The translations under genes were made by a program, and so were the position numbers. The notes beneath the pieces were generated by a model, which saw nothing but the letters and a program-made list of their open reading frames with translations, was not told the DNA's origin and made no database searches. From Porticoccaceae bacterium (GTDB lineage: Bacteria; Pseudomonadota; Gammaproteobacteria; Pseudomonadales; Porticoccaceae), in assembly GCA_012960115.1 (NCBI GenBank), contig DUBX01000054.1, forward strand, positions 1 to 46,295: DNA of 46,295 nucleotides. Reading direction: 5' to 3'. Of the stretch, positions 1 through 46,295 are shown in pieces (position 1 is the stretch's first letter; the number at the start of each line of letters is the position of its first letter).

Positions 1-97
1 CTTATTAGGACGAGTTAGTTTGATATCGAGATAGTAATTTCAGAAAAACTCCATAAAATAGCCGTATTCTAAAACTATAGAGAAAGTATCCGCATTT

Positions 98-2371
98 ATG
101 CCTAAAAATTTCTGCCGTTATCTATTGTTAGTCACTCTAAGTTACCTAATGGTACCTGCTGTCTATGGGGCAATCACAATTGACGGAGTACTCGACGAGC
201 CAGAGTGGGCAAACGCTAGGGTTTATAACGACTTTGTCACCGTAGAGCCGCTCACCAGTGAGCCTGCCAAATACGCCACAGAAGTCCGGCTGATCATAAA
301 CAAAGAAGGTATTTTTGTTGGGTTTACTAATTATCAACCGTCCTCCGTAAAGCGAATTCATAGACGTTTTGCTCGCGATGCAGACATACGTGCTGACCGC
401 ATTATGGTGGGAATTGATTTTGACGGCACCGCTGAGTCGGCTTATGACTTTACCGTGGGATCGGCTAACTCTAGACAAGATGGTGTCATGGGTGGCGGAA
501 CACACTCTACTGACTGGGATGGCATCTGGTATTCGCAAACATCGAGTGAGGAAGACTACTGGTATAGTGAGATTCATATTCCTTGGACAGTTGCGCCAAT
601 GTCAGATACTGGAGACGGTATTAAAAATATGGCATTTTGGTTTTCACGTGTGGTTTTTAATGAGTCTCTACGTTTCGCTTTCCCGAATGCCTTTTACACT
701 CGAAATACCTTTATGGAAGATTGGCACTCAATTGAAGTCGAGCAGGTAAAAGCATCTACCTTAGACTGGTTCCCCTACTTAAGCTACAGCAAAGATCTCA
801 CCAATGGTGTAACGCAAAGCGCAGAAAATGACTTTAACGGAGGCTTAGATTTTATTTGGCGTCCCAATAGCAATACCCAGCTGACCGGCGCAATTATGCC
901 CGATTTTGGTCAGGTAGAGAGCGATGATTTAGTGGTTAATTTTACCGCTTTCGAAACCTACGTTACGGAAAAGCGCCCTTTCTTTACTGAAAACCAAAGC
1001 TTATTTGCTAGTCATTTACCCAACGGAGACAGTATTTTATATACCCGCCGTATGGGTTCAGATCCCTCGGGGGGCGGCCTTATTGATATTAATGCAGCTG
1101 CTAAAATAACCTACTTTGATGAGGGTTTTAACCTCGGTTTGTTTGCAGTAAGCGAAGAAAATATAGGCGACAGTCAAGGGGGTGATTTTTTGTCTAGTCG
1201 CATTCAGGCTAAATTTAACAATCTAACGCTGGGTCATCGCTTAACCTATGCTGATCGCTCGGCAATCGATCGAGAAGCGACGGTGCAGGCAATCGATATG
1301 GATTGGAGGAAAACTGATCAGGTTCGCATTAATGGCCAAGTACTTTTCAGTGACGTTCAGCAGCAGGCTAATATCAACAACGGGCAGAGTGAAATAGATG
1401 ACCAAGATTATGCTGGTTGGCTAAGGTGGACTTACTCGCCCAGTGACAAGTGGTCACATGGGCTATTTGTATCTCATTATGGTGATCAATTCGAGATGAA
1501 TGATCTGGGGTTCATGAAACGCAATGATTTTAATAAATTCTATGGAAGCACTCGTTACGACATCTCAGCTTATGAGCCAGAATCTGCGACCTTATCTAGT
1601 TACAGTAAATTAGAATATGGCTACACAGAAAATACCGATGGTGATCGCCTTGAGTTGTGGGCCGATTTAGAGCACGAGCGAGTCTTTAAATCAAGTGAGA
1701 AGATCTTTCTGCACCTAGGTTTGATGTCGGCCGGTTGGGACGACCGCATTACTCAAGGGAGCGGTCTTTATGCTAAACCTGCTCAGTATTGGGGCGAGGT
1801 ACTTTATTTAAGTCCTAGAGGTAACGATTATTCTTATAAGACAAAAATTTCAGTTGAGAGCGATGGCACAGATAAACTCTCTGCGTCATTAAAGTTTATG
1901 CCTAAAATCTACCTAACCGAAACAGTCACTTTAGGTGCAGGCTTCTCCTATAAATATTATCAAGAATGGTTGATATGGGACTTTAGTGCAGAGCAATTGG
2001 CGGTTTATGAAGCTAACTCTTATTACGCCGGTCTACGTTTTGATTGGTACCCCTCTAACCGTCAAGAAGTGCGTTTGAAGTTTCAATGGGTAGGTATAGA
2101 TGCAAAAGTCATCGACGGATATCAACTAGACTCTGCAGGAAGGTTACTGTCATCCAGTACCCCATCTTCAGACTTTAGCGTTAGTGATACGGCGTTTCAG
2201 ATTCGTTACCGTTATCAACTGGCACCACTATCAGATATTTTCTTAGTCTATAGCCGCGGTGGTTATTATGGCAGCGATGATGGTGATGAAGGCCCGCGAA
2301 CCCTGTTTGATGAAGGTTGGAGTGGCGTTCAAGTTGAATCCTTAATCGCAAAAATACGCTATCGTTTTTAG
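98..2371 (+). CDS. DUF5916 outer-membrane protein with CBM9-like N-terminal domain
   Basis: Protein of 757 aa. A hydrophobic N-terminal segment (about residues 7-24) reads as a signal peptide, with likely cleavage near VYG/A. It is followed directly by the ITIDGVLDEPEW motif typical of carbohydrate-binding family 9-like domains (about 25-210). The remaining 500 residues alternate aromatic and polar residues and end in IRYRF, as expected of an outer-membrane beta-barrel; this is the DUF5916 architecture. The family is often exported and found near peptidases or TonB systems, but its function is not established. The gene stands alone, convergent with the transporter operon only 29 bp away. No strong ribosome site is visible (GAGAAAG about 11 nt before the ATG). 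The family call is fairly safe and the substrate is unknown. Confidence 0.85.
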   Translation: MPKNFCRYLLLVTLSYLMVPAVYGAITIDGVLDEPEWANARVYNDFVTVEPLTSEPAKYATEVRLIINKEGIFVGFTNYQPSSVKRIHRRFARDADIRADRIMVGIDFDGTAESAYDFTVGSANSRQDGVMGGGTHSTDWDGIWYSQTSSEEDYWYSEIHIPWTVAPMSDTGDGIKNMAFWFSRVVFNESLRFAFPNAFYTRNTFMEDWHSIEVEQVKASTLDWFPYLSYSKDLTNGVTQSAENDFNGGLDFIWRPNSNTQLTGAIMPDFGQVESDDLVVNFTAFETYVTEKRPFFTENQSLFASHLPNGDSILYTRRMGSDPSGGGLIDINAAAKITYFDEGFNLGLFAVSEENIGDSQGGDFLSSRIQAKFNNLTLGHRLTYADRSAIDREATVQAIDMDWRKTDQVRINGQVLFSDVQQQANINNGQSEIDDQDYAGWLRWTYSPSDKWSHGLFVSHYGDQFEMNDLGFMKRNDFNKFYGSTRYDISAYEPESATLSSYSKLEYGYTENTDGDRLELWADLEHERVFKSSEKIFLHLGLMSAGWDDRITQGSGLYAKPAQYWGEVLYLSPRGNDYSYKTKISVESDGTDKLSASLKFMPKIYLTETVTLGAGFSYKYYQEWLIWDFSAEQLAVYEANSYYAGLRFDWYPSNRQEVRLKFQWVGIDAKVIDGYQLDSAGRLLSSSTPSSDFSVSDTAFQIRYRYQLAPLSDIFLVYSRGGYYGSDDGDEGPRTLFDEGWSGVQVESLIAKIRYRF

Positions 2372-2400
2372 TGCCGAGATCACAGCTCGTAATACTGCTA

Positions 2401-3213
2401 TTAACCCTCTTTGTGGCGCTTATTCTGTTTGAAAATCACCCAACTGGCGAGCAGAATACCAATACTCACCGTACCAATAATTAGCGTAGCTAGTGCGTTA
2501 ATGTCGGGCGTCACGCCCAGTTTAATTTTTGAGAAGATCACCATGGGCAAGGTACTGGCTCCAGCGCCAGATGTGAAACTGGCAATTACCAGATCGTCCA
2601 ATGACAGAGTAAAGGCCAGCAGCCAGCCCGATAGCATTGAGGGCGCAATTAACGGCAGCGTGATATCAAAAGCGACCTGCATTGGTCTGCCTCCGAGGTC
2701 CATAGCGGCTTCTTCCATTGATTGATCCATGCTACCCAAACGCGATTGCACGATCACCGCAACATAGGCCATTGAAAAGGTGATGTGGGCAATGGTGATG
2801 GTGCTAGCACCGCGAGATACGGGCCAGCCAATCAGTTCTTGTAGGCTAACAAACATGAGTAGCAGTGAGAGACCAGTGATGACCTCAGGCATAACTAAGG
2901 GTGCAGCGATAAGACCGGTAAAAATCAGACGTCCGCGGTACCGACCCATCTGTGTCAATGCGAGCCCCGCCATGGTGCCCAGAATCGTGGCGAAGGTAGC
3001 ACTAACAGCGGCAATCTTAAGGCTTAGTAGTGCGGCGTCAATAATCTGTTCGTTGTTCAGTAGGGCAGAGTACCAGCGCAGTGAAAAACCTCCCCAAACA
3101 GTGGCTAAGGATGAGTCGTTAAACGAAAACAGAATTAACACCAGTATGGGCAAGTACAAAAAGGCAAAGCCAAAACATAGAGCCGAGAATACAAAGCGAG
3201 ATGACCTGTTCAT
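2401..3213 (-). CDS. potI: Polyamine ABC transporter permease, PotI type
   Basis: Inner-membrane permease of 270 aa with about six hydrophobic helices. The binding-protein-dependent transport signature is visible around residues 165-185 (EEAAMDLGGRPMQVAFDITLP), the loop that contacts the ATPase. In the PotFGHI or PotABCD systems this is the second permease of the heterodimer. It is the last gene of the minus-strand operon and starts 2 nt after the upstream permease gene ends, so the two are translationally linked. By family it imports putrescine, spermidine or a related amine; the exact substrate cannot be read from the permease. Confidence 0.9.
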   Translation of the reverse strand: MNRSSRFVFSALCFGFAFLYLPILVLILFSFNDSSLATVWGGFSLRWYSALLNNEQIIDAALLSLKIAAVSATFATILGTMAGLALTQMGRYRGRLIFTGLIAAPLVMPEVITGLSLLLMFVSLQELIGWPVSRGASTITIAHITFSMAYVAVIVQSRLGSMDQSMEEAAMDLGGRPMQVAFDITLPLIAPSMLSGWLLAFTLSLDDLVIASFTSGAGASTLPMVIFSKIKLGVTPDINALATLIIGTVSIGILLASWVIFKQNKRHKEG

Positions 3214-3215
3214 GG

Positions 3216-4139
3216 TTATTCTTTCTCCTGCTGGCTACGCTGAAACAGCATGATGGGGATAACCAAAATAATCAGTAGCACCGTTGCCACGGCAGATGCC
3301 AATGGCCAATCGCGGTTGACAAAGAATTCATCATAAAGGGTCCGGCCAATCATCAACGAGTCGATACCGCCAAGTAGTGTCGGTATGACAAATTCACCCA
3401 GGGCCGGAATAAACACCAACATAGAGCCCGCAATAATACCCGGCATAGACAGGGGTAGGGTGGTGTCGACAAATACCTGCCAGGGTTTAGCGCCAAGGTC
3501 GGCCGCCGCGTCTTGTAAGTCTAGATCCATTTTTTCTAGGGTGGCATATAGGGGTAAAATCATAAACGGTATGTAGGTATAAACAATACCTAGATACACA
3601 GCACCGTTGGTGTAGAGCATTTCCAGCGGCGCGTCTATAAGGCCTAAGTATGAGAGTAGGCCGTTAACCATGCCATTTTTACCCAACAGGCCCATCCAAG
3701 CGTAAACGCGCAGTAAAAAAGATGTCCAAAACGGTAGTATCACCAGCATGAGAAGAACATTGCGCACGGTGGGCGTTGAGCGCGCTATACCGTAAGCCAT
3801 GGGGTAGCCTAATAGTAGGCACAAAAGGGTGGAAATGCCGGCGATTTTGATAGAGTTAAAGTAGCTAATCCAATATAGGTTGTCTTCGGTTAAAAACAGA
3901 TAGTTATCGAAGGTCGCATGTAGCCAGCTTTTAGCGTTGGCACCAAAATCAAACAGTGCAGTGAAGGGTGGTTGAGCCACGATGGGGTCGGCTAGACTGA
4001 TTTTGAAGACGATGCCAAAAGGGACCAAGAAGAACAAAAACAGCCAAAAATAGGGCAGGCCAATGACAAAGTTGCGCCATAGTTTGTCTCCCAGCAGTTG
4101 GCTGTAGCGAGGTTTTTTAGGGCCTGAAACGTCGTTCAT
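3216..4139 (-). CDS. potH: Polyamine ABC transporter permease, PotH type
   Basis: First permease of the polyamine-type transporter, 307 aa. It has a longer N-terminal cytoplasmic stretch, a hydrophobic helix at about residues 25-45, and the EAA-like loop LQDAAADLGAKPWQVFVDTTLP in the second half. The start overlaps the end of the ATPase gene by 4 nt, and potI follows after 2 nt, so all three are one transcript. Length and motif order match PotH/PotB. Good family confidence; substrate inferred only from the neighbouring binding protein and catabolic genes. Confidence 0.9.
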   Translation of the reverse strand: MNDVSGPKKPRYSQLLGDKLWRNFVIGLPYFWLFLFFLVPFGIVFKISLADPIVAQPPFTALFDFGANAKSWLHATFDNYLFLTEDNLYWISYFNSIKIAGISTLLCLLLGYPMAYGIARSTPTVRNVLLMLVILPFWTSFLLRVYAWMGLLGKNGMVNGLLSYLGLIDAPLEMLYTNGAVYLGIVYTYIPFMILPLYATLEKMDLDLQDAAADLGAKPWQVFVDTTLPLSMPGIIAGSMLVFIPALGEFVIPTLLGGIDSLMIGRTLYDEFFVNRDWPLASAVATVLLIILVIPIMLFQRSQQEKE

Positions 4140-5323
4140 TCGGTAAGGACCACGTTGCAGCTAGAGTCCCATGATAGGTAGACTTGATCGTCCCACTCTA
4201 GCGACAGTTGCTCTGAACGCTGGTAGTTTTGTGCGCTGACTTGAATAACTCTGCCTGATTCACTGCGCACCCGATAGATAGAACGGTTGCCATAGTAGGC
4301 AAGGTCCTCAACTACTCCTTTGGCAATAGTGAGGTTGTCCCCCTCGGGTCTCTCGTGGCTAATGCCAATTTTTTCGGGGCGCACACCAATGGTGATAGTG
4401 CTTGCAGGGCTAAGTAATGATTCGCCAACGGCCTTGACCATAGTGCCAGTTTTATCCAGTTTGGCTTTAATATCATAACTTGCGGTACCTTCGTTTGGTT
4501 GACAGCTTATTACAGTGGCATCAAACAAATTAATAGTGCCAAAAAAGTCTGCCACAAAACGGTTTTTGGGAGATTCATACACCTGAGTTGGCGTGCCTGT
4601 TTGGACAAACTGGCCTTGGTCCATAACCGCGACACGGGTTGATAAGGTCATGGCCTCTTCTTGGTCATGAGTAACCACCACAAAAGTAATGCCCAGTTGG
4701 TACTGCAGATTCATTAATTCAAATTGGGTTTGCTCGCGAAGTTTTTTGTCTAGTGCCGCCAGTGGTTCATCCAAGAGCAACACCTTGGGCTGCTTGATGA
4801 GGGCGCGAGCCAGGGCAACGCGCTGACGCTCTCCGCCAGATAACTGTTGGGGTTTACGTTTGGCCAGATCAGAGAGTTGAACCAGTTCCAGCATTTCAGA
4901 TACACGTCGGGTTATCTCTAGTTTGGCGACACGTTCTTTTTTCAACCCATAGGCGACATTTTGCGCGACTGTCATGTGTGGAAATACGGCATAGGACTGA
5001 AACATCATATTGATAGGGCGGTCGTAAGCGGGAACGCCCGACATATCCACATCGTCAATAATAATTTGCCCAGCGCTTGGCATTTCAAAGCCAGCCAACA
5101 TGCGTAGCAGGGTAGACTTGCCGCATCCGGAGCCACCTAAAATAGTAAACAACTCGCCTTTGTAAATATCTAGGCTAATGTTATTCACCGCGGTGAAATC
5201 ATCAAATTGTTTGCTGAGCCCTTTGATTTGAATAAATGGTTTTGCCTTTGGGTCCAACCAGGGTGTTTCGGCAACATAGGGGCTTGCTGGTTGCTTGGCC
5301 TGAGATATATTTTTATTTATCAT
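4136..5323 (-). CDS. potG: Polyamine ABC transporter ATP-binding protein, PotG type
   Basis: Cytoplasmic ATPase of 395 aa. Visible motifs in order: Walker A GGSGCGKST (about residue 63), Q-loop, signature LSGGERQRVALARAL, Walker B VLLLDEPLAALD and switch histidine VTHDQEE. A C-terminal TOBE-like regulatory domain (about 290-390) includes IGVRPEKI. This is the PotA/PotG architecture. The gene lies between the binding-protein gene (22-nt gap) and potH (4-nt overlap). The N-terminal 30 residues before the conserved IKGLSKQF are an extension seen in PotG rather than PotA. Confidence 0.92.
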   Translation of the reverse strand: MINKNISQAKQPASPYVAETPWLDPKAKPFIQIKGLSKQFDDFTAVNNISLDIYKGELFTILGGSGCGKSTLLRMLAGFEMPSAGQIIIDDVDMSGVPAYDRPINMMFQSYAVFPHMTVAQNVAYGLKKERVAKLEITRRVSEMLELVQLSDLAKRKPQQLSGGERQRVALARALIKQPKVLLLDEPLAALDKKLREQTQFELMNLQYQLGITFVVVTHDQEEAMTLSTRVAVMDQGQFVQTGTPTQVYESPKNRFVADFFGTINLFDATVISCQPNEGTASYDIKAKLDKTGTMVKAVGESLLSPASTITIGVRPEKIGISHERPEGDNLTIAKGVVEDLAYYGNRSIYRVRSESGRVIQVSAQNYQRSEQLSLEWDDQVYLSWDSSCNVVLTE

Positions 5324-5345
5324 CTGTTATTCCATGGTGCTACGG

Positions 5346-6503
5346 TTACAGTCCAGTTTTAATTTTGGTCCAAGTACGCGATCGTTTGCGCTCTTCTTTT
5401 GGTGCTAAGACTTCGGTAGTTTGGAGTCGTAGTAGTGTTTTTTCATCGGGATAAATAGCAGTGTCGGCAGTTAAACTTGGGTCCACCAAGGGCGTGGCGG
5501 ACTTGTTGGGATTGGCGTAACCAATATAGTTACTGGAGGCGGCAATGACCTCAGGACGCAACATATAATTTAAAAATAGGTAGGCGTTTTCCCGGTGCGG
5601 CGCATCTTCAGGAATGTACATATTATCAAACCACATGCCTCCACCTTCTTTAGGAATAATGTAATCTAAGTTAATGTCGATGCCAGCCTCTGCCGCGCGA
5701 CTAGATGCCACCGAGTAATCACCTGACCAGCTCATTGCGATACATACCTGCTCACTGGGAAGGTCCAGGAGCATTTTTGTCGAACTAAAATAGGTAATGT
5801 AGGGACGCACTGCTTTGACTAAGGCTTCAACTTCTTTGAGTTGCTGCACATCTACTGAGTTGGCGGGGTAGCCTAAATACATCATCCCCAAGGGGATAAC
5901 TGAGGTTGGGTCATCTAAAAACGAGATGCCACAGTCGGCAAATTTAGAAATAATCTCTGGGTCAAATATCAGTGCCGAACTATCTAGGGGTGCATCTGGC
6001 ATGCGTGCTTTAATCATATCTACGTTATAGGTAATACCAGTGGTACCCCAAAAGAAAGGGACACCCTGAAGGCCATTGGAGTATTTTTCATTCGCTTTGG
6101 TAACTAAGTTTTGGTCTAGGTGGTGCCAGTTGGGCAGTTTATCAAAATCTACCGGATGAAAGATTCCAGTAGGCGCAAGTCGTGCAGCGAAAGAGGCGGC
6201 CTGGACTACCACGTCATAGCCACTGCGGCCGGTCATTAGTTTGGTGTCGACAATCTCGCTGGAGTCATAGATGTCGTAGGTCACTGCAATACCAAACTCT
6301 TTCTCGAAGTCGGTAAGTGCCTCGGGGTTGATGTAGTCGGCCCAGTTGTAGATGTTGAGTTTTTTAGGCGTGTGCTGTGCGGCGTTAATCAGGTCTTGTT
6401 CAGAGGCGACGCTAATTGTTGGCGCGACAATAGCAACCAGTACCAGCCACATGTGTCGGGCTAGTTGTCGGGCAAGACCATAATTTCGCGGTGATGTCAG
6501 CAC
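5346..6503 (-). CDS. potF: Periplasmic polyamine-binding protein, PotF type
   Basis: Extracytoplasmic solute-binding protein of 385 aa. The mature protein opens with LNIYNWADYINPEALTDFEKE, the hallmark of PotD/PotF/SpuD/SpuE proteins, and later has YDVVVQAASFAARL. A signal peptide covers about residues 1-33. The start is a GTG at 6503, supported by AAAGGG at 6511-6516 (7-nt spacing); an internal ATG at 6452 would also keep a signal peptide. The gene begins 1 nt after the acyl-CoA dehydrogenase gene. It sets transporter specificity, which within this family ranges over putrescine, spermidine and other amines. Confidence 0.9.
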   Translation of the reverse strand: MLTSPRNYGLARQLARHMWLVLVAIVAPTISVASEQDLINAAQHTPKKLNIYNWADYINPEALTDFEKEFGIAVTYDIYDSSEIVDTKLMTGRSGYDVVVQAASFAARLAPTGIFHPVDFDKLPNWHHLDQNLVTKANEKYSNGLQGVPFFWGTTGITYNVDMIKARMPDAPLDSSALIFDPEIISKFADCGISFLDDPTSVIPLGMMYLGYPANSVDVQQLKEVEALVKAVRPYITYFSSTKMLLDLPSEQVCIAMSWSGDYSVASSRAAEAGIDINLDYIIPKEGGGMWFDNMYIPEDAPHRENAYLFLNYMLRPEVIAASSNYIGYANPNKSATPLVDPSLTADTAIYPDEKTLLRLQTTEVLAPKEERKRSRTWTKIKTGL

Positions 6504-6504
6504 A

Positions 6505-7665
6505 TTACATCCCTTTTAAGCCTCGTTTTTGAAGCGCACGAGCAATCACCATCCTCTGCATTTCACTGCTACCTTCCCAGATGCGGTCAACCCGCACCTC
6601 ACGATAAAATCTTTCTACGGCATTGTCTCTGCGGTATCCGCGACCACCCCAAATCTGCAGGCAGCGGTCGGCCACGCGGTTAGCCATTTCAGTAGAATAG
6701 AGTTTCACCATTGAGCAACGCGCGTGGAGGGACCTCAAGTCATCACCGCGGTCATGGGCCTCAGCGGCTTCAAAAACCATGAGCTTTGCTGCCCAAAGTT
6801 CAGTGGCGCTGTCAGCTAGACTGAACTGGATAGCCTGTTTTTCTATGAGCTTTTCGCCTTGAATATCGCGCTGGGCCGCCCAAGCGGTTGCTTCTTCTAT
6901 CATGCGTGTCGCAGCACCCAGCATGCGCGCAGAAATAGTTAGGCGTTCATGGCGAAACCAACTGCGACTATAATCCATCCCCGAACCTTCACCGCCAATA
7001 CGATCTTTTTCGGGCACAAAAACATTATCAAATTTGTACGTTGGATGATGGGACGGGAAGGTATGAGAGAAAAGCGGGTTTTCAATCATGGTGACGCCAG
7101 GTGCGTTGATATCGACAAAGAATAGGGCTTCTTGGCCGTCGTCAGTTTTTGCTTGAACAAAAAAGAAATCAGCCATGTTAGCAGTGGTCACGAACCACTT
7201 TTCGCCGTTGAGTAAATAGCCACCATCGCAGCTTACAGCGGTAGCGTTGGTCACCTCATAAGACCCAGATTCTGCCTCGGTAATTGCATAGCACTCACGA
7301 AGAGTGCCATCCATAAGGCCCTTCAGATAGGTGTCGATCTGATAGTCGCTATCGGCACAGGCTTCAAACATCCAGTGCTGTGCCTCAGGAAAACACCAGC
7401 AAAGTGCATTGGTCACCCGGCCTAGCTCTTCCCAGGCAGCGACCTGATCGACCATACTCATACCGAGGCCACCATGCTCTGGGGGTGCATCCATCTTTGA
7501 AAGACCTAGTTCGATTGCCTGGTCTTGCATCTTTTTACTAACCGCTTCAGGAATCACGCCTTGATTCATTTCAGCTTCGATCTCCCACGGAATTAATTCA
7601 GCATCGACAAATTGGCGAACCTTTTCCTGCCAGTCAATGGTACTTTGTCTGTGTTGAATCTCCAT
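6505..7665 (-). CDS. Acyl-CoA dehydrogenase
   Basis: FAD-dependent acyl-CoA dehydrogenase of 386 aa with N-terminal helical, middle beta and C-terminal helical domains. The C-terminal block GGRGYRRDNAVERFYREVR is followed by IWEGSSEMQ, whose Glu aligns with the catalytic base of medium-chain enzymes. The middle domain has CYAITEAESGS and KWFVTTA. A clear AGGAG lies 7 nt before the ATG. It sits between a TetR regulator gene (16-nt gap) and the polyamine-binding protein gene (1-nt gap), so it is co-transcribed with an amine importer. This suggests it handles an acyl-CoA made from the imported compound, possibly with the acyl-CoA synthetase at 12896-14980. Chain specificity is unknown. Confidence 0.9.
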   Translation of the reverse strand: MEIQHRQSTIDWQEKVRQFVDAELIPWEIEAEMNQGVIPEAVSKKMQDQAIELGLSKMDAPPEHGGLGMSMVDQVAAWEELGRVTNALCWCFPEAQHWMFEACADSDYQIDTYLKGLMDGTLRECYAITEAESGSYEVTNATAVSCDGGYLLNGEKWFVTTANMADFFFVQAKTDDGQEALFFVDINAPGVTMIENPLFSHTFPSHHPTYKFDNVFVPEKDRIGGEGSGMDYSRSWFRHERLTISARMLGAATRMIEEATAWAAQRDIQGEKLIEKQAIQFSLADSATELWAAKLMVFEAAEAHDRGDDLRSLHARCSMVKLYSTEMANRVADRCLQIWGGRGYRRDNAVERFYREVRVDRIWEGSSEMQRMVIARALQKRGLKGM

Positions 7666-7681
7666 GGTTTTTCTCCTGTAT

Positions 7682-8332
7682 CTAATGTCCTGTTTGGCTT
7701 TTAAAATGATTTGGGAATTGGGTGGCCAAATAATGCATTGCTACCGCTTGTGCCTGCGCCGGTTTTAACCCTTTGGGGGTGATAAGAAGATCTAGCCACA
7801 ACCCATCAGATAGGGCGGTATAACAGGTGCACACCAAATCTGGATTAACGGTTGAATAACCGCCTTGTTGTTTAAGTACGGCAAATAGGTGGGTCAGGTT
7901 ATTGGCGATTTCACTAATATAGCTGGCGCAAATAGACAGGTAAGTGGGGCGGGATTTGGTTTCACCCCAAAATGCGAACCACACCGCCAACTTGTTGCGA
8001 TCGATAATTTTACGACTAAAATCAAAATTAATATGGGCAAGAATTTTCTGCTCCGGGGTCAATTTGTCATCGTTAAAGATTTCATTCAGTCCGCTGGTGT
8101 ATTCGTCAGAAATATAACTCAAGGTCTCGATCAGTAGCTTTTCTTTGCTTTGAAAATGCAGATTAACAATACCCAGGCTTAAACCAGCTTGTTGTGTAAC
8201 ATCAGCCATGGTGGTGCCAGACAGGCCTTTATCGGCGATACACTTAATAGTCGCCTCAATAAGCTGCTTACGCCTTGCCTGCTTGGACAGCGATCTTGGG
8301 GTTTTGTTGAGTTCGGCTTTAACCGCTTCCAT
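7682..8332 (-). CDS. TetR-family regulator, BetI-like
   Basis: Transcriptional regulator of 216 aa. A TetR helix-turn-helix lies at about residues 20-65, with TMADVTQQAGLSLGIVNLHF as the recognition region. The C-terminal domain contains AVWFAFWGE and a late DGLWLDLL segment, typical of the BetI subgroup. It is first in the minus-strand operon with the acyl-CoA dehydrogenase and PotFGHI genes, and divergent from the plus-strand catabolic operon. An 18-bp perfect inverted repeat at 8415-8432, in the divergent intergenic region, is a likely operator. The ligand is plausibly the transported amine or a catabolite; that is inference. Confidence 0.87.
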   Translation of the reverse strand: MEAVKAELNKTPRSLSKQARRKQLIEATIKCIADKGLSGTTMADVTQQAGLSLGIVNLHFQSKEKLLIETLSYISDEYTSGLNEIFNDDKLTPEQKILAHINFDFSRKIIDRNKLAVWFAFWGETKSRPTYLSICASYISEIANNLTHLFAVLKQQGGYSTVNPDLVCTCYTALSDGLWLDLLITPKGLKPAQAQAVAMHYLATQFPNHFKSQTGH

Positions 8333-8414
8333 TCACCGTTCCTATGCTCTGGCTACACTAGCTTACTGTCGCGTTACGCCAAACCATAAACCATTGCTTA
8401 GGTCTGCGCAACTG

Positions 8415-8432
8415 AATGAATAACCATTCATT
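8415..8432. promoter_or_regulatory. Candidate TetR operator (perfect inverted repeat)
   Basis: The sequence shows AATGAAT at 8415-8421, a 4-nt spacer AACC, then ATTCATT at 8426-8432: a perfect 7+7 palindrome. It lies in the 199-bp region between the divergent BetI-like regulator gene and the first flavoprotein gene. Size and symmetry fit operators bound by TetR dimers. I could not place convincing -35/-10 elements on either strand. Confidence 0.6.
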
Positions 8433-8531
8433 TTTACTAGACAGGGGATTTAATTTTTGGCATTCTTGAGTTAAACATTAAAAACAGAGCGTCAGTTGGC
8501 GCCAGCCGATTGTTTGGAGTGGCTTAATTTT

Positions 8532-10148
8532 ATGAAAAAATACGATGCTATTATTATCGGGGCTGGACATAACGGTCTAACCAATGCCGCTTATTTGGCT
8601 AAGGCAGGGCTCGATGTGTTGGTGCTTGAGAAAAATTCCTATATCGGCGGTGCCACGGTCAGCCGTGAGCTTTACCCTAATTGGAAGTATTCCAACTGCT
8701 CTTATGTATGTAGCCTGTTACGGCCTGAAATTATCCGTGATTTAGAGTTACCCAGACACGGTTTGCAGGTTGTTCCCTATGGCGGTGGTGTAACCTTTAA
8801 GGAAAATGGTGATTACTACGGTAATCATGCAGACCATGAGCGTTTGCTGCGCGAGGTTGCTCGACACTCTAAGCGTGACGCTAGTGCTTATGAGCGCTAT
8901 GAAGCAGATGTAATGAAGCAAACTCGTTTAATTCGTCCGTTTTTGATGCGCACACCACCTGATCCAACATCGTTAAAGCCTAGAAATTTAAAAGAACTCA
9001 GCCTGCTGGCGAAGTCTTTTGGTAGCATGGGTGAAGAGGGCTTGGCCGATACCATGCGTTTCTGGACCATGAGTATTGGCGACTTCCTCGACGAGTATTT
9101 TGAGTCCGATGTCATCAAAGCTCATTTAGCAGGTAGTGGTATTATTGGCACCGCTTTGGGCGTTTACTCCCCGGGTACTGCCTATGTGTTGTTGCACCAT
9201 TATATGGGTGACGTTGATGGTTCTGTCGGCGCTTGGGGTTTTGCTCGAGGTGGTATGGGTGCGGTGTCTGCCGCACTGTCGGCCTCTTTTCAGTCATTTG
9301 GTGGCACCATACAATGTGATGCTGAGGCAGCTCAAATTATTGTTAAAAACGGCAAGGCCAAAGGCGTTGCTCTAGCCAATGGTGATGAACTCTACGCCGA
9401 TATTGTGGTATCAAACCTTGATCCCAAGCGAACGTTCTTAAAGATCATGGACGAGGGCGATCTGCCAGCGGATGTAGTCAAAAAGGCCAAGAACTTTAAA
9501 ATTCGTGGATCCTCCGGCAAGCTTAATATTGCGCTGGATGGTCTGCCGACCTTTACCGGTTTGCCTAAAGACAGTCCGCTGTGTTTGGGTGAGAAACACT
9601 TTAGTGATTCGTTACCGAGAATGGAGCGTGCCTACGATGACTGGAAAGCTGAAACCTGGTCAAAAGATCCCTATTTAGACATGTTGATTCCCACTCAGGT
9701 CGATCCGACTATGGCACCTCCTGGGAAACATATGATGTCGGTATTTGTGCAGTATGCACCGCCAAAAATTAATGGTGGAGACTGGACCGCTGAAGATAAA
9801 GCGGGCTTTGAGAAAACGGTGATCGACCAGATCAGCAACTACAGCCCTGACTTTAAAGATCTGATTCTGCACTGCGAGACGCGAACACCACAAGATATTG
9901 AAAACGAGGTTGGCCTGACTGAAGGTAATATCTTTATGGGTGAGTTGACCTTTGATCAGTTACTGTTCAACCGTCCATTCCCAGGTTATGCCCAATACAG
10001 GGGTCCAGTAAAAGGTATGTATATGTGTAGTTCTGGCACCCATCCAGGGGGCGGCGTGATGGCTGCGCCGGGCGCGAACGCAGCGCGGGAAATACTCATG
10101 GATCTCAAGCTAACCAATACAGTGCCTGGAGGGTATGACGATGATTGA
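8532..10148 (+). CDS. Phytoene desaturase-family FAD oxidoreductase (PYROXD2-like), copy 1
   Basis: Flavoprotein of 538 aa. An FAD-binding Rossmann motif lies at the N terminus (DAIIIGAGHNGLTNAAYLAKAG, Gly-rich loop at residues 9-15), and a second nucleotide-contact motif near the C terminus reads CSSGTHPGGGVMAAPGANAA. The family includes CrtI-type desaturases and the less understood PYROXD2-like enzymes; no carotenoid genes are nearby, so carotenoid desaturation is unlikely. The ATG at 8532 is preferred over an upstream TTG at 8496 because it begins exactly at the conserved motif and has GGAG at 8516-8519. It overlaps the second copy. Likely role: oxidation of a catabolic intermediate. Confidence 0.85.
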   Translation: MKKYDAIIIGAGHNGLTNAAYLAKAGLDVLVLEKNSYIGGATVSRELYPNWKYSNCSYVCSLLRPEIIRDLELPRHGLQVVPYGGGVTFKENGDYYGNHADHERLLREVARHSKRDASAYERYEADVMKQTRLIRPFLMRTPPDPTSLKPRNLKELSLLAKSFGSMGEEGLADTMRFWTMSIGDFLDEYFESDVIKAHLAGSGIIGTALGVYSPGTAYVLLHHYMGDVDGSVGAWGFARGGMGAVSAALSASFQSFGGTIQCDAEAAQIIVKNGKAKGVALANGDELYADIVVSNLDPKRTFLKIMDEGDLPADVVKKAKNFKIRGSSGKLNIALDGLPTFTGLPKDSPLCLGEKHFSDSLPRMERAYDDWKAETWSKDPYLDMLIPTQVDPTMAPPGKHMMSVFVQYAPPKINGGDWTAEDKAGFEKTVIDQISNYSPDFKDLILHCETRTPQDIENEVGLTEGNIFMGELTFDQLLFNRPFPGYAQYRGPVKGMYMCSSGTHPGGGVMAAPGANAAREILMDLKLTNTVPGGYDDD

Positions 10149-11718
10149 TCTTGATAAGAGCTATGATGTCATTGTCGTTGGTGGTGGTCACAATGGTTTA
10201 ATTTGTGCGACCTATCTGGCTAAATCTGGCCGTAAGGTACTGGTGGTTGAGGCCAATCAATCTCTTGGTGGTGCCTCTGCTACTAGTGAATTTAGCGACC
10301 AGTTTTCTGTGTCGTCTTGCGCTCACTGGCTATTCCAGTTAAACCCAGATGTTGCCTCAGATATGGGGTTGAACAAACAAGGTTTAGAATTTGCGGCCCG
10401 TGATCTCAATACCATTGCGCTGGCTGAAGATGGTAATCATCTTATTATTGATGGCGATAAACTGGAGGGTGCTGGGATTTCTGATGAGGACCGCGCTGCC
10501 TTTATTGCCTTTAACAAGCAGATACTTAAGTTCTCTAAATTGTTGTCGGGCGCGTTTAATCGCCGAGCGCCGAAATTGGTTGAGGGTAATCTTACTGATC
10601 GCATTACTTTGGCCAAGTTAGGTCTAGGTATGAAAATGCTCGGCAAGACTGATATGAGCGATTTGATGCGACTGGCGTTGATTAATATTTATGACGTCAT
10701 GGAAGAGAACTTCGACAATGACCTGTTGAAAGCCGCCATTAGTCTTGACTCACTGTTAGGCTCACACATGGGCCCACGCTCGCCGAACACAGTTTATGGC
10801 TATCTCTATCGCCGCATGGGTGATATATACGGCTTCAATGGCCCCGCGGTGGTCAAAGGAGGTATGGGTGCAGTAGGCGAAGCCATGGCTAAGGCTGCTC
10901 GTGCTACTGGTGTGGATATTGAAGTAGGCACTGCGGTGAGCAAAATCAATATCGACGTAGATCGTGCCACAGGTGTGACACTAGCTGATGGGAGAGTGGT
11001 CGATGCAGGGTTGGTTGTGTCTAATGCAGATCCAAAAACCACGTTTAATAAGTTAGTTGGTCTGACCAATATTGAGACTGGCATTGCACGGCGGGTCAAA
11101 TCTGTGCGCATGAAGGGCGACGCAGCTAAGTTGCATATTGCTTTGGACAGCTTGCCTAACTTTACAGGTCTTAGTGAGCAGCAGATGGGTCAGCGCTTGT
11201 TAATTGCACCGACCATGAACTATATCGAAAAAGCGTTTAATCACTCTAAGTACGGTGAATATTCAACGGCGCCAGCCATGGATATTAGTATTCCAACGAT
11301 ACATGATGCCAGCCTCGCTCCAGCGGGTAAGCACGTGATGTCGGTCATTGTCCAGTTTGCCCCCTATGAGTTAAAAGGTGGCTGGAATGATGAGAATGAG
11401 GAAGCGTTTAAGCGGCTGGTCATTGATCGCATTGCGGATTACGCGCCGGATTTGAAAAACAAGATTATCGCTAGCGAGTTACTCACCCCGGCGGACCTTG
11501 AAGAGCGATTCCATATGCAGGGCGGTCATTGGCATCACGGCGAGATCAGTCTTGACCAGATATTAACCATGCGTCCTTTCCCAGGTGCTTCTCAGTATGG
11601 TACCTCAGTCGATGGTCTATTCCTGTGTGGCGCGGGCACTCACCCTGGTGGCGGTGTGATGGGCTTGGCAGGTCACAATGCGGCGAAAGAAATTATTAAG
11701 CGAGGTAAATCAGCATGA
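10141..11718 (+). CDS. Phytoene desaturase-family FAD oxidoreductase (PYROXD2-like), copy 2
   Basis: Second flavoprotein, 525 aa from the chosen start, clearly paralogous to its upstream neighbour: same DVIVVGGGHNGLICATYLAKSG start, same GGMGAVGEAMA middle block and CGAGTHPGGGVMGLAGHNAA end. Two ATGs lie 6 nt apart (10135 and 10141). GGAGGG at 10128-10133 is only 1 nt from the first but 7 nt from the second, so 10141 is preferred. It overlaps copy 1 by 8 nt and the methyltransferase gene by 4 nt (ATGA). The tight coupling suggests the two flavoproteins work together or as a heteromer; the substrate is unknown. Confidence 0.85.
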   Translation: MIDLDKSYDVIVVGGGHNGLICATYLAKSGRKVLVVEANQSLGGASATSEFSDQFSVSSCAHWLFQLNPDVASDMGLNKQGLEFAARDLNTIALAEDGNHLIIDGDKLEGAGISDEDRAAFIAFNKQILKFSKLLSGAFNRRAPKLVEGNLTDRITLAKLGLGMKMLGKTDMSDLMRLALINIYDVMEENFDNDLLKAAISLDSLLGSHMGPRSPNTVYGYLYRRMGDIYGFNGPAVVKGGMGAVGEAMAKAARATGVDIEVGTAVSKINIDVDRATGVTLADGRVVDAGLVVSNADPKTTFNKLVGLTNIETGIARRVKSVRMKGDAAKLHIALDSLPNFTGLSEQQMGQRLLIAPTMNYIEKAFNHSKYGEYSTAPAMDISIPTIHDASLAPAGKHVMSVIVQFAPYELKGGWNDENEEAFKRLVIDRIADYAPDLKNKIIASELLTPADLEERFHMQGGHWHHGEISLDQILTMRPFPGASQYGTSVDGLFLCGAGTHPGGGVMGLAGHNAAKEIIKRGKSA

Positions 11719-12896
11719 TTCCACATGACGAAACTATGATGCTTAAAACACCGTTTTATTCTCGCTGTTTGGCGGCTTGTGAGATCAACATGTGGGAAGA
11801 CTGGAAGGGTTATACAACCCCTCAGGCATACACCAGTGTTGAGCAAGAGTATTTTGCAGTGCGAAGTAATACTGGGGTGTTTGATATTTCTCCAATGATC
11901 AAATACCGCTTTACCGGACCAGACGCCGGTGCCTACCTCAATCGTCTGGTAACACGGGATATCAGAAAAATTGGTGTTGGTCGTGTGGCTTACACCATCT
12001 GGTGCGACGATAATGGCCAGGTTATGGATGACGGTACTATATTTCATCTCGCTGAAAATGATTACCGGTTGTGTGCTTATGCTCGCTGCCTTGACTGGTT
12101 GATGTGGTCAGCTGAAGGTTTTGACGTGACCATCGTTGATGAAACCGCAGACGTTGCAGCGCTGGCTGTTCAGGGACCGACCTCCTGTGCTATTTTCAAG
12201 AACATGGGTTTTGAGGGCATCGAAAACCTCAAGCCTTTTGGGCTAACTCGCTTTCCCTTTGAGGGCTCTGAAGTCATGATCAGCCGCACTGGCTTTACCG
12301 GTGATTTAGGGTATGAAATCTGGGTTGACCCTGCGTTGGCAGAAACCTTTTGGGACCGGTTGTTTGAGGCAGGAAAGCACCGTGAGATTCGACCAATTGG
12401 CGGTTATGCGCTAGACATGTTGCGTACCGAAGCGGGCTTTATCCAGGCAGGGGTAGATTTTATCCCCGCCGAAGAATCGATCCGCACCGGTCGATCGCGC
12501 TCGCCCTTTGAATTGGGGTTGGGTTGGTTGGTGTCTTTTGATAAGCCAGTGTTTAATGGTCGAAAAGCGCTCCTTAAAGAAAAGAAAGAGGGATCTCACT
12601 ATGCTTTTGTTTACCTTGATGTTGAGGGTAACAAGCCGGCAGAACATGCCTTTATTTATGACGGCAATAAAGAAGTTGGCACAGTCACCACGGCGGCCTG
12701 GTGCCCAACAGCAAAAACCAATGTTGCTTTTGCTCAGGTGAATGCTAAATATGGCAAGCCAGGCCAAGAGTTAGTGGCTGAAATCTACTATGAGCGCGAA
12801 TTGAAATGGACGCGAGTGATGGCAAAGTGCACCGTCATCGAAGGCGTCGTGTTTAATCCACCACGTAAGAGGCAGACTCCCGCACCGGACTTCTAA
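11715..12896 (+). CDS. Folate-dependent aminomethyltransferase family protein (GcvT/DmdA-like)
   Basis: Protein of 393 aa with the GcvT fold: N-terminal tetrahydrofolate-binding domain containing LVTRDIRKIGVGRVAYTIW and MDDGTIFHL, then SRTGFTGDLGYEIWV (the family YTGExGYE motif), and a C-terminal barrel from about residue 290. Family members move a one-carbon unit from an N- or S-methyl group to tetrahydrofolate (GcvT, DmdA, dimethylglycine and sarcosine enzymes). No gcvH or gcvP is nearby, so glycine cleavage is unlikely. Its start overlaps the flavoprotein stop (ATGA), and its TAA shares one base with the next ATG. The context suggests demethylation of an amine oxidised by the flavoproteins. 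Confidence 0.82.
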   Translation: MIPHDETMMLKTPFYSRCLAACEINMWEDWKGYTTPQAYTSVEQEYFAVRSNTGVFDISPMIKYRFTGPDAGAYLNRLVTRDIRKIGVGRVAYTIWCDDNGQVMDDGTIFHLAENDYRLCAYARCLDWLMWSAEGFDVTIVDETADVAALAVQGPTSCAIFKNMGFEGIENLKPFGLTRFPFEGSEVMISRTGFTGDLGYEIWVDPALAETFWDRLFEAGKHREIRPIGGYALDMLRTEAGFIQAGVDFIPAEESIRTGRSRSPFELGLGWLVSFDKPVFNGRKALLKEKKEGSHYAFVYLDVEGNKPAEHAFIYDGNKEVGTVTTAAWCPTAKTNVAFAQVNAKYGKPGQELVAEIYYERELKWTRVMAKCTVIEGVVFNPPRKRQTPAPDF

Positions 12897-14980
12897 TGAG
12901 TAATCACCGGCTACAATCACTTGTAAATCCCGCGTCGATTGCCGTGTTAGGTGCCTCGCAAAAGAGCGGTACAGTGGGTAATGAGGTTATTGTTAATTTA
13001 CGTAAGGGCGGTTTTGAGGGTCCGATTCACCCCATTAATCCAGGCTATGAGGAAGTCGAAGGTTTTACCTGTTATCCGACTCTGACTGACTTGCCGGAGC
13101 AGCCTGAGATGGTCATTTTTGCTATCAGTGATCAGTGTGTTGAAACGGCCCTGGATGAGGTTATTGCCCTTGGTATTCCAGCCTGTACTATCTTTTCAGC
13201 ACTTATTGTCAACAATGACAGTACGCCAAATTTAAAACAACGTATCTCAGACAAGGCACAAGCAGCAGGATTGTTGATTGCCGGTGCCAATGGTATGGGC
13301 TTTTATAACGTTCGCGATCGAGTATTGGCCGGGGGCTTTGATACTCGCGACCATCCATTTCCTGGCAATGTGACGCTAATAAGTCAGTCTGGCGCTGGTA
13401 TGTCGGGAATTGTTGATTGTGAACAACGCATCCAATTCAATTTTGCCGTGTCTAGTGGTTATGAACTGACTGTAGCGATGGAAGATTATCTCGACTATGC
13501 ATTAGATCTTCCAGAAACCCGTGTTGTGGGGTTGTTTTTGGAAACTAGTCGCTACCCGGACAAGTTAATACAAGCGTTCAAAAAAGCTAATCAGCGCAAC
13601 ATTCCCATCGTTGTACTTAAGGTGGGTCGCACTGAGTTGGCCGCTGAGTTGGCCGTCTCTCATTCCGGCGCCTTGGCCGGCAGTGATCAATGCTACCACG
13701 CGCTGTTTCATTATTACGGCGTGCAGCGAGTGGAGGATCTGGATCAGCTGGCCACGGCGCTTATTATGTTTGCGCAAGCTAATCAAACTGCCGCCGGGGG
13801 CCTGGTTTGCCTGCATGATTCAGGCGGCGAGAGACAGTTAATTATTGACCTTGCTGATAGATTCAGTGTGCCCTTAACTGAGCTTCAAAATAAAACGTTA
13901 AAGCAGCTTGAAGGATTGCTTGACCCCGGATTGCCTGTGGTTAATCCGCTTGATGGTTGGGGTACTGGGGGTGCCGATGCACCAACAAAAATGGCGGCAT
14001 GCTTTACCACTCTATTAATGGATTCTGGTGCTGCCTTTGGCGCTGTGGTGCATGATCGCGGACCCAATAGCGAGATTTATGAGCCCTATCTTGATTATTT
14101 ACATCAAGCGCAGAGTGCCACAAGCAAGCCGGTTTTTCTCGTAGCCAATAGGCAAGGTAGTGGTAGCGATGAATTGGCCATAACTTCTACTCATCAAGGG
14201 TTTCCAGTGATTGATGGAATCAGTCAATTTCTGATGGGTGCTCGCTGCCTACTTGACTATCGAGATTTTCAACAGCGAGAGCCTAGTCAGGTTGATGATC
14301 TTGATCAGGATAAGAGCGAGTATTGGCGCGAGCGTTTGCGGGTTGACACTAAGGTGTCAGAAACCTTGGCCAGTCTATGCTTGGCTGACATGGGGATTCC
14401 TATGCTGCAGAGTGTACTGGTGAGTAGCCAGGTTGAATTGCAATCGGCCGCCACTGCAATGGGGTTTCCTTTGGTGCTCAAAACCGCACAGCCGGGCATA
14501 GATCACAAGTCTGATGTGGGTGGGGTGATTTTAAATATCCCCGATGAAGCCCGATTGCTAGATGCCTATTACGCCATGGCAGAACGGCTTGGCCCACAGG
14601 CGATGATCGCTCCTATGGTGCATTCAGGCGGTATTGAGATGATCTTGGGAGTTAGTCGTGACGACCAATTTGGTCCGACAGTGGTGGTTGGTTTTGGCGG
14701 GCTCTACGCGGAAGTCTTGGCAGATGTTGCAGTACTGATGCCGCCCTTTGATTCAGACACAGTGAAAAGGGCGTTACAGAATCTAGCGATGTATGAGCTT
14801 TTAGAGGGGGTCAGGGGCGCGCCGGCGATGGATGTTGATAGTTACTGCCGGGCTGCGGCCACCTTATCTCAGGTAGCCTTGAGCTTGCAAGATACGGTAG
14901 CTGAGATTGATATAAATCCACTAAAGTTGAGCGCCGATGGGTGTATTGGAGTGGATGCACTAATGGTGTTGATAGAGTAG
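12896..14980 (+). CDS. NDP-forming acyl-CoA synthetase (acetate--CoA ligase family)
   Basis: Protein of 694 aa with fused alpha and beta parts. It has an N-terminal CoA-binding Rossmann domain (about 8-130, IAVLGASQKSGTVGN) and a succinyl-CoA-ligase-like domain with SQSGAG near 164. The phosphohistidine motif is VSHSGALAGSD (His256). A C-terminal ATP-grasp domain (about 470-690) has VLKTAQPGIDHKSDVGGV. Such enzymes interconvert an acid plus CoA and NTP with acyl-CoA plus NDP and phosphate. It overlaps the previous stop by 1 nt. With the acyl-CoA dehydrogenase across the divergent promoter it could activate and oxidise an organic acid left after deamination. The acid is not identifiable. Confidence 0.88.
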   Translation: MSNHRLQSLVNPASIAVLGASQKSGTVGNEVIVNLRKGGFEGPIHPINPGYEEVEGFTCYPTLTDLPEQPEMVIFAISDQCVETALDEVIALGIPACTIFSALIVNNDSTPNLKQRISDKAQAAGLLIAGANGMGFYNVRDRVLAGGFDTRDHPFPGNVTLISQSGAGMSGIVDCEQRIQFNFAVSSGYELTVAMEDYLDYALDLPETRVVGLFLETSRYPDKLIQAFKKANQRNIPIVVLKVGRTELAAELAVSHSGALAGSDQCYHALFHYYGVQRVEDLDQLATALIMFAQANQTAAGGLVCLHDSGGERQLIIDLADRFSVPLTELQNKTLKQLEGLLDPGLPVVNPLDGWGTGGADAPTKMAACFTTLLMDSGAAFGAVVHDRGPNSEIYEPYLDYLHQAQSATSKPVFLVANRQGSGSDELAITSTHQGFPVIDGISQFLMGARCLLDYRDFQQREPSQVDDLDQDKSEYWRERLRVDTKVSETLASLCLADMGIPMLQSVLVSSQVELQSAATAMGFPLVLKTAQPGIDHKSDVGGVILNIPDEARLLDAYYAMAERLGPQAMIAPMVHSGGIEMILGVSRDDQFGPTVVVGFGGLYAEVLADVAVLMPPFDSDTVKRALQNLAMYELLEGVRGAPAMDVDSYCRAAATLSQVALSLQDTVAEIDINPLKLSADGCIGVDALMVLIE

Positions 14981-15009
14981 AACTAAACGGACGATAACGA
15001 GTAAAAAAT

Positions 15010-16389
15010 ATGAATATTGCGACCGAGTCAGAGCTAGACCAATTCATCAAACAACACCCAGAGATCAAGATGCTAGAGATTTTAATGCCGGACATGAATG
15101 GCATTATTCGCTGCAAGCGCATACCGGCGAGAGAGTTTACGACCTTTTTTTGCGATGGAGTCAAAGGCCCGGCATCAACACTGTTGCTTAATGTGCGCGG
15201 TGAGTTTTGTGACGAGGTAGACTTTGCCAATCTAGAGGGTGACCCAGACAAATTAATTCACCCCATCGCCCATACTCTGGCGCCCATTACCTGGTTAAAA
15301 TCTGATACGGCTCAGGTGCTGGCCACCTTCACTGAACTGGATGGCAGTCCGGCATTGTTTGATTGCCGAAACATACTGATCAAAGCGCTAGAACCTCTGC
15401 AAGCAATGGGCTTAAAGCCTGTCGTTGCGACTGAGCTGGAGTTTTATCTGATTAAAAATGGCGATAGTGCTGTGCCAGAACCTGTTTTGGCCAAGGTGCC
15501 TGGGACCAATGTTGAACAGTCTGGAATTCAGTACGCTATGCCAGAAGATCTTTGGGATAACGATGTGTTTCTTGAAGATGTGCGCAGTGCCTGCGAGATC
15601 CAAAATGTGCCTATGACCACAGTTCACTCTGAGTTTTCACCTGGGCAGTTCGAAATTAATTTACATCATGTGGATGATCCGGTCACTGCCTGTGATCACG
15701 CGGTACTCCTCAAACGCATTATCAAAGGGGTGGCGCGCCAGCACGGTATGGCGGCAACCTTTATGGCCAAGCCTTTTATGGATATCCCAGGCAGTGGATT
15801 ACATGTTCATTTCAGTTTGTATGATGGCGATGGTGTAAATGTCTTTAGCGATCCGGACTCATCCGAGGTGCCGGCGATTTCAGATACACTGCGCCATGCC
15901 ATTGGTGGTTTGGCTGAAACTATGGCCGATGCGATGGCGATATTTGCACCCAATGCGAACTCTTATCGTCGCCTGATTCCTGGGAATTTTGCGCCGCTGA
16001 TGCCCAGTTGGGGCTATAATCATCGCGATGTGGCATTGCGTATCCCGGTGTCTGGGCAAAAAGATTGTCGAGTTGAACACCGAGTTGCGGGAGCTGATGC
16101 CAACCCCTATCTCGTCATGGCGGCCCTCGTTGCGGGCGTGCATCACGGGATTAATCAGGGCAGCGATCCTGGCGAAATGGTGACAGAGGGGCTGAAGATA
16201 GAGGAAGAAATTACCCTGCCAAGAATCTGGTCGCTGGCGCTGGATGAGTTTGATAGCAGTGCAGTGCTGCCACAATATTTGGGTGAGGATTATTGCCGGC
16301 TGTTTGGCACGGTTCGTCGAGGAGAGTGTGAGCAGTTTACAGCTCAGATATCAAACATCGATTATGACTGGTACCTGCGGGCGATGTGA
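15010..16389 (+). CDS. Glutamine synthetase-like gamma-glutamylpolyamine synthetase (PuuA-like)
   Basis: Glutamine-synthetase-fold ligase of 459 aa. Visible blocks: TELEFYLI (metal-site glutamates), the conserved SEFSPGQFEINLHH, GSGLHVHFSL, NSYRRLIPGNFAP and RVEHRVAGADANPYLVMAAL. The last two blocks match PuuA/GlnA3-type enzymes that glutamylate putrescine, polyamines or other amines rather than housekeeping GlnA. It follows the acyl-CoA synthetase gene by 29 nt and ends the first plus-strand run. It would prime the imported amine for the PuuB-like oxidase and the amidotransferase encoded further on. No strong ribosome site is visible. Amine specificity is inferred. Confidence 0.85.
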   Translation: MNIATESELDQFIKQHPEIKMLEILMPDMNGIIRCKRIPAREFTTFFCDGVKGPASTLLLNVRGEFCDEVDFANLEGDPDKLIHPIAHTLAPITWLKSDTAQVLATFTELDGSPALFDCRNILIKALEPLQAMGLKPVVATELEFYLIKNGDSAVPEPVLAKVPGTNVEQSGIQYAMPEDLWDNDVFLEDVRSACEIQNVPMTTVHSEFSPGQFEINLHHVDDPVTACDHAVLLKRIIKGVARQHGMAATFMAKPFMDIPGSGLHVHFSLYDGDGVNVFSDPDSSEVPAISDTLRHAIGGLAETMADAMAIFAPNANSYRRLIPGNFAPLMPSWGYNHRDVALRIPVSGQKDCRVEHRVAGADANPYLVMAALVAGVHHGINQGSDPGEMVTEGLKIEEEITLPRIWSLALDEFDSSAVLPQYLGEDYCRLFGTVRRGECEQFTAQISNIDYDWYLRAM

Positions 16390-16528
16390 TCAGGTCAGTG
16401 TGTTTGTCGGTGCTAAGCGAAAAATTAAACAAGCATTTAATAAGCTATATGATCATTTAGTCAGGTATTGTATAGTAACTAACATGAACAATAATACTTT
16501 TGAGAGAGCCTAGGTTCAGGTTATTACT

Positions 16529-17788
16529 ATGAAATTTATCGCTACGGACGTTTCAGATACTAGAGAAAAAATGGTCGATATGGCCAGCGCACAGCTTGAT
16601 AAGAAAGGGTTTGCGATAGACCCTTATTTTTACCGCTCCCATGTCACCTATCAGACTGAACTAAAAAATATTATTTTTAAGAGCTGGCTCTATGCGGGGC
16701 ATATCAGTCAGATCACTAAAAATGGCGACTACTTTTTGTTTGATATTGGTGAAGACTCCATCATTATTAGTCGTGACAACAAAGGCGAAATTGGTGCTAT
16801 GCACAATATTTGTCGGCACCGTGGCGCCCGAGTTTGTGAAGAACCAAGTGGCAACCGCAAAGCCTTTATTTGTCCTTATCACGGTTGGGCCTATGGTAAT
16901 GATGGTAAGCTGAAGTCGGCGCGTGATATGGATCATCGAGAGGGTTTTAATTGCGATGACTATTCTCTAAAGTCAGTACGCTTTGTGGTGTTTCAAGGAA
17001 TGATCTTTATTAATTGTGATCCAGAAGCTCCAGATTTTGTTACGCCATTAGAAAAGATTGCGACCCAGTTGGGTGCTTATGATCTTGAAAATGCCAAGGT
17101 GGCAGAACGTAAGACCTATCGTATTAATGCCAATTGGAAGCTGGTTTTAGAAAACTATCTTGAGTGTTATCACTGTTCTAGTTCCCACCGTCAATACGCC
17201 AAATTACATACCCTTGAGGCCCCTTTTGAGAAAGTGAAGCCGATTAACGAGGCTATGTGGGCTAGAGCCGAAGAGATGACTGGGGTGCCCGGTATTGCCG
17301 ATGAGTACTATGGTTACTATAAAGACGCCGCGGCCTTTGGTGCCTGTTCTTATCACAGTCGTTATGCCCTTTATGATGGTTACAAAACGGGTAGTAAAGA
17401 TGGCCAACCGGTCGCGCCATTAATGGGACATATGAAAGGTTTTGACGGTGGAGCCGGTGATTTTCAGATGGGCCCGCTTACCTTTATGCTTAATTACCCT
17501 GACCACTGTGTGCTTTATCGTTTCATTCCACGAAGTATAACCGAAACCGATATGGAGTTGGTTTGGTATGTTGATGGCGATGCGCAGGAAGGGGTCGACT
17601 ATGACAAAGACAAGGTTGCGTGGCTTTGGCATCACACCAGTTTAGAAGATGAATATATTATTATGCGCAATAGCGAGGGCGTGAACTCTCAGTTCTTTGA
17701 GCCGGGACCTTATCACCCTGAATATGAGTCCACTCTCATGGAATTTATTAACTGGTATATCGCTGCTATTGCTGGGACAAAGGCTTAA
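16529..17788 (+). CDS. Rieske non-haem iron oxygenase, alpha subunit (choline/glycine-betaine monooxygenase type)
   Basis: Protein of 419 aa. The Rieske [2Fe-2S] ligands are C95-R-H97 and C115-P-Y-H118. The mononuclear iron region is NWKLVLENYLECYHC, with H215 and H220 as likely ligands. Overall length and motif spacing match choline monooxygenase, GbcA and stachydrine demethylase, which hydroxylate or N-demethylate quaternary amines. No ferredoxin-NAD(P)H reductase partner gene is in the window, so electrons must come from a reductase encoded elsewhere. It opens a new run after a 139-bp gap. Demethylation of an N-methylated amine fits the methyltransferase nearby; the actual substrate is unknown. 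Confidence 0.87.
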   Translation: MKFIATDVSDTREKMVDMASAQLDKKGFAIDPYFYRSHVTYQTELKNIIFKSWLYAGHISQITKNGDYFLFDIGEDSIIISRDNKGEIGAMHNICRHRGARVCEEPSGNRKAFICPYHGWAYGNDGKLKSARDMDHREGFNCDDYSLKSVRFVVFQGMIFINCDPEAPDFVTPLEKIATQLGAYDLENAKVAERKTYRINANWKLVLENYLECYHCSSSHRQYAKLHTLEAPFEKVKPINEAMWARAEEMTGVPGIADEYYGYYKDAAAFGACSYHSRYALYDGYKTGSKDGQPVAPLMGHMKGFDGGAGDFQMGPLTFMLNYPDHCVLYRFIPRSITETDMELVWYVDGDAQEGVDYDKDKVAWLWHHTSLEDEYIIMRNSEGVNSQFFEPGPYHPEYESTLMEFINWYIAAIAGTKA

Positions 17789-17811
17789 ACGATAAAGAAA
17801 GGACTCTATTT

Positions 17812-19095
17812 ATGTTTCTAAAATCCACAGCAGAGACTAAAGAACACGCTCTATCCTATTATGCTGCCTCGGCAAAATGGCAAACAGATTACCCACAACT
17901 TGAGGGTAATCTGGATGTTGATGTGGTCGTGGTTGGTGCAGGTTTCAGTGGCGTCGCAACAGCCGTCGAGCTCTGTGAACGCGGCTATAAGGTTGCCCTT
18001 ATAGAATCCAATCGCATCGGTTGGGGCGCTAGTGGACGCAACGGTGGTCAAATCATCGGTGGTTACGGCAGAGATCCTAATGCTTTTCGCTCATCCATTG
18101 GGAGTGAAGGGGTCGAAATGGTTGAAAATATGGGCACCGAATGTGTCGAGATCATTAAACAGCGTATCGAAAAGTACAATATTGATTGTGATCTTAAGTG
18201 GGGTTATTGCGAAGTTGGTTTAAAGAAACGTCATCTAAAGGACTACCGTGAATGGGCTGAAGAAGAGCCAGTTATCCAGCTTCTGGACCAAGATGAAGTC
18301 AAACAGTACGTTAACTCAGATCTCTATATTGGCGGCTACTACCGTAAAGATTGGGGTCACATTCAACCGCTAAATCTGTGTATTGGCGAAGCAAAAGTTG
18401 CCGAATCAATGGGCGCCAATATCTTTGAACAGTCGAAGATTACCCGTATTACCTATGGTGAGAATCCAGCTGTACATACTGACAAAGGCTCGATTAGGGG
18501 CAATCATGTGATTCTCTGTGGCAATGCCTATATGGGTAATCTGGTCCCTTATTTGGATGCTCGGGTACTGCCTGCGACTAGCTGTATTATCGCGACCGAA
18601 CCTCTTTCTGAGGAGCAATTAGAGCAGACGATGGTGCGTGACGTTGCCGTATGTGACTCCAGAACTGCCCTAGACTACTATCGATTATCCGCGGACAAGC
18701 GTCTGCTATTCGGAGGCTTATCAAATTACTCGGGCTTAGAACCAGCCAATGCCAGGGGTATTATGCAGGCTAAGATGACAAAAGTTTTCCCTACCTTAAA
18801 AGATGCCAGAATAGACTACAGCTGGTCTGGAAGAATGGGCATCAGTGTTCGGCGTATGCCACAAATTGGACGCATGGAAGACAGTAATGTGCTCTACATC
18901 AGTGGTTATTCTGGTCACGGGGTTGCTCCTACGCATATGACCGGGCGCATCCTTGCCGAAGCGGTTGATGGTGATACCCATCGTTTCGATATCATGAACA
19001 AAATGTTCCACCTACCTTGGCCGGGCGGCAAATTACTGCGCAGACCCGCCATGGCAGTGGGTATGATGTGGTATAAAATGCTCGACGCGATTTAG
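17812..19095 (+). CDS. FAD-dependent oxidase, gamma-glutamylputrescine oxidase type (PuuB/OrdL-like)
   Basis: D-amino-acid-oxidase-fold flavoprotein of 427 aa: DVVVVGAGFSGVATAVELCERG (FAD loop, about residues 38-50), then WGASGRNGGQ typical of the PuuB/OrdL branch, and YISGYSGHGVAPTHMTGRILAE near the C terminus. PuuB oxidises gamma-glutamylputrescine to the aldehyde, with ammonia and peroxide. It lies 23 nt after the Rieske oxygenase gene, with AAGGA 8 nt before the ATG, and 8 nt before the amidotransferase gene. The PuuA-like, PuuB-like and amidotransferase genes together suggest a gamma-glutamylated pathway. Other secondary amines such as sarcosine-like compounds are possible substrates. 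Confidence 0.86.
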   Translation: MFLKSTAETKEHALSYYAASAKWQTDYPQLEGNLDVDVVVVGAGFSGVATAVELCERGYKVALIESNRIGWGASGRNGGQIIGGYGRDPNAFRSSIGSEGVEMVENMGTECVEIIKQRIEKYNIDCDLKWGYCEVGLKKRHLKDYREWAEEEPVIQLLDQDEVKQYVNSDLYIGGYYRKDWGHIQPLNLCIGEAKVAESMGANIFEQSKITRITYGENPAVHTDKGSIRGNHVILCGNAYMGNLVPYLDARVLPATSCIIATEPLSEEQLEQTMVRDVAVCDSRTALDYYRLSADKRLLFGGLSNYSGLEPANARGIMQAKMTKVFPTLKDARIDYSWSGRMGISVRRMPQIGRMEDSNVLYISGYSGHGVAPTHMTGRILAEAVDGDTHRFDIMNKMFHLPWPGGKLLRRPAMAVGMMWYKMLDAI

Positions 19096-19103
19096 GCAAA
19101 ACC

Positions 19104-19814
19104 ATGACCAAAAAGGTGCTGATTTTCTTACACATGGACGATGAGCATCCCGGTTATATCGCTGATTATCTACAGCGCAAAAACATCCCCTATCGAATAG
19201 TTCGTGGTTATCAGGGTGACCCCATACCCACATTAGACGAGTCGATGGCAGGGCTGGTATTTATGGGAGGCGTGATGAGCGCCAACGATGATATTCCCTG
19301 GATCAAACAAGAGATTACGGTTATTCGTGCGGCACTGGACAACAATATTCCACTGCTAGGCCACTGCCTGGGCGGACAACTGATTAGCGTAGCTCTGGGA
19401 GCATCGGTCACCACTAATCCCGTAGGTGAAGTGGGTTGGCACGAATGCCATAGGGAACAGAACCACTCAGTAGTTGATTGGTTGGGTGATGCTGAAGACC
19501 CTTTTATTATGTTTCATTGGCATTTAGAGACCTTTGCTTTACCGGCTGAGGCGCAACTTTTGTTTTCATCTAAGCACTGCCACAACCAAGCCTATAGTTA
19601 TGGTGATAATGTGCTGGCTATGCAAGGGCATGTTGAGATGACTGAGCCTCTTATACTGGATTGGATTACAAAGTGGCGAGATCATTTGCAAAATACAACG
19701 TCCAGCACGCAGAATTATGCGCAAATTAAAGAGGCTATGGTGGCCAATGTCGCAGCCCTAAATCAGGTTGCGGAGCGACTCTATCAGCGTTGGACATCGA
19801 CGTTATCCCTGTAA
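19104..19814 (+). CDS. Class I glutamine amidotransferase / gamma-glutamyl hydrolase-like protein
   Basis: Protein of 236 aa with a class I GATase fold. The nucleophile elbow is GHCLGGQ (Cys88), and the other two triad members are in MQGHVEMT (His176, Glu178). It resembles stand-alone GMP-synthase-like GATases more than E. coli PuuD (peptidase C26, GVCRG-type elbow), but occupies the place PuuD would take, hydrolysing the gamma-glutamyl group. Start spacing to the oxidase gene is 8 nt. The gamma-glutamyl hydrolase role is inference from context; the fold is clear. Confidence 0.83.
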   Translation: MTKKVLIFLHMDDEHPGYIADYLQRKNIPYRIVRGYQGDPIPTLDESMAGLVFMGGVMSANDDIPWIKQEITVIRAALDNNIPLLGHCLGGQLISVALGASVTTNPVGEVGWHECHREQNHSVVDWLGDAEDPFIMFHWHLETFALPAEAQLLFSSKHCHNQAYSYGDNVLAMQGHVEMTEPLILDWITKWRDHLQNTTSSTQNYAQIKEAMVANVAALNQVAERLYQRWTSTLSL

Positions 19815-19832
19815 AATAACAAGGCAAATACA

Positions 19833-21218
19833 GTGAAAAGTGAAGGTTATAGAGATAAGTACAACCAGCACCTGTTGCATCCCTGGGGTGATCTTTCTGC
19901 CCTGGGTGAAGATGATGCCAGTTCGGTGATTGTCAAAGGCGAGGGAGTCTATATCTATGATGCGGAAGGCAATAGGCTATTAGATGGTCCAGCTGGCATG
20001 TGGTGTATGCAGACAGGTTATGGTCGCCGTGAAATTGCCGATGCGGTGTCCCAGCAAATTATGACCTTGAGCTATGCTACCTCCTTTACAGTGATTAACA
20101 ATCGCGAGGTGGAATTAGCTGAACGTATCGCCGCACAGACGCCAGGGGATCTAAATCGCATTTATTTCACCACGGGTGGCTCCACGGCAGTCGATTCAGC
20201 CCTGAGACTATGCCAGTTGGCCAGTAATATAAAGGGTCAACCCCATCGCAAACATATACTCACTCGCGAAAAAGCCTACCATGGCAGCACTTACTTAGCG
20301 GCATCTATTAGCGGTAAAGAGCGTGATAAAACCGCTATGGATATTATGCGTGATGGCATTCACTTTCTCTCCGCACCCTGCCATTTTTACCATCCTGAAT
20401 TTGCCACCGAAGCGGAGTTTTGCGATTTTTTGGTAGATGAATTAGAGCAAAAGATTCTCGAGCTGGGACCTGAGAGCATTATGTGCTTTATCGCCGAACC
20501 GATCTTGGCCAGCGGCGGTGTTATTGTGCCCCCGACTGACTACAACTATCGCTGTTGGCAGATGATCAAAAAATATGAGATTACCTATATCGCCGACGAG
20601 GTAGTGACTGCCTTTGGGCGGCTTGGGCATTGGTTTTCTTCAGAAAAAGTGTTTGGCATCGTGCCGGACATGATTATCTTTGCCAAAGGCGTCACCTCTG
20701 GCTATATCCCAATGGGAGGCTATGCAGTGTCAGAGTCCTTCTTAGCTAGCTTCAGTGGTGAAAATGCTGAGGGTTGCCTTTACTCTAATGGCTATACCTG
20801 GGGAGGCAGTCCCATTGCGTGCGCTGCGGCACTGGCCAGTTGGGACATCATTGAAAAAGAAAAGTTGCTCGACAGAGTCTTAGAAATAGAGCCTTATTTT
20901 CAAGACCAGTTGCGATCCTTGTTGGACATTCCCTTGGTGGGCAATGTACGAGGCGAGGGGCTGATGGCCGCAGTGGAAATGACGATTGAGGGGCGTAACG
21001 AGGTAGATTTACTTGAAAAAGATTATGCCATCGGTGAGATGGTTGACCAACACTGCCAAAAATTAGGTTTGCTGGTTAGGCCTTTCATTAATATCTGTAT
21101 TATATCTCCGCCGCTCATTATCTCTCGCGAGCAGGTTGACGAGTTGGTCGCGATACTGCGCCACGGGCTTGAGTTAACCTTAACTGATTTACGCGACCAG
21201 GGTATCTGGGTAGACTAA
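19833..21218 (+). CDS. Class III aminotransferase, SpuC-like (polyamine/omega-amino acid)
   Basis: PLP aminotransferase of 461 aa. The Schiff-base lysine is K285 in FAKGVTSGY, and the pyridine-contacting Asp is D255 in IADEVVTAFGR. The N terminus (HPWGDLSALGE, then GVYIYDAEGN and GPAGMWC) follows the putrescine-pyruvate aminotransferase SpuC pattern. The start is GTG at 19833, preceded by AAGGC and 18 nt downstream of the amidotransferase gene. It would give an alternative, non-glutamylated entry route for diamines, or transaminate a downstream amino acid. Confidence 0.87.
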   Translation: MKSEGYRDKYNQHLLHPWGDLSALGEDDASSVIVKGEGVYIYDAEGNRLLDGPAGMWCMQTGYGRREIADAVSQQIMTLSYATSFTVINNREVELAERIAAQTPGDLNRIYFTTGGSTAVDSALRLCQLASNIKGQPHRKHILTREKAYHGSTYLAASISGKERDKTAMDIMRDGIHFLSAPCHFYHPEFATEAEFCDFLVDELEQKILELGPESIMCFIAEPILASGGVIVPPTDYNYRCWQMIKKYEITYIADEVVTAFGRLGHWFSSEKVFGIVPDMIIFAKGVTSGYIPMGGYAVSESFLASFSGENAEGCLYSNGYTWGGSPIACAAALASWDIIEKEKLLDRVLEIEPYFQDQLRSLLDIPLVGNVRGEGLMAAVEMTIEGRNEVDLLEKDYAIGEMVDQHCQKLGLLVRPFINICIISPPLIISREQVDELVAILRHGLELTLTDLRDQGIWVD

Positions 21219-21270
21219 AACAAAATAGTCACTGTTATGACTAAAGTCAGCAGTACAGTAGGGGTTTGAA

Positions 21271-22197
21271 ATGGCTAATAAAGATATTCCCAGCAGCTAT
21301 TCCATGTTTGCGAATGTATACAGCTATATGGGTTTGCCACTGTCACGCAACATAGAGTCTGCCGATGTGGTGGTTATGGGTATCCCCTACGATATTGGCA
21401 CCACTGGCCGTGCTGGGACTCGACACGGTCCGCAAGGTGTGCGATTAGCTTCAGGAAACCTGCGCTGGGAAGAAAAACGCTGGCCCTGGCAATTTAGCGC
21501 TATGGACAGACTCAAGGTCATTGACTATGGCGATTTAGAGTTCAAGCCTAGCGAATCAACCTCTATGATTGAAACAGTCATTGAACATGTGGGAGCGGTT
21601 CACGCCAAAGGTAAAAAGGCGCTGTGCTTTGGTGGCGACCACTTTGTCACTCTACCTCTGTTAAGAGCGGCGCATCAGTATCATGGGCCAGTGGCCTTGG
21701 TGCATTTTGACGCCCATACCGACACCTACACGCCAGACGATGACGGGGCGGAGAATTATGATCATGGCTGCATGTTCTATCACGCACCCAAAGAGGGGCT
21801 TATTGATCCCGATCACTCGATTCAGGTAGGGATTCGCACTGAATACGATACCCAGAGCCATCTGTTTGAGGTTGTAGATGCAGCTGCCGCTAATGATTTG
21901 TCGAGCGCCGAAGTGGTTGCTGCCATCAAACAGCGCGTCGGCAGCATGCCTGTCTATCTTACTTTTGATATTGACTGTCTTGACCCTGCCTATGCCCCCG
22001 GAACGGGTACACCAGTAGTGGGAGGTATCACTACCGACCGGGCTCTAAAGATAATTCGTGGTTTGCAGGGTTTGAATATTGTTGGTGCTGATGTTGTAGA
22101 GGTTGCGCCATCTTATGATCATGCTGAAATTACCGCCTTGGCAGCTGCGACCATTGGTTTAGAAATTCTTTATGTGATGGCTTCCCAAATAGACTAA
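21271..22197 (+). CDS. Agmatinase-like ureohydrolase
   Basis: Arginase/agmatinase-fold enzyme of 308 aa. The dimanganese ligand motifs are all present: GGDH, HFDAHTDTY and FDIDCLDPAYAPGTGTP. The family hydrolyses guanidino compounds to an amine plus urea; agmatinase, guanidinobutyrase and guanidinopropionase cannot be told apart by eye. AGGGG lies before the ATG. It is the last gene of the plus-strand run, 52 nt after the aminotransferase gene and convergent with the TetR-GNAT gene. With the polyamine genes, production of putrescine from agmatine is the simplest reading. Confidence 0.85.
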   Translation: MANKDIPSSYSMFANVYSYMGLPLSRNIESADVVVMGIPYDIGTTGRAGTRHGPQGVRLASGNLRWEEKRWPWQFSAMDRLKVIDYGDLEFKPSESTSMIETVIEHVGAVHAKGKKALCFGGDHFVTLPLLRAAHQYHGPVALVHFDAHTDTYTPDDDGAENYDHGCMFYHAPKEGLIDPDHSIQVGIRTEYDTQSHLFEVVDAAAANDLSSAEVVAAIKQRVGSMPVYLTFDIDCLDPAYAPGTGTPVVGGITTDRALKIIRGLQGLNIVGADVVEVAPSYDHAEITALAAATIGLEILYVMASQID

Positions 22198-22216
22198 AGC
22201 CGGTGTCCTCAAACGC

Positions 22217-23320
22217 TTATAGTGCTAAAGAGTATTTATAGAAGTCGGTATCACGCACATAGCCTAAAGACTCGTAGAGTGACTGAGCATGGGTATTATC
22301 TATCGCTGTTTCAAGGTCAATGCGTGAGGCGCCAGTTTCCTTGGCGTAGGCCATAGCGCGATTCATGAGTGCTTTGCCTATACCTAGTTGTCTGGCACTA
22401 CTGTCTACATAAAGATCATACAGAACGACAATGGGTGTAGCATCGACGCTGCAGAATGTTGGGTAGAGTTGGGTGAAACCCAGCGCTTGGCCGTCTGTAT
22501 CCCAGGCGATAAAAATCACCGACGTGCTGCTCGTTAATCGATCCACAATATACTGCTTAGCCAAAGCGAGGTCTGGTTCCTCATCATAAAACCGCCGGTA
22601 AAGATCAAATAACACACTGGCTTTATCGGCGTCTTCCAACGAGGCTCTGGTGACGTTGATAGCTGTCTGGGTATCCGTGGTGTTGCTACTTGGCCTCGGG
22701 GTCGGCATGTCATAACACCAAGGAAAAATGCTGGCCAGAAAGCTACGGCATATATGGCGGGCATCATCACGATCGTAATCCTCTCCAGCAAACAGTATTT
22801 CGGTCCACATCTCATCGGTAAGCCCGGATATAGCATTGGCAATTGCTCGAGCATTAATCTCTACCTGTTTATCGGCGCTATTAATAATGTCTTCGCACAG
22901 GCTGAGAATGAGTTTGAAGCTCTGCCGGTCTAGATTGCCACGTATAAGCTGATAGTCTTCTCTGCCACGGCTTTCTGAATCGAAGGCGTGCCATACGGCC
23001 ATTTTTCGGTGTTCAGTAATATCTGGATCTAAAGAGGCATCCATAATGGCGGCCAGACGTTTGGCGGGTTCAGGGCCAGCATTTTTAAGGGCTTTGGCTA
23101 TGCTGTGATCAAATTCTTCGGAAACAAAGTTAAGTGTTTCCAGCAGCAAGGACTCTTTACTGTCAAAATGGAAGTTAACCGTACCTGCGGTGAGGCCCGC
23201 AATAGAGCTAATTTTTGCTAAGGTCAATTTTGAAAGACCGAATTCAGCAATGGCAGTGATCGTGGCATCGATGAGGAGCTTGCGGCGTTCTTGGTGAATA
23301 GCCGGATTAGTTGTTGGCAT
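22217..23320 (-). CDS. TetR/BetI-like regulator fused to a GNAT acetyltransferase
   Basis: Protein of 367 aa with two domains in one uninterrupted frame. Residues 1-205 are a TetR regulator: helix-turn-helix with KLTLAKISSIAGLTAGTVNF, then a BetI-like ligand domain with MAVWHAFDSESRG and GLTDEMWTEIL. A Ser/Thr/Pro-rich linker (about 208-220) leads to a GNAT domain (about 221-367) with the acetyl-CoA loop ARQLGIGKALMNRAM and the terminal block ETAIDNTHAQSLYESLGY. TetR proteins usually end near residue 200, so the fusion is real unless a sequencing error removed a stop. It diverges from an aminotransferase gene and converges on the agmatinase gene. Polyamine acetylation or sensing is a hypothesis. 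Confidence 0.88.
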   Translation of the reverse strand: MPTTNPAIHQERRKLLIDATITAIAEFGLSKLTLAKISSIAGLTAGTVNFHFDSKESLLLETLNFVSEEFDHSIAKALKNAGPEPAKRLAAIMDASLDPDITEHRKMAVWHAFDSESRGREDYQLIRGNLDRQSFKLILSLCEDIINSADKQVEINARAIANAISGLTDEMWTEILFAGEDYDRDDARHICRSFLASIFPWCYDMPTPRPSSNTTDTQTAINVTRASLEDADKASVLFDLYRRFYDEEPDLALAKQYIVDRLTSSTSVIFIAWDTDGQALGFTQLYPTFCSVDATPIVVLYDLYVDSSARQLGIGKALMNRAMAYAKETGASRIDLETAIDNTHAQSLYESLGYVRDTDFYKYSLAL

Positions 23321-23360
23321 TGCTCTTTACTCTAATTATTGCGCTCTTACTACTGCGCAT

Positions 23361-23398
23361 ATTATACGTCTGTTTAATTGCCTATATGTCTGTATAGT
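23361..23398. promoter_or_regulatory. Direct-repeat operator candidate with divergent -10 boxes
   Basis: Two related 16-nt blocks, at 23363-23378 and 23383-23398, share TATA(C/T)GTCTGT(T/A)TA(A/G)T (13 of 16 identical) and lie exactly 20 bp apart, two helical turns. A perfect minus-strand TATAAT (23366-23361) overlaps the first copy and would serve the TetR-GNAT gene. A plus-strand TATAGT (23393-23398) lies in the second and could serve the aminotransferase gene. Convincing -35 boxes are not visible. Placement suits autoregulation by the TetR-GNAT protein; this is inference. Confidence 0.4.
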
Positions 23399-23538
23399 GT
23401 TGTTTAGAGTGGTTATTAGCAACAGTTATTGTATTTTTAGTGAGAACTCTATGCCTGATTTACTTTAATATTGACCCCAACATTTTTATTGTGCATGGTC
23501 AGCCAACTATCATAGATAATTAACAGGATGAATTATGG

Positions 23539-24954
23539 ATGACTTACACCTTACCCGGACCTAAAACGGCTGAACGACTGGAGTCAGGTAAAAAACTCTT
23601 CCGTCATGGACTAACCTACCAAGCCGGGGCAAAAAAGTCTGCGGCTAAAGGCTTTATTTCACCGGCACAAATTATTCTTGATAGGGCCCAGGGTGATTAT
23701 GTCTGGGACCTTGATGGCAACAGGTACATCGACTTTCAAAATGGTTGGGCTACCAACCCTCTGGGCAATTGTCATCCTGAGGTTTTAGAGGCGGTACATG
23801 ATGCCCACCAGAGGTATGGTTACCACTGGGAGCATCCACTGCGCTTTGAGTTGGCAGAAAAAATTGCCGACATCATGCCGGGTAAGCAGCTACCGCGGCT
23901 CACTTTTGAAGTCTCTGGTACCGAGGCGGTAGAGTCGGCAGTGCACACTGCGCTCTGCTACAAAAAACGTCGCCATATTATTAGTTTTACCTCCTCTTTT
24001 CATGGCGCAGGTATGGGCACAAAGGTCATTAGCGGTTACACCAGCGAACATAATTTGTACATGGAGCCCTGGAGTGGAGCAGTGATTAAGGCGCCTTACC
24101 CTTACTCACAAAATATCCCCGCTGATATGTCCCCAGAACAATACGTTAACTATTGTCTGTGGTATTTAGAGAGTCACATTCCTGAATATATTGTTCCTGC
24201 AAACAATATTGCCGCTATTATCGTGGAGCCAGGTCTGGCTGAAGGCGGTAACTGGATTCCCTCGCCAGACTTTGTTCAGGGTATTCGGCGTATTTGCGAT
24301 AAACACGACTGGCTGATGATTGTTGATGAAGTTCTTACCGGTCTTGGTCGCACGGGTCGCATGTGGGGTATTGACCACTATGATGTCATACCCGACATGA
24401 TGGTGTTTGGTAAGAACTTGTCTGGGGGTGTGGAACCTTGTGCTGGGGTGGCCGCGCGCGATGAGATCTTGGGTGATAACCCCCGAGCCAGTGCGGGAAG
24501 TACCTTTGCCGGTACGCCTGCTGGGTGTGCCGCTGGTCTAAAAACACTGGAGATTTTCCAGCGCGATAATGTCATAGACCACGGCGCAGATCTCGCCGCC
24601 ATCGCTGAGCAACGTATGGCCGATTGGCCTGAAAAGTATGCCATTGTCAGTGATGTACGCTGCTTAGGTTTATTAATGGGCATCTCATTTACCCACCCAG
24701 ATAAAGCGCAGTTTGGTGATGACTATGACGATAGCTTTGTTGGCCGTACCGTGCGTAACGAAATGCTCATTAACGGCGTGTGGGCGATTTGCGATACCGA
24801 GCCCACAGTGCGTATGTACCCAGCCCTCAATATGGATAAAAAAGTGTTTATTGAAGCCTTAGATATTATCGAAGCAGCAATACAGGCTGTGGAAAATGGC
24901 GCACCTCTGGTGGGTGACTACCCAGCCATTCCGAGCGGCGTGACTGGATTTTAA
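23539..24954 (+). CDS. Class III aminotransferase (omega-amino acid type)
   Basis: PLP enzyme of 471 aa. K292 in FGKNLSGGVEP is the cofactor lysine, and IVDEVLTGLGRTGRMWG holds the cofactor-binding Asp. Also visible are NGWATNPLGNCHP and the substrate-side EVSGTEAVESA. It belongs to the GABA/diaminobutyrate/ornithine aminotransferase superfamily but differs strongly from the SpuC-like enzyme nearby. AGGA at 23525-23528 is 10 nt before the ATG; another ATG at 23535 is out of frame. It is divergent from the TetR-GNAT gene and shares its stop base with the next start. The likely role is amino-group removal from a product such as GABA or another omega-amino acid. Confidence 0.86.
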   Translation: MTYTLPGPKTAERLESGKKLFRHGLTYQAGAKKSAAKGFISPAQIILDRAQGDYVWDLDGNRYIDFQNGWATNPLGNCHPEVLEAVHDAHQRYGYHWEHPLRFELAEKIADIMPGKQLPRLTFEVSGTEAVESAVHTALCYKKRRHIISFTSSFHGAGMGTKVISGYTSEHNLYMEPWSGAVIKAPYPYSQNIPADMSPEQYVNYCLWYLESHIPEYIVPANNIAAIIVEPGLAEGGNWIPSPDFVQGIRRICDKHDWLMIVDEVLTGLGRTGRMWGIDHYDVIPDMMVFGKNLSGGVEPCAGVAARDEILGDNPRASAGSTFAGTPAGCAAGLKTLEIFQRDNVIDHGADLAAIAEQRMADWPEKYAIVSDVRCLGLLMGISFTHPDKAQFGDDYDDSFVGRTVRNEMLINGVWAICDTEPTVRMYPALNMDKKVFIEALDIIEAAIQAVENGAPLVGDYPAIPSGVTGF

Positions 24955-25268
24955 TGTTCCATTTAAGCTTACACTTTATTGTTCCAGCCTTGATTGCTGC
25001 ACTGTTCTTTCGGAAACGTTGGCAGCTATCCTACTGGGTGATGATGGCTACTATGTTGGTAGATCTTGATCATCTGTTAGCCATTCCCATTTATGATGCC
25101 AGTCGTTGCAGTATCGGATTTCATCCGTTGCATCAGCCTTGGTTTATCGCTCTTTACGTTGTTCTTTGTTTTGCGCCAAAAACCCGTTTAATTGGTCTTG
25201 GTTTGATGACCCACATGGTTTTGGATTCAATTGACTGCCAGGTTACCAATGGCGTCTGGGTTAACTGA
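24954..25268 (+). CDS. Small membrane protein, DUF6122 family
   Basis: Protein of 104 aa with three or four hydrophobic segments. Conserved polar residues are scattered at VDLDHLL, FHPLH and HMVLD; this Asp/His pattern is seen in the DUF6122 and YdjM-like membrane families, where metal binding or hydrolase activity has been proposed but not shown. Its ATG shares one base with the stop of the aminotransferase gene, so it is translated with it. Function unknown. Confidence 0.72.
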   Translation: MFHLSLHFIVPALIAALFFRKRWQLSYWVMMATMLVDLDHLLAIPIYDASRCSIGFHPLHQPWFIALYVVLCFAPKTRLIGLGLMTHMVLDSIDCQVTNGVWVN

Positions 25269-25310
25269 GGCTAGTCGAGTTTTATCGAAACGTTAGAAGA
25301 AGAGGGCGCT

Positions 25311-25643
25311 ATGCTAGATGATCAATCGAATGACGATATTGTGCTGGTTTATGACAAGCAGGGCCCCGATTGCGACAACTATGGCCAGAGGCTGGGCAGT
25401 AAGCAATCGGTCGGTCCGTTGCGCATCGTCGATGCGCGGCAGTCCGGTGATGTACTAGCAGAGATTACCGCACAGGGTTTAGATATCGATCAGGGCATGG
25501 TGGTAAAAATGGATGGTCTATTATGTTACGGTGCTGATGCCATTCACGCACTGGCGCTGATCAGTAGTCGTGGCGGTATTTTCAATCGCTTAAATGATTG
25601 GATTTTTCGCTCGTTGGCCATCTCACGTCTTGTCTACCCATGA
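25311..25643 (+). CDS. Divergent DCC-family (DUF393) thioredoxin-like protein lacking the first active cysteine
   Basis: Protein of 110 aa. The opening IVLVYDKQGPDCDNY aligns with the DCC-family start (xxxYDGxCxxC), and MVVKMDGLLCYGADAIHALALI matches the later family block before the C-terminal helix. Where family members have DGxCxxC, this protein has DKQGPDC, so only the second cysteine remains and disulphide redox activity is doubtful. GAGGG precedes the ATG. It follows the DUF6122 gene by 42 nt in the same direction. Family assignment is moderate; function unknown. Confidence 0.55.
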   Translation: MLDDQSNDDIVLVYDKQGPDCDNYGQRLGSKQSVGPLRIVDARQSGDVLAEITAQGLDIDQGMVVKMDGLLCYGADAIHALALISSRGGIFNRLNDWIFRSLAISRLVYP

Positions 25644-25830
25644 CTAAAAATGTGCCGTAATTTACTGCTAAAACTATTGGGTATAACCAAGATTGACAAC
25701 TTTGGTGCCGGCGGCCATGAAAGATTTTAGCCAATACATGGCACTAATTGAGTATATTGGTTGTCCAAAATCTCAAGACCCACAATGCTCAATCAACATG
25801 TAATGAGCTTAATTCAAAAAGGAATTCCCG
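25644..25830. other. Intergenic region with a possible 28-codon mini-ORF
   Basis: The gap before the acyltransferase gene contains TTGACA at 25693-25698 but no good -10 at standard spacing. A short plus-strand ORF from ATG 25717 to TAA 25803 (28 aa, two Cys residues) has no clear ribosome site (only GGCGG). It may be a leader or chance. Nothing else stands out. Confidence 0.25.
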
Positions 25831-27150
25831 ATGATCAATTTATGGCGTCGTGCCGCAGTTCTTGCTGCAAAAACTCCAGACTCGCGAAATCGTTCCGCTG
25901 ACCTTTTTAGGGCTCTGTCAATTTTGGTGGTAATCTTTGGGCACTGGTTGATGGCTGCACCTTACATAGATGCAACAGGCTTGCATATTGATCATATTTT
26001 GGTCCGCGCGCCATGGACGCAATGGCTAACCTGGGGCCTGCAGGTGATGCCGGTTTTCTTCTTTGTGGGTGGGTTTTCCAACGGTATTACGTGGGATGCC
26101 GCGACAAGGGATGGACGGACCTATGGAGAATGGTTGAGTACGCGCTTGCGGCGTTTACTTTATCCTGTGTTTGTTCTAATAGTGTTTTGGACGCTGATTG
26201 CGGCCATTGCTCACCAGGCAGGCGTTGCTGCCGAGATTATTAAAGTCGGCTCGCAAATCGCGTTGGTACCCACTTGGTTTCTTGCTATTTACGCAGTGAT
26301 AGTCGTGTTAGCGCCATTGGCGCGAATGGTTTGGTTACGCTGGGGTATGCTAACAATTGCGACTCTGGCGTTGTTGTCAATTGGTGGTGATTTACTGTAT
26401 TTTTACTTTGATTTGAAGCTATTAGGTTGGGCCAATTACCTGTTTGTTTGGTTGGCAGTTCACCAGTTGGGCTATGCTTGGTTGGACGGTCGTTTTGCCT
26501 CCACGGGAGCTTCCATCACATGGTGCCTCATTGGGGCTGTGAGTTTAATAGCAATGGTGAAATACGGTCCCTGGCCATTGAGTTTGGTAGGAGTGCCGGG
26601 TGCTGAAGTGACTAATACCACGCCCCCTCACTTACCACTTCTTGCATTAGCGGCCTGTCAGTTTGGGTTTGTACTCACGGCGCAAGGAATTTTAAACAGA
26701 GCATTACAAAACCTGCGTCTGTGGGCCGCGACGGTGTTATTAAATGGCATGATCATGACAATATTTTTATGGCACAGCACCGTCATGATTCTGTTATTTG
26801 GTGTTGCCGTGTTGGCCGGTGGAGTCGGTTTACAGGCTGAACCTGTGAGCAGCGCTTGGTGGTCAGCTAGAGCAGTTTGGATGCTGGTGTTTATGATTGG
26901 TTTAGTGCCCTTCGTGGCGGCTTTTTTACGATTTGAGTCGGCTACTTTTACCAATAATAAAACCCCGGGCGTGTGGCGGCTCCTGATGGGCACTGGTTTG
27001 ATGGCTGGTGGCCTCGCACTTACAGCCTATGGAGGTATCGCCGGTAACAATCTTGTTGGCTTGCAACTCAATGCGTTGGCGTTGTTTTTTGTCGGTGCTT
27101 TTGGTGCCGGAATAGTGCCCTATTTTAATAGAGTCAAAAACTTGGCCTAA
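25831..27150 (+). CDS. Acyltransferase family 3 membrane protein
   Basis: Integral membrane protein of 439 aa with about ten hydrophobic segments. The N-terminal RSADLFRALSILVVIFGHW carries the conserved Arg and catalytic-type His of acyltransferase family 3, with a later FFFVGGFSNG block. These enzymes transfer acyl groups to sugars, lipids or antibiotics at the inner membrane. AAGGA is 8 nt before the ATG. It is preceded by a 187-bp gap and convergent with the DUF349 gene. The acceptor is unknown. Confidence 0.83.
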   Translation: MINLWRRAAVLAAKTPDSRNRSADLFRALSILVVIFGHWLMAAPYIDATGLHIDHILVRAPWTQWLTWGLQVMPVFFFVGGFSNGITWDAATRDGRTYGEWLSTRLRRLLYPVFVLIVFWTLIAAIAHQAGVAAEIIKVGSQIALVPTWFLAIYAVIVVLAPLARMVWLRWGMLTIATLALLSIGGDLLYFYFDLKLLGWANYLFVWLAVHQLGYAWLDGRFASTGASITWCLIGAVSLIAMVKYGPWPLSLVGVPGAEVTNTTPPHLPLLALAACQFGFVLTAQGILNRALQNLRLWAATVLLNGMIMTIFLWHSTVMILLFGVAVLAGGVGLQAEPVSSAWWSARAVWMLVFMIGLVPFVAAFLRFESATFTNNKTPGVWRLLMGTGLMAGGLALTAYGGIAGNNLVGLQLNALALFFVGAFGAGIVPYFNRVKNLA

Positions 27151-27186
27151 AGTGTGGGCCTGGGGGTAATCAGCTCGACAGCCCTG

Positions 27187-30000
27187 TTAGGAACATTTCT
27201 GAAAACGGTTCAGTAACGAAAGGTAGATATCAGTGGGCACGGGCCCAACCGCGACCCACTCGAGTGTTAGATCTTGAATATTTACGCTGCTAGCCGACGC
27301 AGTCTGGCCAAAACCCTGTTGTAGCCGAGATACCTGATACTGCATACGCAAATCTTTGTCCTCTGCAGGGGTTTCTCGGTCGGAGAGGATCTCTGCACGG
27401 ATACACAGCGTTTTAAGTGCTTGCTCATACTCACTCTGTTTTTGTGCGCCCGCAGGATAGGCAAAGGCAATTTTTTGCTCGAGAGCAGCTAGGCCCTTTT
27501 TTGGCCAATGACTAACACTATCAATAAAGTCCTTGGCCTTTTGCTTCAGGTCTAGTCTTTCTTGCTCTTTCGTGGTTAATTGGGACAAGCGAATTTTGTC
27601 GGCGGCTTCCAGTAAATCCACCCATACTTGAGCCTTCGCAGCCTTTAGCTGCTTTATCACAGCGGCATCAAAGTGTTTGATTGCCGTGTAGAGGCGCTCG
27701 TTTAAAGCGGTTGAGGCATTTTTAGGTAAGTTACCTATTATCCGAAATTCTTGCTGACACTCAGTCACCCGAGTGCGCGCATCGAGTAGTGCTTTGCCGG
27801 TTAACTTAGCTGAGTTTTCAACTTCAATTAGCAATGCTTGGGCTTGAGTCTTATGCTCCTGGAGCTCAGATTTAAATTCCTTGGCTTGCTGTCGGCGTTT
27901 TTCAAAAACAGCATCACATCCAACTCTGAATGTTTGCCATAGTTTTTGATCATCTCTACGTGATGCACTGCCGCTATTTTTCCACTGGGCCTGTAGGTCT
28001 TTGACCTTTTCAACGGCTCTCCGGTTATCCTGCTGCTCGGCCAGCGCAGTGACCTGTTTGATTAATTCTTGTTTTACTAGAGCATTTTTCTGCTGTTGTT
28101 GGCTGAGCTTTTCTCGCATGGCATCTAGTATACGATCGAAATCTCGCTGCACAGGCTTATTGGCCTTTCGATCCGCAGGCGCATAACTCTGCCATTCTCT
28201 AATGCCAGCACCGATTAACTTCTCAAAAAAACTCCAGTCTGTATTTTCGGATCCCTCACCTTCCCAATGTTGGGCGTCAAAATACTCGGTTAGTTGGGCA
28301 ACTAGCTGGCGACGTTTATCCAGATTACCGCGTCGAATCTCAGACTGTGCGGTAAAATATTCCTTGCAGGGTTGGTAAGCTTGCTCGGCCAGTTGATGAA
28401 AAGATGCCCACTGCGCTTGGTCCTGCGTCCCTTTGCTCAGAGTTTTCCATGCCTCTTGCAATCGCTTGATTTTGGTTGCCAGCGCCTCTGGGTTTTCCTG
28501 ACTATCAACTAATGCTCCCATTTGATCAATTAGCTGTTGTTGCTTTGGCTTTACTGCATAGTTTTTCCAGTCGAGTAATTTATCTAATGCTACGTCTAAT
28601 TGCTCCAGCTGGGTAGACACTGAGGTTGGTATTTTGGACAGTTCTAGCAGTTTTTTATCCAGAGAACGTCTTATGCCTGCCGCTTGTCTAGACTCGCCTG
28701 TTTTAAGGGCGCTATTGGCTTTGCCAATTAAGGCATTTATGTGGCGCAACTGATTAGTGAACGTCTTTTGTTGATCGACCCAGAACTTTTCTTTGTTGGC
28801 CATTAACCCCTTAACATCCTTAACCGCTTGGGGAACTATTGCCGCTGGCAGTAATTGGGCTGATTTCAGTCTTGCCTTTATTTCGCCATACACCTGTTCA
28901 TTACTCTGTACCTCACTGTCGCCTTGCTGCGGCGTTATCAATAATGCAGCGTGCACGGCTAGGCTTCCGTGGTTAGGCAGTTGTTGTAGTTGAAATGCAA
29001 TGCTTTCATTTAACTGCGTAAATATCTTTTCATCGTCAGGATTAGAAGGCAGTAATTTAAGAGCGTCATTGTGACGTTGTTGGCATTTGGCGCGCGCCAA
29101 TTCGACCGTTTTACACTGCTCATCTGTACCCTCTATTTCATAAAGTTGGGCTAAATAGCTAAACAGTTCAGCGATGATGTCTTGAAGACTTTTTGCAGCT
29201 GAGTCTATTGCCTCGTTCTGCGCTGCGCGCGCTCCGCATTGTTGTGCATCATCTTCGATGCTTTGCTGGCAATCTAATATAGCTTTTTGAGCTCTTGCAG
29301 TGGTGGCTTTTGCACTTTGTGATTCCAATAATTGCCATTGTTTGATTAAGCGGCGTGCTTTACGAGTAAATTGCTCATCGAAAGTTCTTTTGCTATGGAC
29401 TTCCAAACGTTCACACAGAGCTTCAATCGCGGCTTTGGTTTCCGCGGCCTGCTTTTCACTCTCGCGAAATACGTCGCACTTTTCTTTAGCAATGTTGTAG
29501 ACCAGCTTGTCTTTACCTTTAGTCTCTTTAAGCAGTTTTGTTAGTGTTGCAAGATCATTAATTTTGTCTGCCGCTAATTCACGAAGACGAGCAGGAACTC
29601 CTTCGATGGCTATTTTGTAAAAAAAATCTGCATCAGCACTTACGTTTAGCAGTTGTTCTAGCAACTCTGGCCGCTGGCAGAACCCTACTATCGAGAACTG
29701 AGCCATGATGTCCAAGCCATCAGTGGTCAACTGTTTTAAGCTAATACTTTCGCTATCAATGAGTTCAGCAATGCGGTGCCGAGCTTGCTGCTGCAGAGTC
29801 TGAGTCTCACAAGTTAGGGCGAGGTCGGTTAGTCGGGTGCCATAATCGAGGTGGTTAATCGCTGCGGCCCGCACAATTTCAGGCTCTTCACTGGCGGTGA
29901 CGGCGATTAATGAGTCCATTGATAATTGGCTGATTTCAGCCAGTCGCTCTTCGATGGTTTTGGGGTTTATCTTATTGAGTAATCGCGACATTATAGCCAT
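27187..30000 (-). CDS. DUF349 domain-containing coiled-coil protein
   Basis: Long cytoplasmic protein of 937 aa, rich in Gln, Ala, Glu and Lys, with heptad-like helical stretches. Repeats of the DUF349 type are visible as blocks around W-K and F-C-A/F-R-V-G-C-D motifs, for example LQAQWKNSGSASRRDDQKLWQTFRVGCDAVFEKRR (about residues 670-700) and similar units before and after, each spaced about 70-80 residues. The N-terminal 150 residues look like HEAT-type helices (VRAAAINHLDY). Members of this length are common in gammaproteobacteria; the role is not established. The ATG at 30000 has AAGGAAA 5 nt upstream; an in-frame ATG at 29992-29990 is an alternative. Alone on its strand. Confidence 0.82.
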   Translation of the reverse strand: MAIMSRLLNKINPKTIEERLAEISQLSMDSLIAVTASEEPEIVRAAAINHLDYGTRLTDLALTCETQTLQQQARHRIAELIDSESISLKQLTTDGLDIMAQFSIVGFCQRPELLEQLLNVSADADFFYKIAIEGVPARLRELAADKINDLATLTKLLKETKGKDKLVYNIAKEKCDVFRESEKQAAETKAAIEALCERLEVHSKRTFDEQFTRKARRLIKQWQLLESQSAKATTARAQKAILDCQQSIEDDAQQCGARAAQNEAIDSAAKSLQDIIAELFSYLAQLYEIEGTDEQCKTVELARAKCQQRHNDALKLLPSNPDDEKIFTQLNESIAFQLQQLPNHGSLAVHAALLITPQQGDSEVQSNEQVYGEIKARLKSAQLLPAAIVPQAVKDVKGLMANKEKFWVDQQKTFTNQLRHINALIGKANSALKTGESRQAAGIRRSLDKKLLELSKIPTSVSTQLEQLDVALDKLLDWKNYAVKPKQQQLIDQMGALVDSQENPEALATKIKRLQEAWKTLSKGTQDQAQWASFHQLAEQAYQPCKEYFTAQSEIRRGNLDKRRQLVAQLTEYFDAQHWEGEGSENTDWSFFEKLIGAGIREWQSYAPADRKANKPVQRDFDRILDAMREKLSQQQQKNALVKQELIKQVTALAEQQDNRRAVEKVKDLQAQWKNSGSASRRDDQKLWQTFRVGCDAVFEKRRQQAKEFKSELQEHKTQAQALLIEVENSAKLTGKALLDARTRVTECQQEFRIIGNLPKNASTALNERLYTAIKHFDAAVIKQLKAAKAQVWVDLLEAADKIRLSQLTTKEQERLDLKQKAKDFIDSVSHWPKKGLAALEQKIAFAYPAGAQKQSEYEQALKTLCIRAEILSDRETPAEDKDLRMQYQVSRLQQGFGQTASASSVNIQDLTLEWVAVGPVPTDIYLSLLNRFQKCS

Positions 30001-30288
30001 GCATATTTCCTTGAACTGATACCAAGACCATTGCTCTCAACTAGGCACAAAACAGTCATAGTTGATGAGTAGTCTGGACGTGTTTCAGAGCCGATACCTC
30101 GGCCCTCAGATTGAGCGCTCGTCTGCAACTCGTATTGGACAACTAATGTGATCTTACACCTAAAGAGCTTTCGACGAAATAACCCTATGGAGACCTAAAT
30201 TTGATCATTGCAACTATGCTGCAATGTTAAGGCCTAGCGCTATAGAAAATGGTATTCTTGATGAACAATTTAAACGGACTTAATTACA

Positions 30289-32463
30289 ATGAAAAACACT
30301 CTATCGACTATCGTTGCCTCCCTCATGATTTTTTCTACACTCACGCTCACGACCCAAGCTGATGAAGGGATGTGGCAGCCACACCAATTGCCAGCCATGT
30401 CTGATGAACTTGCTGCAAAAGGCCTAGAGATTGATGCAGAGTCTATTTCGTCGTTAACGGAATTTCCAATGAATGCGGTGATTAGCCTTGGTGGTTGTAC
30501 GGCTTCATTTGTATCGTCGCAGGGATTGGTGGTCACCAATCATCATTGCGCGTACGGCTCTATTTTGCACAATTCAACGCCTGAGAAAAACCTATTAAAA
30601 GATGGGTTTCTGGCTAAGTCCTACGCTGAGGAGCTGCCTGCGACGCCGGGTTCACGTGTGTATGTGACCGAAGCGGTGACACAGGTGACAGAACAGGTAG
30701 TGTCGGGTTCAGAGGGTAAAGTCGGCAATGATTATTATCAAGCTATTGAAGTCAAAGAGAAGTCCTTAATAGCCGAGTGCGAGACTGCGGAAGGCTACCG
30801 ATGCCAAGTCTACAGCTTTCATGGAGGGCTTGAATATTACTTGGTTAAACAGCTAGAGATTCGTGATGTGCGATTGGCGTATAACCCCGCTGGAAGTATA
30901 GGCAAGTACGGAGGCGATATTGATAATTGGATGTGGCCCCGCCACACGGGTGATTTTTCCTTTTATCGTGCCTATGTGTCTAAAGGGGGTCTGCCAGCTG
31001 ATTATAGTGTGGACAACGTTCCATACCAGCCAAAGAATTTTTTAAAGGTATCGGCCAAAGGCGTGAGTGAAGGTGATTTTGTTATGGTAACTGGTTACCC
31101 AGGTCGTACAAATCGTTATCGAACAGCTAGCGAAGTTGAGAACCAGTTTGAGTGGGCCTATCCAGAGGCGAAGATGCTGCGCGAGCGGTTTATGAAAATC
31201 ATTAATGAAACTGCTGAAGAGGGCAGTGACGAGCGCATTAAATATGAAAGCCTTCTCGCTGGGTTAGCTAATTACGCCAAAAATTTCACGTCGATGATAG
31301 AATTTTATGCTAAATCACCAATGCTTGCAGACCGCAAAAGCCGCGAAAATGATCTAGCTGACTGGATAAGCAAAGATACTCAGCGTCAGGAACAATACGG
31401 AAAAACACTCGCCACGCTTGATGAGCTGATTGCTGAGGGCCAGGAAGACCAAGCTCGAGATATTATCTTGGGCTATATCCGTTACACAACAATGCTGCCT
31501 ACCGCCCGTCGATTATATAGATTAGCCAATGAAAAAAGTCTGGCTGATATTGATCGTGAACCTGGTTATCAACAGCGTGACATGATTCGTTTTAAATCTA
31601 GCATGGAGCGCATTGATCGACGTTATGCAGCCAGTGTGGACAAAGCGTTGCTGTTTGAAATGCTTAAGCGATACGCTGTGTTGCCTCAAAATGAGCGCAT
31701 TGATGCACTAGACAAGGTGTTTGGTCTTGGTAAGGTTCTCAATGAAGCTAGACTCAGCCGAATATTAGACCGAATGTATGCCAGGACTACTCTTGGAGAC
31801 ATGGACTCTCGGTTAGCCTGGTTAGAAAAATCAGTCGAAGATTTTAAACTATCTAAGGATCCTTTCATTAAATTTGCAGTTGCAATGTACGACACTGACA
31901 TGCAACAAGAGAAAAAGAGCAAAGCTCTGTCGGGAAAGTTGATGAAGATCCGCCCTCAGTATATGCAAGCTATCATTGCCTTTAACCGTGATCAGGGTAA
32001 GCCTGTCTATGCCGACGCTAACTCAAGCCTACGTGTTGCCGTTGGCCATGTTAAAGGCTATGCACCTGAAGATGGACTGCGAGCTGAACCCTTCACTCGT
32101 CTTGAGGGGATTTTAGCCAAAGACACAGGGATCGATCCCTTTGAATCACCCAGTAAGCAGCTTGAGCTAATTAAGCAAAAGCACTATGGCGATTTTTATG
32201 TAAATTCTATTGATTCAGTCCCAGTAAACTTTTTGTCTACACTGGACACCACTGGCGGAAATTCAGGTTCACCAACCTTAAACGGCCGTGCAGAATTGGT
32301 CGGTCTGCTCTTTGATGGGGTCTATGAGAGCATTATCGGAGATTGGGGTTATGACACGCAGACTAATCGATCAATTCAAGTAGACAGCCGTTACATGCTT
32401 TGGGTGATGAAGTACCTAGATAATGCAGACAATCTATTAGATGAAATGGATGTTGTTTATTAA
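30289..32463 (+). CDS. S46-family serine peptidase (dipeptidyl-peptidase 7-like)
   Basis: Secreted or periplasmic peptidase of 724 aa. The signal peptide is residues 1-24 (cleavage near TQA/DEG), followed by the family start GMWQPHQLP. The catalytic triad is readable: His in VTNHHCAYGS (residues 85-86), Asp in GGDIDNWMWPRHTGDFSFYRAY, and Ser in TGGNSGSPTLNG. In the specificity position after the Ser motif the sequence is LLFDGVYES, with Gly as in DPP7 (hydrophobic P1) rather than the Arg of DPP11 (acidic P1). The enzyme releases dipeptides from peptide N termini. Preceded by a 288-bp gap. Confidence 0.9.
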   Translation: MKNTLSTIVASLMIFSTLTLTTQADEGMWQPHQLPAMSDELAAKGLEIDAESISSLTEFPMNAVISLGGCTASFVSSQGLVVTNHHCAYGSILHNSTPEKNLLKDGFLAKSYAEELPATPGSRVYVTEAVTQVTEQVVSGSEGKVGNDYYQAIEVKEKSLIAECETAEGYRCQVYSFHGGLEYYLVKQLEIRDVRLAYNPAGSIGKYGGDIDNWMWPRHTGDFSFYRAYVSKGGLPADYSVDNVPYQPKNFLKVSAKGVSEGDFVMVTGYPGRTNRYRTASEVENQFEWAYPEAKMLRERFMKIINETAEEGSDERIKYESLLAGLANYAKNFTSMIEFYAKSPMLADRKSRENDLADWISKDTQRQEQYGKTLATLDELIAEGQEDQARDIILGYIRYTTMLPTARRLYRLANEKSLADIDREPGYQQRDMIRFKSSMERIDRRYAASVDKALLFEMLKRYAVLPQNERIDALDKVFGLGKVLNEARLSRILDRMYARTTLGDMDSRLAWLEKSVEDFKLSKDPFIKFAVAMYDTDMQQEKKSKALSGKLMKIRPQYMQAIIAFNRDQGKPVYADANSSLRVAVGHVKGYAPEDGLRAEPFTRLEGILAKDTGIDPFESPSKQLELIKQKHYGDFYVNSIDSVPVNFLSTLDTTGGNSGSPTLNGRAELVGLLFDGVYESIIGDWGYDTQTNRSIQVDSRYMLWVMKYLDNADNLLDEMDVVY

Positions 32464-32655
32464 CAGCTGATATTTCTACCGCGAAATTATGCTAATTGGG
32501 CTATTGGTTAATTGATCGGTAACCCTTTTAGCCAGTATGGTTTTATTTTTAAATGAGGTAGTCTAGGCTCTAAAGTTTTTGTGCCTTTGCGCTGGTTATA
32601 AAGGCTAAGCATAACGCTCTGCAAAAAGAGCGGACGGACTAAGGGGTAGATATTA

Positions 32656-33969
32656 ATGAAGGTCGTTTTTCTGGGCTGGTTCTCAGCCTTATACCTGCTT
32701 GCCACAGGATCAGCAGTTGTTGCAGATGAGCAAGCAGGATTTGGTGTGATGCGGGGGGTTCCACCTGCTCGTGAGACGCAAGCAACCATGAAAAATTATC
32801 GTGAGCATCCCTTTAATCAGTGGACCTTCCGTAATGCCGGTGCCCCTCTGAATGTAGTGATGATCCCTCGAGAGGGTGAAATTAGAGAGTTACCTGGTCC
32901 GACTCAACCCGGGTTGGCCAATTTTAGTGTGAGCGATGCGGCCGGCAAAACTATGGAATTCCAAGCGCTGTTTGCCGCTAATCATGCCGATGGCGTCGTG
33001 GTAGTTCAGGGTGATGAGCTACTTTATGAACATTACTTTCATCAGTTCAATGCTCATGCCCAGCACCTGTGGTTTTCTATGAGTAAATCATTGGCCAGTA
33101 CTGCCTTGGGCTTGCTAGTGGCGCAGGGTAAGGTTGACCTTTCTGAATCTCCAGCGGCCTATATTCCAGAGCTTAAGGGCAGCGGCTTTGAGAGGGTGAC
33201 GGTGCAGAACGTGCTAGATATGGCTAGCTCGGTAGATTTCCACGAAACCTATACTAATCTCGACTCTGACTTTGCCATCCATTATGCACCGGCACTTAAT
33301 TTAGGTTGGTTGCAGGGAGCGGCAGACGTACAGCCAGAAGAGGCTCAAATATATGGTGTCCATGACTTTCTAGCCAAGTTTATAAAACCTGACCCCAAGC
33401 GCGAGCCAGGGGATAATTTTGATTACAATTCAAGCAATGCGGATGTGCTGGGGTGGATTATTGCCCGCGTTAGCGGCCAGCCATTTCAAGATTTTATTCA
33501 GCAAAATATCTGGTCTAAACTAGGGGCTGAGCACGACGCTTATATTGCCGTTGACCGTGCTTATATGCCAGCTGTGACCGGAGGAATGAACAGTACCACC
33601 CGAGATGCGGCACGTTTTGGCATGATGATTAGAGACCGTGGAGAATACAACGGCCAGCAGATAATACCCCAAGCATGGGTCGATGCTAATGTGGTTATTA
33701 CCGACCGGTTACGATCTAACATGAAGGCAAACACAAAGTACAGCGACGACCCTTGGAACGCCTATCACAATATGTGGTGGGTACTGGACGAAACTATCGG
33801 TGAATATTGTGCAGTGGGTATTCATGGGCAGGTGATTTATATTAACCGCAAAGCCGATACGGTGATGGTGTGGTTCTCAAGTCAGCCAAGAGCGTCGGCG
33901 GCTAGAGATCCCAATTTTCAATCTAAACTAAAAGCCGCCAGACTCTTGGCTGCTCATTTAACTGAGTAA
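32656..33969 (+). CDS. Serine beta-lactamase-fold hydrolase
   Basis: Exported protein of 437 aa with a signal peptide (about residues 1-23, ending VVADEQ). The SxxK catalytic motif is S141-M-S-K144 within LWFSMSKSLAST, and the second motif region is FDYNSSNADVLGW (Tyr of the YxN element). A late HGQVIYINRK provides the HxG-type triad element. This is the class C/esterase-like family (COG1680) found as esterases, amidases or 6-aminohexanoate hydrolases; antibiotic resistance should not be assumed. A DUF2891 gene follows 7 nt later, so the two form a unit. Confidence 0.86.
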   Translation: MKVVFLGWFSALYLLATGSAVVADEQAGFGVMRGVPPARETQATMKNYREHPFNQWTFRNAGAPLNVVMIPREGEIRELPGPTQPGLANFSVSDAAGKTMEFQALFAANHADGVVVVQGDELLYEHYFHQFNAHAQHLWFSMSKSLASTALGLLVAQGKVDLSESPAAYIPELKGSGFERVTVQNVLDMASSVDFHETYTNLDSDFAIHYAPALNLGWLQGAADVQPEEAQIYGVHDFLAKFIKPDPKREPGDNFDYNSSNADVLGWIIARVSGQPFQDFIQQNIWSKLGAEHDAYIAVDRAYMPAVTGGMNSTTRDAARFGMMIRDRGEYNGQQIIPQAWVDANVVITDRLRSNMKANTKYSDDPWNAYHNMWWVLDETIGEYCAVGIHGQVIYINRKADTVMVWFSSQPRASAARDPNFQSKLKAARLLAAHLTE

Positions 33970-33976
33970 TAACGTA

Positions 33977-35068
33977 ATGAAGAATCGCCTCTTTGCTCAT
34001 TTTTCATCAACCGCTATCTTGGTCATTGCTGGATTTACTTTAAGCACCGGTATCATGGCGGCTGACCAAGAAACGGGGCGCACAGACCTCTCTATTGGGC
34101 AAGCAGCCAATTTAATGCAGTTGCCCTTGGCCTGCGCCGAGACAGAATACCCCAACAAGTTAAGTCAAACCTTGCGTAGTGAACAGGATCTTGCATCACC
34201 GAGGGGCTTACACCCGGCTTTTTATGGATGCTTTGACTGGCATTCAGCGGTGCATGGTCATTGGTCAATGGTGCGTCTTTTAAAAGAATTTCCAGATGTG
34301 GTGGGTAACGCTCAAGCCAGAGCTATCTTACAGCGCCACATAACCCCGGAAAATGTCGCTAAAGATATTGAATACCTTAGAGCCAATACCGCATGGGAAC
34401 GCCCTTATGGTTGGGCTTGGTTGTTAAAGTTAACGCATGAATTGCAGGGTTGGAATGATCCCATGGCCGCCCCATTGACTGCAGCCCTAGAGCCCTTGGC
34501 GGAAGAATTGTCACAGATGTACATTGCCCATTTACCAAAGTTAGCTTACCCCATCAGAGTTGGCGAGCACGCTAATACTGCATTTGGACTCACCTTTGCG
34601 TGGGATTACGCGCTACAGTTTGACGATATTCCATTGCAAATGGCGATAAAGCAGCGGGCACATGATTTCTATTTACAGGATGAAAATTGTCCCATTGGCT
34701 GGGAGCCTAGTGGCTATGACTTTTTATCTCCCTGTCTAGAGGAGGTGGACTTGATGCGGCGGGTACTGCCTAAAGAAAAGTTTATGGTGTGGCTAAATGA
34801 GTTTTTGCCTGCATTAATGTCACCAAGTTTTGATTTGCCTGTAGGACAGGTTTTTGATCGAACCGATGGTAAATTAGTGCACTTAGATGGGCTTAACTTT
34901 AGTCGGGCTTGGGTGTTTTATGCGTTGGCCGAACAGTACCCCGAACTTGGGCATCTTAATAATCTCGCTGATCGTCATGTTGCGTATTCGTACCCTAATT
35001 TAGTGGGTGACAGTTACGAGGGTGGGCATTGGCTGGGTTCGTTTGCCATTAATGCTCTATTGCCCTAA
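33977..35068 (+). CDS. DUF2891 family exported protein
   Basis: Protein of 363 aa with a signal peptide (about residues 1-29, ending IMAADQ). The DUF2891 hallmark LHPAFYGCFDWHSAVHGHW lies at about residues 73-91, and helical repeats with RPYGWAWLLKL, EPSGYDFLSPCLEE and GLNFSRAW follow. The structure expected is an alpha/alpha toroid like glycoside hydrolases, but no activity is established. It follows the serine hydrolase gene by 7 nt. Function unknown. Confidence 0.82.
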   Translation: MKNRLFAHFSSTAILVIAGFTLSTGIMAADQETGRTDLSIGQAANLMQLPLACAETEYPNKLSQTLRSEQDLASPRGLHPAFYGCFDWHSAVHGHWSMVRLLKEFPDVVGNAQARAILQRHITPENVAKDIEYLRANTAWERPYGWAWLLKLTHELQGWNDPMAAPLTAALEPLAEELSQMYIAHLPKLAYPIRVGEHANTAFGLTFAWDYALQFDDIPLQMAIKQRAHDFYLQDENCPIGWEPSGYDFLSPCLEEVDLMRRVLPKEKFMVWLNEFLPALMSPSFDLPVGQVFDRTDGKLVHLDGLNFSRAWVFYALAEQYPELGHLNNLADRHVAYSYPNLVGDSYEGGHWLGSFAINALLP

Positions 35069-35111
35069 ATTGTCTCTAATACACCTTGTTTGAAGTTTAT
35101 AAGAGATTGTT

Positions 35112-36362
35112 ATGAATTTTGTTCCTTACGCAGTGCCCTTTTTCTTACTACTGATCCTTGTCGAATTGGCTTGGGGTTGGCTAAAAGGGAACAATACCTA
35201 TCGTATTAATGACAGCTTAAACAGTCTGAGTCTTGGGCTATTGAGCACCGTAACTAAGTTTGTGTTTTTGAATATTGGATTACTTGTGTTTTCTAATATT
35301 GGGCAAAATCACGCCATCTGGTCCTTTAACATGATGTCTACCAGCCACTGGTTATTGGGGATTTTACTCTATGATTTTCTCTATTACTGGTACCACCGAA
35401 TCAGTCACGAGCGCCAACTCTTTTGGGGCTCTCACGTGGTCCACCATCAGAGTGAGGACTATAACTTAAGTACGGCACTGCGCCAGACGAGTACTAGCTT
35501 TTTAACCACCTGGGTGTTTTTCATTCCCTGTTTCTTTTTGGGTATGCCGATCTATATGTATGTCAGCATTGCGACCGCTCATCTGGTTTACCAGTTTTGG
35601 GTACATACTCAGCACATTGGTAAATTGGGTTTTTTAGAGTGGTTTATCGTATCGCCGTCTAATCATCGTGTACACCATGCGCAAAATCCTGACTACATCG
35701 ATAAAAATTATGGCGGTTTGTTCATCGTGTGGGACCGGCTATTTGGTACCTTCCAAGAAGAAGATGAACAGCAAAAACCGATCTATGGCATTCGAGTACC
35801 CCTATCAAGTTGGAATCCGTTGTGGGCCAACCTGCATATATTTGTCAATATGGCACGGGATGCTTGGCGGACTAATGCTTGGAAGGACAAACTTAGAGTG
35901 CTCTGGTCTAAAACTGGCTGGCGCCCCGCCGACGTAGCCCAGCGTTATCCGGCGAACAAATCTGATTTAAATCATTTTACGAAATATGACCCCAAGCTCA
36001 GCACAGGGGCTAAGTATGCGATGGTAGGGCAATATCTATTGTTGACCTTTTTCCATCTTTGGAGCGCGGGGCAGGTGACAAAGCTTCCTTATGAGTTGTT
36101 ATGGGTGGTGGTGATAGCACAGCTTCTCACGGTAATGGTTATTGGTGCCGTGCTAGATGGCAAGCCTTTTGTCAGGGGGTTGGAGTTATCCCGATTGGTT
36201 GTGATGACAGGAATCCTTTACAGTACCTTCACAGCAAATTTAATTAGTATGGAGTGGCTGTATTACGCTATTGTCTATCTTGTTATTAGCGCTAGTTTAA
36301 TGTGGGTTTGTATTAAAAAAGAGTCGAGTAGTGAGGCCGTTGCTAGCTCTGATCCAGCCTAA
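35112..36362 (+). CDS. Sterol desaturase / fatty acid hydroxylase family membrane protein
   Basis: Membrane protein of 416 aa with the di-iron histidine boxes HRISH, HVVHH and HRVHH in the first half (about residues 95-200), embedded between hydrophobic helices, and extra helices in the last 100 residues. The family hydroxylates or desaturates lipids, sterols or alkylglycerol-type ethers; the C-terminal membrane extension resembles alkylglycerol monooxygenase-type proteins. It lies 43 nt after the DUF2891 gene. Its 3' end precedes the next gene's likely GTG by 31 nt. Substrate unknown. Confidence 0.84.
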   Translation: MNFVPYAVPFFLLLILVELAWGWLKGNNTYRINDSLNSLSLGLLSTVTKFVFLNIGLLVFSNIGQNHAIWSFNMMSTSHWLLGILLYDFLYYWYHRISHERQLFWGSHVVHHQSEDYNLSTALRQTSTSFLTTWVFFIPCFFLGMPIYMYVSIATAHLVYQFWVHTQHIGKLGFLEWFIVSPSNHRVHHAQNPDYIDKNYGGLFIVWDRLFGTFQEEDEQQKPIYGIRVPLSSWNPLWANLHIFVNMARDAWRTNAWKDKLRVLWSKTGWRPADVAQRYPANKSDLNHFTKYDPKLSTGAKYAMVGQYLLLTFFHLWSAGQVTKLPYELLWVVVIAQLLTVMVIGAVLDGKPFVRGLELSRLVVMTGILYSTFTANLISMEWLYYAIVYLVISASLMWVCIKKESSSEAVASSDPA

Positions 36363-36393
36363 AAATATTAACGAATCATCAAGGACTAAACCT

Positions 36394-38196
36394 GTGAAAA
36401 AAAGTCTGAAGGGCTCAGCCCAGTCTGTTGTGTCGCCACTTGCCGCGGCGGTAATTAGTGTTGATGTTGAACTAGGTCAGGCGGTGGCAGAAAATCAGAT
36501 TATCGCGACCGTAGAATCAATGAAAATGCAGACCGCTCTTGTTGCGCCTGTCTCTGGGGTTGTTTTGGAGATCGGGGTGACGGTGGGCCAGACTGTCCAG
36601 ACAGGGCATGTGGTTTGCAAGATTACCGAAGTCGATGCGCCACCCGAAGAAGACAAAACGCCTATTGATCAGCAGCCACAATCTGATGGCCCCCTTGAAA
36701 AACTTAATCAGCAGCTACATTACAGCCTCGATAGCGGACGCCAAACGGCAGTTAATAAACGTCATGCCAAAGGTTATCGAACGGCTCGGGAGAACCTTGC
36801 CCAGCTATGTGATACCGACTCTTTTGTTGAATATGGCCAACTTGCTGTGGCGGCCCAACGCGATAGAATCAGTGGTGAGGATTTAAAAGTTCAAACCGCG
36901 GCCGATGGTGTGATCACAGGTTTAGCCACTATCAATAGCGAGCAATTTGGCAGTGCGGCCACACAGGTTGCTGTTATCGTTAATGATTACACCGTGTTGG
37001 CGGGCACACAGGGTTATTTCCACCACCGCAAAATTGACCGGATGTTGAAACAAGTTCAAGAGTCTTTTCTGCCAGTGGTTATGTATACCGAGGGCGGCGG
37101 CGGCCGGCCTGGAGATACCGACGTCAAAACTCAAATCGCCGGATTAGACGTACCCACCTTTGCTAGCTGGGCTGGCCTTAGTGGGCAGGTGCCGATGATC
37201 GCAGTTAACAATGGGTATTGTTTTGCCGGTAATGCAGCCTTATTTGGTTGCGCTGACATCCGCATTGCAACCAAGACATCATGGATCGGTATGGCTGGGC
37301 CCGCCATGATCGAAGGTGGAGGTCTGGGCAGTTTTGCACCGACAGACATAGGCCCCATTGGTGTGCAGGCAGAAAACGGCGTAGTAGATTTGGTGGCCGA
37401 TGACGAGGCCCATGCGACGCAATTAACTCAGCAGTGTTTGGGTTATTTTCAGGGAACCCAAGACGATTGGGAATGTGCTGATCAAACTGAGTTGCGCGAT
37501 ATGATGCCTGCAGACAGGCGCTATGTGTACGATGTACGGTTGATGGTTAACCACCTTGTGGATACACACAGTTTTCTCGAGCTTACTCCAGCCTATGGCT
37601 GCGCGGTGGTGACTGGGTTTGCTCGTATTGAGGGCAGGGCGATCGGTTTAATTGCTAATGACTGCCAAATGCTAGGGGGTGCGGTAGATGCAGAAGCTGC
37701 TGAGAAAACCGCAAGATTTATAACTCTGTGTGATAATTTTGATATCCCTATTCTTTCATTGTGCGATAGCCCAGGCTTTATGGTCGGGCCTGCAAGTGAA
37801 GAACAGGGCGCGGTGCGTCGCATGGCTCAGTTATTTATCGCTGGTGCTAAATTGAATACATCTCTGGTGACGATTTTCTTACGCAAAGGTTATGGTCTAG
37901 GGGCCATGGCCATGGCTGGTGGCAGTTTTCATAAGCCGATCTACAGTGCAGCTTGGCCTAGCGGTGAGTTCGGTGGTATGGGTCTAGAGGGTGCTGTTCG
38001 TTTAGGCTTTAAAAAAGAGCTTGCGGCAATGCCAGATGACTCTCAAAGAGAGGCCCTATTTACAGAGCTCGTTGAGAAAATGTATGAACAAGGCAAAGCC
38101 ACTGAGGCAGCTGCGCACTTGGAGATTGACGCGGTAATTGATCCTGCCGACACTCGGGATCTTATTATCAAGGCGTTTAATAGCCGAACTAGCTGA
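36394..38196 (+). CDS. Biotinyl domain fused to an acyl-CoA carboxylase carboxyltransferase
   Basis: Protein of 600 aa from the chosen start. An N-terminal biotinyl domain (about 8-78) carries the biotinylation motif VESMKMQ (Lys44). A charged, Pro/Gln-rich linker (about 80-105) leads to a carboxyltransferase with N and C halves (about 110-600): TEGGGGRPGDTD, NNGYCFAGNAALFGCAD, CDSPGFMVGP and LRKGYGLGAMAMAGG. AAGGA at 36381-36385 is 8 nt before GTG 36394; an upstream in-frame ATG at 36331 lies inside the previous gene with no such site. No biotin carboxylase gene is in the window, so it must use one in trans or act as a transcarboxylase/decarboxylase. Confidence 0.83.
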   Translation: MKKSLKGSAQSVVSPLAAAVISVDVELGQAVAENQIIATVESMKMQTALVAPVSGVVLEIGVTVGQTVQTGHVVCKITEVDAPPEEDKTPIDQQPQSDGPLEKLNQQLHYSLDSGRQTAVNKRHAKGYRTARENLAQLCDTDSFVEYGQLAVAAQRDRISGEDLKVQTAADGVITGLATINSEQFGSAATQVAVIVNDYTVLAGTQGYFHHRKIDRMLKQVQESFLPVVMYTEGGGGRPGDTDVKTQIAGLDVPTFASWAGLSGQVPMIAVNNGYCFAGNAALFGCADIRIATKTSWIGMAGPAMIEGGGLGSFAPTDIGPIGVQAENGVVDLVADDEAHATQLTQQCLGYFQGTQDDWECADQTELRDMMPADRRYVYDVRLMVNHLVDTHSFLELTPAYGCAVVTGFARIEGRAIGLIANDCQMLGGAVDAEAAEKTARFITLCDNFDIPILSLCDSPGFMVGPASEEQGAVRRMAQLFIAGAKLNTSLVTIFLRKGYGLGAMAMAGGSFHKPIYSAAWPSGEFGGMGLEGAVRLGFKKELAAMPDDSQREALFTELVEKMYEQGKATEAAAHLEIDAVIDPADTRDLIIKAFNSRTS

Positions 38197-38226
38197 AATG
38201 TAGGGCCAATAAACTGAGGTAATGCA

Positions 38227-39441
38227 GTGAACGTAACTAATGCACAGACCATGGACTTTAAAAACCCCTTTGATAGTTGGAAATCCATAGCGATCAGTTT
38301 ATACATGACGCTAATTGGTTATGGTGTGTTGGTGGGTATTCCGGTGATCAGTACCGCCTGGGTGACTTTGTTGGGGTTCACTGAGATTGAGGTTGGGCGT
38401 GTTGCTGGTGCTGATTTGGGCGGGTTATCACTGGGCGCCGTCGCAACCGCAGTGTTTATCGCTAAGGTCAATCGGCGCTGGTTAGTTGTCATAGGCCTAT
38501 CTATTGCGGTGATTGCTAACCTGCTGTGCATCACCATTGTCGATTATAATCAGGTGTTGTGGCTTCGTTTACTGGCAGGGGTGGGTAGTGGCATATACAC
38601 CGCAGTGGCGGTGGCCTCTCTAGGCGCTAGCTCTAAACCGGCACGAGCCTATAACGCCATGTTATTTGCCTTTGCATTTTCTCAAGCATTAGAAATGCAT
38701 TTTTTACCGTTGCTCCCTATGGCGGGCGTGTATACTGTATTTATTGTCTGTTTCTTGCTGACAATACCCTTTATACACTGGATTCCGGCTTATGCTGAAC
38801 CTGACGATGTTCAGTCAGAGCACCTTTCACAAGACCCCTCGGCTGACAGCTTGTCGCACCAGAACATTCCTGCTTACGTCCCATGGCTATGTTTATTTGC
38901 AATAGTCGTTGCCTATATCAATATAGGCGCCTACTGGACCTATATTGAGCTTGCCGCGCTGGCGGACAAGGCTAACCCAGAGTGGATAGGCCAAGTCTTA
39001 ACCTGGTCATCATTGTGTAGCATAGTAGGCTGTTTATTTGCCACGGTATTAAGTAATCGGTATGGCTTGTTGAGACCATTGCTGGTGACACTGTTAACTG
39101 TTTCGGTGATTGTAGGTATGTTAGCCAATGGCATTACTGACACGACTTTCTTTGTCAGTGTTTTTGCTTTTAATTTTTTATGGATTTTTAACGATGTTTA
39201 TCAGATGTCGATCATTGCCAATGTCGATAAATCTGGGCGCTTTGCGGCATTGATGCCAGCTGCGCAGGGTCTTGGTCAAATTATCGGGCCTAATATGGCG
39301 GCCTCAATACTCGGCTTAAATTTAGGTTACTCAGGCGTATTTGTGATGTGCGCCGCCGCCGCCTTCATCGCCATGTTGATTTATGGCTTTATGTACCTTC
39401 GACTTAAAAGAACCATACCTGCGTTGGCCTATGCAACGTAA
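38227..39441 (+). CDS. MFS transporter
   Basis: Twelve-helix major facilitator protein of 404 aa with a central cytoplasmic loop at about residues 195-215 (rich in Asp, Ser, Gln). The first-half pattern ADLGGLSLGAVATAVFIAKVNRR resembles the loop 2-3 signature. The start is GTG 38227 with GAGG 7 nt upstream; the ATG at 38251 is an alternative. It follows the carboxyltransferase gene by 30 nt and may be co-transcribed. The substrate is unknown. Confidence 0.82.
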   Translation: MNVTNAQTMDFKNPFDSWKSIAISLYMTLIGYGVLVGIPVISTAWVTLLGFTEIEVGRVAGADLGGLSLGAVATAVFIAKVNRRWLVVIGLSIAVIANLLCITIVDYNQVLWLRLLAGVGSGIYTAVAVASLGASSKPARAYNAMLFAFAFSQALEMHFLPLLPMAGVYTVFIVCFLLTIPFIHWIPAYAEPDDVQSEHLSQDPSADSLSHQNIPAYVPWLCLFAIVVAYINIGAYWTYIELAALADKANPEWIGQVLTWSSLCSIVGCLFATVLSNRYGLLRPLLVTLLTVSVIVGMLANGITDTTFFVSVFAFNFLWIFNDVYQMSIIANVDKSGRFAALMPAAQGLGQIIGPNMAASILGLNLGYSGVFVMCAAAAFIAMLIYGFMYLRLKRTIPALAYAT

Positions 39442-39944
39442 GTTCCATGCTTTTTGGCGTCAACGCTTAAGTCGCAAAGTGTGACGCCTTCATCCTATGT
39501 AGCCTAGTTATTTATGATTTTTCAAAGGCTTCGAGGTGCTTAGACAGCATGCAGTTGAGGGAAAAACAGTAAGGCAAGTTGATATTTTTGAGTCGCGTTT
39601 AGGTTGTATGGTTATTAAGGCGCCGGGCTATGGAATTAGAAGACATAACAACTGGTGTAGCAGGTAATTACGTAGTATTTATTTGCTTTATTTTAGTTAA
39701 AGCGGCTTTGACAATGAACTACCGGAGTGTCAATATCATGAAACACAAAGGTCAGAGTGGTTCCTAATGCTTGGCCTAGACTATGTTGAAGAAGCGCCTT
39801 AGGGGGGCACTAATGTTAACTACATTGCGCAATTTGACAAATAGAACCATCGGCCACAATTAGTTTCTTTTTTAAATGGGTATATGAACCGACCACATAA
39901 CGCAGTTGCTAAACGATCATGGTACTTGATTACGAGGTGTTAAA
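39442..39944. other. 503-bp intergenic region, A+T-rich
   Basis: No convincing gene. An inverted repeat just after the MFS stop (GGCGTCA at 39456-39462, TGACGCC at 39482-39488, 19-nt loop) could end transcription but lacks a following T-run. A heat-shock promoter for the downstream hspQ was looked for and not found. Only fragments of ORFs under 20 codons are open; this may be decayed sequence. Confidence 0.4.
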
Positions 39945-40274
39945 TTGGGGACAGTAACCAATATAAATAGAGCCAAGTTATCTATTGGAGCGCTTATCCA
40001 TCACAAATTATTTGGCTATCGAGGGGTAATTGTAGATGTTGATCAGAAGTTTCAATCTACCGAAGAGTGGTACGAATTTGTCGCTAAATCAAGACCACCT
40101 AAAAACAAACCTTGGTATCATGTTTTAGTTCATGACAATGAACAAATTACCTATGTAGCAGAACAAAATCTAGAGCCCGACAATTGCGAAGACCCTATCA
40201 AACACTCCATGATAGATCACTTCTTTAACAGTTTTGAGCATGGGCATTATGTTCTCAAGGATAAGGCTAACTAA
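39945..40274 (+). CDS. hspQ: Heat shock protein HspQ / YccV-like hemimethylated-DNA-binding domain protein
   Basis: Protein of 109 aa, close to the usual 105. Visible family blocks: SIGALIHHKLFGYRGVIVDVD at the N terminus, RPPKNKPWYHVLVHD in the middle, and TYVAEQNLEPD with FFNSFEHGHYV at the end. In E. coli HspQ binds hemimethylated oriC DNA and modulates Lon. The start is TTG 39945, with GAGG at 39934-39937 (7-nt spacing); no ATG fits the conserved start. It is first of three short genes in the same direction. Base composition is about one third G+C in the line counted, lower than the left part of the window. Confidence 0.88.
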   Translation: MGTVTNINRAKLSIGALIHHKLFGYRGVIVDVDQKFQSTEEWYEFVAKSRPPKNKPWYHVLVHDNEQITYVAEQNLEPDNCEDPIKHSMIDHFFNSFEHGHYVLKDKAN

Positions 40275-40287
40275 CAAAGGAAGCATG

Positions 40288-40560
40288 ATGATGAGTAAAC
40301 CTGCACGAGCATCTGATACACCTTATCCAGTAGAAGTTGAATCGGGTAAAACATACTTTTGGTGTGCCTGTGGCCAAAGCAAAATACAACCATTTTGTGA
40401 TGGTTCTCATAAAGATACTAACTTCACACCAGTAAAATATGAAGCAACAGAATCACAAAAGGTTTTTTTCTGCGGTTGCAAACTTACAGAATCTCAACCC
40501 ATGTGTGATGGTACCCATAAAGAAACAGAGCGAGTTCATCAATCATTGCTTTTCGATTAA
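40288..40560 (+). CDS. Twin CDGSH iron-sulfur domain protein
   Basis: Protein of 90 aa with two CDGSH zinc-finger-like [2Fe-2S] motifs: CACGQSKIQPFCDGSH and CGCKLTESQPMCDGTH, each matching C-x-C-x(2)-S/T-x(3)-P-x-C-D-G-x-H. Twin-CDGSH proteins (MitoNEET relatives) bind two [2Fe-2S] clusters with 3Cys:1His ligation; the role in bacteria is thought to be redox or cluster transfer. Three consecutive ATGs (40285, 40288, 40291) follow AAAGGAAG; spacing favours the second or third. It lies 13 nt after hspQ. Confidence 0.9.
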   Translation: MMSKPARASDTPYPVEVESGKTYFWCACGQSKIQPFCDGSHKDTNFTPVKYEATESQKVFFCGCKLTESQPMCDGTHKETERVHQSLLFD

Positions 40561-40589
40561 ACGCAATACCTCGATAAAGAGAGGAAATA

Positions 40590-40820
40590 ATGGAAACACC
40601 GTTTCATACTATAGCTTCGTTATTTGATCAATTGGGACTAGAGAGTACAGATGCAGCAATTGAGGATTTTATCAATAGAAATGGACCGTTACCAAGTAGT
40701 GTGGAGTTATACAAAGCAGATTTCTGGACAGGTTCACAGGCGTCGTTTTTCAAACAAATGATAGATGAAGATGCTGATTGGGCTGAAATAGTTGATCAAC
40801 TAGATGCCATGCTGCGTTGA
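40590..40820 (+). CDS. DUF2789 family protein
   Basis: Acidic helical protein of 76 aa. The order PFHTIASLFDQLGL, then FINRNGPLP, FWTGSQASFFKQMIDEDADW and a final short helix is the DUF2789 pattern, a small gammaproteobacterial family of unknown function. A GAGAGGAAA ribosome site precedes the ATG. It is the third gene of a short unit with hspQ and the CDGSH gene, 29 nt after the latter. Confidence 0.85.
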   Translation: METPFHTIASLFDQLGLESTDAAIEDFINRNGPLPSSVELYKADFWTGSQASFFKQMIDEDADWAEIVDQLDAMLR

Positions 40821-40954
40821 TGAGACATCATGATCAGAGCAGCTCAACCTTAGCCATTGAGCCTATGCTTAATTATCGCTCAGGAAAGAATTCAAGACGG
40901 CATCTCCTGCATGTATTTCATAATTGATGCTATATTATCCCTAACTATCGGAGC

Positions 40955-41272
40955 TTAATTTCCATCGATAATATCATCGACCCAACACATAGCAGCAGCA
41001 ACATTGGGGAATCCGATCGTACTCGTCAGTAGAATGAGTGTGTGATAAATCGCTTCCTGATCTACACCCACATCTATCGCCCTTTTAGCATGACTGTGCA
41101 CAGCGCCTTCAGAACGTATGGCGGCAGCGCCAGCAAGCTGAATTAACTGTGCTGTTTTTTCATCGATAGGACCGAATGCTTTAACAGCTGTACCCAAGGC
41201 TTCAACAGTTTCTATAAAATTCGGATGACTATTCTTAATTTTCAAATACGTACTGGAAGGATTTGTTGTCAT
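40955..41272 (-). CDS. Carboxymuconolactone decarboxylase / AhpD-like protein without the CxxC pair
   Basis: Small all-helical protein of 105 aa. The core EKTAQLIQLAGAAAIRSEGAVHSHAKRAIDVGV, followed by EAIYHTLILLTSTIGFPNVAAAM, matches the CMD/AhpD fold. AhpD peroxidase-type members have CxxC plus His in this helix; here the cysteines are absent and only the His remains, so thiol-peroxidase activity is unlikely. A strong AGGAG precedes the ATG. It is convergent with the DUF2789 gene and divergent from the bioB region. Function unknown. Confidence 0.78.
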   Translation of the reverse strand: MTTNPSSTYLKIKNSHPNFIETVEALGTAVKAFGPIDEKTAQLIQLAGAAAIRSEGAVHSHAKRAIDVGVDQEAIYHTLILLTSTIGFPNVAAAMCWVDDIIDGN

Positions 41273-41587
41273 GCTTATCTCCTTTTAAAATTAATGATCT
41301 GATACTTACCCTAGATCACCGTTGATTAAATGAAATTTTATGCACTGGTTATTATCAGTTGGGAAAAAGGCAAGCTATTACGCATTTCACGCAATTTTAG
41401 AAGCACAATTTTCGAATCTGGTTGTCCAGGTAAATCTGGAAAATCTTCGCGCAGTTTGGTGATCAGCGATGGCTTATGCAAACGAAAAAACGTGTTGACC
41501 TCCTTTACCGAAGCAATAGTCGATACCAACGCCTGCGCCGGATTTTGGTTCGGGGCTTCTTTATACTAGCTTATTCTTTTAAAGAAA
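41273..41587. other. Non-coding or decayed region upstream of the bioB control region
   Basis: Two overlapping short ORFs are open here, plus strand 41330-41569 (79 aa) and minus strand 41338-41529 (63 aa, open upstream to a TAG near 41565). Neither has a clear ribosome site or a recognisable domain. The minus-strand frame reads more like protein (DFPDLPGQPDSKIVLLKLRE) and may be a gene remnant. I make no functional call. Confidence 0.3.
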
Positions 41588-41618
41588 GCTGACGGTATTT
41601 AATTAGGGCGAGCGCCAC

Positions 41619-41651
41619 ATGTTAACCATATATTTAAAATTAGGTTGACAT
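41619..41651 (+). promoter_or_regulatory. BirA operator upstream of bioB
   Basis: ATGTTAACC (41619-41627), a 15-nt spacer, then GGTTGACAT (41643-41651). The arms are complementary at 8 of 9 positions, and each matches the known gammaproteobacterial BirA site (TTGTAAACC-N14-16-GGTTTACAA) at 7 of 9. The right arm overlaps the -35 box, as expected for repression by biotinyl-AMP-bound BirA. Functional assignment is inference from the consensus. Confidence 0.75.
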
Positions 41652-41672
41652 CGTTCTGTGAGGCTCTATTAT
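41645..41672 (+). promoter_or_regulatory. bioB promoter (-35 TTGACA, -10 TATTAT)
   Basis: A perfect sigma-70 -35 TTGACA (41645-41650), a 16-nt spacer and -10 TATTAT (41667-41672, 5 of 6) lie 36 nt upstream of the bioB ATG. The -35 is embedded in the right arm of the BirA operator. Confidence 0.7.
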
Positions 41673-41707
41673 TTGCGGCCTATCCATTGATTTATCGGAG
41701 TTTGGCC

Positions 41708-42694
41708 ATGTCATCTCAAGAAGGCTCTGTGGTTCGCCACGATTGGACCCGTGAACATGTCCTCGCCCTGTTTAATCAGCCTTTTAATGATTTGCTATTT
41801 GACGCGCAAGTGACTCATCGCAGGTACTTTGATCCGAATCAGGTGCAACTCAGTACTCTGTTGTCCATTAAGACCGGCGCTTGCCCAGAGGACTGTAAAT
41901 ACTGTCCTCAGAGTGCGCGCTATGACACTGGTTTGGAAAAAGAGAAATTGTTGAAAGTTGAGCAGGTGATAGAGGCGGCTAAGATCGCTAAAGCCAGTGG
42001 CTCCAGTCGTTTTTGTATGGGCGCCGCTTGGCGTTCGCCTCATGACCGAGATATCCCCGCAGTTGCCGAGATGATTCGCGAAGTAAAAGCGCTGGGTCTG
42101 GAGACTTGCATGACTCTGGGTATGCTGAGTGAGGGTCAGTCCGAGAAGTTGGCGGACGCCGGCTTGGACTATTACAACCACAATCTGGATACCTCCAAAG
42201 AATTTTACGGTGAGGTGATCACCACCCGAACCTATCAAGATCGTCTCAATACGTTAGCCAATGTGCGTAACTCGGGAATGAAGGTCTGTGCTGGCGGTAT
42301 TGTCGGCATGGGCGAAGAGCAGAAAGATCGTGCGGGCTTGTTGATGGAATTAGCCAATTTGCCGGTGCACCCTGAATCTGTACCGATTAATATGCTGGTG
42401 AGGGTGGCAGGAACACCAATGGCCAATGAAGAGGATTTAGACCCCTTTGAATTTATTCGCACCATTGCCGTTGCTCGACTGATGATGCCTAAATCCTATG
42501 TGCGGCTGTCTGCGGGCCGCGAGGAGATGAACGAACAGATGCAGGCAATGGCATTTATGGCTGGCGCCAACTCGATTTTCTACTGTGAAAAATTGCTCAC
42601 TACAGCCAATCCGAAAGCAAACACTGATATGCAGTTGCTTGGGCGACTGGGTATTAAACCTGAAGAGTATCAGGCCGTGAAGGATAGCCAGTAA
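41708..42694 (+). CDS. bioB: Biotin synthase
   Basis: Radical SAM enzyme of 328 aa converting dethiobiotin to biotin. The SAM [4Fe-4S] motif CxxxCxxC is C59-PED-C63-KY-C66. The auxiliary-cluster cysteines appear in [20 protein letters not shown] and KVCAGGIVG, and the arginine in VRLSAGR. The ATG at 41708 is chosen because GGAG (41697-41700) is 7 nt upstream and conserved sequence starts here; the longer frame from 41645 would begin inside the -35 box. It has its own BirA-type control region and converges on bioD. Part of it is duplicated at the window's right edge. Confidence 0.95.
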
Positions 42695-42764
42695 CAGGAA
42701 GACGATGCTCTTTAGTTATTAGTGTAGACGAATCTAGCTAACACTCTTTGCTGAGGGCCTTTGT

Positions 42765-42893
42765 ATGGCTATCGAGGTTGCCACTAGATCGAGGGAGATT
42801 GCCACTGTTACCGACACTCCGGAAACTAAGAAGGTTTTGATGCCTATAAAAAAGGGGCTGAAAGAGAAGTTCTATTCGCTTATAAAAAGATAA
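42765..42893 (+). CDS. Possible small protein of 42 aa downstream of bioB
   Basis: A plus-strand ORF from ATG 42765 to TAA 42893 has AGGG at 42754-42757, 7 nt before the start. Its product is Thr/Glu-rich then basic (ending IKKGLKEKFYSLIKR). It occupies most of the gap between bioB and the convergent bioD. No family is recognised; it may be a remnant of a gene that followed bioB before the cassette arrived, or chance. Confidence 0.3.
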   Translation: MAIEVATRSREIATVTDTPETKKVLMPIKKGLKEKFYSLIKR

Positions 42894-42899
42894 ATGTTG

Positions 42900-43532
42900 T
42901 CAAAAATGTTTTAAAAAAAGTTCTTTTAATATTGTTGAGTTAATCTGCTCAATCATGGGTATTTCGGCCAATACAGTTGTATCACCATATTTTTCAATGG
43001 CCTTGCGGTTAATTGTGTTAATGTCTCCATTCAAAATGACACCTAACACATCAACACCACTTCTTTTCAATTGCTCAAGAGAAAGCAATGTATGGTTTAT
43101 CGTACCCAGAACATTTGAACTTACTAATAGCACGGGTATTTTCAGTTTGACCATCAGGTCAAGGATCATCTGATCCTCATTAATCGGAACCATAATCCCA
43201 CCAGCGCCCTCAATAATGAGATATTCTTCATAAGAAATTTCAGGAAGCAGAAAATCATCAAGCTTGATAGATATATTTTCAGCAGCCGCAGCGGCGTGGG
43301 GCGATAAAGGAAGCGGTAAACGATAAGTTTCAGCAATAAAATGTGACCTATCGAGTTCAGATGTTTTTTGAATCCATTGACTATCGGTGGGTTCTTCCAA
43401 TCCACACTGAATGGGCTTCCAATACTTCGCAGCCAAACCCGATACCAGAATGGATGAAATTACTGTCTTGCCCACATCGGTTCCCGTTCCAGTGACAAAA
43501 ATCCTTTTGGGAAGGTTAGTTTGCATCGGCAT
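42900..43532 (-). CDS. bioD: Dethiobiotin synthetase
   Basis: ATP-dependent carboxylase of 210 aa making dethiobiotin from diaminopelargonic acid. The P-loop is FVTGTGTDVGKT near the N terminus; KPIQCGLEE holds the second-motif Lys, and IIEGAGGIMVPI is the conserved EGAGG block. It overlaps the end of bioF by 17 nt. Two starts are possible, ATG 43532 and ATG 43526; AAGAG upstream gives better spacing (about 7) for the second. Last gene of the bioA-F-D operon. The gene is A+T-rich (37-38% G+C in lines counted). Confidence 0.92.
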   Translation of the reverse strand: MPMQTNLPKRIFVTGTGTDVGKTVISSILVSGLAAKYWKPIQCGLEEPTDSQWIQKTSELDRSHFIAETYRLPLPLSPHAAAAAENISIKLDDFLLPEISYEEYLIIEGAGGIMVPINEDQMILDLMVKLKIPVLLVSSNVLGTINHTLLSLEQLKRSGVDVLGVILNGDINTINRKAIEKYGDTTVLAEIPMIEQINSTILKELFLKHF

Positions 43533-44688
43533 ACTCTTTAAATAATTTTAGTAGATGATCTATCTGCTCCCAGGAATGTTCACTGGATAGAGCTATTCTA
43601 ATTCTTGCTGTTCCCTTGGGAACCGTAGGAGGTCGGATTGCTGTGGCTAATACATTATTTTGTTCGAGCTTGGTTGCTAGTTTTAAGGTTTTAACATTAT
43701 CTCCGATGATAACGGGGATAATTTGGCTCGTGGATTGACCCGTCTTATATCCAAGTTTTTTTAATGAGCTTCTTAGAAAAGTAGCTTTCTCATGTAGTAG
43801 CTTACGCTCAGATTGCATTTTCGGAACTATATCAAGGGCAGCATCAATTGCCCCTAGGACGGATGGAGGCAGAGCCGTGCTAAAAATCAGTCCGCTACAG
43901 TAGTTAATCAAATAATCTCTTGTCGATTGATCACAGGCAATATACGAGCCAAATGAACCGCAAGCCTTGCCAAAAGTTCCTACTACAATTTCAGCCATCT
44001 CCCCATTTGCCAGGCCCATCCCATTGGGCCCTGTTACACCTGTAGCGTGTGCTTCATCCACAATTAATATGGCATTAAACTGCTGGGATAACTCCCGCAG
44101 AGCCTCCAGATCACAGCAATCACCATCCATACTGAATATTGTTTCTGTAATAATCAGTATCCTTGAATACCCCTTATCCTGGTTATCCTTAAGCAATTGT
44201 TTTAAGTGAGTTGTGTCGTTGTGACGAAAGATAAGTTTATCGCAGCGAGCTAGAGTACATCCCTGAACGATGCTGTTATGGTTTAACTCATCAGACAATA
44301 TCAGGGTATTTCTATCCGCCAGGGCAGGGATCAACGTGATATTGGTTTGAAAACCGGAATTAAGTATCAAGGCAGTTTCAGATGATTTAAGTGCAGCCAG
44401 TTTTTCTTCAATTTGTTCTAATCCATCAACATTACCACATATCAAACGAGAGGCAGTTGCACCATTCCCATAACGCTCAATCCAGTCGATTGAGCGTTGT
44501 TTAACATACGGATGTTTGGACAATCCAAGATAATCATTGGAGCTGAAATTAACAAGCTTGTGACCATTCATAATCACTTCCACAGCCGAGATTGGTTTTA
44601 CAGACTTTAGCGTTCGAAATCGATCTTCAGATTTGCGCTTTTCCAGCATGTTCTGGATAAATTGGGTCTTATTTTCTTTTGACAACAT
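43516..44688 (-). CDS. bioF: 8-amino-7-oxononanoate synthase
   Basis: PLP enzyme of 390 aa condensing pimeloyl thioester with alanine. Visible blocks: NFSSNDYLGLSKHP, YGNGATASRLICG, DELNHNSIVQG, VDEAHATGVTGPNGMG and the cofactor lysine in VVGTFGKACGSFGSY. Its ATG shares one base with the bioA stop (TAATG), with GGAG just upstream, and it overlaps bioD, so the three genes are translationally coupled. bioC and bioH-type genes for pimeloyl synthesis are not in the window. Confidence 0.93.
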   Translation of the reverse strand: MLSKENKTQFIQNMLEKRKSEDRFRTLKSVKPISAVEVIMNGHKLVNFSSNDYLGLSKHPYVKQRSIDWIERYGNGATASRLICGNVDGLEQIEEKLAALKSSETALILNSGFQTNITLIPALADRNTLILSDELNHNSIVQGCTLARCDKLIFRHNDTTHLKQLLKDNQDKGYSRILIITETIFSMDGDCCDLEALRELSQQFNAILIVDEAHATGVTGPNGMGLANGEMAEIVVGTFGKACGSFGSYIACDQSTRDYLINYCSGLIFSTALPPSVLGAIDAALDIVPKMQSERKLLHEKATFLRSSLKKLGYKTGQSTSQIIPVIIGDNVKTLKLATKLEQNNVLATAIRPPTVPKGTARIRIALSSEHSWEQIDHLLKLFKEYADAN

Positions 44689-45977
44689 TATACTCCAGCA
44701 ATAACTTCAACTACCGATCTTGTCAAATAATCTAGATCTTCATCGTTTATGATAAATGATGGCATGAGGTAAATTAGTTTGCCAAAAGGGCGTACCCAGA
44801 TGCCTTTGTTCACAAATTGTTGCTGAATTGTTTCCATATTTACAGCTTGCTTCATTTCAACTACACCTATAGCACCCAAAACACGTACATCGGCAACTGC
44901 ATTGAATTCATTACAGGGAGATAGTCCTGTGGTAAGTTGCTTTTCTAACCGCTGAATGTTTATTTGCCACTCTGATGATAATAGAAGCTTAATACTTGCA
45001 TTGGATACTGCACAGGCAAGAGGATTGGCCATAAAGGTTGGTCCATGCATAAAAACACCAGGTTTGCCTGCTGAGATAACTGTACTGACTTCGGATGTAG
45101 TAAGCGTTGCGGCAAGTGTCATATAGCCACCTGTCAGTGCCTTGCCAAGACACATGATATCGGGTGTTATATCAGCATGTTCACAGGCAAACAGTTTTCC
45201 GGTTCGGGCAAATCCTGTGGCAATTTCATCAGCAATCAGCAAGACTTCATATTGATCACATAGTTCACGACAACGTTTCAGGTAATGTGGCGAATAAAAG
45301 CGCATCCCTCCTGCTCCCTGAACCACAGGCTCGAGGATCATTGCACCTATTTCATGGTGACGTTGTTTGAGCTTTTCTGATAATTCATCTATCGATGATT
45401 CATCCCATTCATCATAAAAACCGCAACTCGGTGCCTCAACAAACAAATGTTGTTGAATGATATTTTTAAAACTGCTGTGCATACCTGTAACAGGATCACA
45501 TAAGGCCATGGAGCCAATGGTGTCGCCGTGATAACCAGATTTAATTGTGATTAGCATCGACTTTTCAGGTTTGCCTTTAGCGAGCCAATATTGATAAGTC
45601 ATTTTTACTGCAACATCGACTGCTACTGAACCAGAATCACTAAAAAACACCTTATCAAGTCCAGCGGGGGTCAACTCAATCAAAGATTTCGCCAAATCTG
45701 CGGCTGGCTGATGAGCCAGACCTCCAAACATGATATGGGACATTTTATCAAGCTGTTCCCGGATGGCTTCATTCAGCACGGGATGGTTATAACCATGTAT
45801 CGCAGCCCACCAGGATGACATTCCATCAATTAATTCCTGACCATCTACAAGTCTGATTCTGACTCCATTTGCAGAAATAACCGGATAAACCTTTAGGGGT
45901 TTGTCCATTGATGTGTAGGGGTGCCAGATATGTTCTTTATCAAATCCTGGCCAGTCAGCTGTTTTCACATCATTCAT
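44688..45977 (-). CDS. bioA: Adenosylmethionine-8-amino-7-oxononanoate aminotransferase
   Basis: Class III PLP aminotransferase of 429 aa from ATG 45977 (a TTG at 45983 is also open). BioA-specific features: HIWHPYTSM near the N terminus, [50 protein letters not shown] and cofactor lysine in [10 protein letters not shown]. It uses SAM as amino donor to make diaminopelargonic acid. There is no strong ribosome site; a truncated bioB leader ORF ends 20 nt upstream, so translation may be coupled to it. First gene of bioA-F-D. Confidence 0.93.
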
Positions 45978-45997
45978 GTTCAATACTTTGTACCTGT

Positions 45998-46090
45998 TTA
46001 ATGTGGATTAAGTTCAGGCTGATTAAACAGGGCGAGGACATGTTCACGGGTCCAATCGTGGCGAACCACAGAGCCTTCTTGAGATGACAT
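45998..46090 (-). pseudogene. Truncated bioB start (30-codon leader ORF) ahead of bioA
   Basis: Reading leftward, ATG at 46090 opens the first 25 codons of bioB without change, then runs on through five unrelated codons (E-L-N-P-H) to TAA at 46000-45998. The native bioB ribosome site (GGAG, 7-nt spacing) is preserved, so this 30-residue peptide is probably translated. It ends 20 nt before the bioA ATG. Confidence 0.85.
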
Positions 46091-46210
46091 GGCCAAACTC
46101 CGATAAATCAATGGATAGGCCGCATATAATAGAGCCTCACAGAACGCTGTCAACCTAATTTTAAATATATGGTTAACATGTGACGCTCGCCCTAATTAAA
46201 TACCGTCAGC
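46016..46210 (-). repeat. 195-bp inverted repeat, right copy
   Basis: Reverse-complement partner of 41588-41782, identical except for three positions. On the left it stops after bioB codon 25; on the right it stops at 46210 and is followed by an 8-nt junction and a direct piece of bioB. See the left copy for content. Confidence 0.93.
46126..46179 (-). promoter_or_regulatory. Second BirA operator and promoter, facing bioA
   Basis: Minus-strand copy of the bioB control region: operator arms at 46179-46171 and 46155-46147 (the outermost base of the latter is changed, T to G), -35 TTGACA at 46153-46148 and -10 TATTAT at 46131-46126. Both hexamers and the left arm are unchanged relative to the bioB copy. 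It would place bioA-F-D under the same biotin control as bioB. Confidence 0.7.
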
Positions 46211-46218
46211 CGTCGATT

Positions 46219-46295
46219 ATGGCCAATAAAGAGGATTTAGACCCCTTTGAATTTATTCGCACCATTGCCGTTGCTCGACTGATGATGCCTAAATC
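46219..46295 (+). pseudogene. Internal bioB fragment at window edge (runs off the end)
   Basis: 46219-46295 repeats bioB 42419-42495 in the same orientation with one difference (42428 G, here A, changing Glu to Lys). It corresponds to BioB residues 238-262, in frame from an ATG that is an internal Met in the intact gene. Upstream sequence is unrelated, so this is a 5'-truncated copy; whether its 3' part is complete cannot be seen. Confidence 0.85.

Follow-up and report, generated by a model that had tools for sequence, protein, structure and literature searches.

The window, that is, the whole stretch of DNA that was analysed (46,295 nucleotides), belongs to contig C54 of a draft assembly of the genome under study (G000; 2432134 bases, 54 contigs, 94% complete). 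It ends at a 19-base N gap inside this contig, which runs on to position 51281. An intact bioB gene and, on the opposite strand, a bioA-bioF-bioD operon were located near this end, and the coordinates of all the features are collected in Table 1. The start of bioA was placed at the ATG at 45977, an in-frame TTG at 45983 being also possible. The GC3 of bioA, bioF and bioD was 34-37%, versus 54% in bioB.

Table 1. Features of the biotin gene region and its flank (window coordinates)
Feature	Position	Strand	Basis or remark
MFS transporter gene; chromosomal DNA bordering the island on the left	38227..39441	+	Pfam MFS_1
Insertion, part inside the window; continues on C54 to 51281	39442..46295		absent from G003
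YccV/HspQ-like	39945-40274		Pfam
CDGSH	40288-40560		Pfam
DUF2789	40590-40820		Pfam
CMD family	40955-41272	-	Pfam
Arm 1: bioB control region with its first 25 codons	41588..41782	+	inverted-repeat search, alignment
Predicted BirA-type operator TGTTAACC-N15-GGTTGACA of bioB, overlapping the -35 box	41620..41650	+	motif search, published consensus
Sigma-70-like promoter of bioB, TTGACA-16-TATTAT	41645..41672	+	11/12 consensus positions
bioB, intact, 328 aa, congener type	41708..42694	+	Pfam Radical_SAM, BATS
36-nt segment between bioB and bioD with 94% similarity to DNA at the 3' end of a G007 ORF judged by eye to be integrase-like	42771..42806	+
bioD (dethiobiotin synthase)	42900..43532	-	Pfam AAA_26; 53% to Desulfatibacillum L180
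bioF	43516..44688	-	Pfam Aminotran_1_2; 57% to Desulfatibacillum L180
bioA	44688..45977	-	Pfam Aminotran_3; 61% to Desulfatibacillum L180
30-codon leader ORF: BioB codons 1-25 and five more; stop 20 nt before the bioA ATG	45998..46090	-
Arm 2: bioB control region with its first 25 codons, inverted copy	46016..46210	-	inverted-repeat search, alignment
Sigma-70-like promoter of arm 2, TTGACA-16-TATTAT, towards bioA	46126..46153	-	11/12 consensus positions
Predicted BirA-type operator of arm 2, identical to the bioB operator	46148..46178	-	exact motif search
Direct piece of bioB (copy of 42419-42495), 1 difference, up to the window end	46219..46295	+	repeat search

The search for inverted repeats in 36000-46295 (seed 14, minimum length 25) reported a single pair of arms, each of 195 nt and separated by 4233 nt. 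These arms are 98% complementary and agree at 192 of 195 positions, which is not a chance agreement. Each is made up of 120 nt of the control region and 75 nt of coding sequence, and the three differences (41615/46183, 41651/46147 and 41673/46125) all fall in the noncoding part. The second arm is oriented towards bioA, with 38 nt between the end of the arm and the bioA ATG. As the earlier note had described, the control region and first 25 codons of bioB are thus repeated, inverted, upstream of bioA, and after codon 25 the copy gives way directly to unrelated sequence ahead of the bioA start. A leader attenuator based on a 10-nt inverted repeat (CCTGTTTAAT / ATTAAACAGG, BioB codons versus bioA leader) was considered and rejected: three folds gave z values of -0.94, -0.02 and -1.32, so no leader structure is claimed.

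The operator and the -35 and -10 boxes are intact in both arms, and none of the three substitutions touches them. Both operators scored 14 of the 16 informative positions and are of the same motif class as the published BirA sites, according to the consensus TTGTAAACC-[N14/15]-GGTTTACAA and the site table given in PMC545781. The exact operator was found only at the two arms in the 2432134 bases of the assembly, with no hit for the reversed-pattern control. A box at 13 or more of the 16 positions was present at 22 of the 29 congener bioB loci (loci were retrieved for 29 of the 32 congener genomes with bioB) and at none of the 19 congener bioA loci. Additionally, the BirA protein of this genome carries the BPL domains and an HTH_11 domain (Pfam; 56.7 bits, cut-off 25). 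The promoter scan overall was not above chance (7 sites, versus 10.4 in shuffles, sd 3.3), and only the two 11/12 sites stand out; the remaining minus-strand sites fall within bioA or bioF and reach 9/12. From these motifs, bioAFD is probably under BirA control by means of the inverted copy of the bioB switch.

The origin of the operon was then analysed. BioF shared at most 38% identity with congener BioF in near-full-length matches and 41% in one partial match; both bioF and bioD are unlike those of the genus, and bioA was 56-62% identical to congener bioA. Among the matches listed, bioA, bioF and bioD best matched loci of Desulfobacterota (61, 57 and 53%, respectively) with the same gene order, a label that we take to cover the records titled Desulfobacterales, Desulfatibacillum, Desulfatitalea, Desulfobacteraceae and Deltaproteobacteria. 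The order bioA-bioF-bioD was found in L180-L183 and L185, and other orders in L197 (F-D-A) and L179 (F-D, with no bioA in the 2.4 kb upstream). Moreover, BioA was 57-62% identical to Desulfobacterota versus 62-63% to other families of the host order. Since BioA is no closer to Desulfobacterota and the A-F-D order is not universal there, no donor is named. The Desulfobacterota loci came from an alignment query, which at least 589 stretches matched; 576 of the matches listed were confirmed and 80 were kept. A search of genome_contigs and viral_contigs with the BioF sequence alone yielded no confirmed relative, the exact junction was absent from all the viral contigs searched, and the 701 plasmid records with a match were all below 60% identity. 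Judged by BioF identity and the gene order of L180, the bioAFD operon is foreign to the genus, BioA alone not being decisive.

In the rpoB tree, G000 fell in a clade with G024, G007, G068, G030, G020 and G006 (support 1.000). For bioB, four of these six relatives gave no match, and G020 and G006 gave one weak match each (E ~8e-4); bioF had no match in any of the six. Five of them contained only aminotransferases 30-33% identical to BioA, and G068, which was outside the bioA comparison, showed no DNA match to the bio region. Since none of the three genes was found in the six sampled clade members, bioB, although of congener type, is probably not resident in G000.

The flanks of the region were compared with those of relatives. 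The relative G003 is 92.4% identical at the nucleotide level over 34793-39440, ending at the stop of the MFS gene, and there the MFS gene is followed by about 110 nt, tRNA-Leu(CAG), a small ORF and manB, without the island. The same junction, apparently also free of the insertion, was observed in G015, spread over two contigs. The tRNA-Leu of G000 lies on another contig (C15:387-473), and only synteny with G003 points to a C15-C54 join. A TonB-receptor gene shared by the two contigs was rejected as proof of the join, because the piece at the start of C15 had no match to the receptor begun at the end of C54. No repeat of the tRNA end was found in the window or in locus L086, nor any integrase in C54 between 39.4 and 51.3 kb (by eye and by Pfam of selected ORFs); the right end of the island is unassembled. 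In G007, the same tRNA has an integrase-like ORF (by eye) beside it, and 16 nt of the tRNA end recur on the MFS side.

The earlier note had taken bioB and its promoter to be resident and had proposed to compare relatives for the ancestral order. With none of bioB, bioF and bioA found in the nearest relatives, bioB inside an insertion missing from the 92% relative, and MFS gene and tRNA adjacent in G003 without bioB or bioAFD, residency became the less likely reading. It would mean that bioB and its BirA promoter persisted in this lineage while its relatives lost them independently, that they then moved, and that bioAFD alone came in and captured the promoter. BioB is 90-93% identical in amino acids to the closest congeners, and the bioB gene 82.2% identical in nucleotides to G011 and 80.7% to G019; the latter value is close to that of rpoB for G019 (78.6%), as under vertical descent. 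The bioB tree was discarded as proof of transfer (node support 0.176). The branch of bioB is long (0.19), as residency would also allow, and with such support recent transfer does not follow and vertical retention with relocation is possible. However, on the rpoB tree residency requires four or more independent losses (G024; G007; G068 and G030; G020 and G006), and it also requires a relocation, because bioB lies in DNA absent from G003 and apparently from G015. Nor does bioB stand before bioF, unlike in the six congener stretches compared. We therefore regard residency as unlikely.

Beyond the second arm lies broken bioB sequence. The direct bioB piece at 46219-46295 was absent from the earlier note. 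Behind the N gap, 39 further nucleotides match bioB 42504-42542 with two differences. The direct piece lies 3800 nt from its counterpart in bioB. This broken middle part of bioB (42419-42542) in direct orientation suggests that arm 2 forms the leading portion of a second bioB copy, partial and scrambled. In the scrap, one codon is altered that encodes Met in all 30 bioB sequences compared, among them the bioB of the window. Both a Campbell-type integration of a circle through bioB and template switching from bioB fit the direct pieces. Pieces of manB and csf3 were also found beside the arm or downstream on the contig, and in such company arm 2 may be debris too: an inert remnant of a scrambled bioB duplication, with bioAFD read from another promoter or not at all. 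The altered Met codon of the adjoining scrap, the other broken pieces and the shuffle counts, in which promoter-like sites were no rarer than here, are in its favour. By contrast, the operator, -35 and -10 of arm 2 have all stayed intact, its orientation and distance suit bioA, and the minus-strand sites that would replace it are the 9/12 ones inside bioA and bioF, all of which makes the inert remnant quite improbable.

A chimera of assembly or of mixed strains near the scaffold gap is very unlikely: the N gap starts 85 nt past the second junction, C54 is one of 54 contigs in a draft and the ~2% divergence of the arms could be strain variation, but both junctions lie within gap-free sequence, the scrap goes on beyond the gap, and the altered invariant residue, together with position 41651, where 12 of 16 congeners share their base with the arm-2 copy rather than with bioB (the others 4 A, 0 T), looks as if both copies had diverged. 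The gap and the draft state nevertheless leave room for misassembly.

The reading that we favour, with reasonable though limited confidence, is that bioAFD gained BirA control by promoter capture through an inverted partial copy of bioB in a composite island. The promoter capture by an incoming bioAFD under a BirA-type operator proposed earlier is supported by the intact operator and promoter, the lack of boxes at the 19 congener bioA loci and the HTH of BirA, and is less likely as regards the resident source. In this account, the lineage would have lost biotin synthesis and regained the late pathway (BioF, BioA, BioD and BioB) as an island between the MFS gene and tRNA-Leu(CAG), made up of a congener-type bioB and its BirA operator plus a bioA-bioF-bioD operon of the Desulfobacterota kind. 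A partial second bioB copy would have arisen where the cassette ends with bioA; the leading 195 bp of this copy would have been inverted and fused to the bioA leader, the remainder becoming the scrap. Through the inverted piece, bioAFD would obtain a sigma-70 promoter with an overlapping BirA operator. Under biotin shortage, BirA would leave both operators, and bioB and bioAFD would be transcribed towards each other; when biotin is plentiful, biotinoyl-AMP-BirA would cover both -35 boxes. More tentatively, and with doubt prevailing, a lost pathway may have been rebuilt from two lineages in one island, with a failed bioB copy turned round to serve as a BirA promoter, giving a two-operator regulon that none of the immediate ancestors possessed.

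The extent of the pathway was also considered. A genus-type bioF was not found in the 94%-complete assembly, and BioC exceeded the cut-off in 7 of the 12 genomes searched, G000 not among them (best 56.2 bits versus 184.95). Only the BioF-A-D-B steps are therefore seen here, the statement that the whole pathway came under one signal was too strong, and the strain may yet depend on an external supply of a pimelate-type precursor.

If promoter capture is correct, this would be a natural case of an acquired operon brought under a fitting host regulator in which the likely donor type, the source of the operator and an insertion-free relative are all visible. It would make testable by what route a lost vitamin pathway returns to a lineage, and whether a broken gene copy can supply regulation.

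In E. coli, bioA and bioBFCD are divergent and share one bidirectional operator under BirA. The present locus is similar in that bioA and bioB are both predicted to be under BirA, and differs in having two separate operators, 4.5 kb apart and facing each other. As in tRNA-associated islands, the insertion interval would, by synteny with G003, adjoin the 3' end of a tRNA-Leu; no tRNA-end repeat or integrase was found for G000. A literature search, mostly at the level of titles and abstracts, found no published report of this arrangement. With the BirA regulon as set out in PMC545781, the locus shares the form of the operator before bioB and bioA, a BirA with an HTH and the presence of two operators before two separate bio loci, which that account gives for some delta-proteobacteria; what sets the locus apart is that its second operator duplicates the first in inverted orientation, together with 25 codons of bioB. 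Promoter capture of acquired or silent genes is known from the E. coli citrate case and from Li and Bock, as told in PMC11111574. As there, illegitimate recombination would fuse a silent or foreign gene to an existing promoter and so allow its expression; whereas deletion or tandem duplication is described there, the copy here is inverted and natural, and brings with it the operator of the pathway's own regulator.

The inverted repeat of bioB that the earlier note had described before bioA proved to be real: positions 41588-41782 and 46016-46210 match over 195 nt with 3 differences, and the repeated sequence comprises a 120-nt control region and bioB codons 1-25. In arm 2, the copy before bioA, the reading frame continues past codon 25 for five codons that are not those of bioB and then stops; the resulting leader ORF has 30 codons, with 20 nt separating its end from the bioA ATG. 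Folding tests gave no support for a hairpin in the leader. Of the 29 congener promoters fetched, 16 were aligned. At 41651, where bioB has T, the copy carries G; so do 12 of the aligned congeners, the remaining 4 having A and none T. At 41673 and 41615 the congeners differ among themselves. Contig C54 is 51281 nt long, and the window (its bases 1-46295) ends where a 19-base N gap starts. A direct copy of bioB 42419-42495 with 1 difference begins 8 nt past arm 2, and past the gap 39 nt resemble bioB 42504-42542 with 2 differences, followed by unrelated sequence. Therefore, the inverted arm and the direct pieces constitute a second, scrambled, partial bioB with its front part inverted. The three differences in the direct pieces comprise a silent change, E241K at a position that varies between sequences (15 E, 14 Q, 1 L) and M274I, where Met is found in all 30 bioB sequences, the window's own included.

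Both arms carry a putative BirA-type operator, TGTTAACC-N15-GGTTGACA, overlapping a predicted TTGACA-16-TATTAT promoter. The BirA consensus and site table in excerpts of PMC545781 have the same form, e.g., aTGTcAACC-[N14]-GGTTgACAg. Across 41400-46295, promoter-like sites taken together are no more frequent than in shuffled sequence (7 versus a mean of 10.4, sd 3.3), and the only 11/12 promoter matches there are the two arm sites. The exact operator motif was found in the G000 assembly (the genome under study) only at the two arms, with one place on contig C31 having 2 mismatches; a reversed-motif control across the assembly gave 0 matches. At the threshold of 13/16 positions used for the congener loci and the window scan, the box was present in the window only at the two arms, and in 22 of 29 congener bioB loci versus 0 of 19 congener bioA loci. 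Scanning 29 bioA loci (congeners and others) with up to 3 mismatches gave one congener match (L028, 3 mismatches) and, outside the genus, L006 (2 mismatches, 3' of bioA), L020 (2 mismatches, inside bioA) and L026 (a 3-mismatch place). An HTH_11 domain is present in the BirA of G000.

A bioB match with E < 1e-100 was obtained in 33 of the 50 genus genomes searched (G000 among them), the other 17 lacking one, and in the six congener stretches compared, the bioF and bioD that come after bioB share 29-38% identity with those of the window. The window's BioF does not exceed 38% identity to its congener counterparts where matches span nearly the full length; a single partial match gives 41%. Its best other match (E up to 1e-100) in 369 genomes of the class is 45% identical. 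The nearest among the matches listed are from Desulfobacterota, the Desulfatibacillum MAG L180 showing 61% for bioA, 57% for bioF and 53% for bioD. Also among the matches listed, the order bioA-bioF-bioD is found in L180, L181, L182, L183 and L185, the other orders being bioF-bioD-bioA (L197), bioF-bioD (L179) and bioF only (L186). BioA in other families of the host order is 62-63% identical; therefore, BioA alone is no pointer to Desulfobacterota. Third-position GC content is 34-37% in bioA/F/D, 54% in bioB and 46-50% in two neighbouring genes. Among nine Desulfobacterota-type or near loci scanned, seven have no box of at least 13/16; the exceptions, both Desulfobacterota-type bioAFD loci, have 14/16 at L182:1676, ~1 kb upstream of bioA, and 13/16 at L185:2573, ~0.15 kb upstream. 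These two boxes suggest that the ancestors of the cassette may have been under BirA control as well.

The relative G003, 92.4% identical to G000 over 34793-39440, has the MFS gene, ~110 nt, tRNA-Leu(CAG), a 110-aa ORF and manB in succession, and the same junction seems to occur in G015, divided between two contigs each ending in the tRNA. On C54 the homology stops at the MFS stop codon and the contig extends 11840 nt further; in G000 the tRNA and intact manB lie on another contig, C15, which is homologous to G003 from position 386 onwards. Because of this synteny with G003, C15 would follow C54, perhaps at some distance. The end of C54 holds the beginning of a receptor-like gene and the start of C15 a receptor-like piece, which together looked like one gene divided between the contigs; the relative of that receptor in G019 is not matched by the C15 piece, however, and the two are therefore no proof of a join. 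In G020 the MFS gene and the tRNA are ~26 kb apart. In G007 an integrase-like ORF (L156:4662-6172; DUF6538 35.5 bits, above cut-off; Phage_integrase 24.1 bits, short of the 27.1 cut-off) begins 88 nt beyond tRNA-Leu(CAG), and the MFS side carries a 16-nt repeat of the tRNA end (L153:2658-2673). Together, these layouts indicate that the MFS-tRNA interval takes up DNA in the genus, and the ORF and repeat of G007 mark it as a likely integration hotspot. For G000, the tRNA-end repeat was not found in the window or L086 (the C54 stretch), and no integrase was seen at C54 39.4-51.3 kb by eye or by Pfam analysis of selected ORFs.

A search for rpoB in 30 genomes gave 16 matches; in the tree built from 15 of these, with the incomplete G066 omitted, G000 was placed beside G024 (95.0% nt identity), in a clade with G007, G068, G030, G020 and G006 (support 1.000). 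Neither bioB nor bioF was found in these six clade members; for bioA, a protein search gave only 30-33% aminotransferases in five of them, and G068, outside that search, had no DNA match to the bio region. Since these genomes are 74-97% complete, single gene absences are weak, and the six together are not. BioC was above the family cut-off in 7 of 12 genomes searched, and not in G000. In seven congeners (L097-L103) the open frames containing BioC span 449-573 codons, more than the 244 positions of the model, perhaps reflecting a fusion. Beside the observed anatomy, operator rarity, gene affinities and relative without the insertion stands a reading that we consider reasonably probable, namely promoter capture: a composite biotin island would have entered an auxotrophic lineage, with an inverted partial bioB copy at the bioA end supplying a promoter and a BirA operator, and under ample biotin BirA would cover the -35 in front of both operons. 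Transcription, repression and the sequence in which the events took place are what we infer here. That bioB is instead resident is doubtful. The bioB tree is undecisive because the node placing G000 has a support of only 0.176.

Additionally, C54 contains pieces of other genes.

Gene fragments on contig C54
Feature	Position	Resemblance
manB piece, 231 nt	first part of ORF C54 49103-49510 (L086:10104-10511)	92% to intact gene, C15:849-1079
Csf3/Cas5-like truncated piece, type IV CRISPR-Cas, 59 codons	C54 46581-46757 (L086:7582-7758)	PADLOC 3.7e-8
36 nt in bioB-bioD spacer	window 42771-42806	94% to 3' end of integrase-like ORF, G007 (L093)

No Pfam hit was obtained for the Csf3/Cas5-like piece. 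The remainder of the ORF containing the manB piece resembles, by eye, the tail of another enzyme. Positions 39706-39770 and 39527-39660 resemble DNA elsewhere in G000 (C43, 83%) and in G024 (C32, 74%), and appear to be further debris at the left end of the island. The manB, Csf3 and 36-nt pieces point to mobile DNA and to illegitimate joining that happened repeatedly. Amid such fragments and the broken bioB pieces beside it, arm 2 could itself be inert debris, an unlikely reading given that operator and promoter are both intact in it. Least probable of all is an assembly chimera, for which the nearby N gap might speak.

Promoter capture and BirA regulons are already known, as described in excerpts of PMC11111574 and PMC545781. 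The literature excerpts retrieved contained no report of an inverted partial gene copy by which a foreign operon gains the operator that already serves its pathway, and such an operator transfer would be a variant of these known systems.
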